From: Planctomycetota bacterium | Lineage (GTDB): Bacteria; Planctomycetota; UBA8742; UBA2392 | DNA: 64,000 bases | Direction: 5' to 3' | NCBI GenBank assembly: GCA_020849795.1 | Contig: JADZFR010000036.1 | Coordinates: 1-64,000 of the forward strand | Part shown: positions 1-64,000 of the stretch, in pieces | How positions within the stretch are numbered: the stretch's first letter is position 1 | How the letters are laid out: each line of letters opens with the position of its first letter | The notes under the pieces: generated by a model | Seen by the model: only the letters and a program-made list of their open reading frames with translations | The model's database searches: none | What the model was told of the DNA's origin: nothing | Program-made: the position numbers and the translations under genes

Positions 1-340
1 AGGATGCAGGAGGCAGGAACTGCAAACCGCAAAACCACTTACGCGCGAAAAATATATTTGGATTCCTAGCGTGCCGCGCCCGTCCCGGGCGCAAATGCGG
101 GCGAGGCGCCCACATCACGTGCGGGCGAGGCGCCAACAACACGTGCGGGCGGGGCGCCCACAACACGTGCGGGCGGGGGCGCCCACAACACTTGCGGGCG
201 CTCAATGGTTGTTTCGCCGAAGCCCCCGGCGCTGGGCCGTGGCTTCGACCGAAACATCTGGTTTGAACTTGCCAGGCAACCGCCACTTCCGCCGGGCAAG
301 CTGCTTGCCAAACTCTGCCCGTCACCGGGACGGAGCTGCT
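1..340. other. Leader region without a convincing gene
   Basis: Apart from the tandem repeat at 96-192, this stretch holds an AT-rich patch at about 43-65 (AAAAATATATTTGG), which could contain a promoter -10 element for the genes starting at 341. An open frame extends upstream of 341 to about 71, but its product is low-complexity repeat sequence, so I treat it as untranslated. The far left is cut by the window edge. Confidence 0.4.
96..192. repeat. Four tandem copies of a 24-bp GC-rich unit
   Basis: The unit (TGCGGGCGAGGCGCCCACAA plus a CACG-like end) repeats head to tail at 96-119, 120-143, 144-167 and 168-192. The last copy carries one extra G, and a partial fifth copy starts at 193. Copies differ at only one to three positions. 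There are no spacers, so this is a minisatellite-like array, not CRISPR. It lies in the leader of the YeeE-like gene. An open frame runs through it on both strands, but the encoded 8-residue repeat looks incidental. Confidence 0.85.
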
Positions 341-763
341 ATGCAATGGCAGGACGTTTGGCCGCCGCTGTTGGGCGGGACTTTGATCGGGCTTTCGGCG
401 GCCGGCTTGCTCGTGCTTACGGGCAAGACCGCCGGCATCAGCGGCATCGTTGACGGCATTCTGCGCGGCGAGCGTGGCGAGCTGGGCTGGAAGCTTGCGT
501 TCGCGCTGGGCCTGGTCATCGGCGGCGTGGTGCTGGCGATTGCCATGCCTTCCGCACTGCCGGCGTCTGCGCCGCGCGCATTGCCGTGGGTGATTGCCGC
601 GGGCCTGTTGGTTGGCTTTGGCACGCGGCTGGGTGGCGGCTGCACCAGCGGCCATGGTGTGTGCGGCATCGGGCGCACGTCGGGCCGGGGGTTTGTCGGA
701 ACTTGCGTGTTCATGGCTGTGGCGGCGCTGACGGTGCTCGTGCTGAAAGGCGTGGAGGCCTGA
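341..763 (+). CDS. YeeE/YedE-family membrane protein, first half (sulfur-compound importer)
   Basis: This 140-residue integral membrane protein belongs to the YeeE/YedE (DUF395, Sul_transp) family, whose characterised member imports thiosulfate. Four hydrophobic segments are visible. The family signature GGGCTSGHGVCG is present near residue 95, with the conserved cysteines thought to relay the sulfur substrate. I start at 341 (MQWQDVW) because sequence upstream is repeat-derived and unlike the family. The next gene follows without a gap (TGA then ATG), and the two products together match the two halves of a full-length YeeE. Transport of a reduced sulfur compound is inferred from the family. 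Confidence 0.85.
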   Translation: MQWQDVWPPLLGGTLIGLSAAGLLVLTGKTAGISGIVDGILRGERGELGWKLAFALGLVIGGVVLAIAMPSALPASAPRALPWVIAAGLLVGFGTRLGGGCTSGHGVCGIGRTSGRGFVGTCVFMAVAALTVLVLKGVEA

Positions 764-1195
764 ATGAAAATCGCGATTGCCTTGATATGCGGAATCGTGT
801 TCGCGCTGGGTCTCGGCATCAGCGGCATGACCTTGCCGACTGTGGTGCTTGGTTTTCTTGATTTCTTTGGCGACTGGAACCCGGCCCTGATGTTCGTGAT
901 GGGCCCGGCTGTGCTGATCTACCTGGTCGCGTGGCGCTTGCGCCGGGGCCGCAAGTCGCCGTTTGGCGCGACGCTGCCTGCCAAGGCGATCCACAAGCAG
1001 GATGCGCGGCTGTATGCCGGTGCCACGCTGTTCGGCATCGGTTGGGGCATCGCCGGCGTGTGCCCCGGCCCCGCGGTCACGAACCTTGCGCGGCCCAGCG
1101 AGTTCACGCTGGCGTTCATGGCCGCGATGCTGGTCGGCATCGCGCTGAGCTTCCTGGTCAAGTCACGCAAGTCAGCCGCCATGAACACCGCATAG
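764..1195 (+). CDS. YeeE/YedE-family membrane protein, second half (DUF6691-type)
   Basis: This 143-residue membrane protein has four hydrophobic segments and a second family motif, GVCPGPA, near residue 98. It starts one base after the stop of the preceding YeeE-like gene, so the two are surely co-transcribed and probably translationally coupled. In related genomes such half-size pairs act as a two-subunit equivalent of single-chain YeeE, sometimes next to rhodaneses or metallo-hydrolases. The substrate is probably thiosulfate or another sulfane-sulfur compound, by family inference only. The next gene is on the opposite strand. Confidence 0.82.
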   Translation: MKIAIALICGIVFALGLGISGMTLPTVVLGFLDFFGDWNPALMFVMGPAVLIYLVAWRLRRGRKSPFGATLPAKAIHKQDARLYAGATLFGIGWGIAGVCPGPAVTNLARPSEFTLAFMAAMLVGIALSFLVKSRKSAAMNTA

Positions 1196-1270
1196 AGCAG
1201 GGCGAGTGCGATCCTCCTTGGACGCACCCGCCCCGTCTTGCGCCCGTCGTGGGGTACGGGCGACAATCCG

Positions 1271-2059
1271 CTATGCAGGCATATGCGGCGTCATCAGCGA
1301 CACCGTAGCACCCGTGGGGTCCATGATGGCTGCCATGCGGCCGACGTTGGGCACGTCCATCGCCGGCATCAACACCTTGCCGCCGGCGGCTTCCACCGCT
1401 TTCAACGTCTTGTCGATATCGGCGACGTGGATGTAGCCCATCCAGTGGCTTGGCACCTCGGCGGGTACTTGCGGTGGCATCTGCATGCCGCCGCCCGCGT
1501 TGCCGTGCTGGTTCTGGAACAGGGTGTACACCATTTCGGGCATGGGCATGTCCATGGTCTTCCAGCCGATCAGCTCGCTGTAGAAGGCCTTGGCACGCTT
1601 GAAGTCGCGGCTCATAAGCTCGACCCACAGAAAGTGGCCGGGCTCCGCGCAGGGCGCCTCCGTGGCATGCTGCTTGAGCGTCATGATGTTGACGAACGCG
1701 CCAGCAGGATCTTGGATCGGCGCGAAGCGGCCCACCTCGGGAATGTCGGTGGGCGGATGCATCACCTTGGCGCCCATGGCCGTGACGCGTCCGGCGGCTT
1801 CGTCAATGTTCTCGACGTCGATGTAATAGCTCCACATGCTGGGCAACTCGCCCCACTCGGGCGTGCTACAGTCCATCAATCCGCCGACGCCCTTGTCGCC
1901 GGCCTTGATCATCCAGTAGGCGCCCGGTGGCCCCCATGGCTCGAACTTCCAGCCCAGCACCTTTGAGTAGAAGGCCTGTGCTGCCTTGTAGTCCTTCGAG
2001 CACAGCTCGAACCAAACAAAGCTGCCGGGCCCGAAAGCCGGATTCGGTTGTTCAGACAT
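1271..2059 (-). CDS. VOC-superfamily protein with two glyoxalase-like domains
   Basis: This 262-residue soluble protein has two vicinal-oxygen-chelate (glyoxalase/bleomycin-resistance) domains, about residues 8-125 and 132-258. Both contain the typical AFYSKVLGW / AFYSELIGW strand and a DPTGA- or DPAGA-like end, so the protein is an internal duplication, as in the bacterial 27-kDa antigen Cfp30B/YdeR-like group. The start at 2059 is supported by a GGGAGAGC ribosome-binding site and by loss of similarity upstream. The family binds small molecules or a metal; no specific substrate can be assigned. Transcription runs toward the YeeE genes, which converge on it. Confidence 0.85.
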   Translation of the reverse strand: MSEQPNPAFGPGSFVWFELCSKDYKAAQAFYSKVLGWKFEPWGPPGAYWMIKAGDKGVGGLMDCSTPEWGELPSMWSYYIDVENIDEAAGRVTAMGAKVMHPPTDIPEVGRFAPIQDPAGAFVNIMTLKQHATEAPCAEPGHFLWVELMSRDFKRAKAFYSELIGWKTMDMPMPEMVYTLFQNQHGNAGGGMQMPPQVPAEVPSHWMGYIHVADIDKTLKAVEAAGGKVLMPAMDVPNVGRMAAIMDPTGATVSLMTPHMPA

Positions 2060-2289
2060 CGCTCTCCCTTTGTGGTTGTACCAGCAACGTATGGCGTGCC
2101 CACGATACGAATCGCCTGCCGAACGTCGGCAGTATTTTCCCGACAGGCCGTACACCCTCAAGGACGACCGACGCGCATCCGGGGATACGCAGAATCTGCA
2201 CGATCTGACTTCACTCTGCTGCCGCGAGTTCAGGCAGGGTTTCGTGCTGCCGGGTGCATCTGCTTGTATCTGCAACCATTTTTGCACAG

Positions 2290-2315
2290 ACCGGCGCGCC
2301 TTGCGGCGCGCCGGT
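2290..2315 (-). terminator. Hairpin downstream of the TlpA-like gene
   Basis: A perfect 11-bp inverted repeat (ACCGGCGCGCC / GGCGCGCCGGT) with a 4-nt loop lies just after the stop codon of the minus-strand thioredoxin gene. No clear U-tract follows on the minus strand, so termination efficiency is uncertain. Confidence 0.6.
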
Positions 2316-2323
2316 TTCACCAC

Positions 2324-3550
2324 TTACTTGCCGCTGTTGGCCGCCAGCGACTCGACACACGCCTTGATCAGCGCGTCGTTGCCGCTGCCGACTGCCACCA
2401 TCGCGATCTTGCCCTGCTGGTTCACGATCACGATGTGCGGGATGCCGCTGACGCCGTAGGCCTTGAAGTCCTCGGCGGCGCCCACCACGAACGGGTAGCT
2501 GATGCCGCTGTTCTTCTTGAACTGGGTCAGGTGCTCAACGTAGGTCTCTTCGGTGATGCCCTTGACGCTTTCGCCCTTGTGCAGGTCGCTGCTGTCCTTG
2601 GGCATGAACCCGTTGGCATAGAAGCGCGTCAAGCCGATTGCCACTACGCCTTTGTCCTTGTTCGCGGTCACGATCTTGTCGATGCCGGGCATTGCGGAGC
2701 GGCAGGGGCCGCACCACGTTGCCCAGAAGTCGATCACTACAACCTTGCCCTTCATGGCCGCCAGCGAAGTGGCTTCGCCGCCGACCCACACCTTGCTGTC
2801 CACGTTCGGCGCGTCTTTGCCCACCAGCCCCGCGCGCATCTTGGCGTCAGACAGTGCGCGGGCGCGCTGGTCGTTGCGCTCAAAGGTCTTGCCATCCAGC
2901 GCCTTGGTGACCTCGTTGTAGCCCTTGATCGCGGCCTCCAGGTCGCCCTTGGCGGCGTAAATGTCGGCCACTTTGATCTGCAGCGACGGCTTGAGCTTCT
3001 CGTCTGCGCCGGCGATCAGTTCATTCAGGCGCTTGATCGTGCGGTCCAGGTCGCCAGTCGCAAGCAACGCCGCCGGCAGGTAGTGCAGCTTGACCCACAT
3101 TCCGTACTGGCTGTCGGGGCGCAGCTTGAGGTGGGCCTCAAGCGCCTTCACCGCTTCTTCCGGGTGTTCTTCTGTCAGTTCGCCGCCCAGCAGCACCAGG
3201 CCCATATCCAGCATCTCGCCGTTTGCCTCGGCGTAGCTGGCCCAGTCGGCTTTGCGCAGCAGCTCAACGAACTCTTTCTGGGTGGCATCGCGCTTGGCGA
3301 TGGCGGCGTCGCGAGCCTCCGTTGCGGCGTCGCCCGCGAGTTCTTTGGCGCGGATCTTGGCCGCAACCGCAGTCAATTCTTTGCTGGCCGCCTGGTACTT
3401 TTCCCACGCGGCGATCACTTTGTCTTCACTGGCCGGCTTTGCTTCAGCGTCCGCTTCTACCGGTCTCTTTGAGTCCTGCGCCAGCATCGGCGTGACGGCA
3501 AATGCCGTCACCAACGCCGCGGCCGGCAACAACCGCATCCAATTCAACAT
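2324..3550 (-). CDS. Exported TlpA-type thioredoxin-fold protein with helical N-terminal region
   Basis: This 408-residue protein has an N-terminal signal peptide (MLNWMRLLPAAALV..., cut near AQDS), a largely helical TPR-like region (about 40-245) and a C-terminal TlpA/AhpC-type thioredoxin domain. The active site is WCGPC at residues 279-283. It is expected to act outside the cytoplasmic membrane as a thiol-disulfide reductase. The start at 3550 follows an AAGGAG site; the longer frame to 3580 would bury the signal peptide. The gene lies 162 bp downstream of the Sec-containing thioredoxin-fold gene on the same strand. Note the reversed architecture: here the thioredoxin domain is C-terminal, in the neighbour it is N-terminal. 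Confidence 0.88.
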   Translation of the reverse strand: MLNWMRLLPAAALVTAFAVTPMLAQDSKRPVEADAEAKPASEDKVIAAWEKYQAASKELTAVAAKIRAKELAGDAATEARDAAIAKRDATQKEFVELLRKADWASYAEANGEMLDMGLVLLGGELTEEHPEEAVKALEAHLKLRPDSQYGMWVKLHYLPAALLATGDLDRTIKRLNELIAGADEKLKPSLQIKVADIYAAKGDLEAAIKGYNEVTKALDGKTFERNDQRARALSDAKMRAGLVGKDAPNVDSKVWVGGEATSLAAMKGKVVVIDFWATWCGPCRSAMPGIDKIVTANKDKGVVAIGLTRFYANGFMPKDSSDLHKGESVKGITEETYVEHLTQFKKNSGISYPFVVGAAEDFKAYGVSGIPHIVIVNQQGKIAMVAVGSGNDALIKACVESLAANSGK

Positions 3551-3668
3551 GCCCAGCTCCTTGAGTTTCGCACCAGACACGGTTTTACGATTGTCGCCGT
3601 GGCAGGGGTCAACAGAACTGAAGAAGTTGTGGAGCGGGTGTGCGCGATGGGCGTTACGCCGCAGCGCT

Positions 3669-3699
3669 CATGGCGTGCCGACTTGGTCGGCACGCCATG
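3669..3699 (-). terminator. Strong hairpin downstream of the Sec-thioredoxin gene
   Basis: A perfect 14-bp inverted repeat (CATGGCGTGCCGAC / GTCGGCACGCCATG) with a 3-nt loop lies 14 bp beyond the stop of the minus-strand gene. There is no U-tract. It may terminate transcription or stabilise the 3' end. Confidence 0.6.
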
Positions 3700-3712
3700 G
3701 CGCGGGACACGT

Positions 3713-4696
3713 CTACTTCATGCGGGCGATGGCTGACTTCGCCGCCTTCACGTACCGATCGTCTTCCGGGCCTTCTTTCACCAATGCCTCGTACTCGGCC
3801 TTGGCGGTTTCGTTGTCGCCGGACTTCTGGGCAATTGCAGCCGCCCAGTACTTGATCTCTTTGAGCCTTTCATGCTTCGGGAAGGCCTCTACCAGCGCCT
3901 TGAGTTCTTTGCGGGCGCCTTCGTGGTCTTCGTTCAGGAACGACTTAATCCGGGCATTCAGGATGCTCGGCTCAAGCGCGCGCTCGTCCTTGGCGCTAAC
4001 CAGGCCGGGCAGCACAGCGTCGTAGACCTTGGCGATTTTGCCGCCAACGTCCTTCTGGTTTTCCTGCGTCATCGTGGCCAGCAAGCCGTCAGCGTACTTG
4101 AGTTGGATGTCTACCCAGCGCTTGTCGTCCGGCTTGACCTTTTCAGCCAGCTTCTCATACAGCGGCAACGCCTTGTCCGCCTTGCCCAGCGCGGCGTAGG
4201 CCTCTGCCAGCTTCATGGCTGCGTCGATGTTTTCGGGGTCTTTTTCGTAGGCAGCTTCGTACTTGGGCAGGTTCTCGAGGCCGTCGGCCACATCGCCGAA
4301 CCACTTGATGGCATCCTTCGGCGTCTGGAACGGTGCGCCCACCTGGCGCATCACTTCGGCGCCCTCGGCGTCGGTGATGATGAAGGTTGGGAACGCCTTT
4401 ACCACGTACTTCTTGAGAATGTCGGGTGCCTTGTCGTCGTACAGCATCACGGGCACGAAACTCTTGCCGATGACTTTTGCGAGTTCTTCGTCTGGCCATA
4501 CGTCACGGGCCAGCGCTTTGCAGGGGCCTCACCACTCGGCGGTGAATTCAATGAACAGGCGCTTGTTGTCGGCCTTTGCCGTTGTCAGCGCCTTGGCGTA
4601 GTCGTCGGTCCACTGCACGCCTTTGGTTTCTTCGGCAAACGCCGGAGACGCCATCAGCGCCAGGGCCAACGCGCCCAGGGTCAACATGGTCTTCAT
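3713..4696 (-). CDS. Selenoprotein: exported thioredoxin-fold protein with Sec in a W-U-G-P-C active site
   Basis: Read through one in-frame TGA (4529-4531), this is a continuous 327-residue protein. It has a signal peptide at 1-21 (MKTMLTLGALALALMASPAFA), a thioredoxin_7-like domain (about 25-150) and a TPR-like helical tail (about 160-327). The TGA codes for residue 56 in EFTAEW-U-GPCKAL, precisely the nucleophilic first cysteine of a WCGPC motif. Both flanks are in one frame and no other stop occurs. A hairpin at 4492-4513 fits a bacterial SECIS. The start at 4696 follows a GGAG site. Conventional calling would give only a fragment starting near 4456. A damaged gene or sequencing error is possible but unlikely given the residue hit. 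It is expected to act as a periplasmic oxidoreductase. Confidence 0.88.
4492..4513 (-). promoter_or_regulatory. Candidate bacterial SECIS element for the TGA at 4529-4531
   Basis: On the minus strand CUGGCC (4513-4508) pairs with GGCCAG (4497-4492) in a perfect 6-bp stem around a 10-nt loop, CGUGACGUAU. The stem begins 16 nt after the UGA and the loop occupies nt 22-31, inside the 16-37 nt window known for bacterial SECIS elements. The second loop base is G, as required by the published consensus. Folding was judged by eye. Confidence 0.7.
4529..4531 (-). other. In-frame UGA read as selenocysteine (residue 56)
   Basis: TCA on the plus strand is TGA in the frame of the thioredoxin-fold gene. 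It is flanked by TGG (Trp) before and GGC-CCC-TGC (Gly-Pro-Cys) after, so it replaces the attacking cysteine of the CxxC site. Confidence 0.85.
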
Positions 4697-4902
4697 GCAA
4701 TCTCCAAGGTTAGGAAATGAGTCCAGACTCTCTATTAAGGAGGCAACAGGCCGCAACGGAAGATGATTTCCGGTTTCTGGGCGCCGGCGTGCAGCAACCC
4801 CACGCCATTCGGCACTTTTTCCCAATCCGCGATGGCAATCGGCGTTTGCTTAAGCGAACATGTTGCGCATTCTGCTTTCGCACATCGGCAAATGGGGGCT
4901 CC

Positions 4903-6432
4903 ATGGCCACAGAAGTCACGCCACGCCTTTACGATGACCAGGTCCGCGAACGACTGCGCGTGCTGGTCAAGACCCGCAGCCAGAGCGACCTGGCCCGCAA
5001 GACCGGCACGCTGGTCAGCACGGTCAACCGCTACCTCAAGTCCACCAAGATTCCCGCCGAGTTCTGCACCAGCGTGATCAGCGGCCTTGGCGTCAACCCC
5101 GCGTGGCTGATGACCGGCGAAGGCACGCCCTACCTGGCCGACGTCAGCGCCGGCACCAGCGAGATGGCCACCAACCTGCTTGAACTGGTTGAAGCCATGA
5201 ACCAGGTCGCGCGCATGAAGCTGGGCGCCTTGACAGGTCAACACCACCTGAAAGTGCTGCGCGAACTCAACGACGCGATCGAACGCTATGAAGCGCTGCG
5301 CGCCGTGTTGAACCGCCGCACGCGCAGCGTGTTCCGCGAACTGCTCGACAACCTGAAAAAGGCGCTCCAGGACATGGACGCCGCCCGTGCCGCGGAAATC
5401 CGCAAGGCCGCGCAACAGGTCAGCCGGCTGTGCGACGACCCGCAGCTCAATGTCGAGTTCGACAGCCTGCAGGAGTTCTACGAGCACATTTTTGGCGACC
5501 AGGTGAAGGCGCTTGAGCTGTCACGCAAGGTCTTCGTGAAGAGCCTGGCCGCCAGCGACGTCACGATGGACAAAGAGCATGCGGCGCTGGCGATTAACCT
5601 GATCGTGAGCCTGCACCGCGCCGACCGCGCCCGCGAAGCCCGGCGCATCTGCCGCGCCACACTGGCCCTGTATGAAGACGTGGGCAAAGAGTGGGGCCGC
5701 TACAAGCAGATCCAGGCCCTGCACGCCGTGCTGAACATCGAGCTTGGCAACCTGCGCGAAGGACTGCGCGACCTGCACGACACCTACCCGGTGCTGCCCG
5801 ACCAGCTCAAGCGCAGCTTCAGCGGCAAGCTGGTCGAGACCATGCTGCTCAGCGGGTTGACGCCTCTGCCCTATGCCACCGCCATCGGCGAAGACCATTC
5901 GTCGAAGGCCGTGGCGCTGGTCCGCTTTGCCGGCTTGATGGAAGAGTGGACGCAACTGTCCCAGATCTACGACCGCTACAAGGGTGACGAGCGCAGCGGG
6001 CTGGCCGACGGCAGCCTGTGGGAAGCGTGGGCACGCGGGCTGGCCGGCGCCACCGGCAACCGCAAGAAGGGAAAAGACGACGCCGACCCGCTGGTCGCTT
6101 TCGAGGCTGCCCTCAGCGCCGAGCGCAACCGCATCGCCGTGCGCCCGACCCAGGACTTCGCGTATTCCGTCGCCGGGGCCAGGCTTGCGCGCGCCGCAGG
6201 CAACGACAAGGCAGCCCGCAAGTACCATGATGAGGCGCAGCAGCGACTGGACACCCTTGACCCGAATGTCAGCCCGCAGATGCTGAGCCTGGCGCAGCAC
6301 TGGGCCAACGCGCTGGCCCTGTACCCCGAGGGCAGCAAAGCCAAGAACGCCGCGGCGCAGCGCGCCATGGCCGACGGCTTTTTTCGCGAGTTCTTTGACA
6401 AGGGGTACGGGACGTACGGTCGATTTCTGTAA
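4903..6432 (+). CDS. HTH transcriptional regulator with TPR-like C-terminal region (paralogue 1)
   Basis: This 509-residue protein has an N-terminal XRE/CI-like helix-turn-helix (about 15-75). It contains the stretch QSDLARKTGTLVSTVNRYLK followed by a GVNPAWLMTGEGTPYL segment typical of phage-repressor-like HTH proteins. The rest is almost wholly helical and TPR-like, probably a sensing or protein-interaction region. The start at 4903 is where similarity to the paralogue at 26180-27652 begins; the two share the whole HTH plus about 130 following residues. It is transcribed divergently from the Sec-thioredoxin gene, with a 206-bp shared upstream region. The ligand and targets are unknown. Confidence 0.8.
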   Translation: MATEVTPRLYDDQVRERLRVLVKTRSQSDLARKTGTLVSTVNRYLKSTKIPAEFCTSVISGLGVNPAWLMTGEGTPYLADVSAGTSEMATNLLELVEAMNQVARMKLGALTGQHHLKVLRELNDAIERYEALRAVLNRRTRSVFRELLDNLKKALQDMDAARAAEIRKAAQQVSRLCDDPQLNVEFDSLQEFYEHIFGDQVKALELSRKVFVKSLAASDVTMDKEHAALAINLIVSLHRADRAREARRICRATLALYEDVGKEWGRYKQIQALHAVLNIELGNLREGLRDLHDTYPVLPDQLKRSFSGKLVETMLLSGLTPLPYATAIGEDHSSKAVALVRFAGLMEEWTQLSQIYDRYKGDERSGLADGSLWEAWARGLAGATGNRKKGKDDADPLVAFEAALSAERNRIAVRPTQDFAYSVAGARLARAAGNDKAARKYHDEAQQRLDTLDPNVSPQMLSLAQHWANALALYPEGSKAKNAAAQRAMADGFFREFFDKGYGTYGRFL

Positions 6433-6657
6433 CTAGAACTCGCCGTCGAACAACGGGATGGTGTTGTCGTAGTCCGACAGCTTCTGGTCGCCGACCAGCT
6501 TGCGCGCGTCGATGTACTCGCCGGTATCGATGTCCAGAAGTTTGGCCGTCAGCGGCAACATGCCGCTGCGAATGCCGTTAATCAGGCTAGACTCTTTGAA
6601 GGGGCCGCGCAATTCGCCCTTCACAAGCACCTTGTATGCCTTGGTCTTTTCCGCCAT
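6433..6657 (-). CDS. Small GYF_2/DUF4339-like protein
   Basis: This 74-residue protein has the pattern YKVLVKGELRGPFKESSLINGIRSG and ends in a DARKLVGD-like segment. The G-P-F motif followed by a short helix and a G-(ML)-L-P turn resembles the GYF_2 (DUF4339) fold, a small protein-interaction module. I start at MAEKTK (6657). Its stop codon abuts the stop of the converging HTH gene. No signal peptide or membrane segment is visible. The specific role is unknown. Confidence 0.65.
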   Translation of the reverse strand: MAEKTKAYKVLVKGELRGPFKESSLINGIRSGMLPLTAKLLDIDTGEYIDARKLVGDQKLSDYDNTIPLFDGEF

Positions 6658-6742
6658 GGCGCCAGTATAAGACAGCGCCAAGCCTGTAGGGAATAGGTTT
6701 CAGTTTGTAGGGTCGCGCCGGTCGCAACGCAAACGAGCAACC

Positions 6743-7597
6743 ATGGCACTGTTCAAGCGAAAGCCCAAACGCCCCCCGCCCTCAGAGCGCCCGTCGCTGG
6801 CGGTGCTGCTTTCACAGTTGCCCGCCTTCGACGAAGCGGCTCTTGCCAAGGCACTGGCCGCCATTGAACCGCTGCGCCTGTACCCCAAGTTCAAGTTCGA
6901 CTTCAAGCCCGACGGCGACGGCGTCATGCACGGCCACGCCGAGTTTGACAGCCACATCGTACGCATGGTGGGGTTTGACGTGCCGGTCCCCGAAGCCGTG
7001 GTCAGCAAGACCATCGACACCAGCGCCTGGCAGGGCGAAGTGCGCGAAGACATGAAGTCGCACCGCGCCCACCTGCTGCTGTTCCACGAAGGCGGCGGCA
7101 AAGACGTGCCCGAGCGCATGATCGCGCTGTACAAACTCGCTGCCGTGCTGGGCGGCGAACAGCTCAGGGGCGTCGTGCACGAAAGCGGCTGGACCAGCGT
7201 GCCGCGCGGAATTGTCGCGGACTTTTTGAAAGCCGACGAACTGGTGATGTTTCGCGAGGGGCTTCCGCCGGTCATTTTCTTCGGCTTCCTGCCGTTCCGC
7301 GATGAAAGTGAAACGTGGTACGCGACCAAGGGCTGCCACATCTTCGGCGTCCCCGACCTGGTGGTGCGCGGCGAAGGCGAAGCCAACAGCGAGGTGATGA
7401 ACCTGTTCCACAACATCTTTCTATACATGGTGCGGCACAAGCTGATTGAAGCCGGGCACACGATGCAGTTCGGCGAGGAGTTGTTCCTGAAGTTTGAGGC
7501 ATTGCCGGAAAGCCACGAGCACTACGATTACTTGAAGGGCGCAGACGTCACGCTGCTGTTGAAGCGAATCACCAGGGAAGAGATCAACAGCGCTTAG
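6743..7597 (+). CDS. DUF4261 domain-containing protein
   Basis: This 284-residue soluble protein has a basic N-terminus (MALFKRKPKR). Its body contains the DUF4261-type features MIALYKLAAVLGG, a central ESGWTSVP stretch and a C-terminal FGEELFLKFEALPE-like segment. The family is found across bacteria with no established biochemical role, sometimes near secretion or stress genes. It is transcribed divergently from the GYF_2-like gene, with 85 bp between the starts, and is followed by the copper ATPase after a 58-bp gap. No catalytic motif is evident to me. Confidence 0.65.
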   Translation: MALFKRKPKRPPPSERPSLAVLLSQLPAFDEAALAKALAAIEPLRLYPKFKFDFKPDGDGVMHGHAEFDSHIVRMVGFDVPVPEAVVSKTIDTSAWQGEVREDMKSHRAHLLLFHEGGGKDVPERMIALYKLAAVLGGEQLRGVVHESGWTSVPRGIVADFLKADELVMFREGLPPVIFFGFLPFRDESETWYATKGCHIFGVPDLVVRGEGEANSEVMNLFHNIFLYMVRHKLIEAGHTMQFGEELFLKFEALPESHEHYDYLKGADVTLLLKRITREEINSA

Positions 7598-7655
7598 CCA
7601 CAAGCGCCTGATTTTTGCTGGAATCCGGAGTTCACTACGGTGTTGTTATGTCTGC

Positions 7656-9866
7656 ATGAGCACCTCCGCCGCACATAAGACAGAACTTCGCGTTGACGGC
7701 ATGACTTGCGCCCATTGCGCAAAGACCGTCGAAAAGAGCCTGCGCGGCGTTGCCGGCATCAAGGACGCCAGCGCCAACTTCGCAGCCGGCACCGTGACCA
7801 TTGAGTACGCGGGCAGCCCGCCGGCCCATGCAGTGCTTGAGCCCGCCGTGACACGCGCCGGCTACACGCTTGTGCGCCAGGAGGTCAAGCGCGACCCCGC
7901 GCAGCACGCCCGCAACGAAGAACGCCGCAACCTGCTGCTGCTGTTGCTGGGCGTCGTACTCGTGACCCCCGTGCTGATCACGCACTTTGCGCACCTGCAC
8001 GGAGCAGCCTGGGACTGGATGAACGTCGCGCTGGCCGTTGCGATCCAGGCCACAGTCGGGCTGGATTTCTACAAGGGCGCCATCGCGGGCATTCGAACCC
8101 GCAACCTGGGCATGGATGTGCTGGTCAGCATCGGCATGGCGGCGGGGCTTGGCTACGGCATCGCCCTGGTTGCCTTCGACATCACGCTGCCGCAGGGCCT
8201 GGACAAGCACGTCTATTTTGAAGCGGCCACCCTGCTGGTCGTGTTTCTGCGCCTTGGCAAATACGTGGAGGCGCGGGCGCGCCGCACGGCGCTGACCGCT
8301 CTGCGCAGCCTGCTTGAGCTGGCGCCCGAGAAGGCCCGCGTGCGCCGCGCCGGCGAGGTCGTCGAAGTCGCGGCGGCCGACGTGAAGCTGGGCGAAGTCT
8401 GCCTGGTCAGCCCGGGCGGGCGTATTCCCGTTGACGGCGAAGTCGTCGCCGGCGAAAGCGACGTGGACGAAGCCATGCTCAGCGGCGAGCCGGTACCGGT
8501 TGCGCGCACGCACGGCCAGCCTGTGCGCGCGGGCACGATTGCCACCAACGGCTCGCTGGAAGTGCGCGCCACGGCGGTGGGCAGCGGCACCGCGTTGGCG
8601 CACATCGTGCGCCTTGTCGAAGAAGCACAGGGCACCAAGGCGCCGATCCAGCGCTTTGCCGACCGCGTAAGCAACTGGTTCGTGCCAGTGGTGGTCGTAA
8701 TCGCGCTCGTGGCCTTCGGGGCCTGGCTGATCGCCGGGGCCGAGTTTTCGCGGGCCGCCACGCATGCCATTGCCGTGCTGGTGATTGCCTGCCCGTGCGC
8801 GCTGGGCATTGCCGTGCCCGCCGCCGTGATGATCGGCAGTGGCGCTGCCCTGAAGCGCGCCGTGCTGGTCAAGAATGGCGCGGCACTGGAACGCATTTCC
8901 CGCGCCACGATCTTTGCCTTCGACAAGACCGGGACGCTGACCATCGGCAAGCCAAGCGTGCAGCGAATCGAGCGCGCCGACGACGTTACAGACGAAACGC
9001 TGCGTCCGGCGCTGGCAGTGGTGGCCCGGGCTTCCACGCACCCGTACACGCAGGCAGTCGCCCGCTGGCTGGGCAGCGAGCTGCCGACCGAACAGGCAAC
9101 GCTGCAAGTGAAAGAGTTTGCCGGGCGCGGCTTGGTGGCGACACACGCCGACATCGAATACGTGTTCGGCACATCTGAGCTGCTGCACGAGCGCGGCATC
9201 AGCGTGCCCGCCCCGCTGGCGGCCCGCGCCGACGAAATGCGCACCGCCGGCCATTCGGTAAGCCTGCTTGCCGTCGGTGGGCGCGTGCAGGCGGCGCTGG
9301 GGTTTGCCGACGAGTTGCGCGCGGATGCGCGTGAAGTGCTGTCAAAGTTGCGTGCAGCGGGCGTCCGCACCGTATTGATCACCGGCGACCACGATGCCGC
9401 GGCGCAGCGCGCGGCGCGCGAGCTTGGCATCGACGAGGTGCACGCCGGGGTGTCGCCGGCCGGCAAACTCGAAACGATCGACGCGCTCAAGCGGCAGGGG
9501 ATTGTCGCGATGGTCGGCGATGGCATCAATGACGCCCCGGCGCTGGCCCGCGCCGACGTGGGCGTCGCCATTGGCGGCGGCAGCGACGTGGCCAAAGAAA
9601 CCGGCGACCTGGTGCTGGTCAGCGGCCGCCTGTCAGACCTGACGCTGGCGATCGACTTGGGGCGACGCAGCCTGCGCGCCATCCGGCAGAACCTGTTTTT
9701 CAGCCTGGCGTACAACGCCATCGGCATACCGCTGGCGGCGGGCGCGCTGGTGTGGGCCGGGGTGTTTCTGCCGCCAAGCTACGCGGCGCTGGCGATGGTG
9801 TTCAGCGACCTGAGCGTGGCTGCCAACTCGGCCCGCCTTGCGGCCGAGCTGCGCCGCGTGAAGTAG
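7656..9866 (+). CDS. P1B-type heavy-metal ATPase (CopA-like copper exporter)
   Basis: This is a 736-residue membrane pump. In order it has an HMA metal-binding domain (GMTCAHCAKT near residue 15), two paired N-terminal membrane helices and further helices, an actuator domain with LSGEP, a CPC metal site in the sixth helix (379-381), the phosphorylation site FDKTGTLT (Asp about 422) and the GDGINDAPAL hinge. CPC is characteristic of Cu(I) and related transition-metal pumps. In the last helix the usual copper-pump motif MxxSS reads MVFSDLS, replacing the second serine with Asp, so copper specificity is probable rather than certain. No metal-responsive regulator is adjacent. It converges with the next gene, leaving only 3 bp between stops. 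Confidence 0.93.
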   Translation: MSTSAAHKTELRVDGMTCAHCAKTVEKSLRGVAGIKDASANFAAGTVTIEYAGSPPAHAVLEPAVTRAGYTLVRQEVKRDPAQHARNEERRNLLLLLLGVVLVTPVLITHFAHLHGAAWDWMNVALAVAIQATVGLDFYKGAIAGIRTRNLGMDVLVSIGMAAGLGYGIALVAFDITLPQGLDKHVYFEAATLLVVFLRLGKYVEARARRTALTALRSLLELAPEKARVRRAGEVVEVAAADVKLGEVCLVSPGGRIPVDGEVVAGESDVDEAMLSGEPVPVARTHGQPVRAGTIATNGSLEVRATAVGSGTALAHIVRLVEEAQGTKAPIQRFADRVSNWFVPVVVVIALVAFGAWLIAGAEFSRAATHAIAVLVIACPCALGIAVPAAVMIGSGAALKRAVLVKNGAALERISRATIFAFDKTGTLTIGKPSVQRIERADDVTDETLRPALAVVARASTHPYTQAVARWLGSELPTEQATLQVKEFAGRGLVATHADIEYVFGTSELLHERGISVPAPLAARADEMRTAGHSVSLLAVGGRVQAALGFADELRADAREVLSKLRAAGVRTVLITGDHDAAAQRAARELGIDEVHAGVSPAGKLETIDALKRQGIVAMVGDGINDAPALARADVGVAIGGGSDVAKETGDLVLVSGRLSDLTLAIDLGRRSLRAIRQNLFFSLAYNAIGIPLAAGALVWAGVFLPPSYAALAMVFSDLSVAANSARLAAELRRVK

Positions 9867-9869
9867 ACG

Positions 9870-10811
9870 CTACGGTTTCTTCAACTTTCTCCCGAACAAA
9901 CCGGCCACCCTGGCCTTTGCCAGCTTGCCCTTGAGCTTGAGCAATAAAGGCTGTTCGCCGCAGATCATGAGCGCCGTCTGCCATGCGGCCTTGGCTTCCT
10001 TGACCTGTCCAAGCCACAACAAGTGCTTGATATGCTCGTCATAAATGCGCGCGCGCTGCACCGCAAAGGCGGCTTTGTCAAAGCGCGGGTGCGCGCCAAA
10101 CTCGCGCTCAAAGTCATCCAGCACGCCCAGCTTGATATGGTCGCGCTTGACGTCGCCCTCGGTGCCGCCGGCGCGGCTCATGGTGGCGGGCGGAGTACAG
10201 ATCGTGGTCAGGGGCTGCGGCACCGCCAGGAACTGGAACTCAAGCGACGCCTTAAGATTGAAGTGCGTGTCCATGAAGTTCGGGTAGGCCGCAAAGCCCC
10301 CCACCTTCTCCCATACCCGGCGCGCGATCATCAGCGTCTGGACGTGCGCCCGGGTGTCGCCGCTGCACAAGGTCGCGAAGACCCAGCCCTGGCGCATCTG
10401 CGACGGCTTGGGCTTGGGTGCGTCGGGTTTGCCCTCGTGCACGTACTGCGTAAAGCTGACGCCAAAGTCGGGGTTGGCCCGCATCGCGGCAAGCTGCAAC
10501 TCTACTTTGCGCGGAAACCAGGGGTCATCGTCGTCGTCAAACGCCAGGAACTCGCCCTGCGCAAGCTCAAGCGCGCGGGTACGCGCCGCGCCCAGACCGC
10601 CATTGGCGGTCTCGATGTACCGATAACCGACCCCTGCCGCGCGCGCCTTTTCTTCGTAGCCCGCCAGCACCTGTTGCGTTTCGTCGCCGCTGCCGTCGTT
10701 GATCACGATCAGTTCAAGGGGACGGTGCGTCTGCGCCAGCACGGCCTCGATTGCCCCGCCCACAAGCTGCGGCCGCCGATACGTCGGGATCATCGCGCTG
10801 ACCAGGGTCAT
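9870..10811 (-). CDS. Family 2 glycosyltransferase
   Basis: This 313-residue GT-A fold glycosyltransferase has the N-terminal pattern VSAMIPTYRRP, a nucleotide-binding INDGSGDET segment and a metal-binding acidic cluster FDDDDDPW near residue 92. It probably transfers an activated sugar during surface-glycan assembly. It overlaps the upstream epimerase gene by 4 bp (ATGA), indicating coupled translation. Its basic C-terminal tail (KLAKARVAGLFGRKLKKP) closely resembles the tail of the GT2 at 13015-13971, so the two are paralogues that share a distinctive end. The donor and acceptor are unknown. Confidence 0.9.
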   Translation of the reverse strand: MTLVSAMIPTYRRPQLVGGAIEAVLAQTHRPLELIVINDGSGDETQQVLAGYEEKARAAGVGYRYIETANGGLGAARTRALELAQGEFLAFDDDDDPWFPRKVELQLAAMRANPDFGVSFTQYVHEGKPDAPKPKPSQMRQGWVFATLCSGDTRAHVQTLMIARRVWEKVGGFAAYPNFMDTHFNLKASLEFQFLAVPQPLTTICTPPATMSRAGGTEGDVKRDHIKLGVLDDFEREFGAHPRFDKAAFAVQRARIYDEHIKHLLWLGQVKEAKAAWQTALMICGEQPLLLKLKGKLAKARVAGLFGRKLKKP

Positions 10812-11728
10812 GTAGTCTCCAGCATCTCACGCAGCCCGTCGCTCAGGTTGCGCTGCGCTGTGAAGCCCAGTACGGCTTGCGCCAGCGTCGTGTCGGCCCA
10901 TGACTCGCGAATGTCGCCGGCCCTGGGCGGCTTGTGCTGCACGGATGGTTCGCGCCCGAGCGCGCGGCCCAGCATCGCCGCCAGTTCCAGCATCGTAACC
11001 CCGACCCCCGACCCGATGTTGACCGACCTGCCGCCAAGCCGCTCAGCGCATCGCAAAGCCGCCAGGTTTGCGCGCACCACATCCGACACGTGCAGGAAGT
11101 CCCGGCGCTGGTGGCCGTCGCCGTAGATCGTGATCGGCTGGTTGCGCCGCAACCTGTCGGCAAACAGCGTGACGACCCCGGCATAGGGTGAAAGCGGGCT
11201 CTGGCGCGGGCCATACACGTTGAAGTAGCGCAGGCTGACTCCTTCCAGACCGGATTCGCGCAGCGCCGCCTCGGCCGCCAGCTTGAACTCTCCGTAGGGG
11301 CTCAGCGGGTTCGTCGCTGCATCTTCGCGCACCGGGCATGTCGCGTCGCCGTAGACCGCCGCGGTACTGGCAAGCACAAAGCGTTGCACCCCCGCGGCCG
11401 CGGCCGCGCGCAGCAGGTGCTCGGTCGTGGCCAGCGTATCGCGCCGGCAGGCCTCAGGATCGCGCAGGCTGTCCGGCACGCCCACCCGCGCCGCGTGGTG
11501 CAGCACAGCCGCAACACCGTCGCAGGCCGATGCACATGCCGACGCGTCTTTCAGTTCGGCCTCGACAAGTTCAAATGCCGGATGGTTCAGCGCCTGGCGC
11601 AGGTTGTCGCGGCTGCCAAAGGACAGGTTGTCGGCCCCGCGCACTCGCAGGCCGGCGGCCAACAGGCCGTCGCAAAGATGGCTGCCGATGAACCCGGCCG
11701 CGCCGGTGACGAGGACAAGCTTGCCCAT
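10808..11728 (-). CDS. NAD-dependent nucleotide-sugar epimerase/dehydratase
   Basis: This 306-residue extended short-chain dehydrogenase starts with the Rossmann motif VTGAAGFIGSHL. It contains a Ser and a YGEFK (YxxxK) catalytic pair and a substrate-binding NVYGPRQ segment, as in UDP-glucose 4-epimerases and related sugar-modifying enzymes. The start at 11728 places the glycine-rich loop at the N-terminus; the longer open frame upstream is non-homologous. It probably supplies a nucleotide sugar to the surrounding glycosyltransferases. It is transcribed divergently from the GT4 gene at 11808, with about 80 bp for both promoters. Confidence 0.9.
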   Translation of the reverse strand: MGKLVLVTGAAGFIGSHLCDGLLAAGLRVRGADNLSFGSRDNLRQALNHPAFELVEAELKDASACASACDGVAAVLHHAARVGVPDSLRDPEACRRDTLATTEHLLRAAAAAGVQRFVLASTAAVYGDATCPVREDAATNPLSPYGEFKLAAEAALRESGLEGVSLRYFNVYGPRQSPLSPYAGVVTLFADRLRRNQPITIYGDGHQRRDFLHVSDVVRANLAALRCAERLGGRSVNIGSGVGVTMLELAAMLGRALGREPSVQHKPPRAGDIRESWADTTLAQAVLGFTAQRNLSDGLREMLETT

Positions 11729-11807
11729 GGACAGATCAAACCAGCACGGATGGGCGGCGTGAAGGGTGTGTAGCACTTGCAGCGCAGCGTCCCTAGCATG
11801 CGTGCCG

Positions 11808-12983
11808 ATGGGTGACCCGCCGCTGATCGTGTATCGCCACGCAATCGACTTCCCGAATGCGCACGCGCACTCTTTGCAGGTGATCTCGAACCTGTGCGCG
11901 CTGGCCGATGAGGGCGCGCAGATACTGTTTTCGGCGCGCACGTGGACAGCAGCGACACCCGGGCAGCGCTTTGCCTACTACGGGGCCGAGCCGCGCCCCG
12001 GCATCACCATGCTGGAAGCGCCCGACCGCCCCACGGGCATTCGCGAATGGCGCGGGCTGCGCAGCCGATGGGCGCTGCGCCGCCTGGTGGACCCGGCGCG
12101 ACGGCCGGTGTTCTACCTGCGCGACAACGGCCTGAACTTTCGCACGATCGTGGACCTGCTGAAGCTGCGCGACGCGCTGAATGCGCGCATCGTGCTGGAG
12201 TGCCACACCACGCACCAGGCCAAGCACGCCGACGACAAGAAAAAGCGCAACATGCGGCGCTGGAGATATGCCCGCAAGTTCGAAATGCAGGCCGTGCGCG
12301 AGGTCGACCTGCTGGTCGCGGTGTCGGAGGGGCTGCGCCAATCGCTGGTGCAGCTGTCGGGCCGCACGCGCCCCAGCATCGCCCTGCGCAACGGCACCGA
12401 CCTGCCCGCCCTGGAGCCTGCGCCGCTGGCCGAGCGCGCCGGCCTGGTGTACCTGGGGCATCCGTTTTCGGCCAAGGGGCTTGACGATGCGATCAAGGCG
12501 CTGGCGCTTGTTCCCGACGAAACGCTGACCGTCGTCGGCGGCCGCAACGATGAAGACCTTGCCTTGATCCGTGAGTGGGCGCAGCAATCCGGCGTGTCGG
12601 GCCGCGTGACCGTCACCGGCGCGGTGCGGCACGATCTCGTGTTTTCGCACCTTCTGAAAGCGCGGCTGGCTTTGCTGCCGCTCAAGCACGGCAGCGGCTC
12701 ACCGCTCAAGGCCTTCGAATACATGGCCGCGGGGTTGCCGATCGTGGCCACCGACGCCGAAGCCAACCTCGAGATCATGCGCGAAAGCAACGCCGGGCTG
12801 GTGGTGCCCGCGCGTGACCCGGCGGCGCTGGCCCAGGGTGTTGTCGCCATGCTGGCTGACCCTGCGCGCGCTCAGCAGTGTGCCGACCATGGCATCGCGT
12901 ACGCGCGCGAACACACATGGCGCCGCCGCGCGCGCCGCCTGCTGGATGAACTCGCCGGGTTGCCAGCGCCCCGCGACCGTTGA
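11808..12983 (+). CDS. Family 4-like glycosyltransferase (paralogue A)
   Basis: This 391-residue GT-B fold enzyme has a C-terminal Rossmann half with the typical GLVYLGHPFSAKGLDDAI segment. It has a GSGSPLKAFEYMAAGLPIVAT nucleotide-sugar-binding motif including the conserved Glu. Its N-terminus (YRHAIDFPNAHAHSLQ...AYYG) is strikingly like that of the enzyme at 19686-20888, marking them as paralogues within one cluster. The start at 11808 is preferred over 11766 because homology begins at LIVYRH. The next GT2 gene follows after 31 bp. Confidence 0.87.
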   Translation: MGDPPLIVYRHAIDFPNAHAHSLQVISNLCALADEGAQILFSARTWTAATPGQRFAYYGAEPRPGITMLEAPDRPTGIREWRGLRSRWALRRLVDPARRPVFYLRDNGLNFRTIVDLLKLRDALNARIVLECHTTHQAKHADDKKKRNMRRWRYARKFEMQAVREVDLLVAVSEGLRQSLVQLSGRTRPSIALRNGTDLPALEPAPLAERAGLVYLGHPFSAKGLDDAIKALALVPDETLTVVGGRNDEDLALIREWAQQSGVSGRVTVTGAVRHDLVFSHLLKARLALLPLKHGSGSPLKAFEYMAAGLPIVATDAEANLEIMRESNAGLVVPARDPAALAQGVVAMLADPARAQQCADHGIAYAREHTWRRRARRLLDELAGLPAPRDR

Positions 12984-13014
12984 TGGCCCGTGTCTGCGGG
13001 CCTATGCTCGCGTC

Positions 13015-13971
13015 ATGTCACTGGTCTCGGTCATCGTTCCCACGTTCAACCGCGCCACGCAGATGCATGTGTCGGTCGAGTCCGTGATCGCGCAGACGCA
13101 TCGGCCGATCGAGCTGATCGTCATCGACGATGGCAGCAGCGACGAAACACCTGCCGCCTTGGCCGGGCTTGAAGCTGCGGTGACCAAAGCCGGAATCACC
13201 CCGGTCTTCGTGCGCAAAGAAAACGGCGGCTGCGCCAGCGCCCGCAACCTCGGCCTGCAGCGCGCAAGCGGCGACTGGATCGCGTTTCTGGATGACGACG
13301 ACCACTGGTTGCCCGAAAAGCTGGCATTGCAGCTTGCGCGCCTGTCTGAGACCGGCGCGTCCGCCTGCTGCTGCCAGACGCGAAAGATCATCCAGCGCGG
13401 CGAAATCGTCCAGCCATCCACACCCGAGCAGCTCGTGCAAGGCCACGAGCCCGGCAAGTTTCTCGACGGCCGCAGCGACGCCCACCTGATCACGATTGTC
13501 TTCAGGCGCGAGCTGCTGCCCAAGGTCGGCGAATTTGACACCAGCCTGCGCGTTTCCAGCGACACGGAGTGGATCGCCCGGCTTTGCCACATCGCCGAGT
13601 TCTGCGCCGTGCCGCAAGTTCTGGCGGTCTATGAATGGAACCCAACGGCGCTCAGCCGCGTCGATGACCTGCAGGCGGAGTTGCGCCGCGATGAGGTGCG
13701 CAAGCGCCAGCTCATGCTGATCCGCGAGCGCTGTTCACAACTTCCGGGCTGGGACGACGCGGCGTGGCAGCGCCGCGCGGCAAAACAGTTCGACGAGATG
13801 GTCAAGCACCACCTGTACGTCGGCGACGTGATCGCCGCGCAATCCGCTTTTGACGAGGGCATGCAGCTGACTTCGGGGCTGGACCCGTTGCCGCGTTTGC
13901 GGCGCAAATTGCTGAAAGCCCGCCTGCTGGGCCCATTTGGCTGGCGCCTGAAGCACCCGAAGCTGGGGTGA
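13015..13971 (+). CDS. Family 2 glycosyltransferase
   Basis: This 318-residue GT-A enzyme begins MSLVSVIVPTFNRATQ, has IDDGSSDET for nucleotide binding and a FLDDDDHW acidic metal site near residue 93. It is homologous along its length to the GT2 at 9870-10811, including the basic tail (RRKLLKARLLGPFGWRLKHP). It is the second gene of the plus-strand pair beginning at 11808, and its end nearly abuts the converging methyltransferase gene (1 bp between stops). A role in surface polysaccharide or glycoprotein glycan assembly is inferred from context. Confidence 0.9.
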   Translation: MSLVSVIVPTFNRATQMHVSVESVIAQTHRPIELIVIDDGSSDETPAALAGLEAAVTKAGITPVFVRKENGGCASARNLGLQRASGDWIAFLDDDDHWLPEKLALQLARLSETGASACCCQTRKIIQRGEIVQPSTPEQLVQGHEPGKFLDGRSDAHLITIVFRRELLPKVGEFDTSLRVSSDTEWIARLCHIAEFCAVPQVLAVYEWNPTALSRVDDLQAELRRDEVRKRQLMLIRERCSQLPGWDDAAWQRRAAKQFDEMVKHHLYVGDVIAAQSAFDEGMQLTSGLDPLPRLRRKLLKARLLGPFGWRLKHPKLG

Positions 13972-13972
13972 C

Positions 13973-14812
13973 TTACGGCTTGCGAAACGCAATCACGCCG
14001 GACTGCGTCGGAAACGGCACGTGTTCAATGCCGGGAAACTCGGCTTGCCAGCGCCGCGCGATTTCCTGCTCGTCGCTTCGGCGGCCGTCATCCAGGTAGA
14101 TCATCGCGCCGGGCTTGAGCTTTTCGTACAGCAGGGGCAGCGCCGGGTATCGCGCCAGGGCTTGTGTTTCGCGGGGCGGCCCATCCACCAGCAGCACGTC
14201 GATCAACGGCAGGCTCGCGACGTCGATGTCATACCAGTTCCAGTCGCGATCGCCGATGCGCTGCGTTTTCAGCGGGGCGTGCGTCACCTGGGCAAAGTCA
14301 CTTACGCGCTGCTGCGCCAGCATGTTGCGGGTAAGGCCGGCGTATTTCGTCTCGTGGTCGAAGCTGAGCATGCGGCCAGTGCCCAGTTTCTTGAGGCACA
14401 GCCCGACAATGGCAGTGCTGATACCGCTTCCCAGCTCAACGACCACTGGCGCCTCGCGCGACAGCACTTCGCCGGCAAGGCGCTCGGCAAAGTCGGGCTT
14501 GATCGTTGCCTTGTTGAATGGCGGCAGCGGCAACTCGGGTTGCAGGCGGCCGTAAAGGTACACAATGCCTTCCAGCTGGCGCGTGGTGTCGTCGCGCTCT
14601 TCGCGCAGGGCGGCAAGGCCTTCGGTCAGCTGGCGCATCGCGCTGAAGTGCCGGCGCTCGTGGTCGAATGCAATCACGACGGCCGTGGCAATGAACACCA
14701 GCGTACCGATCTCCAGCGACCACTCGCCGAACAGCGCCACGCCGCCAACGGACAGCACCAGGATCGCGGCCAGCAACAACATGGCCAGCTTCACGGAAGC
14801 GCGAAACGTCAT
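13973..14812 (-). CDS. Membrane-anchored class I SAM-dependent methyltransferase
   Basis: This 279-residue protein has two N-terminal membrane segments (about 9-28 and 34-48), a helical linker and a C-terminal Rossmann-type methyltransferase domain. The SAM motif VVVELGSGISTAIVG is near residue 122, and a LLVDGPP motif follows, resembling methyltransferase_24-type O-methyltransferases. It presumably methylates a glycan or lipid-linked substrate at the membrane. It is the only minus-strand gene in this part of the glycan cluster and is flanked by genes on the opposite strand. Confidence 0.78.
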   Translation of the reverse strand: MTFRASVKLAMLLLAAILVLSVGGVALFGEWSLEIGTLVFIATAVVIAFDHERRHFSAMRQLTEGLAALREERDDTTRQLEGIVYLYGRLQPELPLPPFNKATIKPDFAERLAGEVLSREAPVVVELGSGISTAIVGLCLKKLGTGRMLSFDHETKYAGLTRNMLAQQRVSDFAQVTHAPLKTQRIGDRDWNWYDIDVASLPLIDVLLVDGPPRETQALARYPALPLLYEKLKPGAMIYLDDGRRSDEQEIARRWQAEFPGIEHVPFPTQSGVIAFRKP

Positions 14813-14927
14813 GGTATCCCCTCACGAAAAGGCGGTCAGTGTACGCCGCCTGATACCTGCCGCAATCGGCGCGCTTTACCGGCACCCGCATGGCGCTTAT
14901 GCTTCGCGCTTTCCGCCAGGAGCTTGC

Positions 14928-16127
14928 ATGGGCGCACCGCGCCTATTGGTGATTGCGGGCGAGTTTCCGGTGCCGTCGGAGACCTTTGTGGTCGGGCACA
15001 TCCGGGGCATGCGCGAGCGCGGGTTTGATGTCGCCGTGGCCGCCATCACCCTGCATCGCGACGCGCTGGCCCAGGCTTTCGACAACGATCCGCCCCGCAC
15101 CTTCGAGCTTGAGCCCCGCGCCGACGCGCTGCGCAGCCGCAGCGGCCTTGCCCGCTGGTGGGCCTTTCGCCGCATCCTGGGTGCCGGCCATGCCCGGCTT
15201 TTCCCGACAACGGCGGGCCGCAACTTGCCGGCGCGGGCGGCGGCCCTGCTTGAAGTCGCGCGCGAGTTCAAGCCCGACGCAATGCACGCCCACTTCGGGC
15301 CGCTGGGGCTGATTGCCTCGCCCGCCGCGAAGTTGCTGGACATTCCGCTGTTGGTCAATTTTCGCGGGTACGACTTTCTCAGCTACGCGCCCGGCACGCG
15401 CTGGCAGGATTACGCCAGCTTCCCGACAAACGCCATTGCCGTCGGCCACAGCGACTTCTGCGAGAACATCCTGCGCAAGCACCTGTCGATCCGGGTTCAG
15501 CACGTGCGTCGGGGTGTCAACCGCGACCGCTTCAAGCCGCCGACACGCCGCACCGCATGGGGGGCAAGCGCCGGCCTGCTGCTGGTCGGGCGCCTCACAC
15601 CCGGCAAGGGTCAGCACGTGGCAATCGATGCCTTGAAGCTGCTGCGCGACATGCTGCCCGGCGTTGAGTTCACGCTCACGCTCGCCGGCGGCGGCGAGAC
15701 CGGCGACGCGCTGGCGCGCCGTGCCGAGCTGCTGGGGGTCTCCGCTCAGGTCAAATTGCCGGGCCCGCTGGCCCACGAGGCCGTGGCGCAACAGATGCGA
15801 GGGGCCGACATGCTGCTGATTCCGTCAATGCCGCGGGCCAACGGCTGGGTCGAAAACTTCTGCACGGTCGCCAGCGAGGGCCTGGCCAGCGGCATGTGCG
15901 TGGTGGCAAGCAACCAGGGCGGCATCCCCGAGGCCGTCCGCGACGCGGGCGTGCTGGTGCCCGCCGGCAGCGCGCACGAGCTGGCCCGGGGCATCGCACA
16001 CGCGATGCACACGCGCACGCCGGCAGAGTGGTCGGCGCTGGCACTGGGCAAAGCCGAGAACTACCAGGACGCATGGATGTTGGACGACTACGAGCACATC
16101 ACGCGCGCAGCCATGCAGCGGACGTGA
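14928..16127 (+). CDS. Family 4 glycosyltransferase
   Basis: This 399-residue GT-B enzyme starts RLLVIAGEFPVPSETFV, a pattern common to GT4 enzymes of exopolysaccharide and colanic-acid (WcaL-like) pathways. It has the HAHFG segment, LLLVGRLTPGKGQH and a C-terminal ENFCTVASEGLASGMCVVAS motif with the conserved E-x7-E. The start at 14928 follows an AGGAG site. It lies 22 bp upstream of the asparagine synthase gene, so the two are probably co-transcribed. Confidence 0.9.
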   Translation: MGAPRLLVIAGEFPVPSETFVVGHIRGMRERGFDVAVAAITLHRDALAQAFDNDPPRTFELEPRADALRSRSGLARWWAFRRILGAGHARLFPTTAGRNLPARAAALLEVAREFKPDAMHAHFGPLGLIASPAAKLLDIPLLVNFRGYDFLSYAPGTRWQDYASFPTNAIAVGHSDFCENILRKHLSIRVQHVRRGVNRDRFKPPTRRTAWGASAGLLLVGRLTPGKGQHVAIDALKLLRDMLPGVEFTLTLAGGGETGDALARRAELLGVSAQVKLPGPLAHEAVAQQMRGADMLLIPSMPRANGWVENFCTVASEGLASGMCVVASNQGGIPEAVRDAGVLVPAGSAHELARGIAHAMHTRTPAEWSALALGKAENYQDAWMLDDYEHITRAAMQRT

Positions 16128-16149
16128 GACTCGTGTAGAAGGTCAAGGC

Positions 16150-18018
16150 ATGTGCGGAATTGTCGGGCAGATACGCTTTGATGGCACGCCCGTAGACGCG
16201 GCCGACATCCAGCGCATGTGCGACGCCGTCGCACATCGCGGCCCCGACGGCGAAGGCAAGCACGTCCAGGCCAATGTCGGCCTGGGGCACCGGCGGCTGG
16301 CGATTATCGACCTTGCGGGCGGCGCGCAGCCGATGGGCACGCCCGACGGCCGCGTCTGGGTCACGTTCAACGGCGAGATCTACAACTTCAAGCAACTCCG
16401 CGCCGAGTTGCAAAGCGCGGGCTTTCAGTTTCGCACGCACAGCGACACCGAAGTGCTGCTGCACGGCTGGCTGGCGTGGGGCAACGCGATGGTGGCCAAG
16501 CTGCGGGGCATGTTCGCGTTTTGCGTGGTCGACTTTGAGCGCCAGGCCTGGCTGCTCGCCCGCGACGCGTTCGGCATCAAGCCCCTGTGCTACAGGCTCG
16601 AAGAGCACGGTGTGACCTTCGCGTCTGAACTGCACGCGCTGAAACGCGCCGGCGAAGTCTGCAGCATCGAAACCGTCGAGTGGTTCCTGCGCTACCAGTA
16701 CATCCCCGAGCCATTCAGCATCTACACGGGCATACGCAAGCTGCCCGCGGCGCACTGGCTGGAGGGCGACTTCGAAGGCAACACCACGGGCCCGCAACGC
16801 TATTGGCATCTTGAGTTCCACGAGCAAGCCGGCGTGAGCGAGGCCGAGTGGCTGGACCGGTTCGAGGCCGCCATGCGCGAAAGCGTGTCGGCGCACCTGC
16901 TGGCCGACGTGCCGGTCGGCGTGCTGTTGTCAGGCGGTGTCGACTCCACGCTGATCGCTTGTGCAGCCGCCGGGATCAGCGCCGAGCGGATGAAGGCCTT
17001 CACGATCGACTTCGATGTTCCTGGATTCGGCGAGCTTGAGTACGCAACACGCGCTGCCGGCCAATGCGGCCTGGCGCTTGAGTCAAGTGTTGTGAGCGAC
17101 AACTTCTGGGAAGACCTCCCGGAGCTTGTTCGACACTATGGCGAGCCGTTCGGTGACAACTCGTGCGTGCCCACGTGGCAGTTGGCGAAGCTCGCGCGCA
17201 AGCACGTGCCCGTGGTGCTGGCCGGCGACGGCGGCGACGAGGCGTTTGCCGGTTACCGCAGTTACAAGCGCTGGCTGCGCAAGCCCGACCTGGACTCGCG
17301 ATTTGCGGCCCTGCGCAAACGCCCCAAGGGTGAAACGCTGGTCTCGCTGGGCTGGGCGCTTGCGGCACGAGTGGGCATGCGCAGCAACCGCCGGGCCGAG
17401 TGGGAGCGCAACATTGCCTACGTGTCCGAGACCGACCGTGATCAACTCTGGCAGAAGGCGCGTCGCGGCGTGATGAACGCCGCATGCCCGGCGTTTGTCG
17501 ACGCAGCCGATGATCAGCCACCGTCCGGCGCGGTTTCGTGGGCGCAGCACATGGACTTCCGAACCTATCTGCCGGGCGCAATCCTGGTGAAGTCAGACAT
17601 CGCCAGCATGTTCCACGGCCTCGAAATTCGCACACCGTTCCTGGACGTCGAGATGCTGAAGCTCGCCTGCGCGCTGCCTGAGTCGCTGCGCGCCAGGGTT
17701 GAGGGCAACAACGTCACCCTGAAATACCTGCCCAAGCAGGCGCTGCGGCGCAAGTTCGACGACGCGTTTGTGGACCGCCCCAAGAAAGGTTTTGGCGGGC
17801 CGCGCGAGCGCTGGTTTCACGAAGGGCGCCCGGGCCGCGAGTTCCTGCGCAAGGTGGTGCTGGATCGTGCTTCCGGGCTGCACGAGTGGTTTGACGTGAA
17901 GCTGATCGAGGGCTGGATCAGCCAGCACTCGCCCGAGGTCAATCGCTCACCGGCCCTGTGGCTGCTGCTGGTGCTGGGCCTGTGGCGCCAGGGCAACCCG
18001 GACGTGCGCTTTGCTTGA
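16150..18018 (+). CDS. asnB: Asparagine synthase (glutamine-hydrolysing) homologue
   Basis: This 622-residue enzyme has an N-terminal class II glutaminase domain beginning MCGIVGQ, whose Cys2 is the nucleophile (about 1-210). The ATP-pyrophosphatase synthetase domain follows, with the PP-loop SGGVDS at 261-266. Embedded in a glycan cluster, it probably amidates a sugar or peptide carboxyl group, as AsnB/WbpS-like enzymes of O-antigen loci do, rather than making free asparagine; this is inference. It is followed by two methyltransferase genes on the same strand. Confidence 0.9.
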   Translation: MCGIVGQIRFDGTPVDAADIQRMCDAVAHRGPDGEGKHVQANVGLGHRRLAIIDLAGGAQPMGTPDGRVWVTFNGEIYNFKQLRAELQSAGFQFRTHSDTEVLLHGWLAWGNAMVAKLRGMFAFCVVDFERQAWLLARDAFGIKPLCYRLEEHGVTFASELHALKRAGEVCSIETVEWFLRYQYIPEPFSIYTGIRKLPAAHWLEGDFEGNTTGPQRYWHLEFHEQAGVSEAEWLDRFEAAMRESVSAHLLADVPVGVLLSGGVDSTLIACAAAGISAERMKAFTIDFDVPGFGELEYATRAAGQCGLALESSVVSDNFWEDLPELVRHYGEPFGDNSCVPTWQLAKLARKHVPVVLAGDGGDEAFAGYRSYKRWLRKPDLDSRFAALRKRPKGETLVSLGWALAARVGMRSNRRAEWERNIAYVSETDRDQLWQKARRGVMNAACPAFVDAADDQPPSGAVSWAQHMDFRTYLPGAILVKSDIASMFHGLEIRTPFLDVEMLKLACALPESLRARVEGNNVTLKYLPKQALRRKFDDAFVDRPKKGFGGPRERWFHEGRPGREFLRKVVLDRASGLHEWFDVKLIEGWISQHSPEVNRSPALWLLLVLGLWRQGNPDVRFA

Positions 18019-18049
18019 CACCCTGGCGCGCGTGTAGGAACCTGACACC

Positions 18050-18793
18050 ATGAGCAAGCTTTCAAAACTGTTTCGCACCGAGAAGCCGGTGAAGGAGAAG
18101 CCGGAGAAGTTCCCGATCGGCTACTCTGAAATCGACAAGTCCATCTTCCTCGAAGCCAAGCCGTTCACGATGACTGACCGCGAGAAAGTGCTCTCGCTGA
18201 TCCACGCCGTGCGGTATGTGACCAGCGCGGGCATCCCCGGCGACATCGTGGAATGCGGTGTCTGGAGGGGCGGCAGCATGATGGCCATCGCGCGCACCTT
18301 GTTGAACATGGGCGTGCACGACCGCGAGCTTCACCTGTTTGACACGTTTGAGGGCATGCCAACCCCCACTGCCAAAGACGTCAATCACAAGGGGCACGAT
18401 GCTCGTGAATTCTTTGACGGCAAGAAGTTCAACGACCGCGAGGGCTCTGACTGGTGCTATGCGGCACTGGACGAGGTGAAAGCGAATCTCGCGCGCGTGG
18501 GCTACCCGGCTGCGCGCATTCATTACATCCAGGGCAAAGTGGAAGACACGCTGCCTGCCGCCGCGCCCGAGCGCATTGCGCTGTTGCGCCTCGACACCGA
18601 TTGGTACGAGTCCACGCTGCATGAGATGCGCACCCTTTACCCGCGCCTCGTGCCTGGCGGAGTGCTGATCATCGACGACTACTACACATGGAAAGGCAGC
18701 AAAGACGCGGTCGACGAATACATGGCAGAGCACGGCCTGAGACTCTTCCTCGCCCCGTTGTCCAGCGGCGCGACGGCAATCAAACCGGCCTGA
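18050..18793 (+). CDS. TylF/MycF-family O-methyltransferase
   Basis: This 247-residue SAM-dependent enzyme resembles the macrocin O-methyltransferase (TylF) family, whose members methylate sugar hydroxyls. Visible motifs are GDIVECGVWRGGSMMAIA for SAM binding and HLFDTFEGMP. Further on are ALLRLDTDWYEST and GGVLIIDDYYTW, with the metal-binding acidic residues of that family. The length is typical. The position between the amidotransferase and another methyltransferase supports methylation of a sugar in the glycan. It starts 32 bp after the preceding stop. Confidence 0.88.
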   Translation: MSKLSKLFRTEKPVKEKPEKFPIGYSEIDKSIFLEAKPFTMTDREKVLSLIHAVRYVTSAGIPGDIVECGVWRGGSMMAIARTLLNMGVHDRELHLFDTFEGMPTPTAKDVNHKGHDAREFFDGKKFNDREGSDWCYAALDEVKANLARVGYPAARIHYIQGKVEDTLPAAAPERIALLRLDTDWYESTLHEMRTLYPRLVPGGVLIIDDYYTWKGSKDAVDEYMAEHGLRLFLAPLSSGATAIKPA

Positions 18794-18885
18794 GACCGTA
18801 AGGATCCGCCCCCGCCAAAGGCAGCGCGGCGCTTGGGCCCGAAGCATAGATGGCAGATCGCGCGAACCGTCGCTAAAACCGGTTC

Positions 18886-19683
18886 ATGGGGCAGGCTGAC
18901 GCACCCAACTACGACCGCAAGTTCTATGAGAACGAGCAGGACTCGTCGCTCCAGAGCGCGCGCATCATCGCACCGTACGTGTACGGGCTGATCAAGCCGG
19001 CAAGTGTGGTCGACGTGGGCTGCGGCGTCGGCGGCTGGCTGCTGGCGTTCAAAGAAGCAGGCGCGTCGGCGATCCAGGGCTATGACGGCAACTGGGTGCA
19101 GCCCGACATGCTGCGCATACCAGCCGAGTGTTTTACCCCGCACGACATTTCTCAACCGATCATCAGCGAGCGTCGCTTCGATCTTGCGATTAATCTGGAA
19201 GCCGCCGAACACTTGCCTGCAGAGAAAGCCCCCGGACTGGTCGATAGCCTGGTCAAGCTGGCGCCGGTGATCCTGTTCAGTGCCGCGATCCCGCACCAGG
19301 AAGGCCGCAACCACGTCAACGAGCAGTGGCCGGAATACTGGGTCAAGTTGTTCGAGGCGCACCACTACCGCGCGATCGACTGCCTGCGCGCTCGATTCTG
19401 GACCAACCCGGATGTGCGCTGGTGGTACAAGCAGAACGCCATGCTGATGGTCGCCGAGACGCGCCTGGCACAGGATGCCGTGTTGAAGGCCCTTGCCGAT
19501 TCGTCGCCAAACCCGCCGCCGCCACTGGTCCACCCCGAGCTGTTTGAAGAAAAGTGGAACAAGCTGGCCAGCGCACGAAAGAAAGCCGACAAGCCGCCGG
19601 CCGGCATCGGGTCAGGACTGCGCGAGTTGCGCCGCGGCGTGACCAACACCTTCCGCAAAGCCGCAGGCAAGGAGCCGCGGTAG
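18886..19683 (+). CDS. Class I SAM-dependent methyltransferase
   Basis: This 265-residue methyltransferase has motif I at VVDVGCGVGGWLLAF (about residue 42) and a downstream FDLAINLEAAEHLP segment typical of Methyltransf_11/23 enzymes. The middle (NEQWPEYWVKLFEAHHYRAID) resembles methyltransferases found beside glycosyltransferases. It begins 92 bp after the TylF-like gene and ends 2 bp before the next glycosyltransferase, consistent with an operon. The substrate is unknown but probably a sugar nucleotide or glycan. Confidence 0.85.
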   Translation: MGQADAPNYDRKFYENEQDSSLQSARIIAPYVYGLIKPASVVDVGCGVGGWLLAFKEAGASAIQGYDGNWVQPDMLRIPAECFTPHDISQPIISERRFDLAINLEAAEHLPAEKAPGLVDSLVKLAPVILFSAAIPHQEGRNHVNEQWPEYWVKLFEAHHYRAIDCLRARFWTNPDVRWWYKQNAMLMVAETRLAQDAVLKALADSSPNPPPPLVHPELFEEKWNKLASARKKADKPPAGIGSGLRELRRGVTNTFRKAAGKEPR

Positions 19684-19685
19684 GC

Positions 19686-20888
19686 ATGCTGATCGTCTAC
19701 CGCTACCGCGTGCCATTCCCGAACCCCAGCGCGCACAGCATTCAGATTGCGCAGACGATTCACGCGCTCGCCCGCGCCGGCGCCGAAGTGTGGTTTTTCC
19801 CGCGTGAATTCACGAAAGCGACGCCCGAGGCGTGCCTGGCATACTATGGCTTGTCGCTGCACCCGGGGCTGAGCCTGCGCCTGCCGCCGCAACTCACGAA
19901 ACGCTCGCGGGCATGGCAGGGCTGGATCGCGCGCCGGTGGGAGAACCGCACGTTCCGCGGCCGCAATGCGGTGTTTTTTCTGCGCGATGGTGAAGACAGC
20001 TTTCGGTATGCGCAGCACCTGGCACAGCACAAGCGCGAGTGGGACGCCACGGTCATCATCGAAGTCCATCGCATCCATCAAATGGAACTCGCCGAATACT
20101 CGCGCCCGGATGCACCTGAGCATGAACGCGCCCAGGTCGGCAACCGGCTGCGGCGGCTTGCAGACGAGGAGGGCCCGGCCCTGCGGGTTGCAGACGGTGT
20201 AGCGCCGATCAGCGCGACACTTGCAGATGCGTTGCGCGAAACCTACGGCGATTTGCCGCCCATGCAGGTACTTCCCAGCGGGGCAAACATGCCAACGGGT
20301 GACTCGTCGCCGCTGACCCGGCGCAGCGGGATCGTGTATGCAGGACAGTTGTACGCATGGAAAGGCGTGCCCACACTGCTGGAAGCCATGACCCATCTTC
20401 CGAACGCCCGGCTCGCGGTAGTGGGCGGCAACAAGGAAGAAGAGGTTGCACACGCCCGGTCGTTGGCGGCGAGCCACGGCGTAGCCGACCGAGTGCAGTT
20501 TCTGGGTCACGTGCCGCATGCCGAAGTTCAGCCGCATCTGCAAGCCGCACGCTGCGCGGTGATACCCCTCGGCCACGACCTGCTGGCTCGTCGCTTCACC
20601 TCGCCGATCAAGGTGTTCGAGTACATGGCAGCCGGCGTGCCGATTGTCGCGGCTGACCTGCCCACGATTCGCGAAGTGCTGCGCGACGGCGAAAATGCCC
20701 TGCTGTACCCGCCGACCGATGCGCGCGCTCTGGCTGCGCAAGTTCAGCGGGTGCTTTCGGACGATACGCTGGCGGACAAGCTGCGCTCAACGGCGTTGCG
20801 CGAGTTGCACGCATTTTCGTGGGACGAGCGCGCCCGCCGCATCATGGAGTTTGCCGCGCGCTTGCAGGGAGCCCGCCGTGACGCATGA
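19686..20888 (+). CDS. Family 4-like glycosyltransferase (paralogue B)
   Basis: This 400-residue GT-B enzyme begins MLIVYRYRVPFPNPSAHSIQ, paralogous to the enzyme at 11808-12983, with a shared AYYG motif near residue 54. The C-terminal half carries GIVYAGQLYAWKGVPTLLEA, and SPIKVFEYMAAGVPIVAADL with the donor-binding Glu. It starts 2 bp after the methyltransferase stop and its own stop overlaps the next start (GTG within GCCGTGACGCATGA), indicating coupled translation. It is probably part of the same glycan pathway. Confidence 0.88.
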   Translation: MLIVYRYRVPFPNPSAHSIQIAQTIHALARAGAEVWFFPREFTKATPEACLAYYGLSLHPGLSLRLPPQLTKRSRAWQGWIARRWENRTFRGRNAVFFLRDGEDSFRYAQHLAQHKREWDATVIIEVHRIHQMELAEYSRPDAPEHERAQVGNRLRRLADEEGPALRVADGVAPISATLADALRETYGDLPPMQVLPSGANMPTGDSSPLTRRSGIVYAGQLYAWKGVPTLLEAMTHLPNARLAVVGGNKEEEVAHARSLAASHGVADRVQFLGHVPHAEVQPHLQAARCAVIPLGHDLLARRFTSPIKVFEYMAAGVPIVAADLPTIREVLRDGENALLYPPTDARALAAQVQRVLSDDTLADKLRSTALRELHAFSWDERARRIMEFAARLQGARRDA

Positions 20889-21309
20889 AAGCGCAATCAT
20901 CGCCCGCATGCTCGATGCAGCGTTGCCGTGGGTCAGCGGGCGACGCCTTGAGTCACGAGGTCTTCCTGCCGAGGCGGCAGGGGCGCTGGAACGCTGGTCC
21001 AACCCCGATTCTGACGCCACCGTGATCGTGGCGTTAGGCGCTGTGCCCCAAGAACGGCACGACCTGCTGGTGTTGATGCTGCCGGGTGTTACGGAAGCAC
21101 CCGCGGTTTCAGGCATGGAGAGAATTGACATTCAATACGCGTTCATGCTGCGCGACGGTGTTGCTGACGATACCGGGCCGGCAACGCTTGGGGCCGACCC
21201 CCAATGGCCCTATGCTCGGGCAGCGGCCGGCGTATGGCTGGATGAACGCATGCCCGCGGAAGTGCTGGGGACGCTTGTAATCTACGGGCCTGAACGCAAA
21301 TCGGGTTAG
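20878..21309 (+). CDS. Hypothetical protein in the glycan cluster
   Basis: This 143-residue protein starts at GTG 20878, preceded by an AGGGAG site and overlapping the previous gene by 11 bp. It reads MTHESAIIARMLDAALPWV. I recognise no family. It has no signal peptide or clear membrane helix, a moderately acidic composition and a C-terminal segment VLGTLVIYGPERKSG. The tight coupling to the glycosyltransferase suggests a role in the same pathway, perhaps regulatory or structural. Function unknown. Confidence 0.7.
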   Translation: MTHESAIIARMLDAALPWVSGRRLESRGLPAEAAGALERWSNPDSDATVIVALGAVPQERHDLLVLMLPGVTEAPAVSGMERIDIQYAFMLRDGVADDTGPATLGADPQWPYARAAAGVWLDERMPAEVLGTLVIYGPERKSG

Positions 21310-21332
21310 CAACGCGGTTCTTACGGGGCAAC

Positions 21333-22988
21333 GTGCACACAGCCGAGTCAAGCACTGAGCAAGTCACATCGCCAATCGCTGCCTGGTCGCGGGGCGCGGA
21401 CCGGCTGTACCTGTCGTGGGCGAAGTCCCGCGTGTTTCGGGTGATTCATCGATCATGGTTCATCCAGTTCGGGTTGATGGCGGTCGTGTTTGGACTGGTG
21501 CGACTGCTGATGACGTCGATTGCGAAGTACCCGGAAGATGTCTACCTGGACTCGTTCATCGGCAACGGCCTGTTCGCCAAGCCTCGCGAAGCGCTCACGA
21601 TACTGGCGTTGTCCGGCCTGCTGTTTGCTTCGTCGCGGCGCCTGCAATGGCGTCGCCTGGGTGGCCGCTGGGCGCGGGTTACTGCGTTTGTACTGTTGCT
21701 GCTGATGTTCTGGGGCATCGCGGGCGTCGGTTTCAACTATTACACCAACCAGGCGTACCTGCTGGACCGCGCCCTGATCCTGACCCTGGTGCTGCTCTCG
21801 GCCCGGTGGCCCGCGTTTACTCTGCCCGCGGTTGCCTACTGCATGCTGTTCTTCGGGCAGGTCGGCTTGTCAGCCGGCGATCTTGAAACAACCGACAAAC
21901 TGGCGCTGCTGTACGGCAATTACGCCGTAGTCTCGTGGGTGCTGTTGCGGACAGTGTTTCCGATGCGGGCGCGGGCGTTGCTGTGGTTTTTGCTGGCGTT
22001 GATGGTGGCCGCCTACTTTGCGCCAGGCTGGGCGAAGCTGACGGTGAGCGGTGAAGTCGAGCCGTTGGCATGGCTGCTGCACGACCCATTGCATAGCCTG
22101 ATGGCAACAGGCTATGCGCATGGCTGGATGTGGTGGTGGGATCGGCAGCAGGTCGGTGAACTGGTTTCTTTCATGGCCGGATTCTCGCCGCTGATGGCCG
22201 CCTTCACATTGCTGGCCGAGTTGGCCGCGCCCCTTCTGGGCCTGTCGCGCCGACTGGCGCCGCTTTGGCTGGTGCTGGTGATCGGGATGCATGCCGGCAT
22301 CTTCGCGTTCAGCGGCATCCTGTTCTGGAAGTGGGTGTGCGTCGACCTGCTGCTGATCTGGGGCCTGCTTTCGATGCGACCGCAACGCGGGCGCCAACGC
22401 TGGTTGCGCGTCGTGGCGTTTGCTGCCCTGCTTGCGTGCTTTCCGCTGTACGCCAAGCCGAAATTCCTGGGCTGGCTGGACTCTAACGTGTCGGAAACTT
22501 ACTTCGTGGAAGTGATTGCCGATGATGGCCGCACCTACCGCGTGAGCCAGAAAGACTTCAGCCCCTACGACATCACGTTTGAGCAGGGGGCGTTCCATTA
22601 CGCAAACCCGGGCCCGGTCGTGAACGACGTCTGGGGCAATGCCTACAACTACGAGCTTGGCCGAAGAATGAACGCGACCACAGATGCCGCCGAGATGCAA
22701 CGCCTGGTCACAGAGGAAGGCCGGGTGCTCTACCACGAAAAGAAAGCCGCGACGCTGGATTCGTTCCTGCGGCAGTTTTTTCGCAACGCCAACGAACGCA
22801 GAGATTCGATGGAGTGGCTGGACGCGATCGGTCCCCCGCACCACGTTCAGACGCGCAGCGGCGGCGAGCGCTATGAGTTTCAAAGCCGGGTGACGCGCGT
22901 TCAGTTGCGTTTCGTTCGGACCTTCTTCGATGGCGAACACATTGTGACACTCGACGATCGCGTGGTACGGGAAGTGGAAGTGGAATAG
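21333..22988 (+). CDS. Large HTTM-like integral membrane protein
   Basis: This 551-residue protein starts at GTG 21333. About nine or ten hydrophobic helices span residues 40-370, followed by a soluble C-terminal domain of about 170 residues. Several segments (LDSFIGNGLFAKPREALT, GWAKLTVSGEV, FSGILFWKWVCVDLLL) resemble HTTM proteins, the family related to vitamin K-dependent gamma-carboxylase. Catalysis cannot be claimed. It closes the glycan cluster, 24 bp after the hypothetical gene, so it could modify or handle a lipid-linked product. It converges with the exported repeat protein, leaving 12 bp. Confidence 0.7.
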   Translation: MHTAESSTEQVTSPIAAWSRGADRLYLSWAKSRVFRVIHRSWFIQFGLMAVVFGLVRLLMTSIAKYPEDVYLDSFIGNGLFAKPREALTILALSGLLFASSRRLQWRRLGGRWARVTAFVLLLLMFWGIAGVGFNYYTNQAYLLDRALILTLVLLSARWPAFTLPAVAYCMLFFGQVGLSAGDLETTDKLALLYGNYAVVSWVLLRTVFPMRARALLWFLLALMVAAYFAPGWAKLTVSGEVEPLAWLLHDPLHSLMATGYAHGWMWWWDRQQVGELVSFMAGFSPLMAAFTLLAELAAPLLGLSRRLAPLWLVLVIGMHAGIFAFSGILFWKWVCVDLLLIWGLLSMRPQRGRQRWLRVVAFAALLACFPLYAKPKFLGWLDSNVSETYFVEVIADDGRTYRVSQKDFSPYDITFEQGAFHYANPGPVVNDVWGNAYNYELGRRMNATTDAAEMQRLVTEEGRVLYHEKKAATLDSFLRQFFRNANERRDSMEWLDAIGPPHHVQTRSGGERYEFQSRVTRVQLRFVRTFFDGEHIVTLDDRVVREVEVE

Positions 22989-23000
22989 CCCGCTGCCGGC

Positions 23001-25049
23001 TTACTCGCCGTTGAGCTGGCCCATCTTTACATCGGCTTCGTAGGTTTCGCCGTCGCGCCAGAACTTGAACCGTACGATGTCGCCGGCTTTCTTGTTCGTG
23101 TTCAGCCAGACCTTGAAGTCCTGCGTCATGGTGCCTGGCTTAGTCACCTTGCCCGTGGCGTCTTTTTCCTCGGGGTGGCCGGCTTCAATGCCTTCGTACT
23201 CCAGCAGCACGTCGCCTGCTTTCACCCCTTTGTGAAAGGCGTCAAACCACGGGCTTACGTTGGACACGTACAATCCGCGATCGATGCGCGTGTCGATCAG
23301 CTTGTCTCCCGTCCAGAAGCCCGGGAAGATGCTGCTGACGCCGATCGTACGCGTGCCCAGCAGCCGCGGTGGGCCCTCCGGGTGATTGATCGCGTAGATC
23401 TTCACCTCGTGGTTTTCGCCATCCTTGACCCACTCGGGCGGCACGATCGCAAAACCGTGCTCAGGGTTCGGCGCGTAGCCCGTGCCGATCAGCCATTCTT
23501 CGCGCCGGTCGGCTTTCATCTTCTGCCACAGCTTTCCGTCGATATAGACTTCAAGGTCGCACGCGACAGTGCCCAGGTCAGGGTCAGCGGCCCAACCGCG
23601 CAGCATCTTCTCGTCGGCGTGCCAGAACCCGCCCATCGGGTCGCTGTTCTCTTCCATCCGGTAGGTGCGCGGCGAGCCCCCCAGCTCAACCTTGGGGCCG
23701 TGCGGCGAGTTCAGCCCGTACACGCGAATCGTGTGCGACTTGCCGTCCAGCAGGCTGCCCGGCGTGGTCGTCACGAAGCCGTGGTACGGGTCCGGCGTCT
23801 GCTTGCTGTTGCGCAGGTTGTCGTGGCGACAGTTCGCCGCGATGGTGATGAACAGCTCGTTGTCGATCCAGATTTCCACGTCGTTGCTGCCCTGGCCCGC
23901 GTCGGGGTCATAGCTCCAGCCGGCCAGCACGACCTTGTTCGCGATCTCGAATCGCCCTACCGGCGGCTGGTTGGCGACGCCGCCGCGGTTGCTGACCACG
24001 CGCGGGCTGCCGTCGATTTCGTGCTCGCTGCCGTGTTGCAGGTCCACGGCGAAAATCTGCACGGTGTGCTCCAGGCCGTCATCCAGCGACGCCGGCCAAT
24101 CCAGCTTGAAAGCGCAGGTATCGACGGGGGCGATTTTGCGCTTGAGCAGTTCTTCGTTCTTGGCGTCGGCCTGCAGCTCGGCCACCTGGTCGCCGTCGAT
24201 ACGCACAATGAGCTTCACGGGTTTCTTGCTGTCGTCGGGGTCCCAGGCATAGCCGCTGATGCCCTTCTCGGGCGTGGCCTCTTCCAGCTTTCCGCGCGGG
24301 TAGCTGCCGATGGTGCGCGTGCGCGGCGAACCCGACAACTCAGTGCGGCCGTGCTGGTCTCGCCGTACCACGAATGCACGCACCACGTGGGGCTCGGTGT
24401 CCTGCAGCTCCTCGGGTGTCTCAATGCTGAAGCGCCAGATCACTCCCAGTGTCTTGTGATCTTCGCGCTTGTCGGCCCGCACGTCGTAGGCCCCACGGTC
24501 GTTGATCTCGACCTCAATGAACATGGCGGCTTCGCGCTCGGCTTTGCAGATCACCCAGCCGTTGATGCGCCGGCCGCTGACCTCGCCCAGTGCGCCGGAA
24601 ATGTTGGGGTTGACCTGCTGGCCCTCCACCGTCTCGACGACCACGGGCACTTCCTCGGTGGCGACGGTGCCGGGCTCTGCGTCCGGCTTGGCGCCTTCTG
24701 CCGTGCCGGCGGCAGCTTTGGCGTCGGCCTCGGCCGCTGCAGCGGCATCGCGTTCTGCCGCGCGGCGGGCGGCTTCGGCCTCGGCGCTCGCGCGTTCATC
24801 GGCTATCCGCTTGCGTTCGTCGGCCTCGATGCGGGCTTTTTCGGCCTTTTCGATTTCCGCGGCCTGGGCTTCACGCTCAAGTTCGGCTTGCAGGGCCGCG
24901 ACATCGACGTTCTGGCGCGGCAGCCCGCTGCGGTCACCTTCGCTGAGCCAGCTGTCCAGCCACGGCCACGCCACGCCGCCGCCAACGCCCACCAGCAGAA
25001 CGGCGCACAGGCCAAGCAACAGCAGCGGACTTTTGTTTGTGACGGACAT
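23001..25049 (-). CDS. Membrane-anchored protein with four repeated beta modules and a PDZ-like C-terminus
   Basis: This 682-residue protein has an N-terminal membrane anchor (LLLLGLCAVLLVGVGGGVAW) and a highly charged, Ala-rich probable coiled coil (about 45-125). Four related modules of about 100 residues follow, beginning near 161, 262, 371 and 481. Each opens G-W/Y-x-x-D-P-D and ends near GSPRT, with a buried IDG or IDN strand. The C-terminal 100 residues resemble a PDZ domain (VSPWFDAFHKGVKAGDVLLEYEG). It is probably an exported scaffold or binding protein; no catalytic motif is seen. The start at 25049 gives the membrane anchor; the open frame above it is shadow. It is divergent from 25171. 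Confidence 0.75.
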   Translation of the reverse strand: MSVTNKSPLLLLGLCAVLLVGVGGGVAWPWLDSWLSEGDRSGLPRQNVDVAALQAELEREAQAAEIEKAEKARIEADERKRIADERASAEAEAARRAAERDAAAAAEADAKAAAGTAEGAKPDAEPGTVATEEVPVVVETVEGQQVNPNISGALGEVSGRRINGWVICKAEREAAMFIEVEINDRGAYDVRADKREDHKTLGVIWRFSIETPEELQDTEPHVVRAFVVRRDQHGRTELSGSPRTRTIGSYPRGKLEEATPEKGISGYAWDPDDSKKPVKLIVRIDGDQVAELQADAKNEELLKRKIAPVDTCAFKLDWPASLDDGLEHTVQIFAVDLQHGSEHEIDGSPRVVSNRGGVANQPPVGRFEIANKVVLAGWSYDPDAGQGSNDVEIWIDNELFITIAANCRHDNLRNSKQTPDPYHGFVTTTPGSLLDGKSHTIRVYGLNSPHGPKVELGGSPRTYRMEENSDPMGGFWHADEKMLRGWAADPDLGTVACDLEVYIDGKLWQKMKADRREEWLIGTGYAPNPEHGFAIVPPEWVKDGENHEVKIYAINHPEGPPRLLGTRTIGVSSIFPGFWTGDKLIDTRIDRGLYVSNVSPWFDAFHKGVKAGDVLLEYEGIEAGHPEEKDATGKVTKPGTMTQDFKVWLNTNKKAGDIVRFKFWRDGETYEADVKMGQLNGE

Positions 25050-25170
25050 GGCGCGACCCCGGTTGCCGCCATGGTAGTGGCTTACCTGCCGCGGTCCAAC
25101 CCGAATGAAGGCATTGCCTTGGATAACGGCCTGCGGTGAAATGTCCACAAACCAGTTCCAGGAGATCGCC

Positions 25171-26127
25171 ATGCGAACACTCGGGGTGATGTTTCTGCTG
25201 TTGCTGATGCCCGCGCTGGCAGCGCAGGCAACGCTGAACATTGCCGGCACCGTCGGCGACAACGAAGAAGAGTTCATTCGCGTCGGTGTGAATTTCGGCG
25301 CCGGGCCGGCCAGCGTGACGCTGTCGCTGACCATCCAGGCAACCGGCGGGTCTTCGGGACTTGACGTGGAACTCATCGACGCCGAAGAGCTTGCCGCCAA
25401 CGGCAGCGCCACGGCCATTGCCGGCGACAGCGACACCGGCACCGGCATGCTGACCATCAACCTGGTGACCGGCAGCTACAGCGGCATCGTGGACTTCATC
25501 ATCGGCATTGAGACCGATGCAGCCAACGGCAACTCGCCCTACAGCGGCACACTGTCGGCCGCGGCGCTGGCGCCGGGCGCGTTGACAAACCTGGGCATCG
25601 ACAGTGTGCCCTACTCGCCGTTTCCGGTCGCGGAACAGATCTTCAACCGCGGCGCGCGCCACGCCGTGGAACACGCATCGGCGGACTCGACCGAACGCAA
25701 CTTCACACTCGACTTCGGCGGCATGGGCCAGGCGGTGACCTTCTGGATCCAGGGCGTCTCGTTCGGCAACGCCACGATCAGCGTCTACGAGATCGACAGC
25801 GGCGGGGTCGAACAGTTGCTGGTGTCGCAGGTCAACCCCGGCCTGTTTGGTGCCGAGAACAACCCGACAACGTCCGTGCGCTCAGGCAGCGTGACGCTGC
25901 GCGTGCGCATGACCTCGCCGGGCGCAGCCGCGGTGATCGGCTACACGCTGGTGTTTCCGTCCAGCGTGACGATCACGAGCGCAAGCGGCGGCGACGGCGG
26001 CGGAGGAGGGGGCGGAGGCGGTGGTGACGACGGCGGGTGCAGCACCGACGCCGGCTCGTCAGGCCTGCTGGCTCTGCTGGCGGGCTTGTCAGCGCTGGCC
26101 GTGAGCCTGCGCCTGCGCCGCGCCTGA
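25171..26127 (+). CDS. Exported protein with a Gly-rich/Cys/TM/Arg C-terminal sorting tail
   Basis: This 318-residue protein begins with a clear signal peptide (MRTLGVMFLLLLMPALAAQA). Two beta-rich domains resemble the choice-of-anchor group. The C-terminus has a poly-Gly linker, then GGC, a hydrophobic helix and an RLRRA end, the layout of MYXO-, GlyGly- or Synerg-CTERM sorting signals. An AGGAG site sits 8 bp before the start. It is a distant paralogue of the protein at 32024-32989, sharing the FGAG, DL/ELID and (N)YSG landmarks. It is probably attached at the cell surface after cleavage near the Cys, by inference. Confidence 0.78.
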   Translation: MRTLGVMFLLLLMPALAAQATLNIAGTVGDNEEEFIRVGVNFGAGPASVTLSLTIQATGGSSGLDVELIDAEELAANGSATAIAGDSDTGTGMLTINLVTGSYSGIVDFIIGIETDAANGNSPYSGTLSAAALAPGALTNLGIDSVPYSPFPVAEQIFNRGARHAVEHASADSTERNFTLDFGGMGQAVTFWIQGVSFGNATISVYEIDSGGVEQLLVSQVNPGLFGAENNPTTSVRSGSVTLRVRMTSPGAAAVIGYTLVFPSSVTITSASGGDGGGGGGGGGGDDGGCSTDAGSSGLLALLAGLSALAVSLRLRRA

Positions 26128-26179
26128 TCGACTCGCCGAAGTCATAGACCAGCACTGTGCGCACCGGACTGCCGCGCCG

Positions 26180-27652
26180 TCACACCAGACCGCGAAAGCA
26201 GACAAAGCCGTTGCGTTCGTGCCGCGTGAAGAAGTCCCGCGCCCGCCGGGCCGCCGGTTCGTATCGTCCTGCTTTCTCGGCAAGCCACAGCGCGTTGCGG
26301 TGATGGGTGCCCGCTGCCAGCAGGTCCACATGGATTTCGGGCGGTGTAGCGGCCAGGGATTTCTCTGCCGAATCGAAGTGCGCGGCGGCCTGCCTGCGGT
26401 CGCCGATACGCCGCCATAGCTGGCAGAGGAAGATGTCGGGATATTCGCGCACGCCCTCGGGCGCTTGTGCTGCCACCGCCGCAAACTCGCGGGGCGCGTC
26501 GCGGTCATGGTGCCGGATCGCGCGCAGCAGATAGGGCCCCAGCAGCGCCGGCCTTAAAAGGTCGCCCAGTCGCTCGTGCCGCTCATCCAGCGCGATGTCG
26601 CACACGCGCTGCAGATAGTCAACGTCTTCAAGCCAGCACGCGTACTGTTGCAGCAATACCGCCTTGGGCCCGATGTTCTCTCCATACTCAAGGGCGTCTT
26701 GCGGCCGCAGCAGGCCCGCGCGCAGCAGGTGCGTGGTCAGCCAAAGGCGCAAGGCAACATCGCGCTCGGGGCCGCCGCGCGGCATGGCGCGCGTCATGAT
26801 CGCCAGCCCGGGCAGCAGGTCACCAGTCTCGGCCTTCATGCGGCCGAGCAGGAACTCCAGCATGCCATAGCCATCAAAGTGCGCGCGCTCGGCACCCAGC
26901 AGGATCAGCGACGCCTCGCTGACCTTCAGCGCCTCGCCCACCCGGTTCAGCGTATGCAGCGTGAGCACAAAACGCACCACCGTGCGGCAACCGGCTTCGT
27001 CAATGATTGCGCCTCGTGTCAGCGGCTCAAGCAGCATGCGGCGGTGATACTCAAGTGCCTCGTGATGACGGCTGCCAAAGAACATCTGCTGCGCCTGCAT
27101 CTCCAGCAGCTTGTGATTCAATGCCGGTTCATCGCACAGCCGCGCCACCTGCTCGGCTGCCTTCAGCAGGTCGGCCGCCCTGACGGTCTCGAACTTCTTG
27201 AGCGCCTTTTCGGTGTCGGCCAGCAGTTGCCCGAAAATGGGGACACTCTGTTCGTTCAGTCGTTTACGCAGCGCCTCATAGGTTGTCAGCGCGTCGTTCA
27301 GGCTGCGCAGCACCCCCAGGTGGTGCTTGCCGGTCAGGGCGCCAAGCCGCATCTGGCTGACGACGTTCATCGCCTCGACCAGTTCAAGCAGATTACCGGC
27401 CATGGCGGATGTTCCGGCGGTGATGTCGCTGACAAAGGGTGTGCCCTCGCCGGCCAGCAGCCAGGCGGGGTTGACGCCCAGGCCCTTGACCAGCGCGGCG
27501 CAGAACTCGGCCGACATGCGCGTGCCCTTAAGGTAGCGGTTGACGTTGGCCACGCTGGTGCCGGTCCTGCGGGCAATCTCGCTTTGCGAGCGGCCTTTGG
27601 TGAGCAGCGCCAGGCGTGCGCGCAGTGCTTCGGATTCGGTGGCAGTTTTCAT
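26180..27652 (-). CDS. HTH transcriptional regulator with TPR-like C-terminal region (paralogue 2)
   Basis: This 490-residue protein has an N-terminal CI-like helix-turn-helix (about 12-75: QSEIARRTGTSVANVNRYLK, GVNPAWLLAGEGTPF) and a long helical repeat region. It is a clear paralogue of the protein at 4903-6432: the HTH, the TAGTSAMAGNLLELVEAMN linker and the following coiled segment align almost without gaps, while the C-terminal halves diverge. It is divergent from the large exported protein at 27813, sharing a 160-bp upstream region it might regulate. The effector is unknown. Confidence 0.8.
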   Translation of the reverse strand: MKTATESEALRARLALLTKGRSQSEIARRTGTSVANVNRYLKGTRMSAEFCAALVKGLGVNPAWLLAGEGTPFVSDITAGTSAMAGNLLELVEAMNVVSQMRLGALTGKHHLGVLRSLNDALTTYEALRKRLNEQSVPIFGQLLADTEKALKKFETVRAADLLKAAEQVARLCDEPALNHKLLEMQAQQMFFGSRHHEALEYHRRMLLEPLTRGAIIDEAGCRTVVRFVLTLHTLNRVGEALKVSEASLILLGAERAHFDGYGMLEFLLGRMKAETGDLLPGLAIMTRAMPRGGPERDVALRLWLTTHLLRAGLLRPQDALEYGENIGPKAVLLQQYACWLEDVDYLQRVCDIALDERHERLGDLLRPALLGPYLLRAIRHHDRDAPREFAAVAAQAPEGVREYPDIFLCQLWRRIGDRRQAAAHFDSAEKSLAATPPEIHVDLLAAGTHHRNALWLAEKAGRYEPAARRARDFFTRHERNGFVCFRGLV

Positions 27653-27812
27653 GGGGCACGGTCGGGTTTACGGCAACGTGATCGCAGGTTCGCCGCCATT
27701 ACATAACTGTAAAGAAACTTTGGCGCACATGCACACGCTTTCTTCACGAATCCGTACAACAAGGACTGGCGGACGGAAATCCGCCTGCAACTCAAAGCGA
27801 CGGAGGTGTGGC

Positions 27813-30686
27813 ATGTACGTCAATCTCTTCAGGCGGGGTTTGGGCTTCATGATTCTGGCTGGGCTGTTCGCAGCTGTGCTGGGCGCGCAGGCGCCGGTGC
27901 CGACGCTGCTCTCGCACGCCAATGGCACGCCGACAACGGCGGCCAACGCGGCATCGTCAAGCCTTGGCATGAGCTCTACGACCGGGGTAAGCCGATTCGT
28001 ATCCGACGACGGGCGCTACGTCGTGGTGAACTCAAGGGCGACCGACCTGGTCTCGGGCTTTGTCAAATCCAACAGCGCAGCCGACCTGTTTCTGCTCGAT
28101 CGGGTGAGCAGCACATACAAACTGATCAGCCACGTCCCCGGCTCAACGACCCAGACAGGCAACGGCGGGTCCGGCACCGCCACCATCAGTGCCGACGGCC
28201 TTTGGGTGGCGTTCACCAGCGCCGCCACCGACCTCGTCAGCGGCGTCACCGACACCAACGGCCAGTCCGATGTCTTCCTTTATGACGTGGCAAACGACAC
28301 CGTCAGACTTGTATCCAGGAGCGGCAGCAATCCCAACGCCACCGCCAACGGTCGCACGATCGGCGCCCAGATCAGCGCCGACGGCCGATATGTGGCGTCG
28401 TACACTCTGGCCACGGACTTTGCGCCGGGGATCACCGACACCAACGGCACCAATGACATCGTCCTCTATGACCGCAACACGGACACCAACCGGATCGTCA
28501 CGCACACCGCGGCGTCGACCACCACAACGTTTACTGCCGCGGGCTCGCAGCCGGATGCCTTTCGCATCAGCTTTGCGCTTTCGGCCGACTACCTCATCTA
28601 CATCTGCGGCGGCACCGACCTGGTCGCCAGCCAGGTGGACACGAATACCTTCGGCGACCTCTTTTGCTACGACATTGCCGCCAACACGAACACGTTGATT
28701 ACCCACACATTCTCTTCAAACGTCACGGCGGCGACAGCGGCTTGTTACTCCGGCGCCATCAGCGCCGACGGCAACTACGTGCTCTACCACCACAACGCCA
28801 GCAACCTCGTCAACGGCACCGACACCAACAGCAATTTCGACCTCTTCCTGTGGGACCGCAACACAAACACCAACACCCTGGTCAGCCACGTCGCGGGCCA
28901 GCCCACGACCGCCAGCTCCAGCATTACGGTAAGCGGACCGCCGCCGCTGCCGGCTGTTTACAATGGCGTGATCAGCGCCGATGGCCGCTACTGCGCCTAC
29001 TTCCATGGCGCCACTGATCTCGTCAGCGGGCAAAGCGGCAGCGGCAGCAACCTGTTCCTGTACGACCGCGTGACCGGAACAAACACCCTGGTCACACGCC
29101 AGCCGGGATCCACAACCATCGCTATCGGCGGCATGGAGGGCATGGGCGGCAATCTGGACGCGGCGATGTCGGCCGACGGGCGCTACTTGGCCTTCGCATG
29201 CGCGGCAGCCAACCTGGTTACCGGGGTGACCGACTCGAACGGCGTCAACGACATCTTTCTGTTTGACCGGACCAGCGGCAGCAACGTGCTGCTGTCACGT
29301 ACCCTGGGGTCGGCCACCACGACCGCCAACGGCACACCTTCCCGCCTGACAATCTCCCGAAACGGGGCGCTGGTAGTTTTCCAGAGTACGGCCACGGACA
29401 TGGCGGTCACCGACACCAATGCCGCCAGCGACCTTATCGGCGTGCCGCTTGGTGCACTCGTCGGCAACGTAAGTCCCGCGGGCGGCAGCACCGTCGGCGG
29501 CTACACCGTCACCGTGACCGGTCGCGGCTTCAGTGGCGTCACCGCGGCGAGCCTGGGCGGCAACGCCGTCAGCGCGCTGAACGTGGCAAGCGATACTTCG
29601 CTGACGTTTACAGCACCCGCCCACGCAGTTGGCGTTGTGGACCTGGCACTTGTCAGCGCGTTTACCACTGTCACCGCCACGGGCGTGTTCACGTACAACT
29701 CGCCGCCGCTGCTGAACAACGTTGCACCCTCAAGCGGGCCGGCAACCGGCGGCACCAGCGTGACCCTGACAGGCAGCGCATTCACCGGCACTACTTCGGT
29801 GACCTTCGGCGGCGTCGCGGCGACGTTTACCGTCAACAGTGACACCAGCATCTCGGCAACCACCCCGGCCCATGCCGTGGGCGCGGTCTCGGTAATCGTG
29901 ACCAACCCCCTGGGCAGCAATGCGGCAAACACGGCATTCACTTACACGGTACCCGCGCCAACTGTCGGCAACGTTTCGCCTGCCAGCGGCGACGTCGCAG
30001 GCGGATACACGGCCACGATCACGGGCACCAGTTTCGTCAGCGTAAGCGGCGTGACCTTTGGCGGCACGGCTGCCACAAACGTGTCGGCAACCAGCAGCAC
30101 GACCGTTACCTGCACGGTGCCCAGCCACGCCGCGGGCGTCGTGTCTGTCGAAGTCACGACCGCCACCGGCACGAGCGCCGCCAACACGCTGTTTACGTAC
30201 TTTGTGCCGGCTGCGCCGCAGCAGCTTGATATCACGCGCTCGGGCACACCGGTCGGCCACGGCAGCGTCGACACCACGCCGCCGGCACAGGCGGGTACGG
30301 GGCTGACGCTGATCTATACCCTCAGCAACCTCGGCGGACAGGACATCGTGCTTGCGGGCCCCGTGACGCACTCCGGCGCGAACAACTGTGCCGTCAGTCT
30401 GGTGCAGCCGGCAACCACGATCACGGGCGGCAACTCTTCGCCGCTTGAGGTCACGGTCACGCCCGCGGCTTCGGGCTCTTTCAGTGTCGTGATCACCGTT
30501 GCCAGCAACGACCCGACCCAGAACCCATGGTCGTGGACGGTCAGTGGCACCGCCGCGCCGTCAACGCCCAACGGGGGCGGCAGCAAGTCCGGCGGTAGTT
30601 CAGGCGGCGGCTGTGCAGCCGGTGCCGGGTCATTGCCGCTGCTCGCGCTGCTGCTGCCAATGTTTGTCCGCCGCAGACGGCGCTAG
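27813..30686 (+). CDS. Large exported beta-propeller / IPT-TIG protein with C-terminal sorting tail
   Basis: This 957-residue protein has a signal peptide (ending near LGAQAP). Residues of about 35-540 form six or seven PD40/TolB-like propeller repeats, recognisable by ISADGRYV-like and TDTNG-x-x-D-x-x-LYD motifs. Three IPT/TIG Ig-like domains follow at about 549, 631 and 715 (VSPAGGSTVGG, VAPSSGPATGG, VSPASGDVAGG), then a choice-of-anchor-D-like domain. The tail is Gly/Ser-rich, SGGGCAAG, a hydrophobic helix and RRRRR. This is a Synerg-CTERM-like sorting signal. A GGAGG site precedes the start. It is probably a surface-displayed adhesion or binding protein. Confidence 0.82.
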   Translation: MYVNLFRRGLGFMILAGLFAAVLGAQAPVPTLLSHANGTPTTAANAASSSLGMSSTTGVSRFVSDDGRYVVVNSRATDLVSGFVKSNSAADLFLLDRVSSTYKLISHVPGSTTQTGNGGSGTATISADGLWVAFTSAATDLVSGVTDTNGQSDVFLYDVANDTVRLVSRSGSNPNATANGRTIGAQISADGRYVASYTLATDFAPGITDTNGTNDIVLYDRNTDTNRIVTHTAASTTTTFTAAGSQPDAFRISFALSADYLIYICGGTDLVASQVDTNTFGDLFCYDIAANTNTLITHTFSSNVTAATAACYSGAISADGNYVLYHHNASNLVNGTDTNSNFDLFLWDRNTNTNTLVSHVAGQPTTASSSITVSGPPPLPAVYNGVISADGRYCAYFHGATDLVSGQSGSGSNLFLYDRVTGTNTLVTRQPGSTTIAIGGMEGMGGNLDAAMSADGRYLAFACAAANLVTGVTDSNGVNDIFLFDRTSGSNVLLSRTLGSATTTANGTPSRLTISRNGALVVFQSTATDMAVTDTNAASDLIGVPLGALVGNVSPAGGSTVGGYTVTVTGRGFSGVTAASLGGNAVSALNVASDTSLTFTAPAHAVGVVDLALVSAFTTVTATGVFTYNSPPLLNNVAPSSGPATGGTSVTLTGSAFTGTTSVTFGGVAATFTVNSDTSISATTPAHAVGAVSVIVTNPLGSNAANTAFTYTVPAPTVGNVSPASGDVAGGYTATITGTSFVSVSGVTFGGTAATNVSATSSTTVTCTVPSHAAGVVSVEVTTATGTSAANTLFTYFVPAAPQQLDITRSGTPVGHGSVDTTPPAQAGTGLTLIYTLSNLGGQDIVLAGPVTHSGANNCAVSLVQPATTITGGNSSPLEVTVTPAASGSFSVVITVASNDPTQNPWSWTVSGTAAPSTPNGGGSKSGGSSGGGCAAGAGSLPLLALLLPMFVRRRRR

Positions 30687-30702
30687 ATGCGTTGTTTGCC
30701 AC

Positions 30703-30730
30703 AAAGCCCCGGCGATCAAGCCGGGGCTTT
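30703..30730 (+). terminator. Hairpin after the propeller/TIG gene
   Basis: An 11-bp inverted repeat (AAAGCCCCGGC / GCCGGGGCTTT) with a 6-nt loop lies 17 bp beyond the stop codon. The right arm ends in TTT, consistent with an intrinsic terminator. Confidence 0.75.
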
Positions 30731-30833
30731 GCCATGGCAGCGCCCCGAGAAGCAGCCAGTCGCCGGATTGTACGGCCCGTGGCCGGCGTTAGGATCACGC
30801 CTCCACGGGCCGTGGATGTTTGGGGAACTCGCG

Positions 30834-32027
30834 ATGACAGCGACCGCCGCACCGCTATTGAGCAGTGAAGAAATTCAGCGCTATGCGCGCCATTTGATCC
30901 TGCCTGAATTCGGCAAAGCCGGCCAGGAAAAGCTCAAGCGTTCCAGCGTGCTGTGCGTGGGCGCGGGCGGGCTGGGCTCGCCGATGGCCATGTACCTGGC
31001 GGCGGCGGGCGTGGGCCGCATCGGCATCGTCGACTTTGACGTGGTCGATGTCAGCAACCTGCAGCGCCAGATCATCCACGGGCAGAGCACCGTCGGCGTG
31101 CGCAAGGTGGTCAGCGCCAAGAACCGCATCAAAGACCTGAACCCGAACGTGGACGTCGTGATCCATGAAGTCGCGCTGTCCAGCACCAACGCCCGCCAGA
31201 TCGTGCGCGACTACGACGTAGTCGCCGACGGCACCGACAACTTTCCGACGCGCTACCTGGTCAATGACGCGTGCGTGCTTGAGGGCAAGCCCAACAGCTA
31301 CGCCAGCATCTTCCGCTTTGACGGGCAGGCCACCGTGTTCGGCCTGCCGGGCGGGCCGTGCTACCGCTGCCTGTACCCCGATCCGCCGCCGCCGGGCATG
31401 GTGCCAAGTTGTGCGGAGGGCGGCGTGCTGGGCGTGCTGCCGGGAATCGTCGGATGCATACAGGCGTTGGAGACTTTGAAGGTGCTCACGGGCATTGGAG
31501 AGCCACTGAAGGGGCGCCTGATGGTGTTCGACGCCCTGGGCATGAAGTTCCGGGAACTGAAGATCCGCAAAGACCCGGGCTGCCCGATTTGCGGCGACAA
31601 GCGCACGATTCATGAACTGATTGATTACCACCAGTTCTGCGGCGTGCCTAACGACGAGGAAGCCGCCAAGGCCCGTGAAGCCCAGGAGAAATCAGCCGTG
31701 CGACCCGACGAGATTACACCCGAGCAGCTCAAGGCCCGCATCGACAAAGGCGACAAACCGTTTCTTGTCGATGTTCGCAACGCCAACGAGCTGGACATCT
31801 GCAAGCTGCCCTACGACGCATGGATCCCGTTGCCCGAGTTCGGCCAGCGCTGGGAAGAACTCGCCGGCCAGAAGAACACCGAGCTGGTGATCTATTGCCG
31901 CAGCGGCGCGCGCAGCGGCCAGGTGACCCAGTTTCTCAAGCAGCAGGGCTTCACCAACGTCAAGAACATGATCGGCGGCATGCTGCGCTGGAGCGACGAA
32001 GTCGACCCCACCAGCGCCAAGTACTAA
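30834..32027 (+). CDS. ThiF/MoeB-type adenylyltransferase fused to a rhodanese domain
   Basis: This 397-residue protein has an E1-like adenylating domain with the nucleotide loop CVGAGGLGSP near 41-50. Zinc-binding cysteine pairs CYRC and CPIC are present. A C-terminal rhodanese domain (about 290-397) has its catalytic cysteine at about residue 355 in VIYCRSGARSGQ. The layout is that of MoeB-R/MoeZ proteins, which activate small ubiquitin-like sulfur carriers (ThiS, MoaD, CysO) and transfer sulfur. The rhodanese here has a normal Cys, unlike the one at 52724-53047. I start at 30834; an alternative ATG lies at 30816. Its stop overlaps that of the converging exported-protein gene. Confidence 0.92.
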   Translation: MTATAAPLLSSEEIQRYARHLILPEFGKAGQEKLKRSSVLCVGAGGLGSPMAMYLAAAGVGRIGIVDFDVVDVSNLQRQIIHGQSTVGVRKVVSAKNRIKDLNPNVDVVIHEVALSSTNARQIVRDYDVVADGTDNFPTRYLVNDACVLEGKPNSYASIFRFDGQATVFGLPGGPCYRCLYPDPPPPGMVPSCAEGGVLGVLPGIVGCIQALETLKVLTGIGEPLKGRLMVFDALGMKFRELKIRKDPGCPICGDKRTIHELIDYHQFCGVPNDEEAAKAREAQEKSAVRPDEITPEQLKARIDKGDKPFLVDVRNANELDICKLPYDAWIPLPEFGQRWEELAGQKNTELVIYCRSGARSGQVTQFLKQQGFTNVKNMIGGMLRWSDEVDPTSAKY

Positions 32028-32989
32028 CGCGCGTGGACCCTGGCGGGCCGGCTTCGCGCCGGCCTGCTTCGTTTTGCGCCCGAAAGACGCAGCGACACCA
32101 CAGCGCCCGCAAGCAGCAGCGCCAGCGCCCAAGACGGCGATTGCCCCGTGCCTGTGCTGCATTCGGTCTTGGTGCCGCCCTGCTGATCACTGCTGCCGAC
32201 GCGCCGCACACTGATGCCGCTGGGCGCGCTGATGCCCCAGGAAGCGCTGCCGTTCTGGCCCGCGAACGCCTTGGAGTTCACGCGAATGTAGACCTTGCCG
32301 CTGTGGGTCAGCGGCACGGCGGTGACGTCGCCGCCTGTCGGGTTCGTAAAGGTCGCCAGCGACATGGCCGAGCCGCCGGTGGTGTCGAACAGCTCTATGC
32401 GCTCGATGCCCGTGCCCACGCCCTCAAAGCGCAGAAACACGGTCTGGGACGAGCCGCCGAAATCCAGTTCAAGGCCCACCGGCACTATCGAGCCCGCGGG
32501 CACCGTGCCGTCCCAGAACGCGAAACGCCTCACGGCCGTCTTCAGCCCGCTGGCGCCAAGGATGATCTGGTCCTGCATCACAAACTCGATCAAGCCGGCG
32601 TTGCTTGTCAGGCTGCCCGCGTAGTCTGATGCCGTGGTGCCCTGCGCGGTTTCGATCTCAACGGCAAACTCGCGCACGCCGCTGTAGTTGCCGCTCAGCG
32701 CGGCGTTGGCTGTGCCCGGGCCCAGCACGACCGCTTCGTCGATCGAGGTCGGGTTCGGCACCGCGCTGGATGCCAGGCCATCCAGGTCAATCAGCCGCAC
32801 GATCAAGCCGCTGGCCGCATTGGTGGTCAGGCCGCAAGCCAGCGTCCAGCTTGTGCTGCCCGCGCCGAAGTCGATTTCATACAGCAGGGTCAGCCGCCGA
32901 TCGCCGGGGACCGAGCCGTTCAGGCTTTCGGTGTCCTGCGCAGCCAGCGGCGCCGCCAGTAGCAACAGCAGTACAAGAACTCGCGGCAT
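32024..32989 (-). CDS. Exported protein with a Cys/TM/Arg C-terminal sorting tail
   Basis: This 321-residue protein has a signal peptide (MPRVLVLLLLLAAPLAAQ), two beta-rich domains and a tail of TECSTG, a hydrophobic helix and basic residues. It is a distant paralogue of the protein at 25171-26127. The last 15 or so residues (repeated SRPAR) are encoded by a GC-rich palindrome at 32041-32065 that probably also terminates the converging ThiF gene, and the stop codons overlap as CTAA. The longer frame to 33040 lacks a signal peptide, so I start at 32989. Surface anchoring is inferred. Confidence 0.76.
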   Translation of the reverse strand: MPRVLVLLLLLAAPLAAQDTESLNGSVPGDRRLTLLYEIDFGAGSTSWTLACGLTTNAASGLIVRLIDLDGLASSAVPNPTSIDEAVVLGPGTANAALSGNYSGVREFAVEIETAQGTTASDYAGSLTSNAGLIEFVMQDQIILGASGLKTAVRRFAFWDGTVPAGSIVPVGLELDFGGSSQTVFLRFEGVGTGIERIELFDTTGGSAMSLATFTNPTGGDVTAVPLTHSGKVYIRVNSKAFAGQNGSASWGISAPSGISVRRVGSSDQQGGTKTECSTGTGQSPSWALALLLAGAVVSLRLSGAKRSRPARSRPARVHAR

Positions 32990-33075
32990 GTTCACCCCAT
33001 TGTTCAACGACGTGAGAACGCCGCGGTTGGCCCGAACCATCCCTTGACCTGCGATGCCGTGCGGTTACTGTGGTT

Positions 33076-33153
33076 GTGGGCGCGGCGAGAGGCCGTGAAC
33101 CTGGTCAGGTCCGAAAGGAAGCAGCCATAGCGAACCCCCTCGGGTGCGCCCAC
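33076..33153 (+). ncRNA. ffs: Small signal recognition particle RNA (4.5S type)
   Basis: A 78-nt segment begins GUGGGCGC and ends GCGCCCAC, which pair as the closing stem. It contains the universal domain IV: CUGGUCAGGUCC, a GAAA tetraloop, then GGAAGCAGCC, with the conserved asymmetric and symmetric internal loops. This RNA binds Ffh and directs membrane proteins to the translocon. It is followed at once by an intrinsic terminator. No signal for a longer, Alu-containing SRP RNA was seen. Confidence 0.95.
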
Positions 33154-33162
33154 CTAACTCAA

Positions 33163-33188
33163 GCGGACGGCAATTGCCGTCCGCTTTT
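33163..33188 (+). terminator. Intrinsic terminator of the SRP RNA gene
   Basis: A perfect palindrome (GCGGACGGCAATTGCCGTCC then GC) with arms 33163-33171 and 33176-33184 around AATT is followed by TTTT. It ends 22 bp before the 3' end of the converging DUF4097-like gene and could serve both directions. Confidence 0.92.
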
Positions 33189-33209
33189 CATTACCAAGCC
33201 AGCGCCACC

Positions 33210-33971
33210 CTATTTGCGTTCCAGAGAAATCGTGCCGACCGCCACGGAAGCCGCGATCAACCCCGGCCCCTGGCCCAGTGCGCCCTTGGCGCGGCTGCCC
33301 ACCAGTGTGGTCTGCAGCGGCACCAGGTGAATGTCGTTGTTCAGCTTCACGCCGCCCATCGCGCTCTTGAAGTCGATCTGCCCGATGTAGGTCACCGGCA
33401 GATGCAGGTGAATGTTGCCGGTGGCGGCTTTGAAGTTCGCGCTTTCGAGCATGGCCGAGCCCGCCGTCAGCGTGAGGTTGCCCGCGCCGATCTGGCCCTC
33501 GGCGCGGCCTTCAAGTCGATGGGTCGCGATGTTGGCCTTGCCGGTCCCGACGCGGAAGTGGCTGTTGCCGGCGATGCGTTCGGCCTCGACGGTGATGACG
33601 CCGACGCCGGTGCGCAGGTTGTGTTCGCCGCTAAGGCCCTTGGCATCAATGGCGCCGACCGCGACTTTGACCTTTAGGTTGATCGCCATCGGCACGCGCA
33701 CTTCGTAACTGACGCGGCGCGCGCCGATCGCCGCGTCTGACGCGCGAATCTTCATGCAGCCGTCGCCTTGCGTGATTTCAACGTCGCGGTCGCTGACGGG
33801 CGCCGCGTCGCGGCTTGCCTTGAAGCGTGCCACGACCTCGACGATGCCGGGGCGGCCGGGTTCGACTTTGACGTCGCCGATGCCGTTTTCGATGACGATG
33901 CACTCAACGCCGGGCTCGATGCCGACCACGCGCGTGACGGTGCCGATTTCTGTGTTGTTCAGGAACATCAT
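33210..33971 (-). CDS. DUF4097-like beta-strand repeat protein
   Basis: This 253-residue protein is made almost entirely of short beta-strand repeats with a regular hydrophobic pattern (for example INLKVKVAVGAIDAKGLSGE, FRVGTGKANIATHRLEG), as in DUF4097/DUF4098 putative adhesin-like proteins that fold as beta-solenoids. It lacks an obvious signal peptide. The start at 33971 follows a GGAGG site; longer readings upstream overlap the opposite-strand gene. It is divergent from 34029 with 57 bp between. The function is unknown. Confidence 0.75.
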   Translation of the reverse strand: MMFLNNTEIGTVTRVVGIEPGVECIVIENGIGDVKVEPGRPGIVEVVARFKASRDAAPVSDRDVEITQGDGCMKIRASDAAIGARRVSYEVRVPMAINLKVKVAVGAIDAKGLSGEHNLRTGVGVITVEAERIAGNSHFRVGTGKANIATHRLEGRAEGQIGAGNLTLTAGSAMLESANFKAATGNIHLHLPVTYIGQIDFKSAMGGVKLNNDIHLVPLQTTLVGSRAKGALGQGPGLIAASVAVGTISLERK

Positions 33972-34028
33972 GTTGGCCTCCGGTGATGATTGCGGGACTG
34001 GCGGCCACAATTTCAGTATCATGCAGCC

Positions 34029-34490
34029 ATGAAGCCGCGCGCCGAAGACCTGCCGGATGACAACACCGTGGGCGACCCCGTCGAGGGCGAGCGGAAGCTG
34101 CACCAGTGGTTGAGCGCGGCCAACAGCTTCGAGAACTACATCGGCATGATCCCGCGCAGCGCGCCGTACGTTCCGCCGGAACAGCGCCCCCCGGCTGATT
34201 TCAAGCCGGTACGCGAGGTACTGGACGTCAGGGGAAAGCAGCTCTGGACGGCAATTTGCGTCGCCGGCGCCGCGTTCGGTCTGGTTGGCGCGTACTTTCA
34301 TGGCGCGGACCTGTCGCAGAGTCCTGATGACGAAGCGCCGGGCATGCAGTTGATTCGGCTGGCGTTTGGCGGGCTGCTCGGGGTGCTTGCCGCCGCGGCG
34401 CCGGGGTTTTGTGTTGCGTTGATGTTCACGAAAAAGCGGTACCAGAAGGCAGACGATGACACCGGAAGAGATCGTCCAGAAGCAACTTGA
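34029..34490 (+). CDS. Small membrane protein with two transmembrane segments
   Basis: This 153-residue protein has a hydrophilic N-terminal half with a PYVPPEQRPPADFKP proline-rich stretch. Two membrane helices follow (about 76-93 and 108-131), with a basic C-terminus. No family is recognised. Its last 35 bases overlap the start of the next gene, implying co-translation. It is likely a membrane accessory protein of unknown role. Confidence 0.68.
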   Translation: MKPRAEDLPDDNTVGDPVEGERKLHQWLSAANSFENYIGMIPRSAPYVPPEQRPPADFKPVREVLDVRGKQLWTAICVAGAAFGLVGAYFHGADLSQSPDDEAPGMQLIRLAFGGLLGVLAAAAPGFCVALMFTKKRYQKADDDTGRDRPEAT

Positions 34491-34794
34491 GGCGTACAAC
34501 GCCTGCGACATTGACGCGTTTGCGGCCACGTACACCGACGACATCCAGGTCGTTGATGGTGAGGGCAAGGTGCGCTGTGAGGGGCTGGCGCAATTGCGCG
34601 AGATTTACGGCCCGCTGTTCCGCGACAACCCCAAGCAGATGGCGCTGATCACATACCGCATCAGCGCGGGCGACTGGGTGATTGACGATGAAACGGTGCT
34701 CGGGCGCAAAGACGGCAAGACCCGCCACGCCGTGGCCATCTACCGCGTGCAGGGCGACAAAATCGCCCACGTCAGGTTGATCAGCAAGGACTAG
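34456..34794 (+). CDS. SnoaL-like/NTF2-like protein
   Basis: This 112-residue protein has the cone-shaped NTF2 fold signature of SnoaL_2 proteins: an N-terminal helix VQKQLEAYNACDIDAFAATYTDD, a middle RISAGDWVIDDE strand pair and a final HAVAIYRVQGDKIAHVRLI. Members bind small ligands or act as isomerases and hydrolases. None of the catalytic sets can be assigned. It overlaps the preceding membrane-protein gene by 35 bp and shares a CTAG stop overlap with the converging sigma-54 regulator. Confidence 0.85.
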   Translation: MTPEEIVQKQLEAYNACDIDAFAATYTDDIQVVDGEGKVRCEGLAQLREIYGPLFRDNPKQMALITYRISAGDWVIDDETVLGRKDGKTRHAVAIYRVQGDKIAHVRLISKD

Positions 34795-36167
34795 TTGAGC
34801 CCGTACTCTTTGAGCTTGCGGTAGAGTGTGCGCTCGCCGATGTCGAGCATCTTCGCGGTGCGTTCACGGTTGCCTTCGTTGGCATTCAGCGTGTGGCGAA
34901 TCACCTCGCGCTCGACCTGCGCCATGCTCATGCCCACAAGCCCGTTCACGCCATCCCCCGACGGCGCCGCCGGCAGCGACGACGCGCCATCTTTACGCAT
35001 GTGCGCCGGCACGTCAGCCAGCGTCAGCGCTGTGCCCTGGGCCAACACCACCATCTCTTCAACAACATTGCGCAGCTCGCGCACATTGCCCGGCCAGTCG
35101 TGGGCGATCAGGCAGTTGATGGCGGCGTGATCGATGCTTTTCAGAGACTTGTCGTGCTGCGCCGCAAGCTCGGCCATGAAGCTCTGCGCCAGCAGCGGAA
35201 TGTCGCCGCGCCGCTCGCGCAGGCGCGGCAGGTGAATCTCGACCACCTTCAGGCGAAAGTACAGGTCTTCGCGAAACGCGCCCTTCTTCACCTGCTCGAC
35301 CAGGTCTTTGTTCGTGGCACTGACAATGCGCACGTCCACCTTGCGCGCGGTGTTACTGCCCACCGGCGTGACTTCCTTGCTCTCGATCACGCGCAACAGC
35401 TTGACTTGCGTTTCCAGCGGCATCTCGCCGACTTCGTCCAGAAACAGCGTGCCGCCATCGGCGGCTTCAAACTTGCCGATGTGGTCTTTGAGAGCGCCTG
35501 TAAAGGAGCCCTTGGTATGGCCGAACAGCTCGCTGTCCAGCACGCCGCCCGATAGCGCGCCGCAGTTTACCGCCACCAGCGGGCCCTCGCGGCGCTTGCT
35601 GTTGAAGTGCAGGGCCCGGGCCACCAGTTCTTTGCCCGTGCCGTTCTCGCCCGTAATCAGCACGCGCGCGTCGGTTGGTGCCACCTGCTTGAGCCGGTTG
35701 AACACAGCCTGCATGGCGGCGCTGTTGCCGACGATGCCCTCATACCCGAACTTCTCGTTCACCAGCCGGTGCAGCGCCTGGTTGGCCAGGCTGAGGTGCC
35801 GGCGCTCAATGGCCTTGGCGACGGTGTTGCGCAGCGCCTCTTTGTTCAGGGGCTTTTCCAGAAAACTGTATGCGCCTTCATGCAGGGCCTCGACGGCTTT
35901 CTCGACGCTGCCGTAGCCGGTGATGATGATGACTTCCGCGTCGGCGTCGGTGGCTTTGATGCGTTTGAGCACCTGCATGCCGTCGGTGTCGGGCAGGCGC
36001 AGGTCGGTGAGGACGACGTCGAACTCGGACTCGCGGAACTTGCGCAGGCCGTCTTCGCCGGAGTGGGCGAGGGTGACGTCATGCTCGGCGCGCTCAAGCA
36101 CCTCGCCGGCAATCTGCGCGTGCGACACGTCGTCGTCAATCAACAGGATTTTGGGTTTGGTTGTCAC
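34791..36167 (-). CDS. NtrC-family sigma-54-dependent response regulator
   Basis: This 458-residue protein has an N-terminal receiver with phosphoacceptor Asp55 (LTDLRLPD) and the conserved Lys near 105. The AAA+ domain has Walker A GENGTGKE (173-180) and Walker B TLFLDEVGEM. A Fis-type HTH lies at the C-terminus (RERTAKMLDIGERTLYRKLK). The sigma-54 contact loop reads GSFTGA at 220-225, a minor variant of GAFTGA. It should activate RNA polymerase-sigma54 when phosphorylated by a sensor kinase, but no kinase lies next to it. The gene ends in a CTAG overlap with the SnoaL-like gene. Confidence 0.95.
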   Translation of the reverse strand: MTTKPKILLIDDDVSHAQIAGEVLERAEHDVTLAHSGEDGLRKFRESEFDVVLTDLRLPDTDGMQVLKRIKATDADAEVIIITGYGSVEKAVEALHEGAYSFLEKPLNKEALRNTVAKAIERRHLSLANQALHRLVNEKFGYEGIVGNSAAMQAVFNRLKQVAPTDARVLITGENGTGKELVARALHFNSKRREGPLVAVNCGALSGGVLDSELFGHTKGSFTGALKDHIGKFEAADGGTLFLDEVGEMPLETQVKLLRVIESKEVTPVGSNTARKVDVRIVSATNKDLVEQVKKGAFREDLYFRLKVVEIHLPRLRERRGDIPLLAQSFMAELAAQHDKSLKSIDHAAINCLIAHDWPGNVRELRNVVEEMVVLAQGTALTLADVPAHMRKDGASSLPAAPSGDGVNGLVGMSMAQVEREVIRHTLNANEGNRERTAKMLDIGERTLYRKLKEYGLN

Positions 36168-36309
36168 GCCGATTCCGGTGCCAATTGGGCAGGTTGAACA
36201 ACGAAACCCAACCCAGCATTCCGATGGATTAGCGGGTTTGCAGCGACTGTCAAGATGGCAGCCCTATGGAGAGCAGCCGTCCCGGCCGCAGCAACACAGC
36301 CATCAGTTG

Positions 36310-36322
36310 GGCGCGGAGCGCC
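36310..36322 (+). repeat. REP-like palindrome 1 (GGCGCGGAGCGCC)
   Basis: A 13-nt imperfect palindrome (5-bp arms around GGA) is present in four copies around the transposase gene. This copy and the next are in the same orientation on the left side. Confidence 0.75.
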
Positions 36323-36374
36323 AATACACTGCGTTTCCGTGCCCGAGACGATCGCTCGCCACAGGCCGATTGCC

Positions 36375-36398
36375 ATTCAGGCGCGGAGCGCCGGCACA
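36375..36398 (+). repeat. REP-like palindrome 2, left arm of a 24-bp inverted repeat
   Basis: ATTCAGGCGCGGAGCGCCGG followed by CACA here is repeated exactly, inverted, at 36969-36992. It contains the same GGCGCGGAGCGCC core. It lies 6 bp from the 3' end of the transposase gene. Confidence 0.85.
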
Positions 36399-36404
36399 AT
36401 GCGA

Positions 36405-36863
36405 CTACGCCGCGGAATCTGGCGTGAAAACGCCGTCAATGAACTCGGTGTCAGCGTCCATGCCATGCACGCGCAGAAACTCGGCCAGCTCATCGCGGAA
36501 CGTCTGCTTGCGGTGGTGCCCTTCCTGGTTCAGCACGTATTGGATCGCGCGGTCCAGGCTGGCGTGATTCACGCTGAACGCGCCGTAGCCGCGCTGCCAA
36601 CCTAGCTTCGAGCCCGCCCAGCGACTTGTGTTGGATTTCAATTGGTTGGCAAAGTCCGCCAGTGCCAGTTTGGGCGGCAGATCGAACACGAGGTGGCAGT
36701 GATCGTCAACACCACCGAGGGCGTGCACGAAAGTGCCCAACTCGCGCGCGGCGCCGGCCATGCAGGCGTGCAGGTCCGGTTTGAAATCGCCAACAATGAG
36801 CGGTGTGCGTTCGTGGGTGGCGAACACCATGTGAACGAGGATTTTGGCCTTCGTATGCGACAT
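36405..36863 (-). mobile_element. REP-associated tyrosine transposase (IS200/IS605-like Y1 family)
   Basis: This 152-residue protein is of the TnpA_REP (RAYT)/IS200-like group. It has an N-terminal LVHMVFATHERTPL strand, the HUH motif as HCHLVF near residue 55, and a later Tyr in AIQYVLNQEGHH that is the likely nucleophile. Such enzymes nick and join single-stranded DNA at hairpins. The gene sits between two REP palindromes on each side in mirror orientation, including a perfect 24-bp inverted pair, which is the REPtron arrangement. The start at 36863 is where homology begins. Confidence 0.88.
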
Positions 36864-36893
36864 GGGTGCCTCGATTCGCCTGCGGCGTGTGTC

Positions 36894-36906
36894 GGCGCTC
36901 CGCGCC
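36894..36906 (-). repeat. REP-like palindrome 3 (inverted copy)
   Basis: GGCGCTCCGCGCC, the reverse complement of the core at 36310 and 36380, lies upstream of the transposase start. Confidence 0.75.
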
Positions 36907-36927
36907 TTGAGTTGTTGCGCTTGCAAA

Positions 36928-36961
36928 CCCACACCGATCCGCTGGCGCGGATCGGTGTGGG
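36928..36961. repeat. Long perfect hairpin between two REP copies
   Basis: Arms CCCACACCGATCCGC (36928-36942) and GCGGATCGGTGTGGG (36947-36961) form a perfect 15-bp stem around TGGC. It lies between REP copies 3 and 4 and is unlike them in sequence. It may be part of the transposase recognition structure or an insulating terminator. Confidence 0.8.
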
Positions 36962-36968
36962 CTTCCAC

Positions 36969-36992
36969 TGTGCCGGCGCTCCGCGCCTGAAT
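36969..36992 (-). repeat. REP-like palindrome 4, right arm of the 24-bp inverted repeat
   Basis: This is the exact reverse complement of 36375-36398 and contains the GGCGCTCCGCGCC core. Together with the left arm it bounds a 618-bp unit holding the transposase. Confidence 0.85.
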
Positions 36993-37092
36993 CAATTGTA
37001 GCTGGCCATCACAAGCGTTTGGTTTCTGGCGTTCGGAGTCAGGCGTTCGGTCTCTGGCGTTTGGTTTCTGACGTCTGCCCTCCGGCGGACTC

Positions 37093-39687
37093 TTACTGCA
37101 AGCCGCGGGTCCAGTTGCCTTCGTGGGTTTGCGGCACGGTTTGCGCGTTCATCACCTGCTCGCAGATGCGGCTGATCTGCCCGGCTGTGTATGCGCGGTG
37201 GATGAAGTCGAGCCTGAAGCGGTGGGCGCCGGCTTTCTCAAGTTCGCGGATGCGGCTGCCCAGGCAATACGCCTGTTCGCCCAGGATGATGGTCTGACAC
37301 CAGTTGTCGACGGCGAGATACTTGCGGCCGTCGGGCGCGGTCATTTCCATCCTGGTGAAGTCGCACTTGGCTTTGCCGGGGCAGTGGCCGAGCATGTTGG
37401 CGTACACGCATGTTTCGGCAGTGAACAAGGGCGTGTCCTGGTACACGACGACGTCACTGACGTTGGCGAACTCGCGCAGGATCTCGCGCATGTTCTCGAT
37501 GCCGTCCTCAATGCTCAGCGTGATGCGCGACACGCCCTGCTCGATCCAGCTGCGCGCGGTTTCGCGGCTCATGGTATAGCAGGGCCAGTCTGTTGACACG
37601 TCAATGCCGTGGCGCTCGAACTCGGGCACTTGCGGCTCATAGATCGCGATGCCCGCGCGCGGGCTGATGCTGCGTGAGCGGCGCATGATCTGCGCGGTGT
37701 TCACGCGGCGCTTCTTGTCGATGCCGGCGGCCCGGGCGATGAACTCAAACCCGCCCAAGTTGGCAACCTGGAAGCGCCGTGCACCCTTGTCCCACAGGCT
37801 TTGCAGCTTGGCAGCCACCATCGGCGCCGTCCATGAGCGCAGGATGATCGGCACCTGGATGCGCAGCTTGTCGCCATGCTCCTCCCACGCATCCAGCACG
37901 CTGTCCTTTGTGCCATGCGCGATGTCGAGCACGACTTCATGCAGGTGCTCAAGCGGCAGCGCGGCAATGTACTCCGCACGGTCGACCAGCGCGGCGAATC
38001 GCGTAGGCGGCAACGCGTTCTGGTCGATCGGCTGGCGCGGCTCTGCCGTCACCGCCGCCGTGGCGTCCTGCTGGTTCTTGACGCGCGCTGCCAGCACGAC
38101 GCCGTCCAGGTCCTCAAAGAACAGGCGGCGCGCCTCATTGACCTCAGCCGCCGGGATGAACACGCCCGCCGGGATCACCGCGTTGAAGTTGCGCAGTTCA
38201 AAGCGCGTGCTGCCAAGCCGGTCAAAGAACTCGCGCAGGCGGTCTTCGTCCAGCGGCTGGCGGTCGGCGAACAGCAGCTTGCAGGGGTACTCGCGCCGCA
38301 ACTCAAGGTTGAAGACGCGGCCTACAATCTCGATCAAGCCGGGCATGCCCAATTCGGCCAGGCTGCCGGCGCCCGGGTTGACCTTCAACGCGATATCAAG
38401 ATGCACAGGCACGCGGGCGCGTTCCTGTTTGCGCGGGATGCCGGTCGGGTACAGGCGCTTGATGGCGTTGCTTGAGACCAGTCGCAACTCGTCACCTTCA
38501 CGCACACCGGGTTCGATCGGCAGGCTTACTTCTTCGCCCTGGTTGACCGTGAACACGCGCTTGCCGGCAAGGTTCATGCGATCAGCGCCGAAGCGCACGC
38601 CGCCGTCGTCATGGTTGGAGGCGTGACGAGCCAGTATGCCGTCGTGGCGTTCAAACGCGCGGGCGGCGCGAAAGTGCATGCGGTCGCCGCGGATGGCCTC
38701 GACTTTGCCCAGCGGCAGCCCCTGTGGTTCGCTTTCGTGGATATCGGCCTGGGCCTTGGCGTCGCCGTGGCTCTGGTGCAGGAACAGAGATGTGGTCTCG
38801 CGCGCGTAGATCAGCTTAAGCCGGTCTTCGTACTCGTGAATGTCGACCTCAACGCCGTCGAGCAACTTGCGGTACAGGTCAGTCACGCACGCCACGTACA
38901 GCGGCGGTTTGCGGCGACCCTCAATCTTCAGCGAAGACACGCCCAACTGCGCCAGCCGGCCGATGTCGGCGGCGGCAAACAGGTCGCGCATCGAAAACGC
39001 CTTGCCCTCGCCCTTGTCAGTCTTGAAGGTGTCGCGGCAGATGTAGGTGCACTTGCCGCGGTTGCCGCTGCGGCCTTCTTCCTGGCTGGCGAACAGGCAA
39101 AGCCCGCTGTAGCTGTAGCACAGGCTGCCGTGCACAAAGACCTCAAGCTGGATGCCGCTGGCACGCTGGATGGCGGCAATTTCATCCAGCGTGAGTTCGC
39201 GGGCCAGAATCGCGCGTTCAAACCCGTTGCGTTCGGCCCAGCGGGCGCCCTCGACGTTGTGGATCAGCATCTGGGTGCTGGCGTGCCACTTCAGGCGCGG
39301 GAACTGCTCGCGCACGCTGCGCATCACGCCCATGTCCTGCAGGATGATGGCGTCAACGCCAAGCTCTTCGCAGATGGCCAGCGACTCACAAACCTCGGGC
39401 CACTCGTTCTGCTGGATCACGGTGTTGATCGCGACGTAGACCTTGCGCCCCAGTTTGCGAGCGTGGCCTACCGCAAAGTCCAGGTCTTCGGGGTTGAAGT
39501 TCACCGCGTTGTCGCGCGCAGAAAACTTCTTCAGGCCCAGGTAGACCGCGTCGGCCCCCTGGTCCATCGCGGCATAGAACGCCTCAAGGGAGCCGGCGGG
39601 AGCAAGCAGTTCCGGCTTACGCAGAAACGGCGTAAGCGAGGCTTCGGATTGGACGGCGGTAGAGGTGGCGGATTTTGATTCGCTCAT
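37093..39687 (-). CDS. Peptidase U32-family protein (RlhA/YdcP-like)
   Basis: This 864-residue protein belongs to the U32 'collagenase-like' family. The N-terminal TIM-barrel-like region includes KPELLAPAGSLEAFYAAMDQGADAVYLG (split here: PELLAPAGS, GADAVYLG) and the family signature around EVFVHGSLCYSYSGLC with further cysteines. A second half includes a C-terminal cluster AKCDF...DNWCQTI...AYCLG. Characterised members (RlhA, TrhP) act in rRNA or tRNA hydroxylation with an Fe-S centre rather than as proteases. This protein is longer than E. coli RlhA, through an extra C-terminal module. The start at 39687 removes an unrelated upstream extension. Confidence 0.85.
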   Translation of the reverse strand: MSESKSATSTAVQSEASLTPFLRKPELLAPAGSLEAFYAAMDQGADAVYLGLKKFSARDNAVNFNPEDLDFAVGHARKLGRKVYVAINTVIQQNEWPEVCESLAICEELGVDAIILQDMGVMRSVREQFPRLKWHASTQMLIHNVEGARWAERNGFERAILARELTLDEIAAIQRASGIQLEVFVHGSLCYSYSGLCLFASQEEGRSGNRGKCTYICRDTFKTDKGEGKAFSMRDLFAAADIGRLAQLGVSSLKIEGRRKPPLYVACVTDLYRKLLDGVEVDIHEYEDRLKLIYARETTSLFLHQSHGDAKAQADIHESEPQGLPLGKVEAIRGDRMHFRAARAFERHDGILARHASNHDDGGVRFGADRMNLAGKRVFTVNQGEEVSLPIEPGVREGDELRLVSSNAIKRLYPTGIPRKQERARVPVHLDIALKVNPGAGSLAELGMPGLIEIVGRVFNLELRREYPCKLLFADRQPLDEDRLREFFDRLGSTRFELRNFNAVIPAGVFIPAAEVNEARRLFFEDLDGVVLAARVKNQQDATAAVTAEPRQPIDQNALPPTRFAALVDRAEYIAALPLEHLHEVVLDIAHGTKDSVLDAWEEHGDKLRIQVPIILRSWTAPMVAAKLQSLWDKGARRFQVANLGGFEFIARAAGIDKKRRVNTAQIMRRSRSISPRAGIAIYEPQVPEFERHGIDVSTDWPCYTMSRETARSWIEQGVSRITLSIEDGIENMREILREFANVSDVVVYQDTPLFTAETCVYANMLGHCPGKAKCDFTRMEMTAPDGRKYLAVDNWCQTIILGEQAYCLGSRIRELEKAGAHRFRLDFIHRAYTAGQISRICEQVMNAQTVPQTHEGNWTRGLQ

Positions 39688-39838
39688 CTTCGGTCTTTCC
39701 GGCGTGATCGCCGGGTAAGTCCTACTTCGTTCTGCGATGCAAGGACGGGGAGCATACCCCGTGACAATTGTAATGCCAACGTGATTTTGCACAAAACCGC
39801 ACAATGGACGTAAGTGTCTTCCCTGCCAGTAATTGCAA

Positions 39839-39860
39839 GGGGCGCAGCGTTCTGCGCCCC
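39839..39860 (-). terminator. Hairpin after the lipase-like gene
   Basis: A perfect 9-bp stem (GGGGCGCAG / CTGCGCCCC) with a 4-nt loop, 28 bp beyond the minus-strand stop at 39888, is followed on that strand by CTTGCAATT. Confidence 0.7.
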
Positions 39861-39887
39861 CAAGTTCTGCAGGATTGGACCGCCACC

Positions 39888-40865
39888 CTACTTCTTGTAC
39901 CAGCGCACGTCCGGCACCTGCCACGTGGTCAGCTTGTCGGTGTAGTTGGCTTCGAGGTATTTGTCGCCCGAGCTGGCGTCGCCCTTGAGGTAGCAATCAA
40001 AGAACGCGACACAAAGCGCGCGGATATTGATGTTGGCCCGGCCCTTCTTGGTGTCCTCGTCGTCGGCGTTGGTGAAGTCGAGGTGGCCCACGCGCTCAAG
40101 CACCGCAAAGAACTTGTCGCCCTTGGGCATGGCGTCGTGGGAAGACTTCTTCTGGCGCCAGTCATCGTCGCCGCCGGCCAGATGCAGCACCGGCACTTCG
40201 ACGGTTTCAAAACTCTGCTCGGAAAACCAGGGATTCAGCCCCAGCAAACCTTCGGCTGCCCCTGCCGCCATCGGCACGATGCAATCAACTCGCGGATCCG
40301 ACAGGTCGCGAAACCCGCCGCTCAGGTCCTGGTGCGCGCCGCCGATGGCCTGTGCCGTGCCGCCGCCGAAGCTGTGGCCGGTCACGCCGACGTGGTCGAG
40401 GTCAATCAAGCCGGCAAGTTGCGGGTGCGATAGGTTCCAGTCCTCAGCTTCGTCAATCAGAAAGCTGACGTCGCGGGTGCGGTGGCGCAGTTCGTCGGGG
40501 TCGTACAGCGCTTCGGCCAGTTCAAACACGTCAAGGCGCGAGCTACTGCCCACATGCTCGGGCACTGCAACCACGTACCCGTGTGACGCAAGGTGCTTGG
40601 CCAGATAGGTGTAGTGTGAGCGGTCGCCGCCCAAGCCGTGCGAAAGCACTACCAGCGGGAATGGCCCGCCGGATTTGGGCGCATACACGCTGGTCGGCAC
40701 GTCGCGCGAGCGCGAGCCGTCGCGCAGGTCGTCAAAGTCCACACGCCGCGAAGAATACGCGCCCTGGCCGGCTGGGCCGTCATCGTCGTGTTTGGTCGAA
40801 GTATCACAGGCGGAAACTGCAAACAGCACAACCAGCAAAGCCGCCAATCCAGCCAGCTTAGGCAT
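39888..40865 (-). CDS. Lipoprotein alpha/beta hydrolase (PAF-acetylhydrolase/dienelactone hydrolase-like)
   Basis: This 325-residue protein has a type II signal peptide with a lipobox at FAVSAC (Cys20), so it is a predicted membrane-anchored lipoprotein. The hydrolase domain shows the oxyanion segment VVLSHGLGGDRSHY, the nucleophile elbow GHSFGGG and a late GHLDF histidine, with Asp between, consistent with a Ser-Asp-His triad. The resemblance is to platelet-activating-factor acetylhydrolase-like or chlorophyllase-like esterases. The substrate is unknown. The start at 40865 follows a GGGGGA site. Confidence 0.85.
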   Translation of the reverse strand: MPKLAGLAALLVVLFAVSACDTSTKHDDDGPAGQGAYSSRRVDFDDLRDGSRSRDVPTSVYAPKSGGPFPLVVLSHGLGGDRSHYTYLAKHLASHGYVVAVPEHVGSSSRLDVFELAEALYDPDELRHRTRDVSFLIDEAEDWNLSHPQLAGLIDLDHVGVTGHSFGGGTAQAIGGAHQDLSGGFRDLSDPRVDCIVPMAAGAAEGLLGLNPWFSEQSFETVEVPVLHLAGGDDDWRQKKSSHDAMPKGDKFFAVLERVGHLDFTNADDEDTKKGRANINIRALCVAFFDCYLKGDASSGDKYLEANYTDKLTTWQVPDVRWYKK

Positions 40866-40964
40866 GGCAATCCCCCGTAAGGCGACTCGTGAGCGACGAG
40901 CTGAAGGATTGTTACACGCGGCGGCGCGGCAATTGCACAAATTCTGGAAAACCTGACGGTGCGT

Positions 40965-43736
40965 TCAGCTTCCGCGCACGGCAACGCGGGTGTGCTCGCC
41001 CGAGCGAACCTGAAACGTGACCCAGAACTTCTCTGGCGCGCCCTCCCACGGGATCACGCGGTAGCGTCCCGGCGGCAGCTCAATCTCGGGTACCACGAAA
41101 CGCGGCGGCAGGCCCGGCCGAACGTATCTTGCCGCCAGTCCATCGCTGAGTCTCGGTGGCTCGCCGACCAGTTCGTCCGGACAATCCACGCGCCAAAGTA
41201 GCGGCTTGCCGCTCATCCACCAATGATCCTCGCCCGGGGCAACGCCACCGCGGCCACAACACGAAAACGAGACGCGCCCGGCGGCCTGATAGTCCAGGCA
41301 GGCCAGGTCCAGGGTCGTGGCACCGGGCGTAAGGTCCACTTGTGTTCGCGCGCTTCGGGATACCTTGTTCACTGTGCGCCCCACCACCAAAGTCAGCTTG
41401 CCGACAGGCATCTGGTTCACGCCTTCGCGCACCCGAATCTCACCGACAACGCTGTGCCAGGCCAACTCAATGTCTTCTGCGGGTGCGCCGGTCAGCGTGA
41501 GCTCGCATGGGCCGGCGTCAAAGTCTGCGGGTGTAACCAGCAGGCGGCCGGGGCAGGCTGCAACCCGAGTAGTATCTGGCTTCCCGGAGCAACTGACCTC
41601 AACAACGACGTCGCCCCTGGAAGCAACAATCACGAAGTGTCCCGGACCCGCCTTTAACACGCGGCCTTCGGGTACGCGCATGTTCGCTGCGGACCCCACG
41701 GTCCTGCGGGCCATACGGGTCGCACCTTGCCCCAACTCGACTTCGGGCAGGTCTTCGGCACTGAACCCGTCGCACACCACCTCAAGCGCACACAGCTCCG
41801 GCGTCTGGTCGAGCTCGAACAGGACTGACTCTGCGGCTCGTCCATGAAGCGACCGCGCACCCCAAATCGTGCATGTTTCACCGACCAGTTCCCATCGATA
41901 CACGGCCGGCGGCAGCGTCCACACTCGCGAAGCCGACGGCGACAACATGTCGTAGTACACATCGCCTGCACGAAGCTGCGCGTCGATTGAATACAGATGT
42001 TCCTGGGCGGACTGCCACATATCGTCGCTGTACAGGTTCAACTGCAACTCCATGCGCTGGGGCGCAAGCAAGGCGGTCAGCCTTGCGCCGACACTGAATG
42101 TCACTTGCTTGCTCGGAATGTCGAAAACGTCGCTGCGCATGTCCCCCGGCGCAAGCGTAAACGTGATCGGATCGAGTCCCGGCGCCCACGCGCTGTAGGT
42201 GCCGGCAAGCAGTCGCCAATTCCTGCACTCGCGAGTGGCTTCATCGAATGTCGCCTGCAACTCCCCAGGCGTTTCGTATCGGCCGCCCAGCACAAACACA
42301 CTTGCCTCTGCAAGGACCTGGCCGGCGAACTGGACAACCGGCGACCACGATGCCACGGCGCGTTCACCGATCAGGATCGTGGCCGATTGATGGCTCGCGG
42401 GACCAACTTCCATGGTCACAGAGTTGCAGCCATAGCGCAGGCCCGTGTCGGCTTCAAACCGCCATAGCCCTGACACGAGCCCTACCACAACGCACTCCCA
42501 CACGCCCGGCGCGCTTTGCCCAACCACCCAGCTTGCGCGCAGGCGGTCGTCAAAGCCGCAGTCGGTGCCCGCAGGGCCTGCCGGGCTGGCCGAAAAGTCG
42601 ATGACCAGCGAGCGCGTGATGTCTTCGTCGCGGCACTCGACGCGCACGCTGACTGCCGAAAGCAGCGGTGCCTCCAGCATCACCTCGACGCGATTGGAGC
42701 CCGGGGACAGCATCACGTCGGCAGACCCCACACCCCCGCCCACGCCGGAAGCCACCACAAGCATTCGCCCTGGCGAAAAGCCCCCCGATCGCCAGTGACC
42801 ACCGGCGTCGACATCGTTGGCGGGACCGCCTGCGCTGACCGGGCTGCGGGCCATTTCCAGCACGCTGCCATCACCGGCCCGTGCACCAAACTCACGGTAC
42901 GCAGCCAGAGTCCGGGCATCTTCGATCGTGTCATACACGTCCTGCGACGGCAGACGATAATCGCACGTCACGTCGACGCCGTACTGCAACCATTGCGGCC
43001 GATCCACTTCGGCCCATTCAATGTCACATGCGGACACGGCGCGACCATAGTGGTCGATTACGTTCACTTGCAGCATCGCGGACCTGCGCACATGGACGTC
43101 AACCGGCCGTGTCAGCGGGCTGTCGGGCAGGCGCGCCAGCGTCGTCGCCAATTCGTTGTGGTCGGTCCAGAGCCACCAGCCTTCGGGAATCGGCACCAAC
43201 ACTCTGAGTACGCCGGCGTTCGGGAACATCTCCGCATCCGAATCCTGCTCGCCTTCCCTCTGCCCGGCAAGTTCACGGTCGTCCACCCGAACGCTTTGCT
43301 TGAACAGCCCGCGCTCGTCGGTCGGGCGCAGCACGCGACGCGTGTCACCGGATTGGCCGGAACGGACAAGCTCGAGTGCCTGGCAGAAGTCGATGCGAAC
43401 CGACGCGTCTGTTCCACGGCTGAACCGGGCCTGCAATGGCATCAATGCGCACGGCATGGCCGCCAGCGGCTTGCGGGAATCCACGTCAATCAGCCGCAGC
43501 CACAGTTCACCCCTTCGGGGGTCGTTGTCTACTTGTGGCGCGGGGGGTGTTGCCGGTTCTGGTGCGACTGAGCCCGAATCCTGTGCGGGCGTGCCGGGCC
43601 GGCGGTCTTCGTCGGCGCGTACGGACTCGGGCAGACGGACTTCGGGCGGCGTAGTGGGCTGCAATGCAGCCCACAGCGCCAGCAGGATCAGCGCCGTGGT
43701 CACGGGCAAGGCGAACAGCAACGGTTTGAAACGCAT
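40965..43736 (-). CDS. Large exported or membrane-anchored protein of unknown function
   Basis: This 923-residue protein has an N-terminal membrane helix (about 7-26: LLFALPVTTALILLALWAAL) and a proline-rich spacer. A long, beta-rich extracytoplasmic region shows no strong family. Stretches such as GELWLRLIDVDSRKPLA, VNVIDHYGRAVSACDIEW and repeated value-like segments resemble carboxypeptidase-regulatory-like or Ig-like repeats. About fifteen cysteines are spread through it, which is unusual here. Its codon use is more mixed and less GC-biased at third positions than that of its neighbours, hinting at lower expression or transfer. It lies between a lipoprotein hydrolase and a lipoprotein gene on the same strand. 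Function unknown. Confidence 0.7.
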   Translation of the reverse strand: MRFKPLLFALPVTTALILLALWAALQPTTPPEVRLPESVRADEDRRPGTPAQDSGSVAPEPATPPAPQVDNDPRRGELWLRLIDVDSRKPLAAMPCALMPLQARFSRGTDASVRIDFCQALELVRSGQSGDTRRVLRPTDERGLFKQSVRVDDRELAGQREGEQDSDAEMFPNAGVLRVLVPIPEGWWLWTDHNELATTLARLPDSPLTRPVDVHVRRSAMLQVNVIDHYGRAVSACDIEWAEVDRPQWLQYGVDVTCDYRLPSQDVYDTIEDARTLAAYREFGARAGDGSVLEMARSPVSAGGPANDVDAGGHWRSGGFSPGRMLVVASGVGGGVGSADVMLSPGSNRVEVMLEAPLLSAVSVRVECRDEDITRSLVIDFSASPAGPAGTDCGFDDRLRASWVVGQSAPGVWECVVVGLVSGLWRFEADTGLRYGCNSVTMEVGPASHQSATILIGERAVASWSPVVQFAGQVLAEASVFVLGGRYETPGELQATFDEATRECRNWRLLAGTYSAWAPGLDPITFTLAPGDMRSDVFDIPSKQVTFSVGARLTALLAPQRMELQLNLYSDDMWQSAQEHLYSIDAQLRAGDVYYDMLSPSASRVWTLPPAVYRWELVGETCTIWGARSLHGRAAESVLFELDQTPELCALEVVCDGFSAEDLPEVELGQGATRMARRTVGSAANMRVPEGRVLKAGPGHFVIVASRGDVVVEVSCSGKPDTTRVAACPGRLLVTPADFDAGPCELTLTGAPAEDIELAWHSVVGEIRVREGVNQMPVGKLTLVVGRTVNKVSRSARTQVDLTPGATTLDLACLDYQAAGRVSFSCCGRGGVAPGEDHWWMSGKPLLWRVDCPDELVGEPPRLSDGLAARYVRPGLPPRFVVPEIELPPGRYRVIPWEGAPEKFWVTFQVRSGEHTRVAVRGS

Positions 43737-43820
43737 GGCACCGCTTGTTCAAGGGTGCCCCGGGAACGGAATTGTACACAGGCGCCGTGCTGCCGCGCAC
43801 CACATTTCTTGCAACGCAAA

Positions 43821-43842
43821 GGGGGCTCCTGCCGGAGCCCCC
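43821..43842 (-). terminator. Hairpin after the 534-residue lipoprotein gene
   Basis: A perfect 9-bp stem (GGGGGCTCC / GGAGCCCCC) with a TGCC loop, 21 bp beyond the minus-strand stop, is followed on that strand by CTTTGCG. It also insulates the next minus-strand gene start at 43736. Confidence 0.78.
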
Positions 43843-43863
43843 AGTTGTCGCGCTGTGCTGAGC

Positions 43864-45468
43864 TTAGTTAACCGTCAGCGGAATCGACGCCGTGTTGGTC
43901 TTGATCGTGTAGAAACCCCACTGTGCCCACCAACCGCCGGCCGGGCGGCAGTGCGGCGCCACGCAGGTGATGGTTGCCCCGCCACGGGCGTTGGCCCAGA
44001 TGGTGTCGGCGTTGGGGTTGTAGGTGGCGACGGTGCTGTTGCTGACGCGCACGCCTTCCCAACCGCCCAGCGGCGCCCCCATGCCCAGGCCGATGATGCT
44101 GAGAATCGCGCTCATCACGCTGTAGGGCACGTTCAGCAGGTTGGCAACGATGCCGCCGACGCTGAAGCGGTACTGGCCCATGTACAGGTTGAAGTTGTCG
44201 ATCACCAGCACGGTGTAGTTGCTGCCCGGCACCACGCTCTGCTGGAAGAAGCCCTGCTGGGTCATCCAGTTCGTGAGCCACTGCGGCACCATCGACGCCA
44301 GCTGCTGCACATACACCGCGTACTGCGCCATGGTCGGGTACTGCTGCATGCGCTGTGTGATCCAGCTTGCCGCGGCTGTTGCCGCCGCGCCGACGGTCTG
44401 CTGGAACAGCGCCATGTTGAACGGCTGTTCGGTCTCAAAGCGGCCGCGGGCCAGCACGCTGCCGCTGCTGCCGGGCCACAGTGTCATCTGGGTCGAGCCT
44501 GCGGTGACGCGCACCAGGTCAGACGGGATCAGGGTGTTGATCAGGTCGTGCGGGGTCTGCAGCGTGGCGCTGACGCCTGCGGCCCAGGTTGCGATCTGCT
44601 GCGCGTACTGGCCGATGACCGGCACGTTTGCCAGCGCGTTGCCGGCCCACGCCAGCAGCGCCATCACGCCGCGGATTTCTCCCATCAGCAGGCTTGCGAA
44701 GTCGGCCTTGAGCAGCGCTGACTCAATCATCGCCGCGGTGCCGTTGTACAGCGGGCTGCCGCTGCTGTAGATCTGGGTCAGCGAGACACCACCGGCGTGC
44801 GCCAGCAGGTCAAGGATTTCGCTGTTGTCGAGCAACTGCTGAAGCACTGCCAGCTCTGCGTCGCTGAGGTTGTTGTTGAACGTGCCGATCGTCTGCAGCA
44901 GGTCGGCCTGCTGGCCCAGGGCCCCGCTGGCAACGTTGGCGTCGGCCGCTGTAATCAGGCCTTCCTGCAACAGCGTGTCCACAGTCTCGACGGCCAGCAT
45001 CACCAGGCGGCTGAGGCCGTTGGCGGTGACCGCGTCAAACGTGCCGCGCGTGTACGTCAGCGTGGTCTCGAAAGCGTGAATGGTCAGGGGCTGCGGGTGG
45101 CGGTCCAACGTGTCGCCGTTCATGTCAATCAGCGCCAGGTTGACAATCGTGTCGGTCTGGGCAAACGGCGGCACAAGCACATAGGCTTTGCCGGCTTCGA
45201 CATGGAAGGGCGGAATGGCGGCTTTGTCGGTGCCGTTGTCGAACTCAACGAGGAAGCCTGCGTTGATCTCTGAGCCCGAACCCTTGACTTCAATGGCAAG
45301 AATCTCGCCCGGCTCGGCACTCTGGGCCGGCAGGGTGCTTGAGCCGAAGCTGACCGGCTCAGGCTTGCTGTCTTCTTTGGCTTCAGGCTGACAGGCGGCT
45401 GCCAGTACGGAAAGGGCCGCGGCCAAGGCGAGCGTGGCTCGCTGTGCCAATTTGCGTGTCAAAAACAT
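43864..45468 (-). CDS. Lipoprotein with long helical region, function unknown
   Basis: This 534-residue protein has a type II signal peptide with a lipobox at LAAAC (Cys26). A short beta-rich domain follows (about 40-130, SAEPGEILAIEVKGSG), then a long, Ala/Gln/Leu-rich helical region and a C-terminal hydrophobic stretch (SVMSAILSIIGLGMGAP). The final segment has two cysteines (TCVAPHC). I recognise no family. The AEPGEI-type N-terminal domain resembles IPT-like folds used for binding. It is divergent from the lipoprotein at 45700 with 231 bp between, presumably holding both promoters. Confidence 0.72.
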   Translation of the reverse strand: MFLTRKLAQRATLALAAALSVLAAACQPEAKEDSKPEPVSFGSSTLPAQSAEPGEILAIEVKGSGSEINAGFLVEFDNGTDKAAIPPFHVEAGKAYVLVPPFAQTDTIVNLALIDMNGDTLDRHPQPLTIHAFETTLTYTRGTFDAVTANGLSRLVMLAVETVDTLLQEGLITAADANVASGALGQQADLLQTIGTFNNNLSDAELAVLQQLLDNSEILDLLAHAGGVSLTQIYSSGSPLYNGTAAMIESALLKADFASLLMGEIRGVMALLAWAGNALANVPVIGQYAQQIATWAAGVSATLQTPHDLINTLIPSDLVRVTAGSTQMTLWPGSSGSVLARGRFETEQPFNMALFQQTVGAAATAAASWITQRMQQYPTMAQYAVYVQQLASMVPQWLTNWMTQQGFFQQSVVPGSNYTVLVIDNFNLYMGQYRFSVGGIVANLLNVPYSVMSAILSIIGLGMGAPLGGWEGVRVSNSTVATYNPNADTIWANARGGATITCVAPHCRPAGGWWAQWGFYTIKTNTASIPLTVN

Positions 45469-45699
45469 GGGCGTCGTTCCTCACAATAGGTCCAAGGGAT
45501 CGTGCAAACTGCGTCAGTTGTCCGAATGAAGGGGGAGAGCGTAGGCGCTGAGCCATTGATCTCAAGGAAAAACCCTGAAAATCCGATGATGAAACGATGA
45601 CGCCGACAACCCCCTGCAGTTGTCATCTTTCCAGTGCTTGCGCAGGTAATGACTTGCGTAAACAATATAGGGGCGGGCGAACGCAAGCTGGAGATCGCT

Positions 45700-46437
45700 G
45701 TGATTTCAACATTTCGCCCCCTCACCCTTGGCGCGCTGCTGCTGGCAATGCTGGCGGCGGGTTGTTCCTCCACCCCGGCCAAGGTCGAGCGTCAGCAACG
45801 CGAGTCGCCGCCCTACACGATCATCGTGAGGCAAGAGCGCTCGGCCCGTGTGTCGTCGGACGGGTTCAGCGCCTCATTCGGGTTTGAGGTGATTTCACCG
45901 CTTGACCTGGCGCGCAACTCGCTGGTCCAGGAACTGACGCAGGAGGTTGTGCTGGAGCGCAAAGACGGCTCCACTTCAACCCGCAGCTTGCGCCTTGTCG
46001 AAGCCTTCAAGCTTGAGCGCCTGTTCATCGACGCGCAGGGCCAGAACCACTACCGCTTGCTGTTTGGGCAGGGCGACCACCACTCGATCAAGGGCCTGAG
46101 TGAGTTGCCGGCCGACGTGATCGGAGTGACGGTGCATCGCCGGGTGTTCGCGTACGTGGCCAACGTGTATGGCGCCGACTTCACGTCCAACGGATTCGCG
46201 CACCTGCCGCGCAACCAGGACGGCAGCGTCATCACAAAGGCGCCGCGCAAGTTCAACGAGATGTACCAGGAATTCCATGAAACGCGCGGATGGCTGGAAG
46301 ACTCCGCCGATTCACTGGGACTGGTGTACCGGATCGAGTACCACCTGGTGCGCACCGGCAGCGGCAGCCCGCAGTTCGTCATGGACCGTGCGGGCGGCCT
46401 GGGTTACGTCGAAGAACCCACCGTGATCGTGCGCTAG
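45700..46437 (+). CDS. Lipoprotein of unknown function
   Basis: This 245-residue protein is started here at GTG 45700 (GGAG site 9-12 bp upstream), which places the signal peptide (MISTFRPLTLGALLLAMLAAGC) at the N-terminus with the lipobox at LAAGC. The mature part is a mixed alpha/beta domain without recognised motifs; YTIIVRQERSARV and LVYRIEYHLV look like beta strands. An in-frame ATG at 45634 would place 22 residues before the signal. The stop overlaps the converging gene as CTAG. The function is unknown. Confidence 0.72.
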   Translation: MISTFRPLTLGALLLAMLAAGCSSTPAKVERQQRESPPYTIIVRQERSARVSSDGFSASFGFEVISPLDLARNSLVQELTQEVVLERKDGSTSTRSLRLVEAFKLERLFIDAQGQNHYRLLFGQGDHHSIKGLSELPADVIGVTVHRRVFAYVANVYGADFTSNGFAHLPRNQDGSVITKAPRKFNEMYQEFHETRGWLEDSADSLGLVYRIEYHLVRTGSGSPQFVMDRAGGLGYVEEPTVIVR

Positions 46438-47147
46438 GCAGCCTTGGCGTACAAGCCGCTAAGGGCGACTTCGCTTTCTTCATCCAGGTCTTCGAAGCGC
46501 AGGCCGATCGTGCGGCCTGACAGCGAGCGGTGGCGTTCGACGAATGCCAGCCGTGCCGAAAGCTGAACGATTTTGCCCTCGTCGAGCGTGAGCGATGCGT
46601 GTGCCGTTCCGCTGCCCACGACGTTCTCGATGGCTTCGAGTTCATCGGGCTTGAACTTCACGTCGGTGGCGTCGATCGCAACTCCTCGCGCCGAAAGGTC
46701 GATCGTACGCGTCTTGAAGCTGACGCCGGCGACATTGATTTCGATCGGCAGGTCGACGTGAACGCGCGGTACAGCGCGCCGGGTAGTCTGCCGGAACAGG
46801 CTGGCGAGCGCGTTGTGCACAACTTCTTTGACAAGCCGGCCGCGGATCGGGCGCTGGAACTTGCCGGCCAGCTGCACACCCTTGATGCGCGACTCTTTCT
46901 CGGGGCTGACCAGTGCCACCACGGGCAGACCGGGCAGCATGTCGTTGGCAAAGCGGCCCACGGCCAGGTTGTCTTCGACCACGCTGCCGTAGTCCATCAC
47001 CAGCATGTCGAACAAGCCGGTCGCGAGCTTGGCCTCAGCGTCGGCGCGGGTGATCGCAATGCTGACCGCATGGCCGGACCCGCGCAGCAGGCTGCGCACC
47101 AGGTACGCAGATTCCTCGAACAGGTCGGTGATGAGCACGTTAGCCAT
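46434..47147 (-). CDS. Receiver-like plus PilZ domain protein (c-di-GMP binding)
   Basis: This 237-residue protein has an N-terminal CheY-like domain (about 1-110: MANVLITDLFEESAYLVRSLL, LVMDY) and a C-terminal PilZ domain (about 115-225). The PilZ motifs are present: RRAVPR for RxxxR and DLSARGVAI for DxSxxG, so c-di-GMP binding is likely. The CheY-like domain keeps an Asp at about 52 (MDYGS), but other acidic-pocket residues are weak, so phosphorylation is uncertain. A GGAG site supports the start at 47147. A role in surface or motility control is inferred from the family. Confidence 0.85.
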   Translation of the reverse strand: MANVLITDLFEESAYLVRSLLRGSGHAVSIAITRADAEAKLATGLFDMLVMDYGSVVEDNLAVGRFANDMLPGLPVVALVSPEKESRIKGVQLAGKFQRPIRGRLVKEVVHNALASLFRQTTRRAVPRVHVDLPIEINVAGVSFKTRTIDLSARGVAIDATDVKFKPDELEAIENVVGSGTAHASLTLDEGKIVQLSARLAFVERHRSLSGRTIGLRFEDLDEESEVALSGLYAKAA

Positions 47148-47250
47148 GGCGGACTCCGGTGGTGGACGCATTTTCCCGTCAGTGCGGGACATGCGTTTCA
47201 TCGGCTTAAGCGTGTGCGTTTCTTTTGATTTTATTGGCCGCAAATGGTTT

Positions 47251-47272
47251 GCCCCGCGATTGCTCGCGGGGC
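47251..47272 (-). terminator. Hairpin downstream of valS
   Basis: A perfect 9-bp stem (GCCCCGCGA / TCGCGGGGC) with a 4-nt loop, 22 bp past the minus-strand stop, is followed by AAACCATTT on that strand. Confidence 0.72.
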
Positions 47273-47293
47273 CGGTATGACTGCGGCGACTGT

Positions 47294-50074
47294 CTAGGCC
47301 GATGGCTTGTCAGGCGGCTTGGCCTGAGCCTTGGCGCGGGGCTTCACTTCTTCGATGTGCTTGTCCACGCGTTCAAGCTCGGCCACCAGCTCGCTCAGCT
47401 TGTCGCGGTCGCGCTGTACGACATCCTTGGGCGCGCGCTCGATGTAGCTCAGGTTTTCGAGCTTGCGCTTCAACTTGGTGACGCCCTCGGCCAGCTTGGC
47501 CTGGTTGGCCTCAAGCCGCAGCAGCTCCATCTTGAAGTCGATCAGGCCCTCAAGGTTCACGTACGCCTCGTTGCCGCCGCCAAGCACCGCCGTTGCCGCA
47601 GCCTTGGGTTTGCGGGCGCCCACCTCGGCGGTCAGGCTTGCCAGGCCGGCGAGCTTGCACACGGTTTCGCGCTCGGCCTGGCCCAACATGTCGAGTGCGG
47701 CTTTGTCGGCGAGGCGCAGCGTGCCTTCGATCGCGGTCTTGGGGTCAATGGCGTGCTCGGCGCGGATGTTGCGAAAGGCCCGCGTCACCAGCTGGATGAA
47801 GGCAAAGCGCGCCTGCGCCTGCTCAAACACCCGGTCTTTGCTGGCCTTGGGCCACGACGCGATTGCCAGGCTGAGCTCGGGCGTGTCACCACGCAGCGCC
47901 GCCAGCATCGGCCGCAGCGTCTGCCAGATTTCCTCGGTAATGAACGGCACGTACGGGTGCAGCAACTTCAGCGTGCCGTCGAGCACGCGCACCAGCGTTG
48001 CCTGCGCGCGCAGGCGTGAGCGGTCGCCGCCCTTGCTTTCGTACAGGCGCGCCTTGACGGCCTCGAGGTACCAGTCGCAGAACTCGTCCCACACGAAGTG
48101 GTACATGGTCTGGGCGGCGTCGTTGAACTTGTAGCGTTCAATCGAGTCGGTCACGTCCACGATGGTGCTGGTCAGCTTGCCCTCAATGAAGCTGTCCTCA
48201 AGCTCGTTCACCTGGCCCTCGGCCAGCGCGGCGCGCTCGTTTTCGGACAACGCCTTGAGCTGGTCTTCGAAGTCTCCCAGGTTGCTGATCACGAAACGCG
48301 AGGCATTCCACAACTTGTTGCAGAAGTTGCGGCCCATCTCGAACTTGCTTTCGGACAACTTGATGTCCTGGCCTTCGCTGGTCAGCAGCGGCAGCGTCAG
48401 GCGCACCGCGTCTACGCCCCACTGCGCGAACATGTCCAGCGGGTCGATGCCGTTGTTCAGCGACTTGCTCATGCGCCGGCCCTGCGCGTCAAGCACCGTC
48501 GCGTGCAGGTACACCGTGCTGAACGGTTTCTCGCCCAGGAACTCGTAGCCGGCCATCACCATGCGCGCCACCCACAGGTAGATGATGTCGCGCGCGGTAC
48601 TAAGGAAGTGCGTCGGATAGAAGTAATCCAGGTCAGCCGTCTTCTCGGGCCAGCCCAGCGTGCTGAACGGCCACAACCAGCTGCTGGCCCAGGTGTCCAG
48701 CACGTCGTCGTCCTGCCGCACCAGCGGCTTGCCGCTTTTGGGGTGCAATGCTCCGGGCGCGGGGTCTTGCCGCAGGGCCACGGTGTTGCCGTCTTCGTCG
48801 TACCACACCGGGATGCGATGCCCCCACCACAACTGGCGGCTGATGCACCAGTCGCGCACATTTTCAAGCCAGCTCAGGTACACCTTTTCCCAGCGCTCGG
48901 GGATCAGCGTGATTTCGCGTTTGCCGTCGGGGCCGGGTTTCACGGCTTCGATTGCCGGCTTGGCCAGCGGCGCCATGGACACGAACCACTGGTCTGAGAG
49001 CAGTGGCTCAATCGGTGTCTTGCTGCGGTCGCTGTGGGGCACCTGGTGCGTGTATTCTTCGACGCGCTCGACCAGCTTCAGGGCGTCGAGTTCTTCCACC
49101 AGTGTTTTGCGGGCCTTGAGTCGGTCCTCGCCGGCGTACTTGCCCGCCTGCTCGTTGAGCGTGCCGTCTTTGTTCAGCACGTTGATCATGGGCAGGCTGT
49201 GGCGCTGGCCGCGCTCATAGTCGGCAAAGTCGTGGCCGGGCGTCACCTTCACGGCGCCCGTGCCGAACTCGGGGTTCACGCTGTCGTCGGCGATGATCGG
49301 GATTTCGCGCCCGGTCAGCGGCAGCACCACGGTCTTGCCGATGTCGTTCTTGAAGCGCTCGTCGTTCGGGTTCACCGCCACCGCGGTGTCGCCGAACATG
49401 GTTTCGGGCCGCGTGGTGGCTACCACCACGTACTTCTCGGGCATTTCCTTGTAAGGATAGCGCAGGTACCACAGGTTGCTGCGCACTTCGCTGGTTTCGA
49501 TTTCGTCGTCGCTGATCGCGGTCTGCAATTTGCAGTCCCAGTTGATCATGCGGTAGCCGCGGTAGATCAGGCCCTTTTCGAACAGCTTCACGAAGCTCTC
49601 GCGCACGGCGCGCGTCAGGCCTTCATCCAGTGTAAAGCGCGTGCGCGACCAGTCGCAGCTTGCGCCAAGCTGGCGCAACTGGTTGAGAATGCGGTTGCCG
49701 TACTCGTCTTTCCATTTCCAGATTTCGGCTACAAAGGCTTCGCGGCCCAGCTCCTGGCGGGTTTTGCCCTCGTCCTTGAGCAGTTTTTTTTCGACCACGG
49801 CTTGCGTGGCGATGCCGGCGTGGTCGGTGCCCGGCAGCCACAGCACGCAGAAGCCCTGCATGCGTTTGAAGCGCGCCACCACGTCTTGCAGCGTGTTGTT
49901 GAGCGCGTGGCCCATGTGCAGCGCGCCGGTCACGTTGGGCGGCGGAATCATGATGGTGAAGGGCTTTTTGCGAATGTCGCGCACGGCCTTGAACAGCGCG
50001 TGCTCTTGCCAGAACTGGTACCACCTGGATTCGATCGTTCCCGGCGTGAACCGGGGCGGCATTTCGGCAGGCAT
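47294..50074 (-). CDS. valS: Valyl-tRNA synthetase
   Basis: This 926-residue class I synthetase charges tRNA-Val. It has the HIGH motif as HMGH at 53-56 (PPPNVTGALHMGH), the editing CP1 domain with TTRPETMFGDTAVAVNP, and the KMSKS motif as RMSKS (GRRMSKSLNN). A C-terminal coiled-coil arm is present (KLKRKLENLSYIERAPKDV), as in other bacterial ValS. I start at 50074 (MPAEMPPRF); another ATG at 50095 is possible. The 207-bp leader has no T-box pattern that I can recognise. Confidence 0.97.
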   Translation of the reverse strand: MPAEMPPRFTPGTIESRWYQFWQEHALFKAVRDIRKKPFTIMIPPPNVTGALHMGHALNNTLQDVVARFKRMQGFCVLWLPGTDHAGIATQAVVEKKLLKDEGKTRQELGREAFVAEIWKWKDEYGNRILNQLRQLGASCDWSRTRFTLDEGLTRAVRESFVKLFEKGLIYRGYRMINWDCKLQTAISDDEIETSEVRSNLWYLRYPYKEMPEKYVVVATTRPETMFGDTAVAVNPNDERFKNDIGKTVVLPLTGREIPIIADDSVNPEFGTGAVKVTPGHDFADYERGQRHSLPMINVLNKDGTLNEQAGKYAGEDRLKARKTLVEELDALKLVERVEEYTHQVPHSDRSKTPIEPLLSDQWFVSMAPLAKPAIEAVKPGPDGKREITLIPERWEKVYLSWLENVRDWCISRQLWWGHRIPVWYDEDGNTVALRQDPAPGALHPKSGKPLVRQDDDVLDTWASSWLWPFSTLGWPEKTADLDYFYPTHFLSTARDIIYLWVARMVMAGYEFLGEKPFSTVYLHATVLDAQGRRMSKSLNNGIDPLDMFAQWGVDAVRLTLPLLTSEGQDIKLSESKFEMGRNFCNKLWNASRFVISNLGDFEDQLKALSENERAALAEGQVNELEDSFIEGKLTSTIVDVTDSIERYKFNDAAQTMYHFVWDEFCDWYLEAVKARLYESKGGDRSRLRAQATLVRVLDGTLKLLHPYVPFITEEIWQTLRPMLAALRGDTPELSLAIASWPKASKDRVFEQAQARFAFIQLVTRAFRNIRAEHAIDPKTAIEGTLRLADKAALDMLGQAERETVCKLAGLASLTAEVGARKPKAAATAVLGGGNEAYVNLEGLIDFKMELLRLEANQAKLAEGVTKLKRKLENLSYIERAPKDVVQRDRDKLSELVAELERVDKHIEEVKPRAKAQAKPPDKPSA

Positions 50075-50241
50075 GTTCGCACTCCATGGCCCCATGTCCA
50101 GCCTGCGCCGGTGGCTCCGGCAGACAGGCGTGAGGCGGCGGCTCTGTCCTGTAAGTGTGGACCCCCGTGCGGGCAATCCACGACAAAGCGCAGCGGATGA
50201 TAACGACCCACGGTTGCAGAGAAAGGGCTTGGGCCAACAGA

Positions 50242-50263
50242 AACCCCGCCCAAGGGCGGGGTT
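50242..50263 (-). terminator. Hairpin downstream of the toroid lipoprotein gene
   Basis: A perfect 10-bp stem (AACCCCGCCC / GGGCGGGGTT) with a 2-base loop (AA) is followed by TCTG on the minus strand. It lies 18 bp past the stop at 50282 and ahead of valS. Confidence 0.75.
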
Positions 50264-50281
50264 CGTGCGGCATGCAAGGCG

Positions 50282-52648
50282 CTAGTCCTTTTCCGGCAGC
50301 TTCAAGTAGCGGTAGTAAGTCTGTAGCGTCAGGCAATTGATCGCCGTGGAATACACGCGGCCGCCGGCCTGGCCCCAGGCATCGACTGCATCCCAACTGC
50401 CGTGTTCGTCCAGAATGTCCTTTGTGATGTGGCCCTTGCGCTTGTCGGTGGCGTGCCATCCGCGCTGGTTGTCCAGCAATGTGCGGGACATCGCCTTCTC
50501 CCACGCCGCCCAAGTGCTGCCACCGACCTGGTACAACGCCATGCTGGCCATGTACCAGTAGTAGTAGTCGACCCTGTCCCGATCCCAGGTCGGCAGATAC
50601 GACTGTTCGACACAGACCCGCGCCAGGGACTTCACTACGCGATCATTGAGATCAGCCTTTCCCGTCCAGAGCATGCTGGTGATGTAGATGGCATCCATGC
50701 TCGGGTTGTGTTCGTAATCCGATGCATTTCTCAGCCGCGCGTTGTTGCTGCCGGGGGCGTCGTAGCCGGTCTTGGGATAGCCATTGACGTCCACCGTCAC
50801 CATCTTGAACCAGTCCGCGGCATCGGAAAATGACTTGCTGGTGTCGACATCAAGCCCGGCCGTCTTCGCGCTCTTGAGGGCCATCACCATCCAGCCCGTC
50901 ACCGACGAATCGTTGACCCCCGGCTGCACGCCATAGCGCCAGCCCATGCCCGGGTTCTGCGCCTTCAGGATGAATTCCACGGCCTTGTCCGCGATGGGCT
51001 TCACGTCCGTGTCGCCGGACAGACCGAAGATTTCAGCCATCGCCATGGTTGCGATCGCATGGTTGTAAACGAAGTGGTCGTCTTCTTTGGCGCCGAAGCA
51101 CCCGTCGTTGGACTGGACCTTCTTCAGGTAGGCCATGCCATAGCGAATGGTCTCTTTGAAGTCACCCGACAAGTGCGAGTTGCCGGCCCCGGCAAAAGCC
51201 AGCAGTGCCAGGCCGGTCAAGCCGATATCGCCGCTGCTCTCCCAGCCCTTGTCGCCATCGGGTGCCCCCACCGAAACCCAATCAATGTTGTAGGTCTTGG
51301 CCGCGTTCGCGCGCCTTGAGTCATCGCTGAACGTGGTGGCGCTCCAGTGTCCCCTGAAATTCTGGTGGTCTTTCAACCACGTCAGCGCCGCGAGCACCCG
51401 GTTGTCGTGAGGTCGCCCGCCGCCGCCTTTCGCGGTGCGGTGGCTGTAGCCCTCTGACGGCTTTGCGGCCTGATCTTTGGCAAATGCGCTGGCTGGGTCG
51501 TCCTTGTCCGGCGCCGACGAATCGCCGTCTTTTGGACGCTTGCCGGTGTTGTCGCCCAGGTCGCGGTTGGGGCTGTCGCTTGGGTCTTCGTTGACCTCGT
51601 CTTTCGCATCCTCAACGATCCTGTCGTCCTCGGTCGGATACTCGCGCTCAGGCTCATCTTTAGGGTACTCGACTTCACGCTCACGCGGCATCTCGGGCGG
51701 CGGCGGCGTTGGCTCATACATGTGGGAAGGCAGAACAATCTCCAACTTCTTCTTGCCGGCGCTGATTCGGTTGGCGTTGACCCTGGCCAGGGCCTGCCAC
51801 GTCAGGTCCACGAAAATCCACGGCGGCGAATCGTCTGCCGTGCGCGCGCCTGCGCTGCCAAGCTGCACTTTCTCGATGTCTGCACCGGACTTGCCGATGT
51901 AGTCCTCAACCGCCTTGGTGACGCTCGTAACCCAATTTTCGCGGCGCGCCTTGCGTTGGTCGCTGGCTTGCCGGCTGTCGCCGTCGGCAGCAATGATGTC
52001 AGAAATGGCGGTGAACGTGCCTTCCACGACCTTGCGTCCGCGGGCGTCAATCGCCACGACCGCGTGGGCCGCCTGGCGCTGAACGTCCCATTGAATGTAT
52101 GCGCTGACGCGTTCTTTCGGGATGCTGGGCGTAGTGCTCAGGCCCTCGTCCTGGGGCAGCTCGGCCTTCAGGTATCCGGTCGGCAGCTTCTCAAAATCCG
52201 GCGCGTGCGGCCCCGTCAGCGGCGAGCTGATCAGTTCCGGCGTCCCCACCGCCAGCTTGTAGATGCCGGCCTCTGCAGCCGCGCTAATGACCGTCCACAC
52301 ATCTTCGCCGCGTGCCTGGGCGGCAACATGCAACGTCAGCACGTTCTCGGACCAGTCACCAACCCAACCCGCATAGCCGATACTCTCATCCTTGTACTTG
52401 GCAAACTTCGAGAGCAGCGGCGCAAGCTGAAGCTGCGGCTTTTCGATTGTGATCGCCTGCTCGCCGTGGAACACATGATGCGGTTTCTTTGCAGCCGGCT
52501 GCTCAATCGAAATGTAGGGCACTAGCAGGCCCTGCACTTTTGGGGCCGGCAGAGGTTGGTTGGCCTGGGGCTGCGGCTCAGGTGCACAACGCGCCATCAG
52601 CGCAACAGACAATGCCGCCAGCACCCATACGGGCATACGCTTGAACAT
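50282..52648 (-). CDS. Lipoprotein with prenyltransferase/squalene-oxidase-like alpha-alpha toroid
   Basis: This 788-residue protein has a signal peptide with a probable lipobox at LMARC (Cys21). A mixed N-terminal domain (about 45-300) precedes a very acidic, low-complexity linker (about 320-410, rich in Asp, Glu, Pro, Lys). The C-terminal alpha/alpha-toroid (about 415-785) has repeated WLKDHQ, GLTGLALLAF, AIATMAMAE and VTGWMVMALKSA motifs, as in squalene-cyclase-like and protein-prenyltransferase-like repeats. No DxDD catalytic motif is evident, so a binding role at the surface is more likely than cyclisation. An AGGAG site supports the start. It lies just downstream of the Sec-rhodanese gene. 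Confidence 0.8.
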   Translation of the reverse strand: MFKRMPVWVLAALSVALMARCAPEPQPQANQPLPAPKVQGLLVPYISIEQPAAKKPHHVFHGEQAITIEKPQLQLAPLLSKFAKYKDESIGYAGWVGDWSENVLTLHVAAQARGEDVWTVISAAAEAGIYKLAVGTPELISSPLTGPHAPDFEKLPTGYLKAELPQDEGLSTTPSIPKERVSAYIQWDVQRQAAHAVVAIDARGRKVVEGTFTAISDIIAADGDSRQASDQRKARRENWVTSVTKAVEDYIGKSGADIEKVQLGSAGARTADDSPPWIFVDLTWQALARVNANRISAGKKKLEIVLPSHMYEPTPPPPEMPREREVEYPKDEPEREYPTEDDRIVEDAKDEVNEDPSDSPNRDLGDNTGKRPKDGDSSAPDKDDPASAFAKDQAAKPSEGYSHRTAKGGGGRPHDNRVLAALTWLKDHQNFRGHWSATTFSDDSRRANAAKTYNIDWVSVGAPDGDKGWESSGDIGLTGLALLAFAGAGNSHLSGDFKETIRYGMAYLKKVQSNDGCFGAKEDDHFVYNHAIATMAMAEIFGLSGDTDVKPIADKAVEFILKAQNPGMGWRYGVQPGVNDSSVTGWMVMALKSAKTAGLDVDTSKSFSDAADWFKMVTVDVNGYPKTGYDAPGSNNARLRNASDYEHNPSMDAIYITSMLWTGKADLNDRVVKSLARVCVEQSYLPTWDRDRVDYYYWYMASMALYQVGGSTWAAWEKAMSRTLLDNQRGWHATDKRKGHITKDILDEHGSWDAVDAWGQAGGRVYSTAINCLTLQTYYRYLKLPEKD

Positions 52649-52723
52649 CAATGACTCCTGTGCAGACCCGGGATGGTCTAGGTGCAAGTCTAGCGGTTAC
52701 AGCGCCGGACTGGGACAGGAATC

Positions 52724-53047
52724 TCAACTACCGCCAACGGGCAAGCCGGCTTCAAACCATTCTGCTATGCCGCCGCGATAGTCCCACAGGTTGGTGTATC
52801 CAAGTGCATCTGCCGCACGGGCCGCCTTGGTCGAGGCGTTTCACGAGTATCCGGATCAGTAGAAGACCAGCATGGCGCCCTTGTCGCCGGGCAGGTTTTC
52901 GGGCCGCACTTCGCTGACGGGCAGCAGTTTCGCGCCCTTGATGTGGCGCGCACCGTAGCTGCCGGGCCCGCGGTTGTCGTACAGGGCAAAGACCCGGCCG
53001 CTGTCGAGGGCATCTTTCAGGTCCTGCATTTCGATGTTTTTGACCAT
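52724..53047 (-). CDS. Selenoprotein: single-domain rhodanese with two selenocysteines (U-x4-U)
   Basis: Read through two in-frame TGAs (52856-52858 and 52841-52843), this is a 107-residue rhodanese-like protein. It starts MVKNIEMQDL after a GGAGG site and ends with the canonical GYTNLWDYRGGIAEWFEAGLP. The TGAs code for residues 64 and 69 in LVFY-U-SGYS-U-NAST, exactly the C-x4-C active-site loop of rhodanese sulfurtransferases. Hairpins suited to SECIS function follow each. A caller that stops at the first TGA would give a catalytically dead fragment. It would transfer sulfane sulfur or selenium, or reduce peroxides, on a selenol; the substrate is unknown. It is divergent from a ferredoxin gene. 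Confidence 0.86.
52804..52818 (-). promoter_or_regulatory. Candidate SECIS for the second TGA of the rhodanese gene
   Basis: GUGC (52818-52815) pairs with GCAC (52807-52804) around a 7-nt loop GGCAGAU. Counted from UGA 52841-52843, the loop occupies nt 27-33, inside the 16-37 window, and both first loop bases are G. The stem is only 4 bp. Confidence 0.5.
52823..52838 (-). promoter_or_regulatory. Candidate SECIS for the first TGA of the rhodanese gene
   Basis: CGCCU (52838-52834) pairs with AGGCG (52827-52823) around a 6-nt loop CGACCA. Counted from UGA 52856-52858, the loop occupies nt 23-28, and the second loop base is G, matching the bacterial SECIS pattern. Confidence 0.6.
52841..52843 (-). 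other. In-frame UGA read as selenocysteine (rhodanese residue 69)
   Basis: TGA between TCG (Ser) and AAC (Asn); it is the second cysteine of the C-x4-C rhodanese loop. Confidence 0.8.
52856..52858 (-). other. In-frame UGA read as selenocysteine (rhodanese residue 64, catalytic position)
   Basis: TGA directly after TTC-TAC (Phe-Tyr), where rhodaneses have the catalytic cysteine of (V)FYC. Confidence 0.83.
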
Positions 53048-53183
53048 GATCGCCTCCATGCCCATAACGTCATGCGCTGGCGCTTTATTCAATGGTGTGG
53101 GTTTGTATGCTCCGCCCCGCATCAGGCGGTAGCATTCAGAGCATAACCCGATAATATACCGCCGACGACAGCCAGGAGCCGCA

Positions 53184-53414
53184 ATGCCCGACCCGAACGA
53201 AAAGTGGGAAGACAACGTGCCCGGCGCGTGGTACGTGGACAAAAGCTGCATTTTCTGCGGCTTGTGCCCGCAGCTTGCGCCCAACAACTTCCGCGAGTCG
53301 GAAGACGGCACCCACGACCTGGTCTACAAGCAGCCGGACAGCGGCGAAGAAAAGGCCCAGTGCGAAGACGCCGCCGCCCAGTGCCCGGTGCAGGCCATCG
53401 GCGCCGACGGATAG
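53184..53414 (+). CDS. Small single-cluster ferredoxin ([4Fe-4S], Fer4_13-like)
   Basis: This 76-residue ferredoxin has the cluster ligands CIFCGLC (Cys22, 25, 28) and a distant CP (Cys67) in AAQCPVQAIG, a single [4Fe-4S]-type arrangement. Cys60 is spare. It resembles the small ferredoxins of Thermotoga and Gram-positive bacteria. It is divergent from the Sec-rhodanese gene across a 136-bp region holding an AT-rich patch (GATAATATACC near 53150). This shared regulatory region and the redox themes suggest joint use. TrmB follows 77 bp later. Confidence 0.9.
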   Translation: MPDPNEKWEDNVPGAWYVDKSCIFCGLCPQLAPNNFRESEDGTHDLVYKQPDSGEEKAQCEDAAAQCPVQAIGADG

Positions 53415-53491
53415 CGAATTTTCAAGCCTCAGCGAGCGCCCTTGCCTGGTTTCATCCGACCGGCGAAGGGCGCTTGCTTTTCGGACTCACG

Positions 53492-54118
53492 ATGACCGTC
53501 GATATCTCACCCGTAACCCTGGAGCCGATCCCGCTTACGCAGGACCGCCAGTACGACTTCGCAGCCATCTTCGGCAACAACCACCCCGTTGAACTTGAAC
53601 TCGGAATCGGCAAGGGGCGCTTCCTGATCCAGCAGGCCCAGGCCCGCCCCGACGTCAACTTTGTCGGCGTCGAATGGGCCAGCCGGTATTACCGCATGGT
53701 CGCGGAACGCGCAGCCAAACGCGGCCTGGCCAACATCCGCATCCTGCGCGACGACGCCGCCCACGTGGTGAAGCACACGCTCAGCGAGGCCTGCATCGAC
53801 GCCCTGCACATCTACTTTCCTGACCCGTGGCCCAAGGCCAAACAGGTCAAGCGCAGGCTGATCCAGCCGCCATTTGCGCGTGTGGCGGCGCGCGCGCTCA
53901 AGGACGGCGCATCGCTTCTGCTGGCCACAGACCACGAGGATTACGCCCGGCAGATGGAAGCGGTGTTCCGCGCCGACCCCGACTTTGAGCAGGTGTCGCG
54001 CGCCATCGGCGACGACGCCCCGGAAGGCATCACCAACTGGGAAGTGAAGTTCCGGCAGCAGGGGCGCACCATGCACAAGTTTCAGTTCGTGCGCATTGCG
54101 CGTGCCACCGTCCGATAA
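53492..54118 (+). CDS. trmB: tRNA (guanine-N7-)-methyltransferase
   Basis: This 208-residue SAM enzyme makes m7G46 in tRNA. It has the family motif VELELGIGKGRFLIQQA for SAM, a VGVEWASRYYRMV acidic strand and the hallmark YFPDPWPKAKQVKRRL. These three leave little doubt. I start at ATG 53492 (MTVDISPV). The gene follows the ferredoxin gene on the same strand. The length is usual for bacterial TrmB. Confidence 0.96.
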   Translation: MTVDISPVTLEPIPLTQDRQYDFAAIFGNNHPVELELGIGKGRFLIQQAQARPDVNFVGVEWASRYYRMVAERAAKRGLANIRILRDDAAHVVKHTLSEACIDALHIYFPDPWPKAKQVKRRLIQPPFARVAARALKDGASLLLATDHEDYARQMEAVFRADPDFEQVSRAIGDDAPEGITNWEVKFRQQGRTMHKFQFVRIARATVR

Positions 54119-54235
54119 TCTCGTGCTTTCCGCGCCTACCCCGTAGTTGACCCTGCGGGCCTTCCCTGCAACAATCAGCGGTTCGAGTTGCCCCTGCTGC
54201 ACATGCAGCCGAATCACCCCTCAGGGAGTGTATCG

Positions 54236-55327
54236 ATGCGTTGGACTATTTTGGCCGTCCCGGCCTTTTGCCTGCTGATTGCCGGCTGCCAGGACAACGA
54301 AGCACGCCAGCAGAACGCCAAGCTGCAAGCTGAGCTTGAGTTGATGAAGTCTCAGCAGGGCAAGGGCGGCGACGACTTCTTCAAAATCTGGGCGGCTTCG
54401 CAGCAGAAAAGTGAAGGCGGCGACGCAGACCGCAAGCTGACCACGATCGCTGAAGACGTGCGCGCCGGCCTGGCCGACATCCAGAAGAAGATTGAGGATG
54501 GCAAGAAAGACAGCGACAAGAAAATCGACGACCTGGATGCGCGGCTGAAAAAGGTGACCGACCTCGAGACCTCGCTGGCAAGCCTCAAGGGCATGATTGA
54601 GTCGCTCGAGAGCAAGGTAAAGAACATCGACGCCAACGAGGTCCTGAAGCTGCACAAGGACCTGATCACGAAAGAAGCCGAACTCACGATCGAAAAGAAG
54701 TCGCGTGAAATGGCGCAGGCCGAAGTCGACAGCCTGAAAGCTGACCTTGCGCTGACCCGCCAGCAGGTGGACACGCTTAAGGCCGAAATGGCCGGCCTTA
54801 CCGGCGAAGACATCTCCAAGCACCCGATGTACACCAAGCTGCGCCGCGACCTGGTCGAGGCACAGGCCGAACGCGACCGCGCCCGCACCGACTTCGACAA
54901 CCTCAAGAAAGAACACGACGAGTTGCTGGCGCGCGTAGGCAAAGGCCCCACGCCCGAACAGCCGGAAACCCCGAAATCAACCGAAGTCTTCGACTTCACC
55001 GGCGGCGTGGTCAGTGTCAGCCGCGGCACCAAAGCCGACGCCCAGTCGATCCTGATTGTCAGTGTGAAGACCGGCCGCGTGCCACCCATCGGCGCTGAGC
55101 TGATCATCCGCGACGCCCGCGGCACTGAGGTCTGCCTGGCCAAAGTCACGCGCCACTGGCACGTCGGCGACGACAACGACCTGCCGGTCGATGAGTTGGG
55201 CTGCACCACGTTGAATGAACGCGCCACGCGCCCCGTGGCCAACGGTGACCAGGTGGTGTGGATCGAAAAGAAGACTGAAGGCGGCGGCGGCGAAAGCCGC
55301 AAGGAAGGCTCAGCCTCAGGCGAGTAA
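54236..55327 (+). CDS. Coiled-coil lipoprotein
   Basis: This 363-residue protein has a lipobox at LLIAGC (Cys18) and a long heptad-rich coiled coil (about 20-240) that includes repeats of K/E/D-L patterns. A C-terminal globular part (about 255-350) begins TGGVVSVSRGTKADAQ and resembles a small beta-barrel domain. An AGGGAG site precedes ATG 54236. It may span the periplasm as an envelope spacer. It is followed by a terminator hairpin, so it may be transcribed separately from the S41 gene. Confidence 0.8.
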   Translation: MRWTILAVPAFCLLIAGCQDNEARQQNAKLQAELELMKSQQGKGGDDFFKIWAASQQKSEGGDADRKLTTIAEDVRAGLADIQKKIEDGKKDSDKKIDDLDARLKKVTDLETSLASLKGMIESLESKVKNIDANEVLKLHKDLITKEAELTIEKKSREMAQAEVDSLKADLALTRQQVDTLKAEMAGLTGEDISKHPMYTKLRRDLVEAQAERDRARTDFDNLKKEHDELLARVGKGPTPEQPETPKSTEVFDFTGGVVSVSRGTKADAQSILIVSVKTGRVPPIGAELIIRDARGTEVCLAKVTRHWHVGDDNDLPVDELGCTTLNERATRPVANGDQVVWIEKKTEGGGGESRKEGSASGE

Positions 55328-55341
55328 CCCGCGATGAAATC

Positions 55342-55373
55342 GCAAAGGCCGCCCATCTGCGGGCGGCCTTTGC
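55342..55373 (+). terminator. Intrinsic terminator after the coiled-coil lipoprotein gene
   Basis: A perfect 13-bp stem (GCAAAGGCCGCCC / GGGCGGCCTTTGC) with a 6-nt loop is followed by ATTTTC. It lies 14 bp past the stop. Confidence 0.88.
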
Positions 55374-55450
55374 ATTTTCACCGGAATTCAGGGTACAGTC
55401 TGCATTGGTCCTGCACGTATACTGAAGAAGCAGGACAGCAAGGAGTCGAC

Positions 55451-57580
55451 GTGAGAGTCATCGCCCTGACCATGCTGTGCCTGCTGGCGGCTTTGCCGCT
55501 GGCGGCGCAGGAAGAAACCCTGAAGCAGCGGGCCGACAAGCTGGTCGAGCGCATCGAGCAGCGCCCCGACAAGGTTTGGGACTATGCGTTCGCGCTGCGC
55601 AACATGGCCCAGGGCGACAACCGCGACACGATGGTTGCCTATTTCGAGGCCACACTGGAACACAAGAACGACCACGTGCGCATGGCTGCGGCACAACTGA
55701 CGCTGGCCCTGGGCCGCGCCGAACTGGCGTACGAAGTGCTGGGTGCGTTGCTGGAGAGTGAACACAGCGCCGTGGTAGAGGGCGTCGCCACCATGATCAC
55801 GCGCGAGATGCCCGACGACGACGAGCTGGTCGAGCGCGTCAGGGACCGCTGGGAGTCCAGCGACAAGCTGGCCACGGGCGCCCGCGTCGCGCTGTCGGAA
55901 GCCCTGCTGACCCTTGAGGGCGACGACCTGGCGCTTGAGCAGTTGCGCGAGTTTCTAAGCAGCAGCGACCACGAGCTGATGGGCCGCGCTGCACTGGTGC
56001 TGTCCGAGCGCGGCCATGCACGCGAAGTCGCGCAGCGCCTGGCCAGCCTGGCGCGCGAACCCGGCGACATCGGCCGGCTGGCGCGCATCAGCGGCGAAGT
56101 GAACAAGATCGATATCGCCATCGAGGACCACAAGTCCGGCAAGGTCAAGCGCAAGGACAAGCTGATTGAGGTCGAGATTCGCGCGATTCGCAGGCACTAC
56201 GCCGACGACTTCTTTATCTACAACGAAAAGCAGCAGGAGCTTAGCGGCGAGAACCTCGTCGATAACGCCTGCCGCGGCATGGCACTGGCCACCGACCGCT
56301 ACGGCTCGTACATGACGCGCGCCGAAATCGACGAAATGAACCAGGACCAGGAAGGCCGCTACGTCGGCATTGGCGCGCACGTCAGCCAGGGCGAAGACGG
56401 CTTGATCAACATCGACCAGCCGATCTACGAAGGCCCCGCTTACGCCGTGGGCGTGCGTACCGGCGACAAGCTGGTGGGCATTCTTGGGCCTGATGGCAAG
56501 CGCATTGACCTGACCAAGGTCAAGCTGGACGAGGGCGTGCGCTATGTGCGGGGCCCGGAAGGCAGCACGGCGGTCATCTTCGTGAAGCGCCGCGGTGTCG
56601 AGAACGAACTGAAGTTCGAGATCCCGCGCAGAATGGTGAAGGTGGACACGGCACTCGAGGAGATGCTGCCGGGCGACGTGGGGTATGTGCGCCTGACGCG
56701 CTTTGGCGCCAACAGCGACGTGGACATGAAAGAGTCGCTGGATGCGCTGCGGCGGCGCGGCATGAAGTACCTGATTCTCGACCTGCGCGGCAACGGCGGC
56801 GGTCAACTCAGCACCGTGGTCGCCATCGCGGACATGCTGCTGCCCAAGGGCAAGGTCATCTCCAGCACCGGCGGCCGCTGGGGCGACTGGAAGGGCAAGC
56901 AACGCCCCTTCACCAGCGAAGGCGGCGACTTCACTGAAATCCCGCTCGTGTGCCTGATCGACGGCGAAAGCGCCAGCGGCAGCGAAATGCTGTCCGGCGC
57001 GCTGAAAGACAACAACCGCGCCATCCTGATCGGCCGGCCCAGTTTTGGAAAGGGCATCGGCCAGAGCTTCTTCAGCGTGGATGAAAGCGGCAACACGCGC
57101 ATTCTCAAGTGCACGGTCTTCAGCTACTACCTGCCCAGCGGCGTCAGCATCGACCGCTATGAGGGCGAAGGCGGCGTCACACCGCACATCCTGACCAAGC
57201 CCGACCTGCTTGAGCCGTGGCAGGTATACGCCATCGACAAACTGCGCAAGGGCAAGCGCATGGTTGAATACCTGGATGAACACTACCGCGGCGAAAAGAA
57301 GGCCTCGATGATGCGGCTTGCATCGTTCGATGCGCTGGACGTGACCGCCTGGCCTGAGTTCGACAAGTTCTACGCCAGCCTGAACACGCGCCTGGCCAAA
57401 GACGACGTGCGGCGCGAGCTGCGCTTTGCCCTGCGCACGCGCGTGCAGGACGACCGCGGCGCCGAGTTCACGCAGAACTACCAGGAAGACCCAACCCTTC
57501 TGCGCGGCGTCGACGAACTGCTGAAAAAGGCAGGCAAGGACGCGCGCCAGATCGCTGAATACAAAGCCGTCATGAAGTAG
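55451..57580 (+). CDS. S41-family (tail-specific) exported serine protease with PDZ domain
   Basis: This 709-residue protein starts at GTG 55451 after AAGGAG, giving a signal peptide (MRVIALTMLCLLAALPLAAQ). A HEAT-like helical N-terminal region (about 25-230) precedes a PDZ domain (about 305-395: GLINIDQPIYEGPAYAVGVRTGDKL) and the S41 protease domain. The catalytic pair is Ser509 in SASGSE and Lys534 in SFGKG, 25 residues apart as in CtpA/D1-processing proteases. It probably degrades or processes proteins in the periplasm from their C-termini. The helical extension is not part of the core family. The next gene starts after 86 bp. Confidence 0.9.
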   Translation: MRVIALTMLCLLAALPLAAQEETLKQRADKLVERIEQRPDKVWDYAFALRNMAQGDNRDTMVAYFEATLEHKNDHVRMAAAQLTLALGRAELAYEVLGALLESEHSAVVEGVATMITREMPDDDELVERVRDRWESSDKLATGARVALSEALLTLEGDDLALEQLREFLSSSDHELMGRAALVLSERGHAREVAQRLASLAREPGDIGRLARISGEVNKIDIAIEDHKSGKVKRKDKLIEVEIRAIRRHYADDFFIYNEKQQELSGENLVDNACRGMALATDRYGSYMTRAEIDEMNQDQEGRYVGIGAHVSQGEDGLINIDQPIYEGPAYAVGVRTGDKLVGILGPDGKRIDLTKVKLDEGVRYVRGPEGSTAVIFVKRRGVENELKFEIPRRMVKVDTALEEMLPGDVGYVRLTRFGANSDVDMKESLDALRRRGMKYLILDLRGNGGGQLSTVVAIADMLLPKGKVISSTGGRWGDWKGKQRPFTSEGGDFTEIPLVCLIDGESASGSEMLSGALKDNNRAILIGRPSFGKGIGQSFFSVDESGNTRILKCTVFSYYLPSGVSIDRYEGEGGVTPHILTKPDLLEPWQVYAIDKLRKGKRMVEYLDEHYRGEKKASMMRLASFDALDVTAWPEFDKFYASLNTRLAKDDVRRELRFALRTRVQDDRGAEFTQNYQEDPTLLRGVDELLKKAGKDARQIAEYKAVMK

Positions 57581-57666
57581 TCTCTCGCTGCGCACGTGCC
57601 GGGGGCGCCTTGTCCCCGGCACGCACCTTTCCCCCCGCGCGCCGCCCCGCTACAACCAACCGCTTC

Positions 57667-58686
57667 ATGAAGCGCTTTCTGCAAATTCTGCGCCGCTTCC
57701 TGCCGCTGCTGCTCAGCCTTGCGGTGCTGGTCTACCTGTTCGGGTTTCGCACCGACCCGCGCGAAACGCTTGAAACTGCACAGCGCGTCGAGCCATCCAT
57801 GCTCGCGCTTGCGGGCTTGCTGGGCATTATCTCGTTCGCGTTTCAGGCCGCGCGCCTGAAGCTGCTGGTGCAGGTGATCGGCCACAAGGTGCCGCTGTGG
57901 CGCATGTTTCTCTACACGCTGCTCGGGCACTTTTACAACTCGGCGATTCCAGGCGGCAGCGTGGGCGGCGACGCGATCAAGGCCCTGTACCTGAGCCAGG
58001 CCACGGGCAGCAAACCGCAGGCGTTTGCCGCCGTCCTGGTCGATCGCCTGTGCGGTTTGTTCATGCTGGCGGCGCTGGCCCTGGCAGTGCTGCTGCCCAG
58101 CATTGACGAACCCAGCATGCGGCAGGCGGCGTTTGTCGTGATCTCCTTTACCAGCTGCGCGACACTGGCGATTGCGCTGATGACCTCGCGGCGCGTGCGC
58201 AAACTGATTCCCGTGGGCACTTCACGCAAGCTGCCCTTCAGCCGCGCGATCCGCGCCTTTGACGACGCCATGCAGACCTATCGCGGCCACAAGAAGGGCC
58301 TGCTGGCGGCGCTGCTGCTTTCGATACTCCCGCAAGCCGGCTGGATTGCCATGCACGTTGCCATCGGCCGCGGCATCGGCATTGAGCTGGCGTGGCACGA
58401 GTATGCGGTGCTGATCCCGGTCGCCGGCATGGTGGCCGCGCTGCCCATCAGTTTCGGGGGATGGGGTGTCGGCGAGGCGGCCACGGTGCACTTCTGTGAG
58501 CTGCGTGGCGTGGCGAAGTCGCAGGCGCTGGTGTTGTCGCTGATGGGGCGAATGCTGCAGCTGGGGTGGGCGCTGCTGTCGCTGCCGCTCAGCTGGGCGA
58601 TCCCGCGTCCCAGGGGCATGCGCGAAGCGATCGCCGACGAACCCGATCCCGCCGAGTCACAGCGCCCGCCGGCCAAGGTAGACTGA
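57667..58686 (+). CDS. Lysylphosphatidylglycerol-synthase TM-region-like integral membrane protein
   Basis: This 339-residue membrane protein has about eight transmembrane helices. It has the family motifs FYNSAIPGGSVGGDAIKALYLS and GFAALPISFGGWGVGEA-like (here VAALPISFGGWGVGEA), as in LPG_synthase_TM/UPF0104 proteins. It contains only the flippase-like membrane domain, without the aminoacyl-transferase domain, so lipid translocation or glycolipid handling is inferred. The start at 57667 (MKRFLQILRRF) precedes the first helix. It is 4 bp upstream of the VWA gene. Confidence 0.88.
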   Translation: MKRFLQILRRFLPLLLSLAVLVYLFGFRTDPRETLETAQRVEPSMLALAGLLGIISFAFQAARLKLLVQVIGHKVPLWRMFLYTLLGHFYNSAIPGGSVGGDAIKALYLSQATGSKPQAFAAVLVDRLCGLFMLAALALAVLLPSIDEPSMRQAAFVVISFTSCATLAIALMTSRRVRKLIPVGTSRKLPFSRAIRAFDDAMQTYRGHKKGLLAALLLSILPQAGWIAMHVAIGRGIGIELAWHEYAVLIPVAGMVAALPISFGGWGVGEAATVHFCELRGVAKSQALVLSLMGRMLQLGWALLSLPLSWAIPRPRGMREAIADEPDPAESQRPPAKVD

Positions 58687-58690
58687 CGCC

Positions 58691-59812
58691 ATGCGCGTGG
58701 AGTACCTCGAGTTCGATGAAGCAGAAGCCTGGCGCCGCGCCGGCATGAAGCAGTTGTTGAAGCTGTGGAACGAGCTGCTGCTCATGACCAGCGGCGACGT
58801 CGAGCGTGCGCTGGAGTGGATGGAGCAGTTGTGGGACCAGCACAACATTACCGGCGGGCGCATGAGCTTCGACGAGTTCAGGCAGATGCTGGAGCAGCAG
58901 GGCCTGATCCGGCGCAGCGGCACCGGCGATGAACCCGAAGGAGAAGGCCCGGGCGCGTACGAGCTGACCGGCAAGGGCGAGCGCGGCATACGCAAAGACT
59001 CGCTGGACCAGATTTTCAAGAACCTGAAGAGCCTGGGCGACGGCGACCACCGCACGCCCAACGCAGGCGCCAGCATGGAGCGCCTGCCCGAGACGCGGCC
59101 CTTCAACTTCGGCGACTTGAGCAGCGACATTGATTACAACCTTTCAATCCGAAATGCGCTCAAGCGCGGCATTGACGACCTGTCGCTGGTCGAGGACGAC
59201 CTTGAAGTCTACGAGACCGAACAGCACGCAAGCTGCGCCACCGTGCTGATGATCGACATCAGCCACAGCATGGTGCTGTACGGCGAAGACCGCATCACGC
59301 CCGCCAAGAAAGTCGCCATCGCGCTGACCGAACTGATCAAAACGAAGTACCCCAAAGACAGCATCGACGTCATCACCTTCGGCAACGAAGCCGAACAGGT
59401 GCCGATCCACCGCCTGCCGTACCTGAATGTCGGCCCTTTCCACACCAACACCAAGGCGGGTTTGCAGCTTGCGCAGCGCATACTTTCGCGTCGCAAGCAC
59501 ACGAACAAGCAGATCTTCATGGTCACCGACGGCAAGCCGACGGTGATTCTTGAGCAGGGCCAGATCTATCGCAACGTAAGCTGGATCCTCGATCCGCTGA
59601 TCGTCAACCGCACGCTGGAAGAAGCCGAGCTGTGCCGGCGCAAAGACATCACGATCAGCACGTTCATGATCGCCGACGACCCGCATTTAGTGGAGTTCGT
59701 GGACAAGCTGACGAAGGTAAACCGCGGCCGCGCCTACTACTCGGCGCTGGACAGGCTCGGCGGCAGCATCTTCGTGGACTACATGAAAAACCGCCGCCGC
59801 CGCGTCAGATAG
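58691..59812 (+). CDS. von Willebrand factor A (VWA) domain protein
   Basis: This 373-residue soluble protein has a helical N-terminal half (about 1-175) and a VWA domain (about 180-370). The MIDAS motif DxSxS is present at Asp189, Ser191 and Ser193 (MIDISHSM), so metal-dependent protein contact is expected. It lacks signals for export. VWA proteins of this kind often partner AAA+ ATPases; a PrkA-type AAA+ gene lies about 2.7 kb away on the opposite strand. The last 8 bp overlap the converging PII-like gene. Confidence 0.88.
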   Translation: MRVEYLEFDEAEAWRRAGMKQLLKLWNELLLMTSGDVERALEWMEQLWDQHNITGGRMSFDEFRQMLEQQGLIRRSGTGDEPEGEGPGAYELTGKGERGIRKDSLDQIFKNLKSLGDGDHRTPNAGASMERLPETRPFNFGDLSSDIDYNLSIRNALKRGIDDLSLVEDDLEVYETEQHASCATVLMIDISHSMVLYGEDRITPAKKVAIALTELIKTKYPKDSIDVITFGNEAEQVPIHRLPYLNVGPFHTNTKAGLQLAQRILSRRKHTNKQIFMVTDGKPTVILEQGQIYRNVSWILDPLIVNRTLEEAELCRRKDITISTFMIADDPHLVEFVDKLTKVNRGRAYYSALDRLGGSIFVDYMKNRRRRVR

Positions 59813-60140
59813 CGTCGGTGCCGTGTTCGCCGGTCCGGATCCGGATTACGTCATCCAGCTTCAGCACCAGCACCTTGCCGATGCCCGCGCTTTCGGCACC
59901 GGCGGCCTTCAACACGGCGTCAATCGTCGGGGCGACGAAGTTGTCGTTCACCGCGATTTCCAGCTTCAACCGCTTGAACATCTCGATTTCGAGCTGCGCC
60001 TGGCCGGCTTCGGCCTTGTCGCGGTGGTGGCCGATGCCGGACACCTCACTGATCGTGAAACGAAACACCTCGGCGGCGGCCAGCGCGTCTTTGACCGCTT
60101 CAAGCCTCTCCGGCGCGATGATGACCTGTACCAGCTTCAT
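59805..60140 (-). CDS. PII-like signalling protein lacking the uridylylation tyrosine
   Basis: This 111-residue protein has the GlnB/PII fold: N-terminal MKLVQVIIAPERLEAVKDAL, and the C-terminal signature GKVLVLKLDDVIRIRTGEHG. The T-loop region reads GHHRDKAEAGQAQLEIEMFK. The family tyrosine (Y51) is absent and the loop is one residue shorter by alignment, so uridylylation cannot occur as in GlnB. It may sense nucleotides and 2-oxoglutarate without covalent control. It overlaps the upstream TPR gene by 4 bp, so the two are co-expressed. Confidence 0.88.
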   Translation of the reverse strand: MKLVQVIIAPERLEAVKDALAAAEVFRFTISEVSGIGHHRDKAEAGQAQLEIEMFKRLKLEIAVNDNFVAPTIDAVLKAAGAESAGIGKVLVLKLDDVIRIRTGEHGTDAI

Positions 60141-61192
60141 GTTTCGAACTCGATCTTTTCAATGCGGACAATCGGCAGCGGCTTGCCGTCGGCGCGCAGT
60201 GCCCGCAGGCCCACGCCCACCGCGGCCTCGGCCAGCACCGGCCTGATCAGCGTGCTCTGGCCCTGGCGCACCTTCTCGGACTCTGCGAACTCTGTGAACA
60301 AATAAAACAACGGCATCAAGCCGCTCAGCACGTTGCCGTCGCGCAGCGTGACAAACACGCCGGTGGCGGCGCCCGGCTGGTCGAACTCGATGCTGGCGAT
60401 GCTTGCAAACGGCACGAACCGCATGCCGCCCCCGGTGACCAGTTCCAGCGTTGCACCGGTCAGCGTGTCGCAATCTTCGAGCGTCTCTACAGCAAGTGTC
60501 TCGGGGCCGTGCTCGTCGGGCAGGTTGCGCAGCGTCAGCGTGGCGGGTTGCGGCTGGTACAGCTCGTTCTCATACATCAGGACGAGCGCCTGGCCGAAGT
60601 TGCGGGCCAGCAGGGCAAGTTCGCCGCGGGCGCCCTCGGGCAGATGTTCAAGCCAGCGCGATATCGCATCCGGAGTGTCCTGGGGCAAGCCGGGCTCGAC
60701 GATCAGCTTGATCAGCTCGGGCCGGGCGATGCGCAGGAAGGTCAGGTGCGCCAGGCGCTGCAGTTGCTCGGGCCCAAGCTCGTCGTCGCGCGCCGCGTCA
60801 AACAGGCGCAAGTACTCGTCCTGGTCGAAAGTGAAGTACTGGCGACGCATCGCGGACACAAACTCGGCGGCGATGCCCTCTTCATCCGGGATCAGCTCAA
60901 ACGCGCTGCGCACATGCGCGTAACCCGCCTCGTGGTTGCCTGCCAGAAAGCACGCGCGCGAATACAGCAGGTGCGCGACGCCGTTGTCCTCATCGTCGGC
61001 CAGCACCTGCTTCAACAACCGGGCCGCGGCTTCGCGGTCGCCCTTTTCAAAGTAAAGGCTGGCCAGGTTCAGCTTGGCCGTCGCATGCGCCGCATCATGG
61101 CCGAGAATCTGCTCGTAAATGGTGACAGCGCCGTCCACATCGCCGTCGCGATGCTTCATCAGGGCCACTTGCAGCAGCTCGTCAATGTCCAT
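60137..61192 (-). CDS. TPR-repeat protein, C-terminal part ImpE/TagJ-like
   Basis: This 351-residue protein has N-terminal tetratricopeptide repeats (about 1-120: GDVDGAVTIYEQIL, ATAKLNLASLYFEKGDREAAARLL). A middle helical region and a C-terminal part include GGMRFVPFASIASIEF and GLMPLFYLFTEF. These last stretches resemble the ImpE/TagJ family of type VI secretion accessory proteins, but no other T6SS gene is here, so I treat this as a fold-level hint. Its stop overlaps the start of the PII-like gene (ATGA), suggesting a functional pair. Confidence 0.7.
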   Translation of the reverse strand: MDIDELLQVALMKHRDGDVDGAVTIYEQILGHDAAHATAKLNLASLYFEKGDREAAARLLKQVLADDEDNGVAHLLYSRACFLAGNHEAGYAHVRSAFELIPDEEGIAAEFVSAMRRQYFTFDQDEYLRLFDAARDDELGPEQLQRLAHLTFLRIARPELIKLIVEPGLPQDTPDAISRWLEHLPEGARGELALLARNFGQALVLMYENELYQPQPATLTLRNLPDEHGPETLAVETLEDCDTLTGATLELVTGGGMRFVPFASIASIEFDQPGAATGVFVTLRDGNVLSGLMPLFYLFTEFAESEKVRQGQSTLIRPVLAEAAVGVGLRALRADGKPLPIVRIEKIEFET

Positions 61193-61231
61193 GGCGCAAA
61201 CATAGCAATCTTGGGCGCAGCGCCAGAGCCC

Positions 61232-62308
61232 CTACACGCGGCCCCAGCGCACTTTGTGATAGATGCGGGTGGCAATCGCGTCCACGATCATCAAGCCGCC
61301 AAACGTCAGCGGCCAGAAGTGCGGAAACAGGTCGCCCCACGCCAGCCACAGCGCCTGCGTCGCCGCACCCGCGCAGTTGATCAGCACCGCCAGCAGGAAC
61401 AACTGCCGCGAATACTTGAAGCCGATGATCGCGCCCAGCACCACGCCCGCGCCAAGCCCGAAGATGGCGTACAGCTCGTTTGTCGTGGCAAGGTACACTC
61501 CACCGCCCAGCAGCGTCCCGCCCAGCACCGTGCCCGCAAGCGTCACGTTCACCAGCATGTTCGCCAGCAACAGCCGCGGCGCAAACACCGCACCGGCAAG
61601 CGCGCCCGCGCCGCCGGATACCGCCAGCACCCACGTCTCGGCCTGCAGCAGAAACGCCACGCCGGCTGCAATTCCGCCGATTACCACCGCCGCCAGCAGC
61701 CGCACGAACACCGCCATCAGGATCAGCCCGAAGGCGCCCACGAGCAACGCCGCCAGCGTGGCCCACCGCCGATACGTGTCGTACTTGTCGCCGGCCAGCC
61801 GGCGCAGCTCAGAGCGCAGGGCCTCGAGCGTCAGCGGAATCGTCGCTTCTTCGTCGGCATCGCTGGTTTCGTCGGTTTCGGCCGGCCCGGACTTGGCGGA
61901 TGGTCTCTTGTCCTCGGGGTCGTCGAGCGCGGTCTTGATCTCGTCGATTTTGCGGCGCCGCTCGCGCAGCTCTTTCATGCGGGTCTGGATGCGTTCGCGC
62001 TCGCTGACCATGTCGTCGGCATCGCGTGCGGTCTGTGCTTCTTCGTCGGTGATCAGCCCCGTGTCGCGGGACTTTTCAATCAGGTGGCGGGCCTCTACGC
62101 GCTGCGCCAGCTCATTGATGCCCACGCACAACACCAGCGCCAGCAGCACCCACTTCAACGGAAGGTCGGTCAGGCGCGCGGCAGCCGGCAGCGGCTCACG
62201 CGCCAGCCGCACACTTTCGTCCATTTCGATTTCGGTGATGCTCTTGGCATCCACGCCGCCGAACGGGTCGGTGGGAGGTTCGGGCAAGGTTTTCGGGACT
62301 CGCGCCAT
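61232..62308 (-). CDS. Polytopic membrane protein with cytoplasmic coiled-coil insert
   Basis: This 358-residue protein has an N-terminal hydrophilic leader and one membrane helix (about 50-66). A charged coiled-coil/acidic segment follows (about 85-165, EDKRPSAKSGPAETDETSD), then a cluster of about eight closely packed helices (about 183-345) rich in Gly and Ala. No family is recognised. It lies 39 bp upstream of the TPR/PII gene pair and may form an operon with it. The 161-bp gap to the PrkA gene contains an imperfect inverted repeat. Confidence 0.72.
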   Translation of the reverse strand: MARVPKTLPEPPTDPFGGVDAKSITEIEMDESVRLAREPLPAAARLTDLPLKWVLLALVLCVGINELAQRVEARHLIEKSRDTGLITDEEAQTARDADDMVSERERIQTRMKELRERRRKIDEIKTALDDPEDKRPSAKSGPAETDETSDADEEATIPLTLEALRSELRRLAGDKYDTYRRWATLAALLVGAFGLILMAVFVRLLAAVVIGGIAAGVAFLLQAETWVLAVSGGAGALAGAVFAPRLLLANMLVNVTLAGTVLGGTLLGGGVYLATTNELYAIFGLGAGVVLGAIIGFKYSRQLFLLAVLINCAGAATQALWLAWGDLFPHFWPLTFGGLMIVDAIATRIYHKVRWGRV

Positions 62309-62341
62309 GGGTCAACTCTTGCAGCCGTTGATCAACAACCG

Positions 62342-62435
62342 AACAGCAAGTGACCAATAACCAAACACCGATGTGTAATGCGAATGATGGCGGAATCATT
62401 GGTCACTGGAGTTTGGTGATTGGTCATTCGCTGTT
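62342..62435. repeat. Imperfect 25-bp inverted repeat in a short intergenic region
   Basis: AACAGCAAGTGACCAATAAC followed by CAAAC at 62342-62366 and its near-perfect reverse complement at 62411-62435 (few mismatches) flank a 44-bp centre. A shorter CATTGGTCAC copy lies inside. The AT-richer composition contrasts with the region. It could be a small non-autonomous mobile element or a regulatory palindrome. Confidence 0.6.
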
Positions 62436-62469
62436 TCCGCGATGCTTCGGATGATCCGGGCCTCCCCGC

Positions 62470-64000
62470 TCACCCCAGCCTTTTGTCGATGAAGTACAGG
62501 ATGATCGGCTTGGCGCACTCGTAGCAGTAGCCGTATGTGCGGTCCATGTTGTCGACCAGGGTCAGTGTGGCTGACCGCACCGATTCCCCTTCGCCCGCCA
62601 GGTGTTTATCAAGTTGCTCGCGCGTCTTGCATTTTTCGAACTGGCGCTTGATCGCCTGCCAGTTGACCTTGTCGCGCATCTCGCGGTACAGGCTGCGGTG
62701 CAGCTCTTTGAACACATCCTGGTACACGCCCTGCAGGTCGATGCCCAGGGGCTCGGCGCCGGGTGTGACTCTCTGGGTGCCGCTGGTCAGCGCGTTGGTC
62801 AGGCGTGACACCATCTTGAAGCGGAAGAACTCGCGCTCGGTATCTTCGACGCTCATCAGGGACTCGACGTTGCGCATCATGGTCTCGTCGGGTTCGAGGT
62901 CTTTGCCGGTCACTTCGCTTTTGATCTTTTCCTTGCGGTTGTAGGCGGTGACGTGACGCAGGTAATGGCGAATGCGCTTTTCGATGTCGGACGGGTCCAC
63001 GTTGACAATGCTGTTCTCGATCTCGCTGGCAATGATCTCGTCGTAGCGCTGCCGCAGCACAGCCGTGAACGCGCGGAAGTCGTGGTAGCCGTCGTCGCGC
63101 TGGCGCGCCAGGAAGTCGTAGTTCACGGGCCCCTGGTCCACGACCTTGTCCAGCAGCTTGAACACCGCAAAGGGCGTGATGCAGTCGCTGCCGTCTTCTT
63201 CGCAGATGTCCGCGAACACGTTTTGAAGAATGCGCGTGGGGATGCCGTCCATGCCCTCATGCTGAAACTCGTTGCGCAGGCGTTTGCGCACTTCGCGTTG
63301 CAGCGCCTGGCGCTCACGATTGTTCAGGAAGGGCGGAAATTCGCCTGCGTACAGCAACGTCTTGGCCAGCGGATTCAGCTTGGCGAGTACCTGCCGCGAC
63401 TCTTCGGGGATGTCGCTGGCGTTGGGCAGGTCAGACTTTTCCAGCCGCGACATCACCGCCCAGCTTGCCGCCAGCTCGGTCGCATGCGGCGCGATGCGGT
63501 GGTAGCGCTTGGCCTGCTTGAGACCGCGGTTGTAGATCTTTTCTTCGTCGTGGAAGTTCAGCAGGTACGGCACGTCGATCTTGCGCATGCGGCTGCGCAA
63601 GGCCTTGGAAAGCGGGTCGCTGCGCAACGCCTGGTACTCGGCAAGATTCGTGGTGCCCAGCAGCATGACGTCGATGTCGCACCCGACTTCGCCGAAGTCC
63701 ATCTTGTGCTCTTCGACGGCAGAAAGCAGGTGCTGAAGATAGTTGCTGGGTTTCTTGAAGATGTCCGAGTAGTGCACCAGCCCGCGGTTGCCGCGCACAT
63801 ACTTGCCGTGGTAGCGCACCAGATTCACGCTGCCGACCAGGTTGGCGATGAACTTGTAGTTTTCGTCTATGGTAACCGGCGTGCTGGCGGTCTCCACGTT
63901 GCCCTCGGGCGGGATCTTGGCGATGCCGACGCCGCCGCTTTCACTGAACTGGATGCGCCGCACCAGCACATGGTCCATGACGCGCAGCCAGTCGCCCTTG
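62470..64000 (-). CDS. prkA: PrkA-family AAA+ serine protein kinase (partial, 5' end outside window)
   Basis: The visible 509 or so residues run from the window edge to the stop at 62470. The AAA+ part includes DVMLLGTTNLAEYQA (sensor-1-like), LRSRMRKIDVPYLLNFHDEEKIY and the conserved PHATELAASWAVMSRLEKSDLP. The C-terminal half has the PrkA-specific features RHVTAYNRKEKIKSEVTG, NVESLMSVEDTEREFFR and ends in YFIDKRLG. The ATP-binding Walker A lies upstream, outside the window. PrkA/YeaG proteins form stress and spore-related protein kinases or AAA+ proteases. The partner genes (DUF444/SpoVR) are not in the window. Confidence 0.93.
   Translation of the reverse strand, partial: KGDWLRVMDHVLVRRIQFSESGGVGIAKIPPEGNVETASTPVTIDENYKFIANLVGSVNLVRYHGKYVRGNRGLVHYSDIFKKPSNYLQHLLSAVEEHKMDFGEVGCDIDVMLLGTTNLAEYQALRSDPLSKALRSRMRKIDVPYLLNFHDEEKIYNRGLKQAKRYHRIAPHATELAASWAVMSRLEKSDLPNASDIPEESRQVLAKLNPLAKTLLYAGEFPPFLNNRERQALQREVRKRLRNEFQHEGMDGIPTRILQNVFADICEEDGSDCITPFAVFKLLDKVVDQGPVNYDFLARQRDDGYHDFRAFTAVLRQRYDEIIASEIENSIVNVDPSDIEKRIRHYLRHVTAYNRKEKIKSEVTGKDLEPDETMMRNVESLMSVEDTEREFFRFKMVSRLTNALTSGTQRVTPGAEPLGIDLQGVYQDVFKELHRSLYREMRDKVNWQAIKRQFEKCKTREQLDKHLAGEGESVRSATLTLVDNMDRTYGYCYECAKPIILYFIDKRLG

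Follow-up and report, generated by a model that had tools for sequence, protein, structure and literature searches.

A free-standing rhodanese of Planctomycetota with two predicted selenocysteines and a single predicted SECIS hairpin

Introduction

Selenocysteine (Sec)-containing rhodaneses are sorted into five forms, with the motifs UxxS, UxxG, CxU, UxxG and UxxxxU (forms 1 to 5), in the accessible part of a 2026 review (PMC13188914). Form 5 is given there as TsoB, a rhodanese/DsbD fusion with the motif UxxxxU and two Sec residues (Haft and Tolstoy 2025). An earlier note on the locus described here had called bacterial proteins with more than one Sec rare; since the same part of the review names several families of two-Sec bacterial proteins, TsoB among them, such proteins are less exceptional than that note stated.

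We analyzed a 64,000-nt stretch of DNA from an uncultured member of the Planctomycetota (the window) that carries a small rhodanese gene with two in-frame TGA codons. With both TGAs read as Sec (U), the best NCBIfam match of its product was TsoB (NF045694), with 46.7 bits over the rhodanese part (profile positions 49–157 of 572), far under the 805-bit cut-off. TsoB has a U-x4-U loop and two Sec residues (PMC13188914, accessible part), as the window protein is predicted to have in its loop U-SGYS-U, but the DsbD and thioredoxin parts of TsoB are missing from the window protein. Two further profiles matched more weakly: rhodanese_LYCAU (NF041203; 35.8 bits against a cut-off of 115), a rhodanese-related (seleno)protein that differs in its motif CxU with one Sec (same part of PMC13188914), and PQQ_CXXCW (TIGR03865; 33.4 bits against 128.05). 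All three cut-offs were missed, and identity with any of these families was rejected. Judged by its sequence, the window protein is a free-standing relative of the double-Sec domain known from the rhodanese part of TsoB. No TsoB over the cut-off was found in 17 genomes searched, 11 of which belong to the same family as the window's genome. No free-standing U-x4-U rhodanese was found in the literature searched, which was mostly open-access, and a text search of PMC12013277 on the topic returned no match.

Results and discussion

The rhodanese gene and its active-site loop

The gene occupies positions 52724..53047 on the minus strand, a strand that the earlier note did not give; the frame with two internal TGAs that it proposed was confirmed. 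Translation with TGA read as U starts at the ATG at 53047 and ends with codon 108, a closing TGA at 52726–52724, which yields a single-domain protein of 107 residues. TGA1 (52856..52858, minus) is codon 64 and falls at the position of the rhodanese nucleophile (predicted Sec64), and TGA2 (52841..52843, minus) is codon 69, residue six of the active-site loop (predicted Sec69). The loop reads ...LVFY-U-SGYS-U-NASTKAARAADALGYTNLWDYRGGIAEWFEAGLPVGGS, followed by the closing TGA. The product matched Pfam Rhodanese (PF00581) with 49 bits against a gathering cut-off of 22.2, and a predicted model (pLDDT 95.4) gave it a rhodanese fold. Among the six rhodanese matches in the window's genome, only this gene has internal stops, namely the two TGAs. 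A further rhodanese domain in the window (31716–31997, plus) lies inside a 446-residue frame without stops.

The correspondence of U-x4-U with the C-x4-C loop of single-domain rhodaneses, noted earlier from the letters alone, was borne out by alignment to cysteine-containing relatives, in which Cys stands at both TGA positions. Both loop columns were invariant, with U displayed as C, in the 21 rows of alignment A1, 5 of which are C-x4-C or C-x4-U relatives. In a profile search for relatives, 7996 candidates were scored and 2256 passed; the best 120 of these 2256 had Cys at both loop positions in 120 of 120 cases, a proportion biased upward, as the profile rows are all Cys. The solved structure of BH2092 (3nhv/3o3w) has the loop YCWGPAC, and C-x4-C single-domain rhodaneses such as this carry Cys at both places and no Sec, whereas the window protein has U-x4-U.

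Proposed function

Our main reading, to which we give a probability of roughly 0.65, is that this is a free-standing rhodanese with two Sec residues under one predicted SECIS, working as a selenium-based redox relay. We infer its decoding, diselenide, electron donor and substrate as follows. Decoding by SelB and Sec-tRNA(Sec) would begin at TGA1, for which the hairpin loop lies 36 nt downstream, and go on to TGA2, for which this distance is 21 nt. Sec64 would either take up sulfane sulfur or react with an oxidized thiol or a peroxide. The intermediate would then be resolved by Sec69, its partner in the loop, through formation of an intraloop diselenide and release of the reduced product, and a thioredoxin-like protein or the adjoining ferredoxin would re-reduce the enzyme.

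The pair of Sec positions within one loop suggests such a diselenide cycle, and three observations speak for a redox role. The C-x4-U rhodaneses of family f69 (L089–L091) read on into a glutathione-peroxidase-like stretch, with a profile match in L051; the best profile match of the window protein is a rhodanese/DsbD fusion; and a single-cluster 4Fe-4S ferredoxin gene, divergently transcribed (53184..53414, plus), adjoins the rhodanese in 16 of 16 loci. The ferredoxin is a possible electron donor, but it may be no more than a neighbour. The f69 rhodaneses (L089–L091 and L051) also have an N-terminal signal-like stretch.

Alternatively, both residues could be Sec in a protein of conventional sulfur or selenium transfer, in which Sec64 would carry a per-chalcogenide (for example for SelD) and Sec69 would tune its reactivity. 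However, the second position is Cys throughout the best 120 of the 2256 relatives (with the profile bias given above) and Sec in every C-x4-U form read, which suggests that this residue has a direct role, and the fusions of the relatives are to redox domains. From this sequence evidence we lean towards redox over transfer and consider the transfer alternative rather unlikely. The redox relay can be drawn more narrowly, as a diselenide reductase that inherited its single SECIS from a C-x4-U ancestor, cycles its loop between diselenol and diselenide, and takes electrons from the ferredoxin or from a Sec-containing thioredoxin; in that full form we offer it only tentatively.

If correct, two selenium atoms would share an active site of great compactness, in a single domain of 107 residues that needs one hairpin, and a double-Sec rhodanese would have been kept throughout an environmental family of Planctomycetota while being cut short in public databases. 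The small gene makes it testable whether two Sec codons 15 nt apart can both be driven by one bacterial SECIS, and what part a diselenide plays in this fold, which is usually viewed as a sulfur carrier.

Conservation and decoding of the TGA pair

We searched 60 genomes (the window's own and those of its genus, its family and more distant groups), of which 40 gave a match. The best match in 16 of 16 sampled genomes of the family (G000–G015, six genera; relatives and not independent draws) had exactly two in-frame TGAs, the matched range being otherwise free of stops, and FY-U-x4-U was read in each of these orthologues. A search of 392 Planctomycetota genomes with the family profile gave matches at E ≤ 1e-8 in 280, and among the matches listed, two-TGA genes occurred only in the 16 family genomes. 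Matches to the profile with a single TGA were seen in G371, G097, G151 and G288 (contig C333).

Selection was examined over codons 17–39, which follow TGA2. The median dN was 0.193 and the median dS 0.881 (120 pairs, 12 of them saturated), indicating that purifying selection acts on the codons past the TGAs. Given this selection and the conservation in 16 of 16 genomes, we rejected a pseudogene and a chance occurrence of the TGAs; the pair had earlier been judged unlikely to arise by chance, and the Cys residues at both positions in relatives agree with that judgement. The recurrence of both TGAs in 16 separately assembled genomes speaks against a sequencing error.

The TGAs might nevertheless act as stops, giving a 63-residue product with the remainder a relic or seldom read. 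Database records look like this: 19 of 26 matches are 61–64 residues long with FY before TGA1 as their last residues, and one of the 19, P0003, may be the window's own product. These records are gene calls, however, not observed proteins, and the low dN/dS past the TGAs and the identical pattern in 16 of 16 genomes make termination at TGA1 very improbable.

The genes for Sec decoding were searched for in the window's genome (G000), of the 16 family genomes, as the earlier note had proposed, and all were found: a tRNA-Sec (69.2 bits with Rfam; anticodon tca by ARAGORN) adjoining SelA, SelA itself (469.1 bits, over cut-off), SelB (333.5 bits against a cut-off of 242.25) and SelD (399.5 bits, over cut-off). 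The SelD gene (L060; G000, contig C3, 96412–97332) has one in-frame TGA of its own, in HGAGUGCKLS. Rfam gave two further matches in the same genome that lie at the threshold for tRNA-Sec, with 47.4 and 47 bits.

That TGA is reassigned, or read as an amino acid other than Sec, would account for the in-frame TGAs taken by themselves but is scarcely credible beside the Sec genes of this genome, a coding-potential scan of the window that passed only four TGAs (the rhodanese TGAs are too close together to score) and the terminal codons of the 16 orthologues (TGA in 8, TAG in 7, TAA in 1), by which TGA still functions as a stop here; on the scan and the terminal TGAs, a general reassignment was rejected. 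Decoding of both rhodanese TGAs as Sec is, from the sequence evidence, highly probable, and we predict that selenium is very likely incorporated into the rhodanese.

The predicted SECIS hairpin

Downstream of TGA2, the RNAalifold consensus of the orthologues contained a predicted SECIS hairpin with the loop CGTGC (52810..52824, minus; columns 35–49 of alignment A3, numbered from TGA1 as column 1). Columns 35–39 pair with columns 45–49 to form a 5-bp stem (−7.67 kcal/mol), and the loop starts 21 nt past TGA2 and 36 nt past TGA1. The bacterial SECIS model in the accessible part of PMC13188914 has a loop of 3–9 nt with G among the first two places, a stem of 4–16 bp, a spacing of 16–37 nt and a minimum free energy of −7.5 or below. 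The consensus hairpin fits this model for both TGAs, and as both distances lie within 16–37 nt, a single hairpin meets the spacing for both codons. The window's own copy, however, is mismatched: a G.A at pair 36–48 leaves 4 of 5 pairs formed. When the window's RNA is folded freely, other hairpins are favoured over this one, and its folding z-scores are unremarkable (1.20, −1.25 and 0.77).

In the 16 orthologues, 97.5% of the cells in the hairpin columns were paired, as against 10–58.8% when the 3' side was slid. The Ala codons of the hairpin were GCG GCC in 16 of 16 and the following codon was CGT in 15, with AGT in one, whereas outside the hairpin (codons −12 to 41 without 11–15) Arg was CGC in 21 of 25 cases and all four Ala codons were used. 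No pair changed on both sides within the 16 orthologues. When two C-x4-U relatives (the G013 paralogue and L050) were added to make 18 rows, pair 36–48 was G-C in 14 rows, C-G in 2, G-U in 1 and unpaired in 1. The covariation score of these 18 rows was reached by 0 of 500 shuffles, whereas the number of doubly changed pairs and the number of pair types were reached by 119 and 108 of 500, respectively.

The hairpin was rejected as a stand-alone proof: C-x4-C homologues scored 5–20 (15 rows) against 12–18 for the 16 orthologues, and 1 of the 15 (L099) had all five pairs. These are chance hairpins of similar score in a G+C-rich group. The weight of the case for a SECIS lies on its fixed place, loop and codons.

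We also considered a separate upstream SECIS for TGA1 (A3 columns 21–25 with 32–36). Although 87.5% of its cells were paired, it did no better than shuffles and was rejected: 8 of 16 rows lacked one of its pairs, and just 2 of the 16 had G within the first two places of the loop. C-x4-U relatives have hairpins in the same stretch, which suggests that one SECIS probably serves both codons, although at 36 nt, near the 37-nt limit, it may be too distant for TGA1.

C-x4-U relatives

Rhodaneses with C-x4-U were found in f69 (L089–L091), in a Deltaproteobacteria record (L050) and as a paralogue in G013. Like the window gene, they have a TGA at the second loop position followed by a hairpin, but the first position is Cys (TGC), which leaves a single TGA where the window gene has two. 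In f69 the hairpin lies about 3 nt further on than in the window gene. The G013 paralogue (L024; contig C82, 25456–25773, minus; loop FYCTEPTU) stands in tandem beside the U-x4-U gene, and its hairpin occupies the same columns as in the U-x4-U orthologues, with one pair swapped.

Since the hairpin of the C-x4-U relatives is positioned to suit the second codon, we infer that Sec probably arose first at the second position and that the first Sec was added under an existing hairpin. In a tree of 43 rows, which is poorly resolved (the bootstrap had not settled and long branches meet), the U-x4-U genes formed one weak group (56/48) and C-x4-U needed three changes. The series C-x4-C, C-x4-U and U-x4-U would be a natural record of the replacement of Cys by Sec.

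Other features of the window and its genome

The earlier claim of two selenoproteins within 64 kb holds as a prediction, the second being a thioredoxin-like frame that has U-x2-C and probably a signal peptide (EFTAEWUGPCK; around 4343–4702, TGA at 4531, minus), which was the best of the four candidates in the coding-potential scan. Similar frames occur in several family genomes, and the TGA is followed by a GGCC-CGTG stretch, spaced much as the hairpin is in the rhodanese gene. Elsewhere in the genome, a DsbD-like protein (L076; G000, contig C1, 45642–46919) has an in-frame TGA in its thioredoxin part (FTGYNUKNCR). After this TGA comes a hairpin with a 6-bp stem whose two sides both differ between species.

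In 6 of 16 loci (L109, L111, L112, L114, L117 and L118), the stretch upstream of the rhodanese contains an imperfect inverted repeat of the type TAGTAGAC...GTCCACTAT; it is possibly an operator common to the rhodanese and the ferredoxin. The window also encodes a bacterial small SRP RNA (33069–33159, plus; 62.9 bits).
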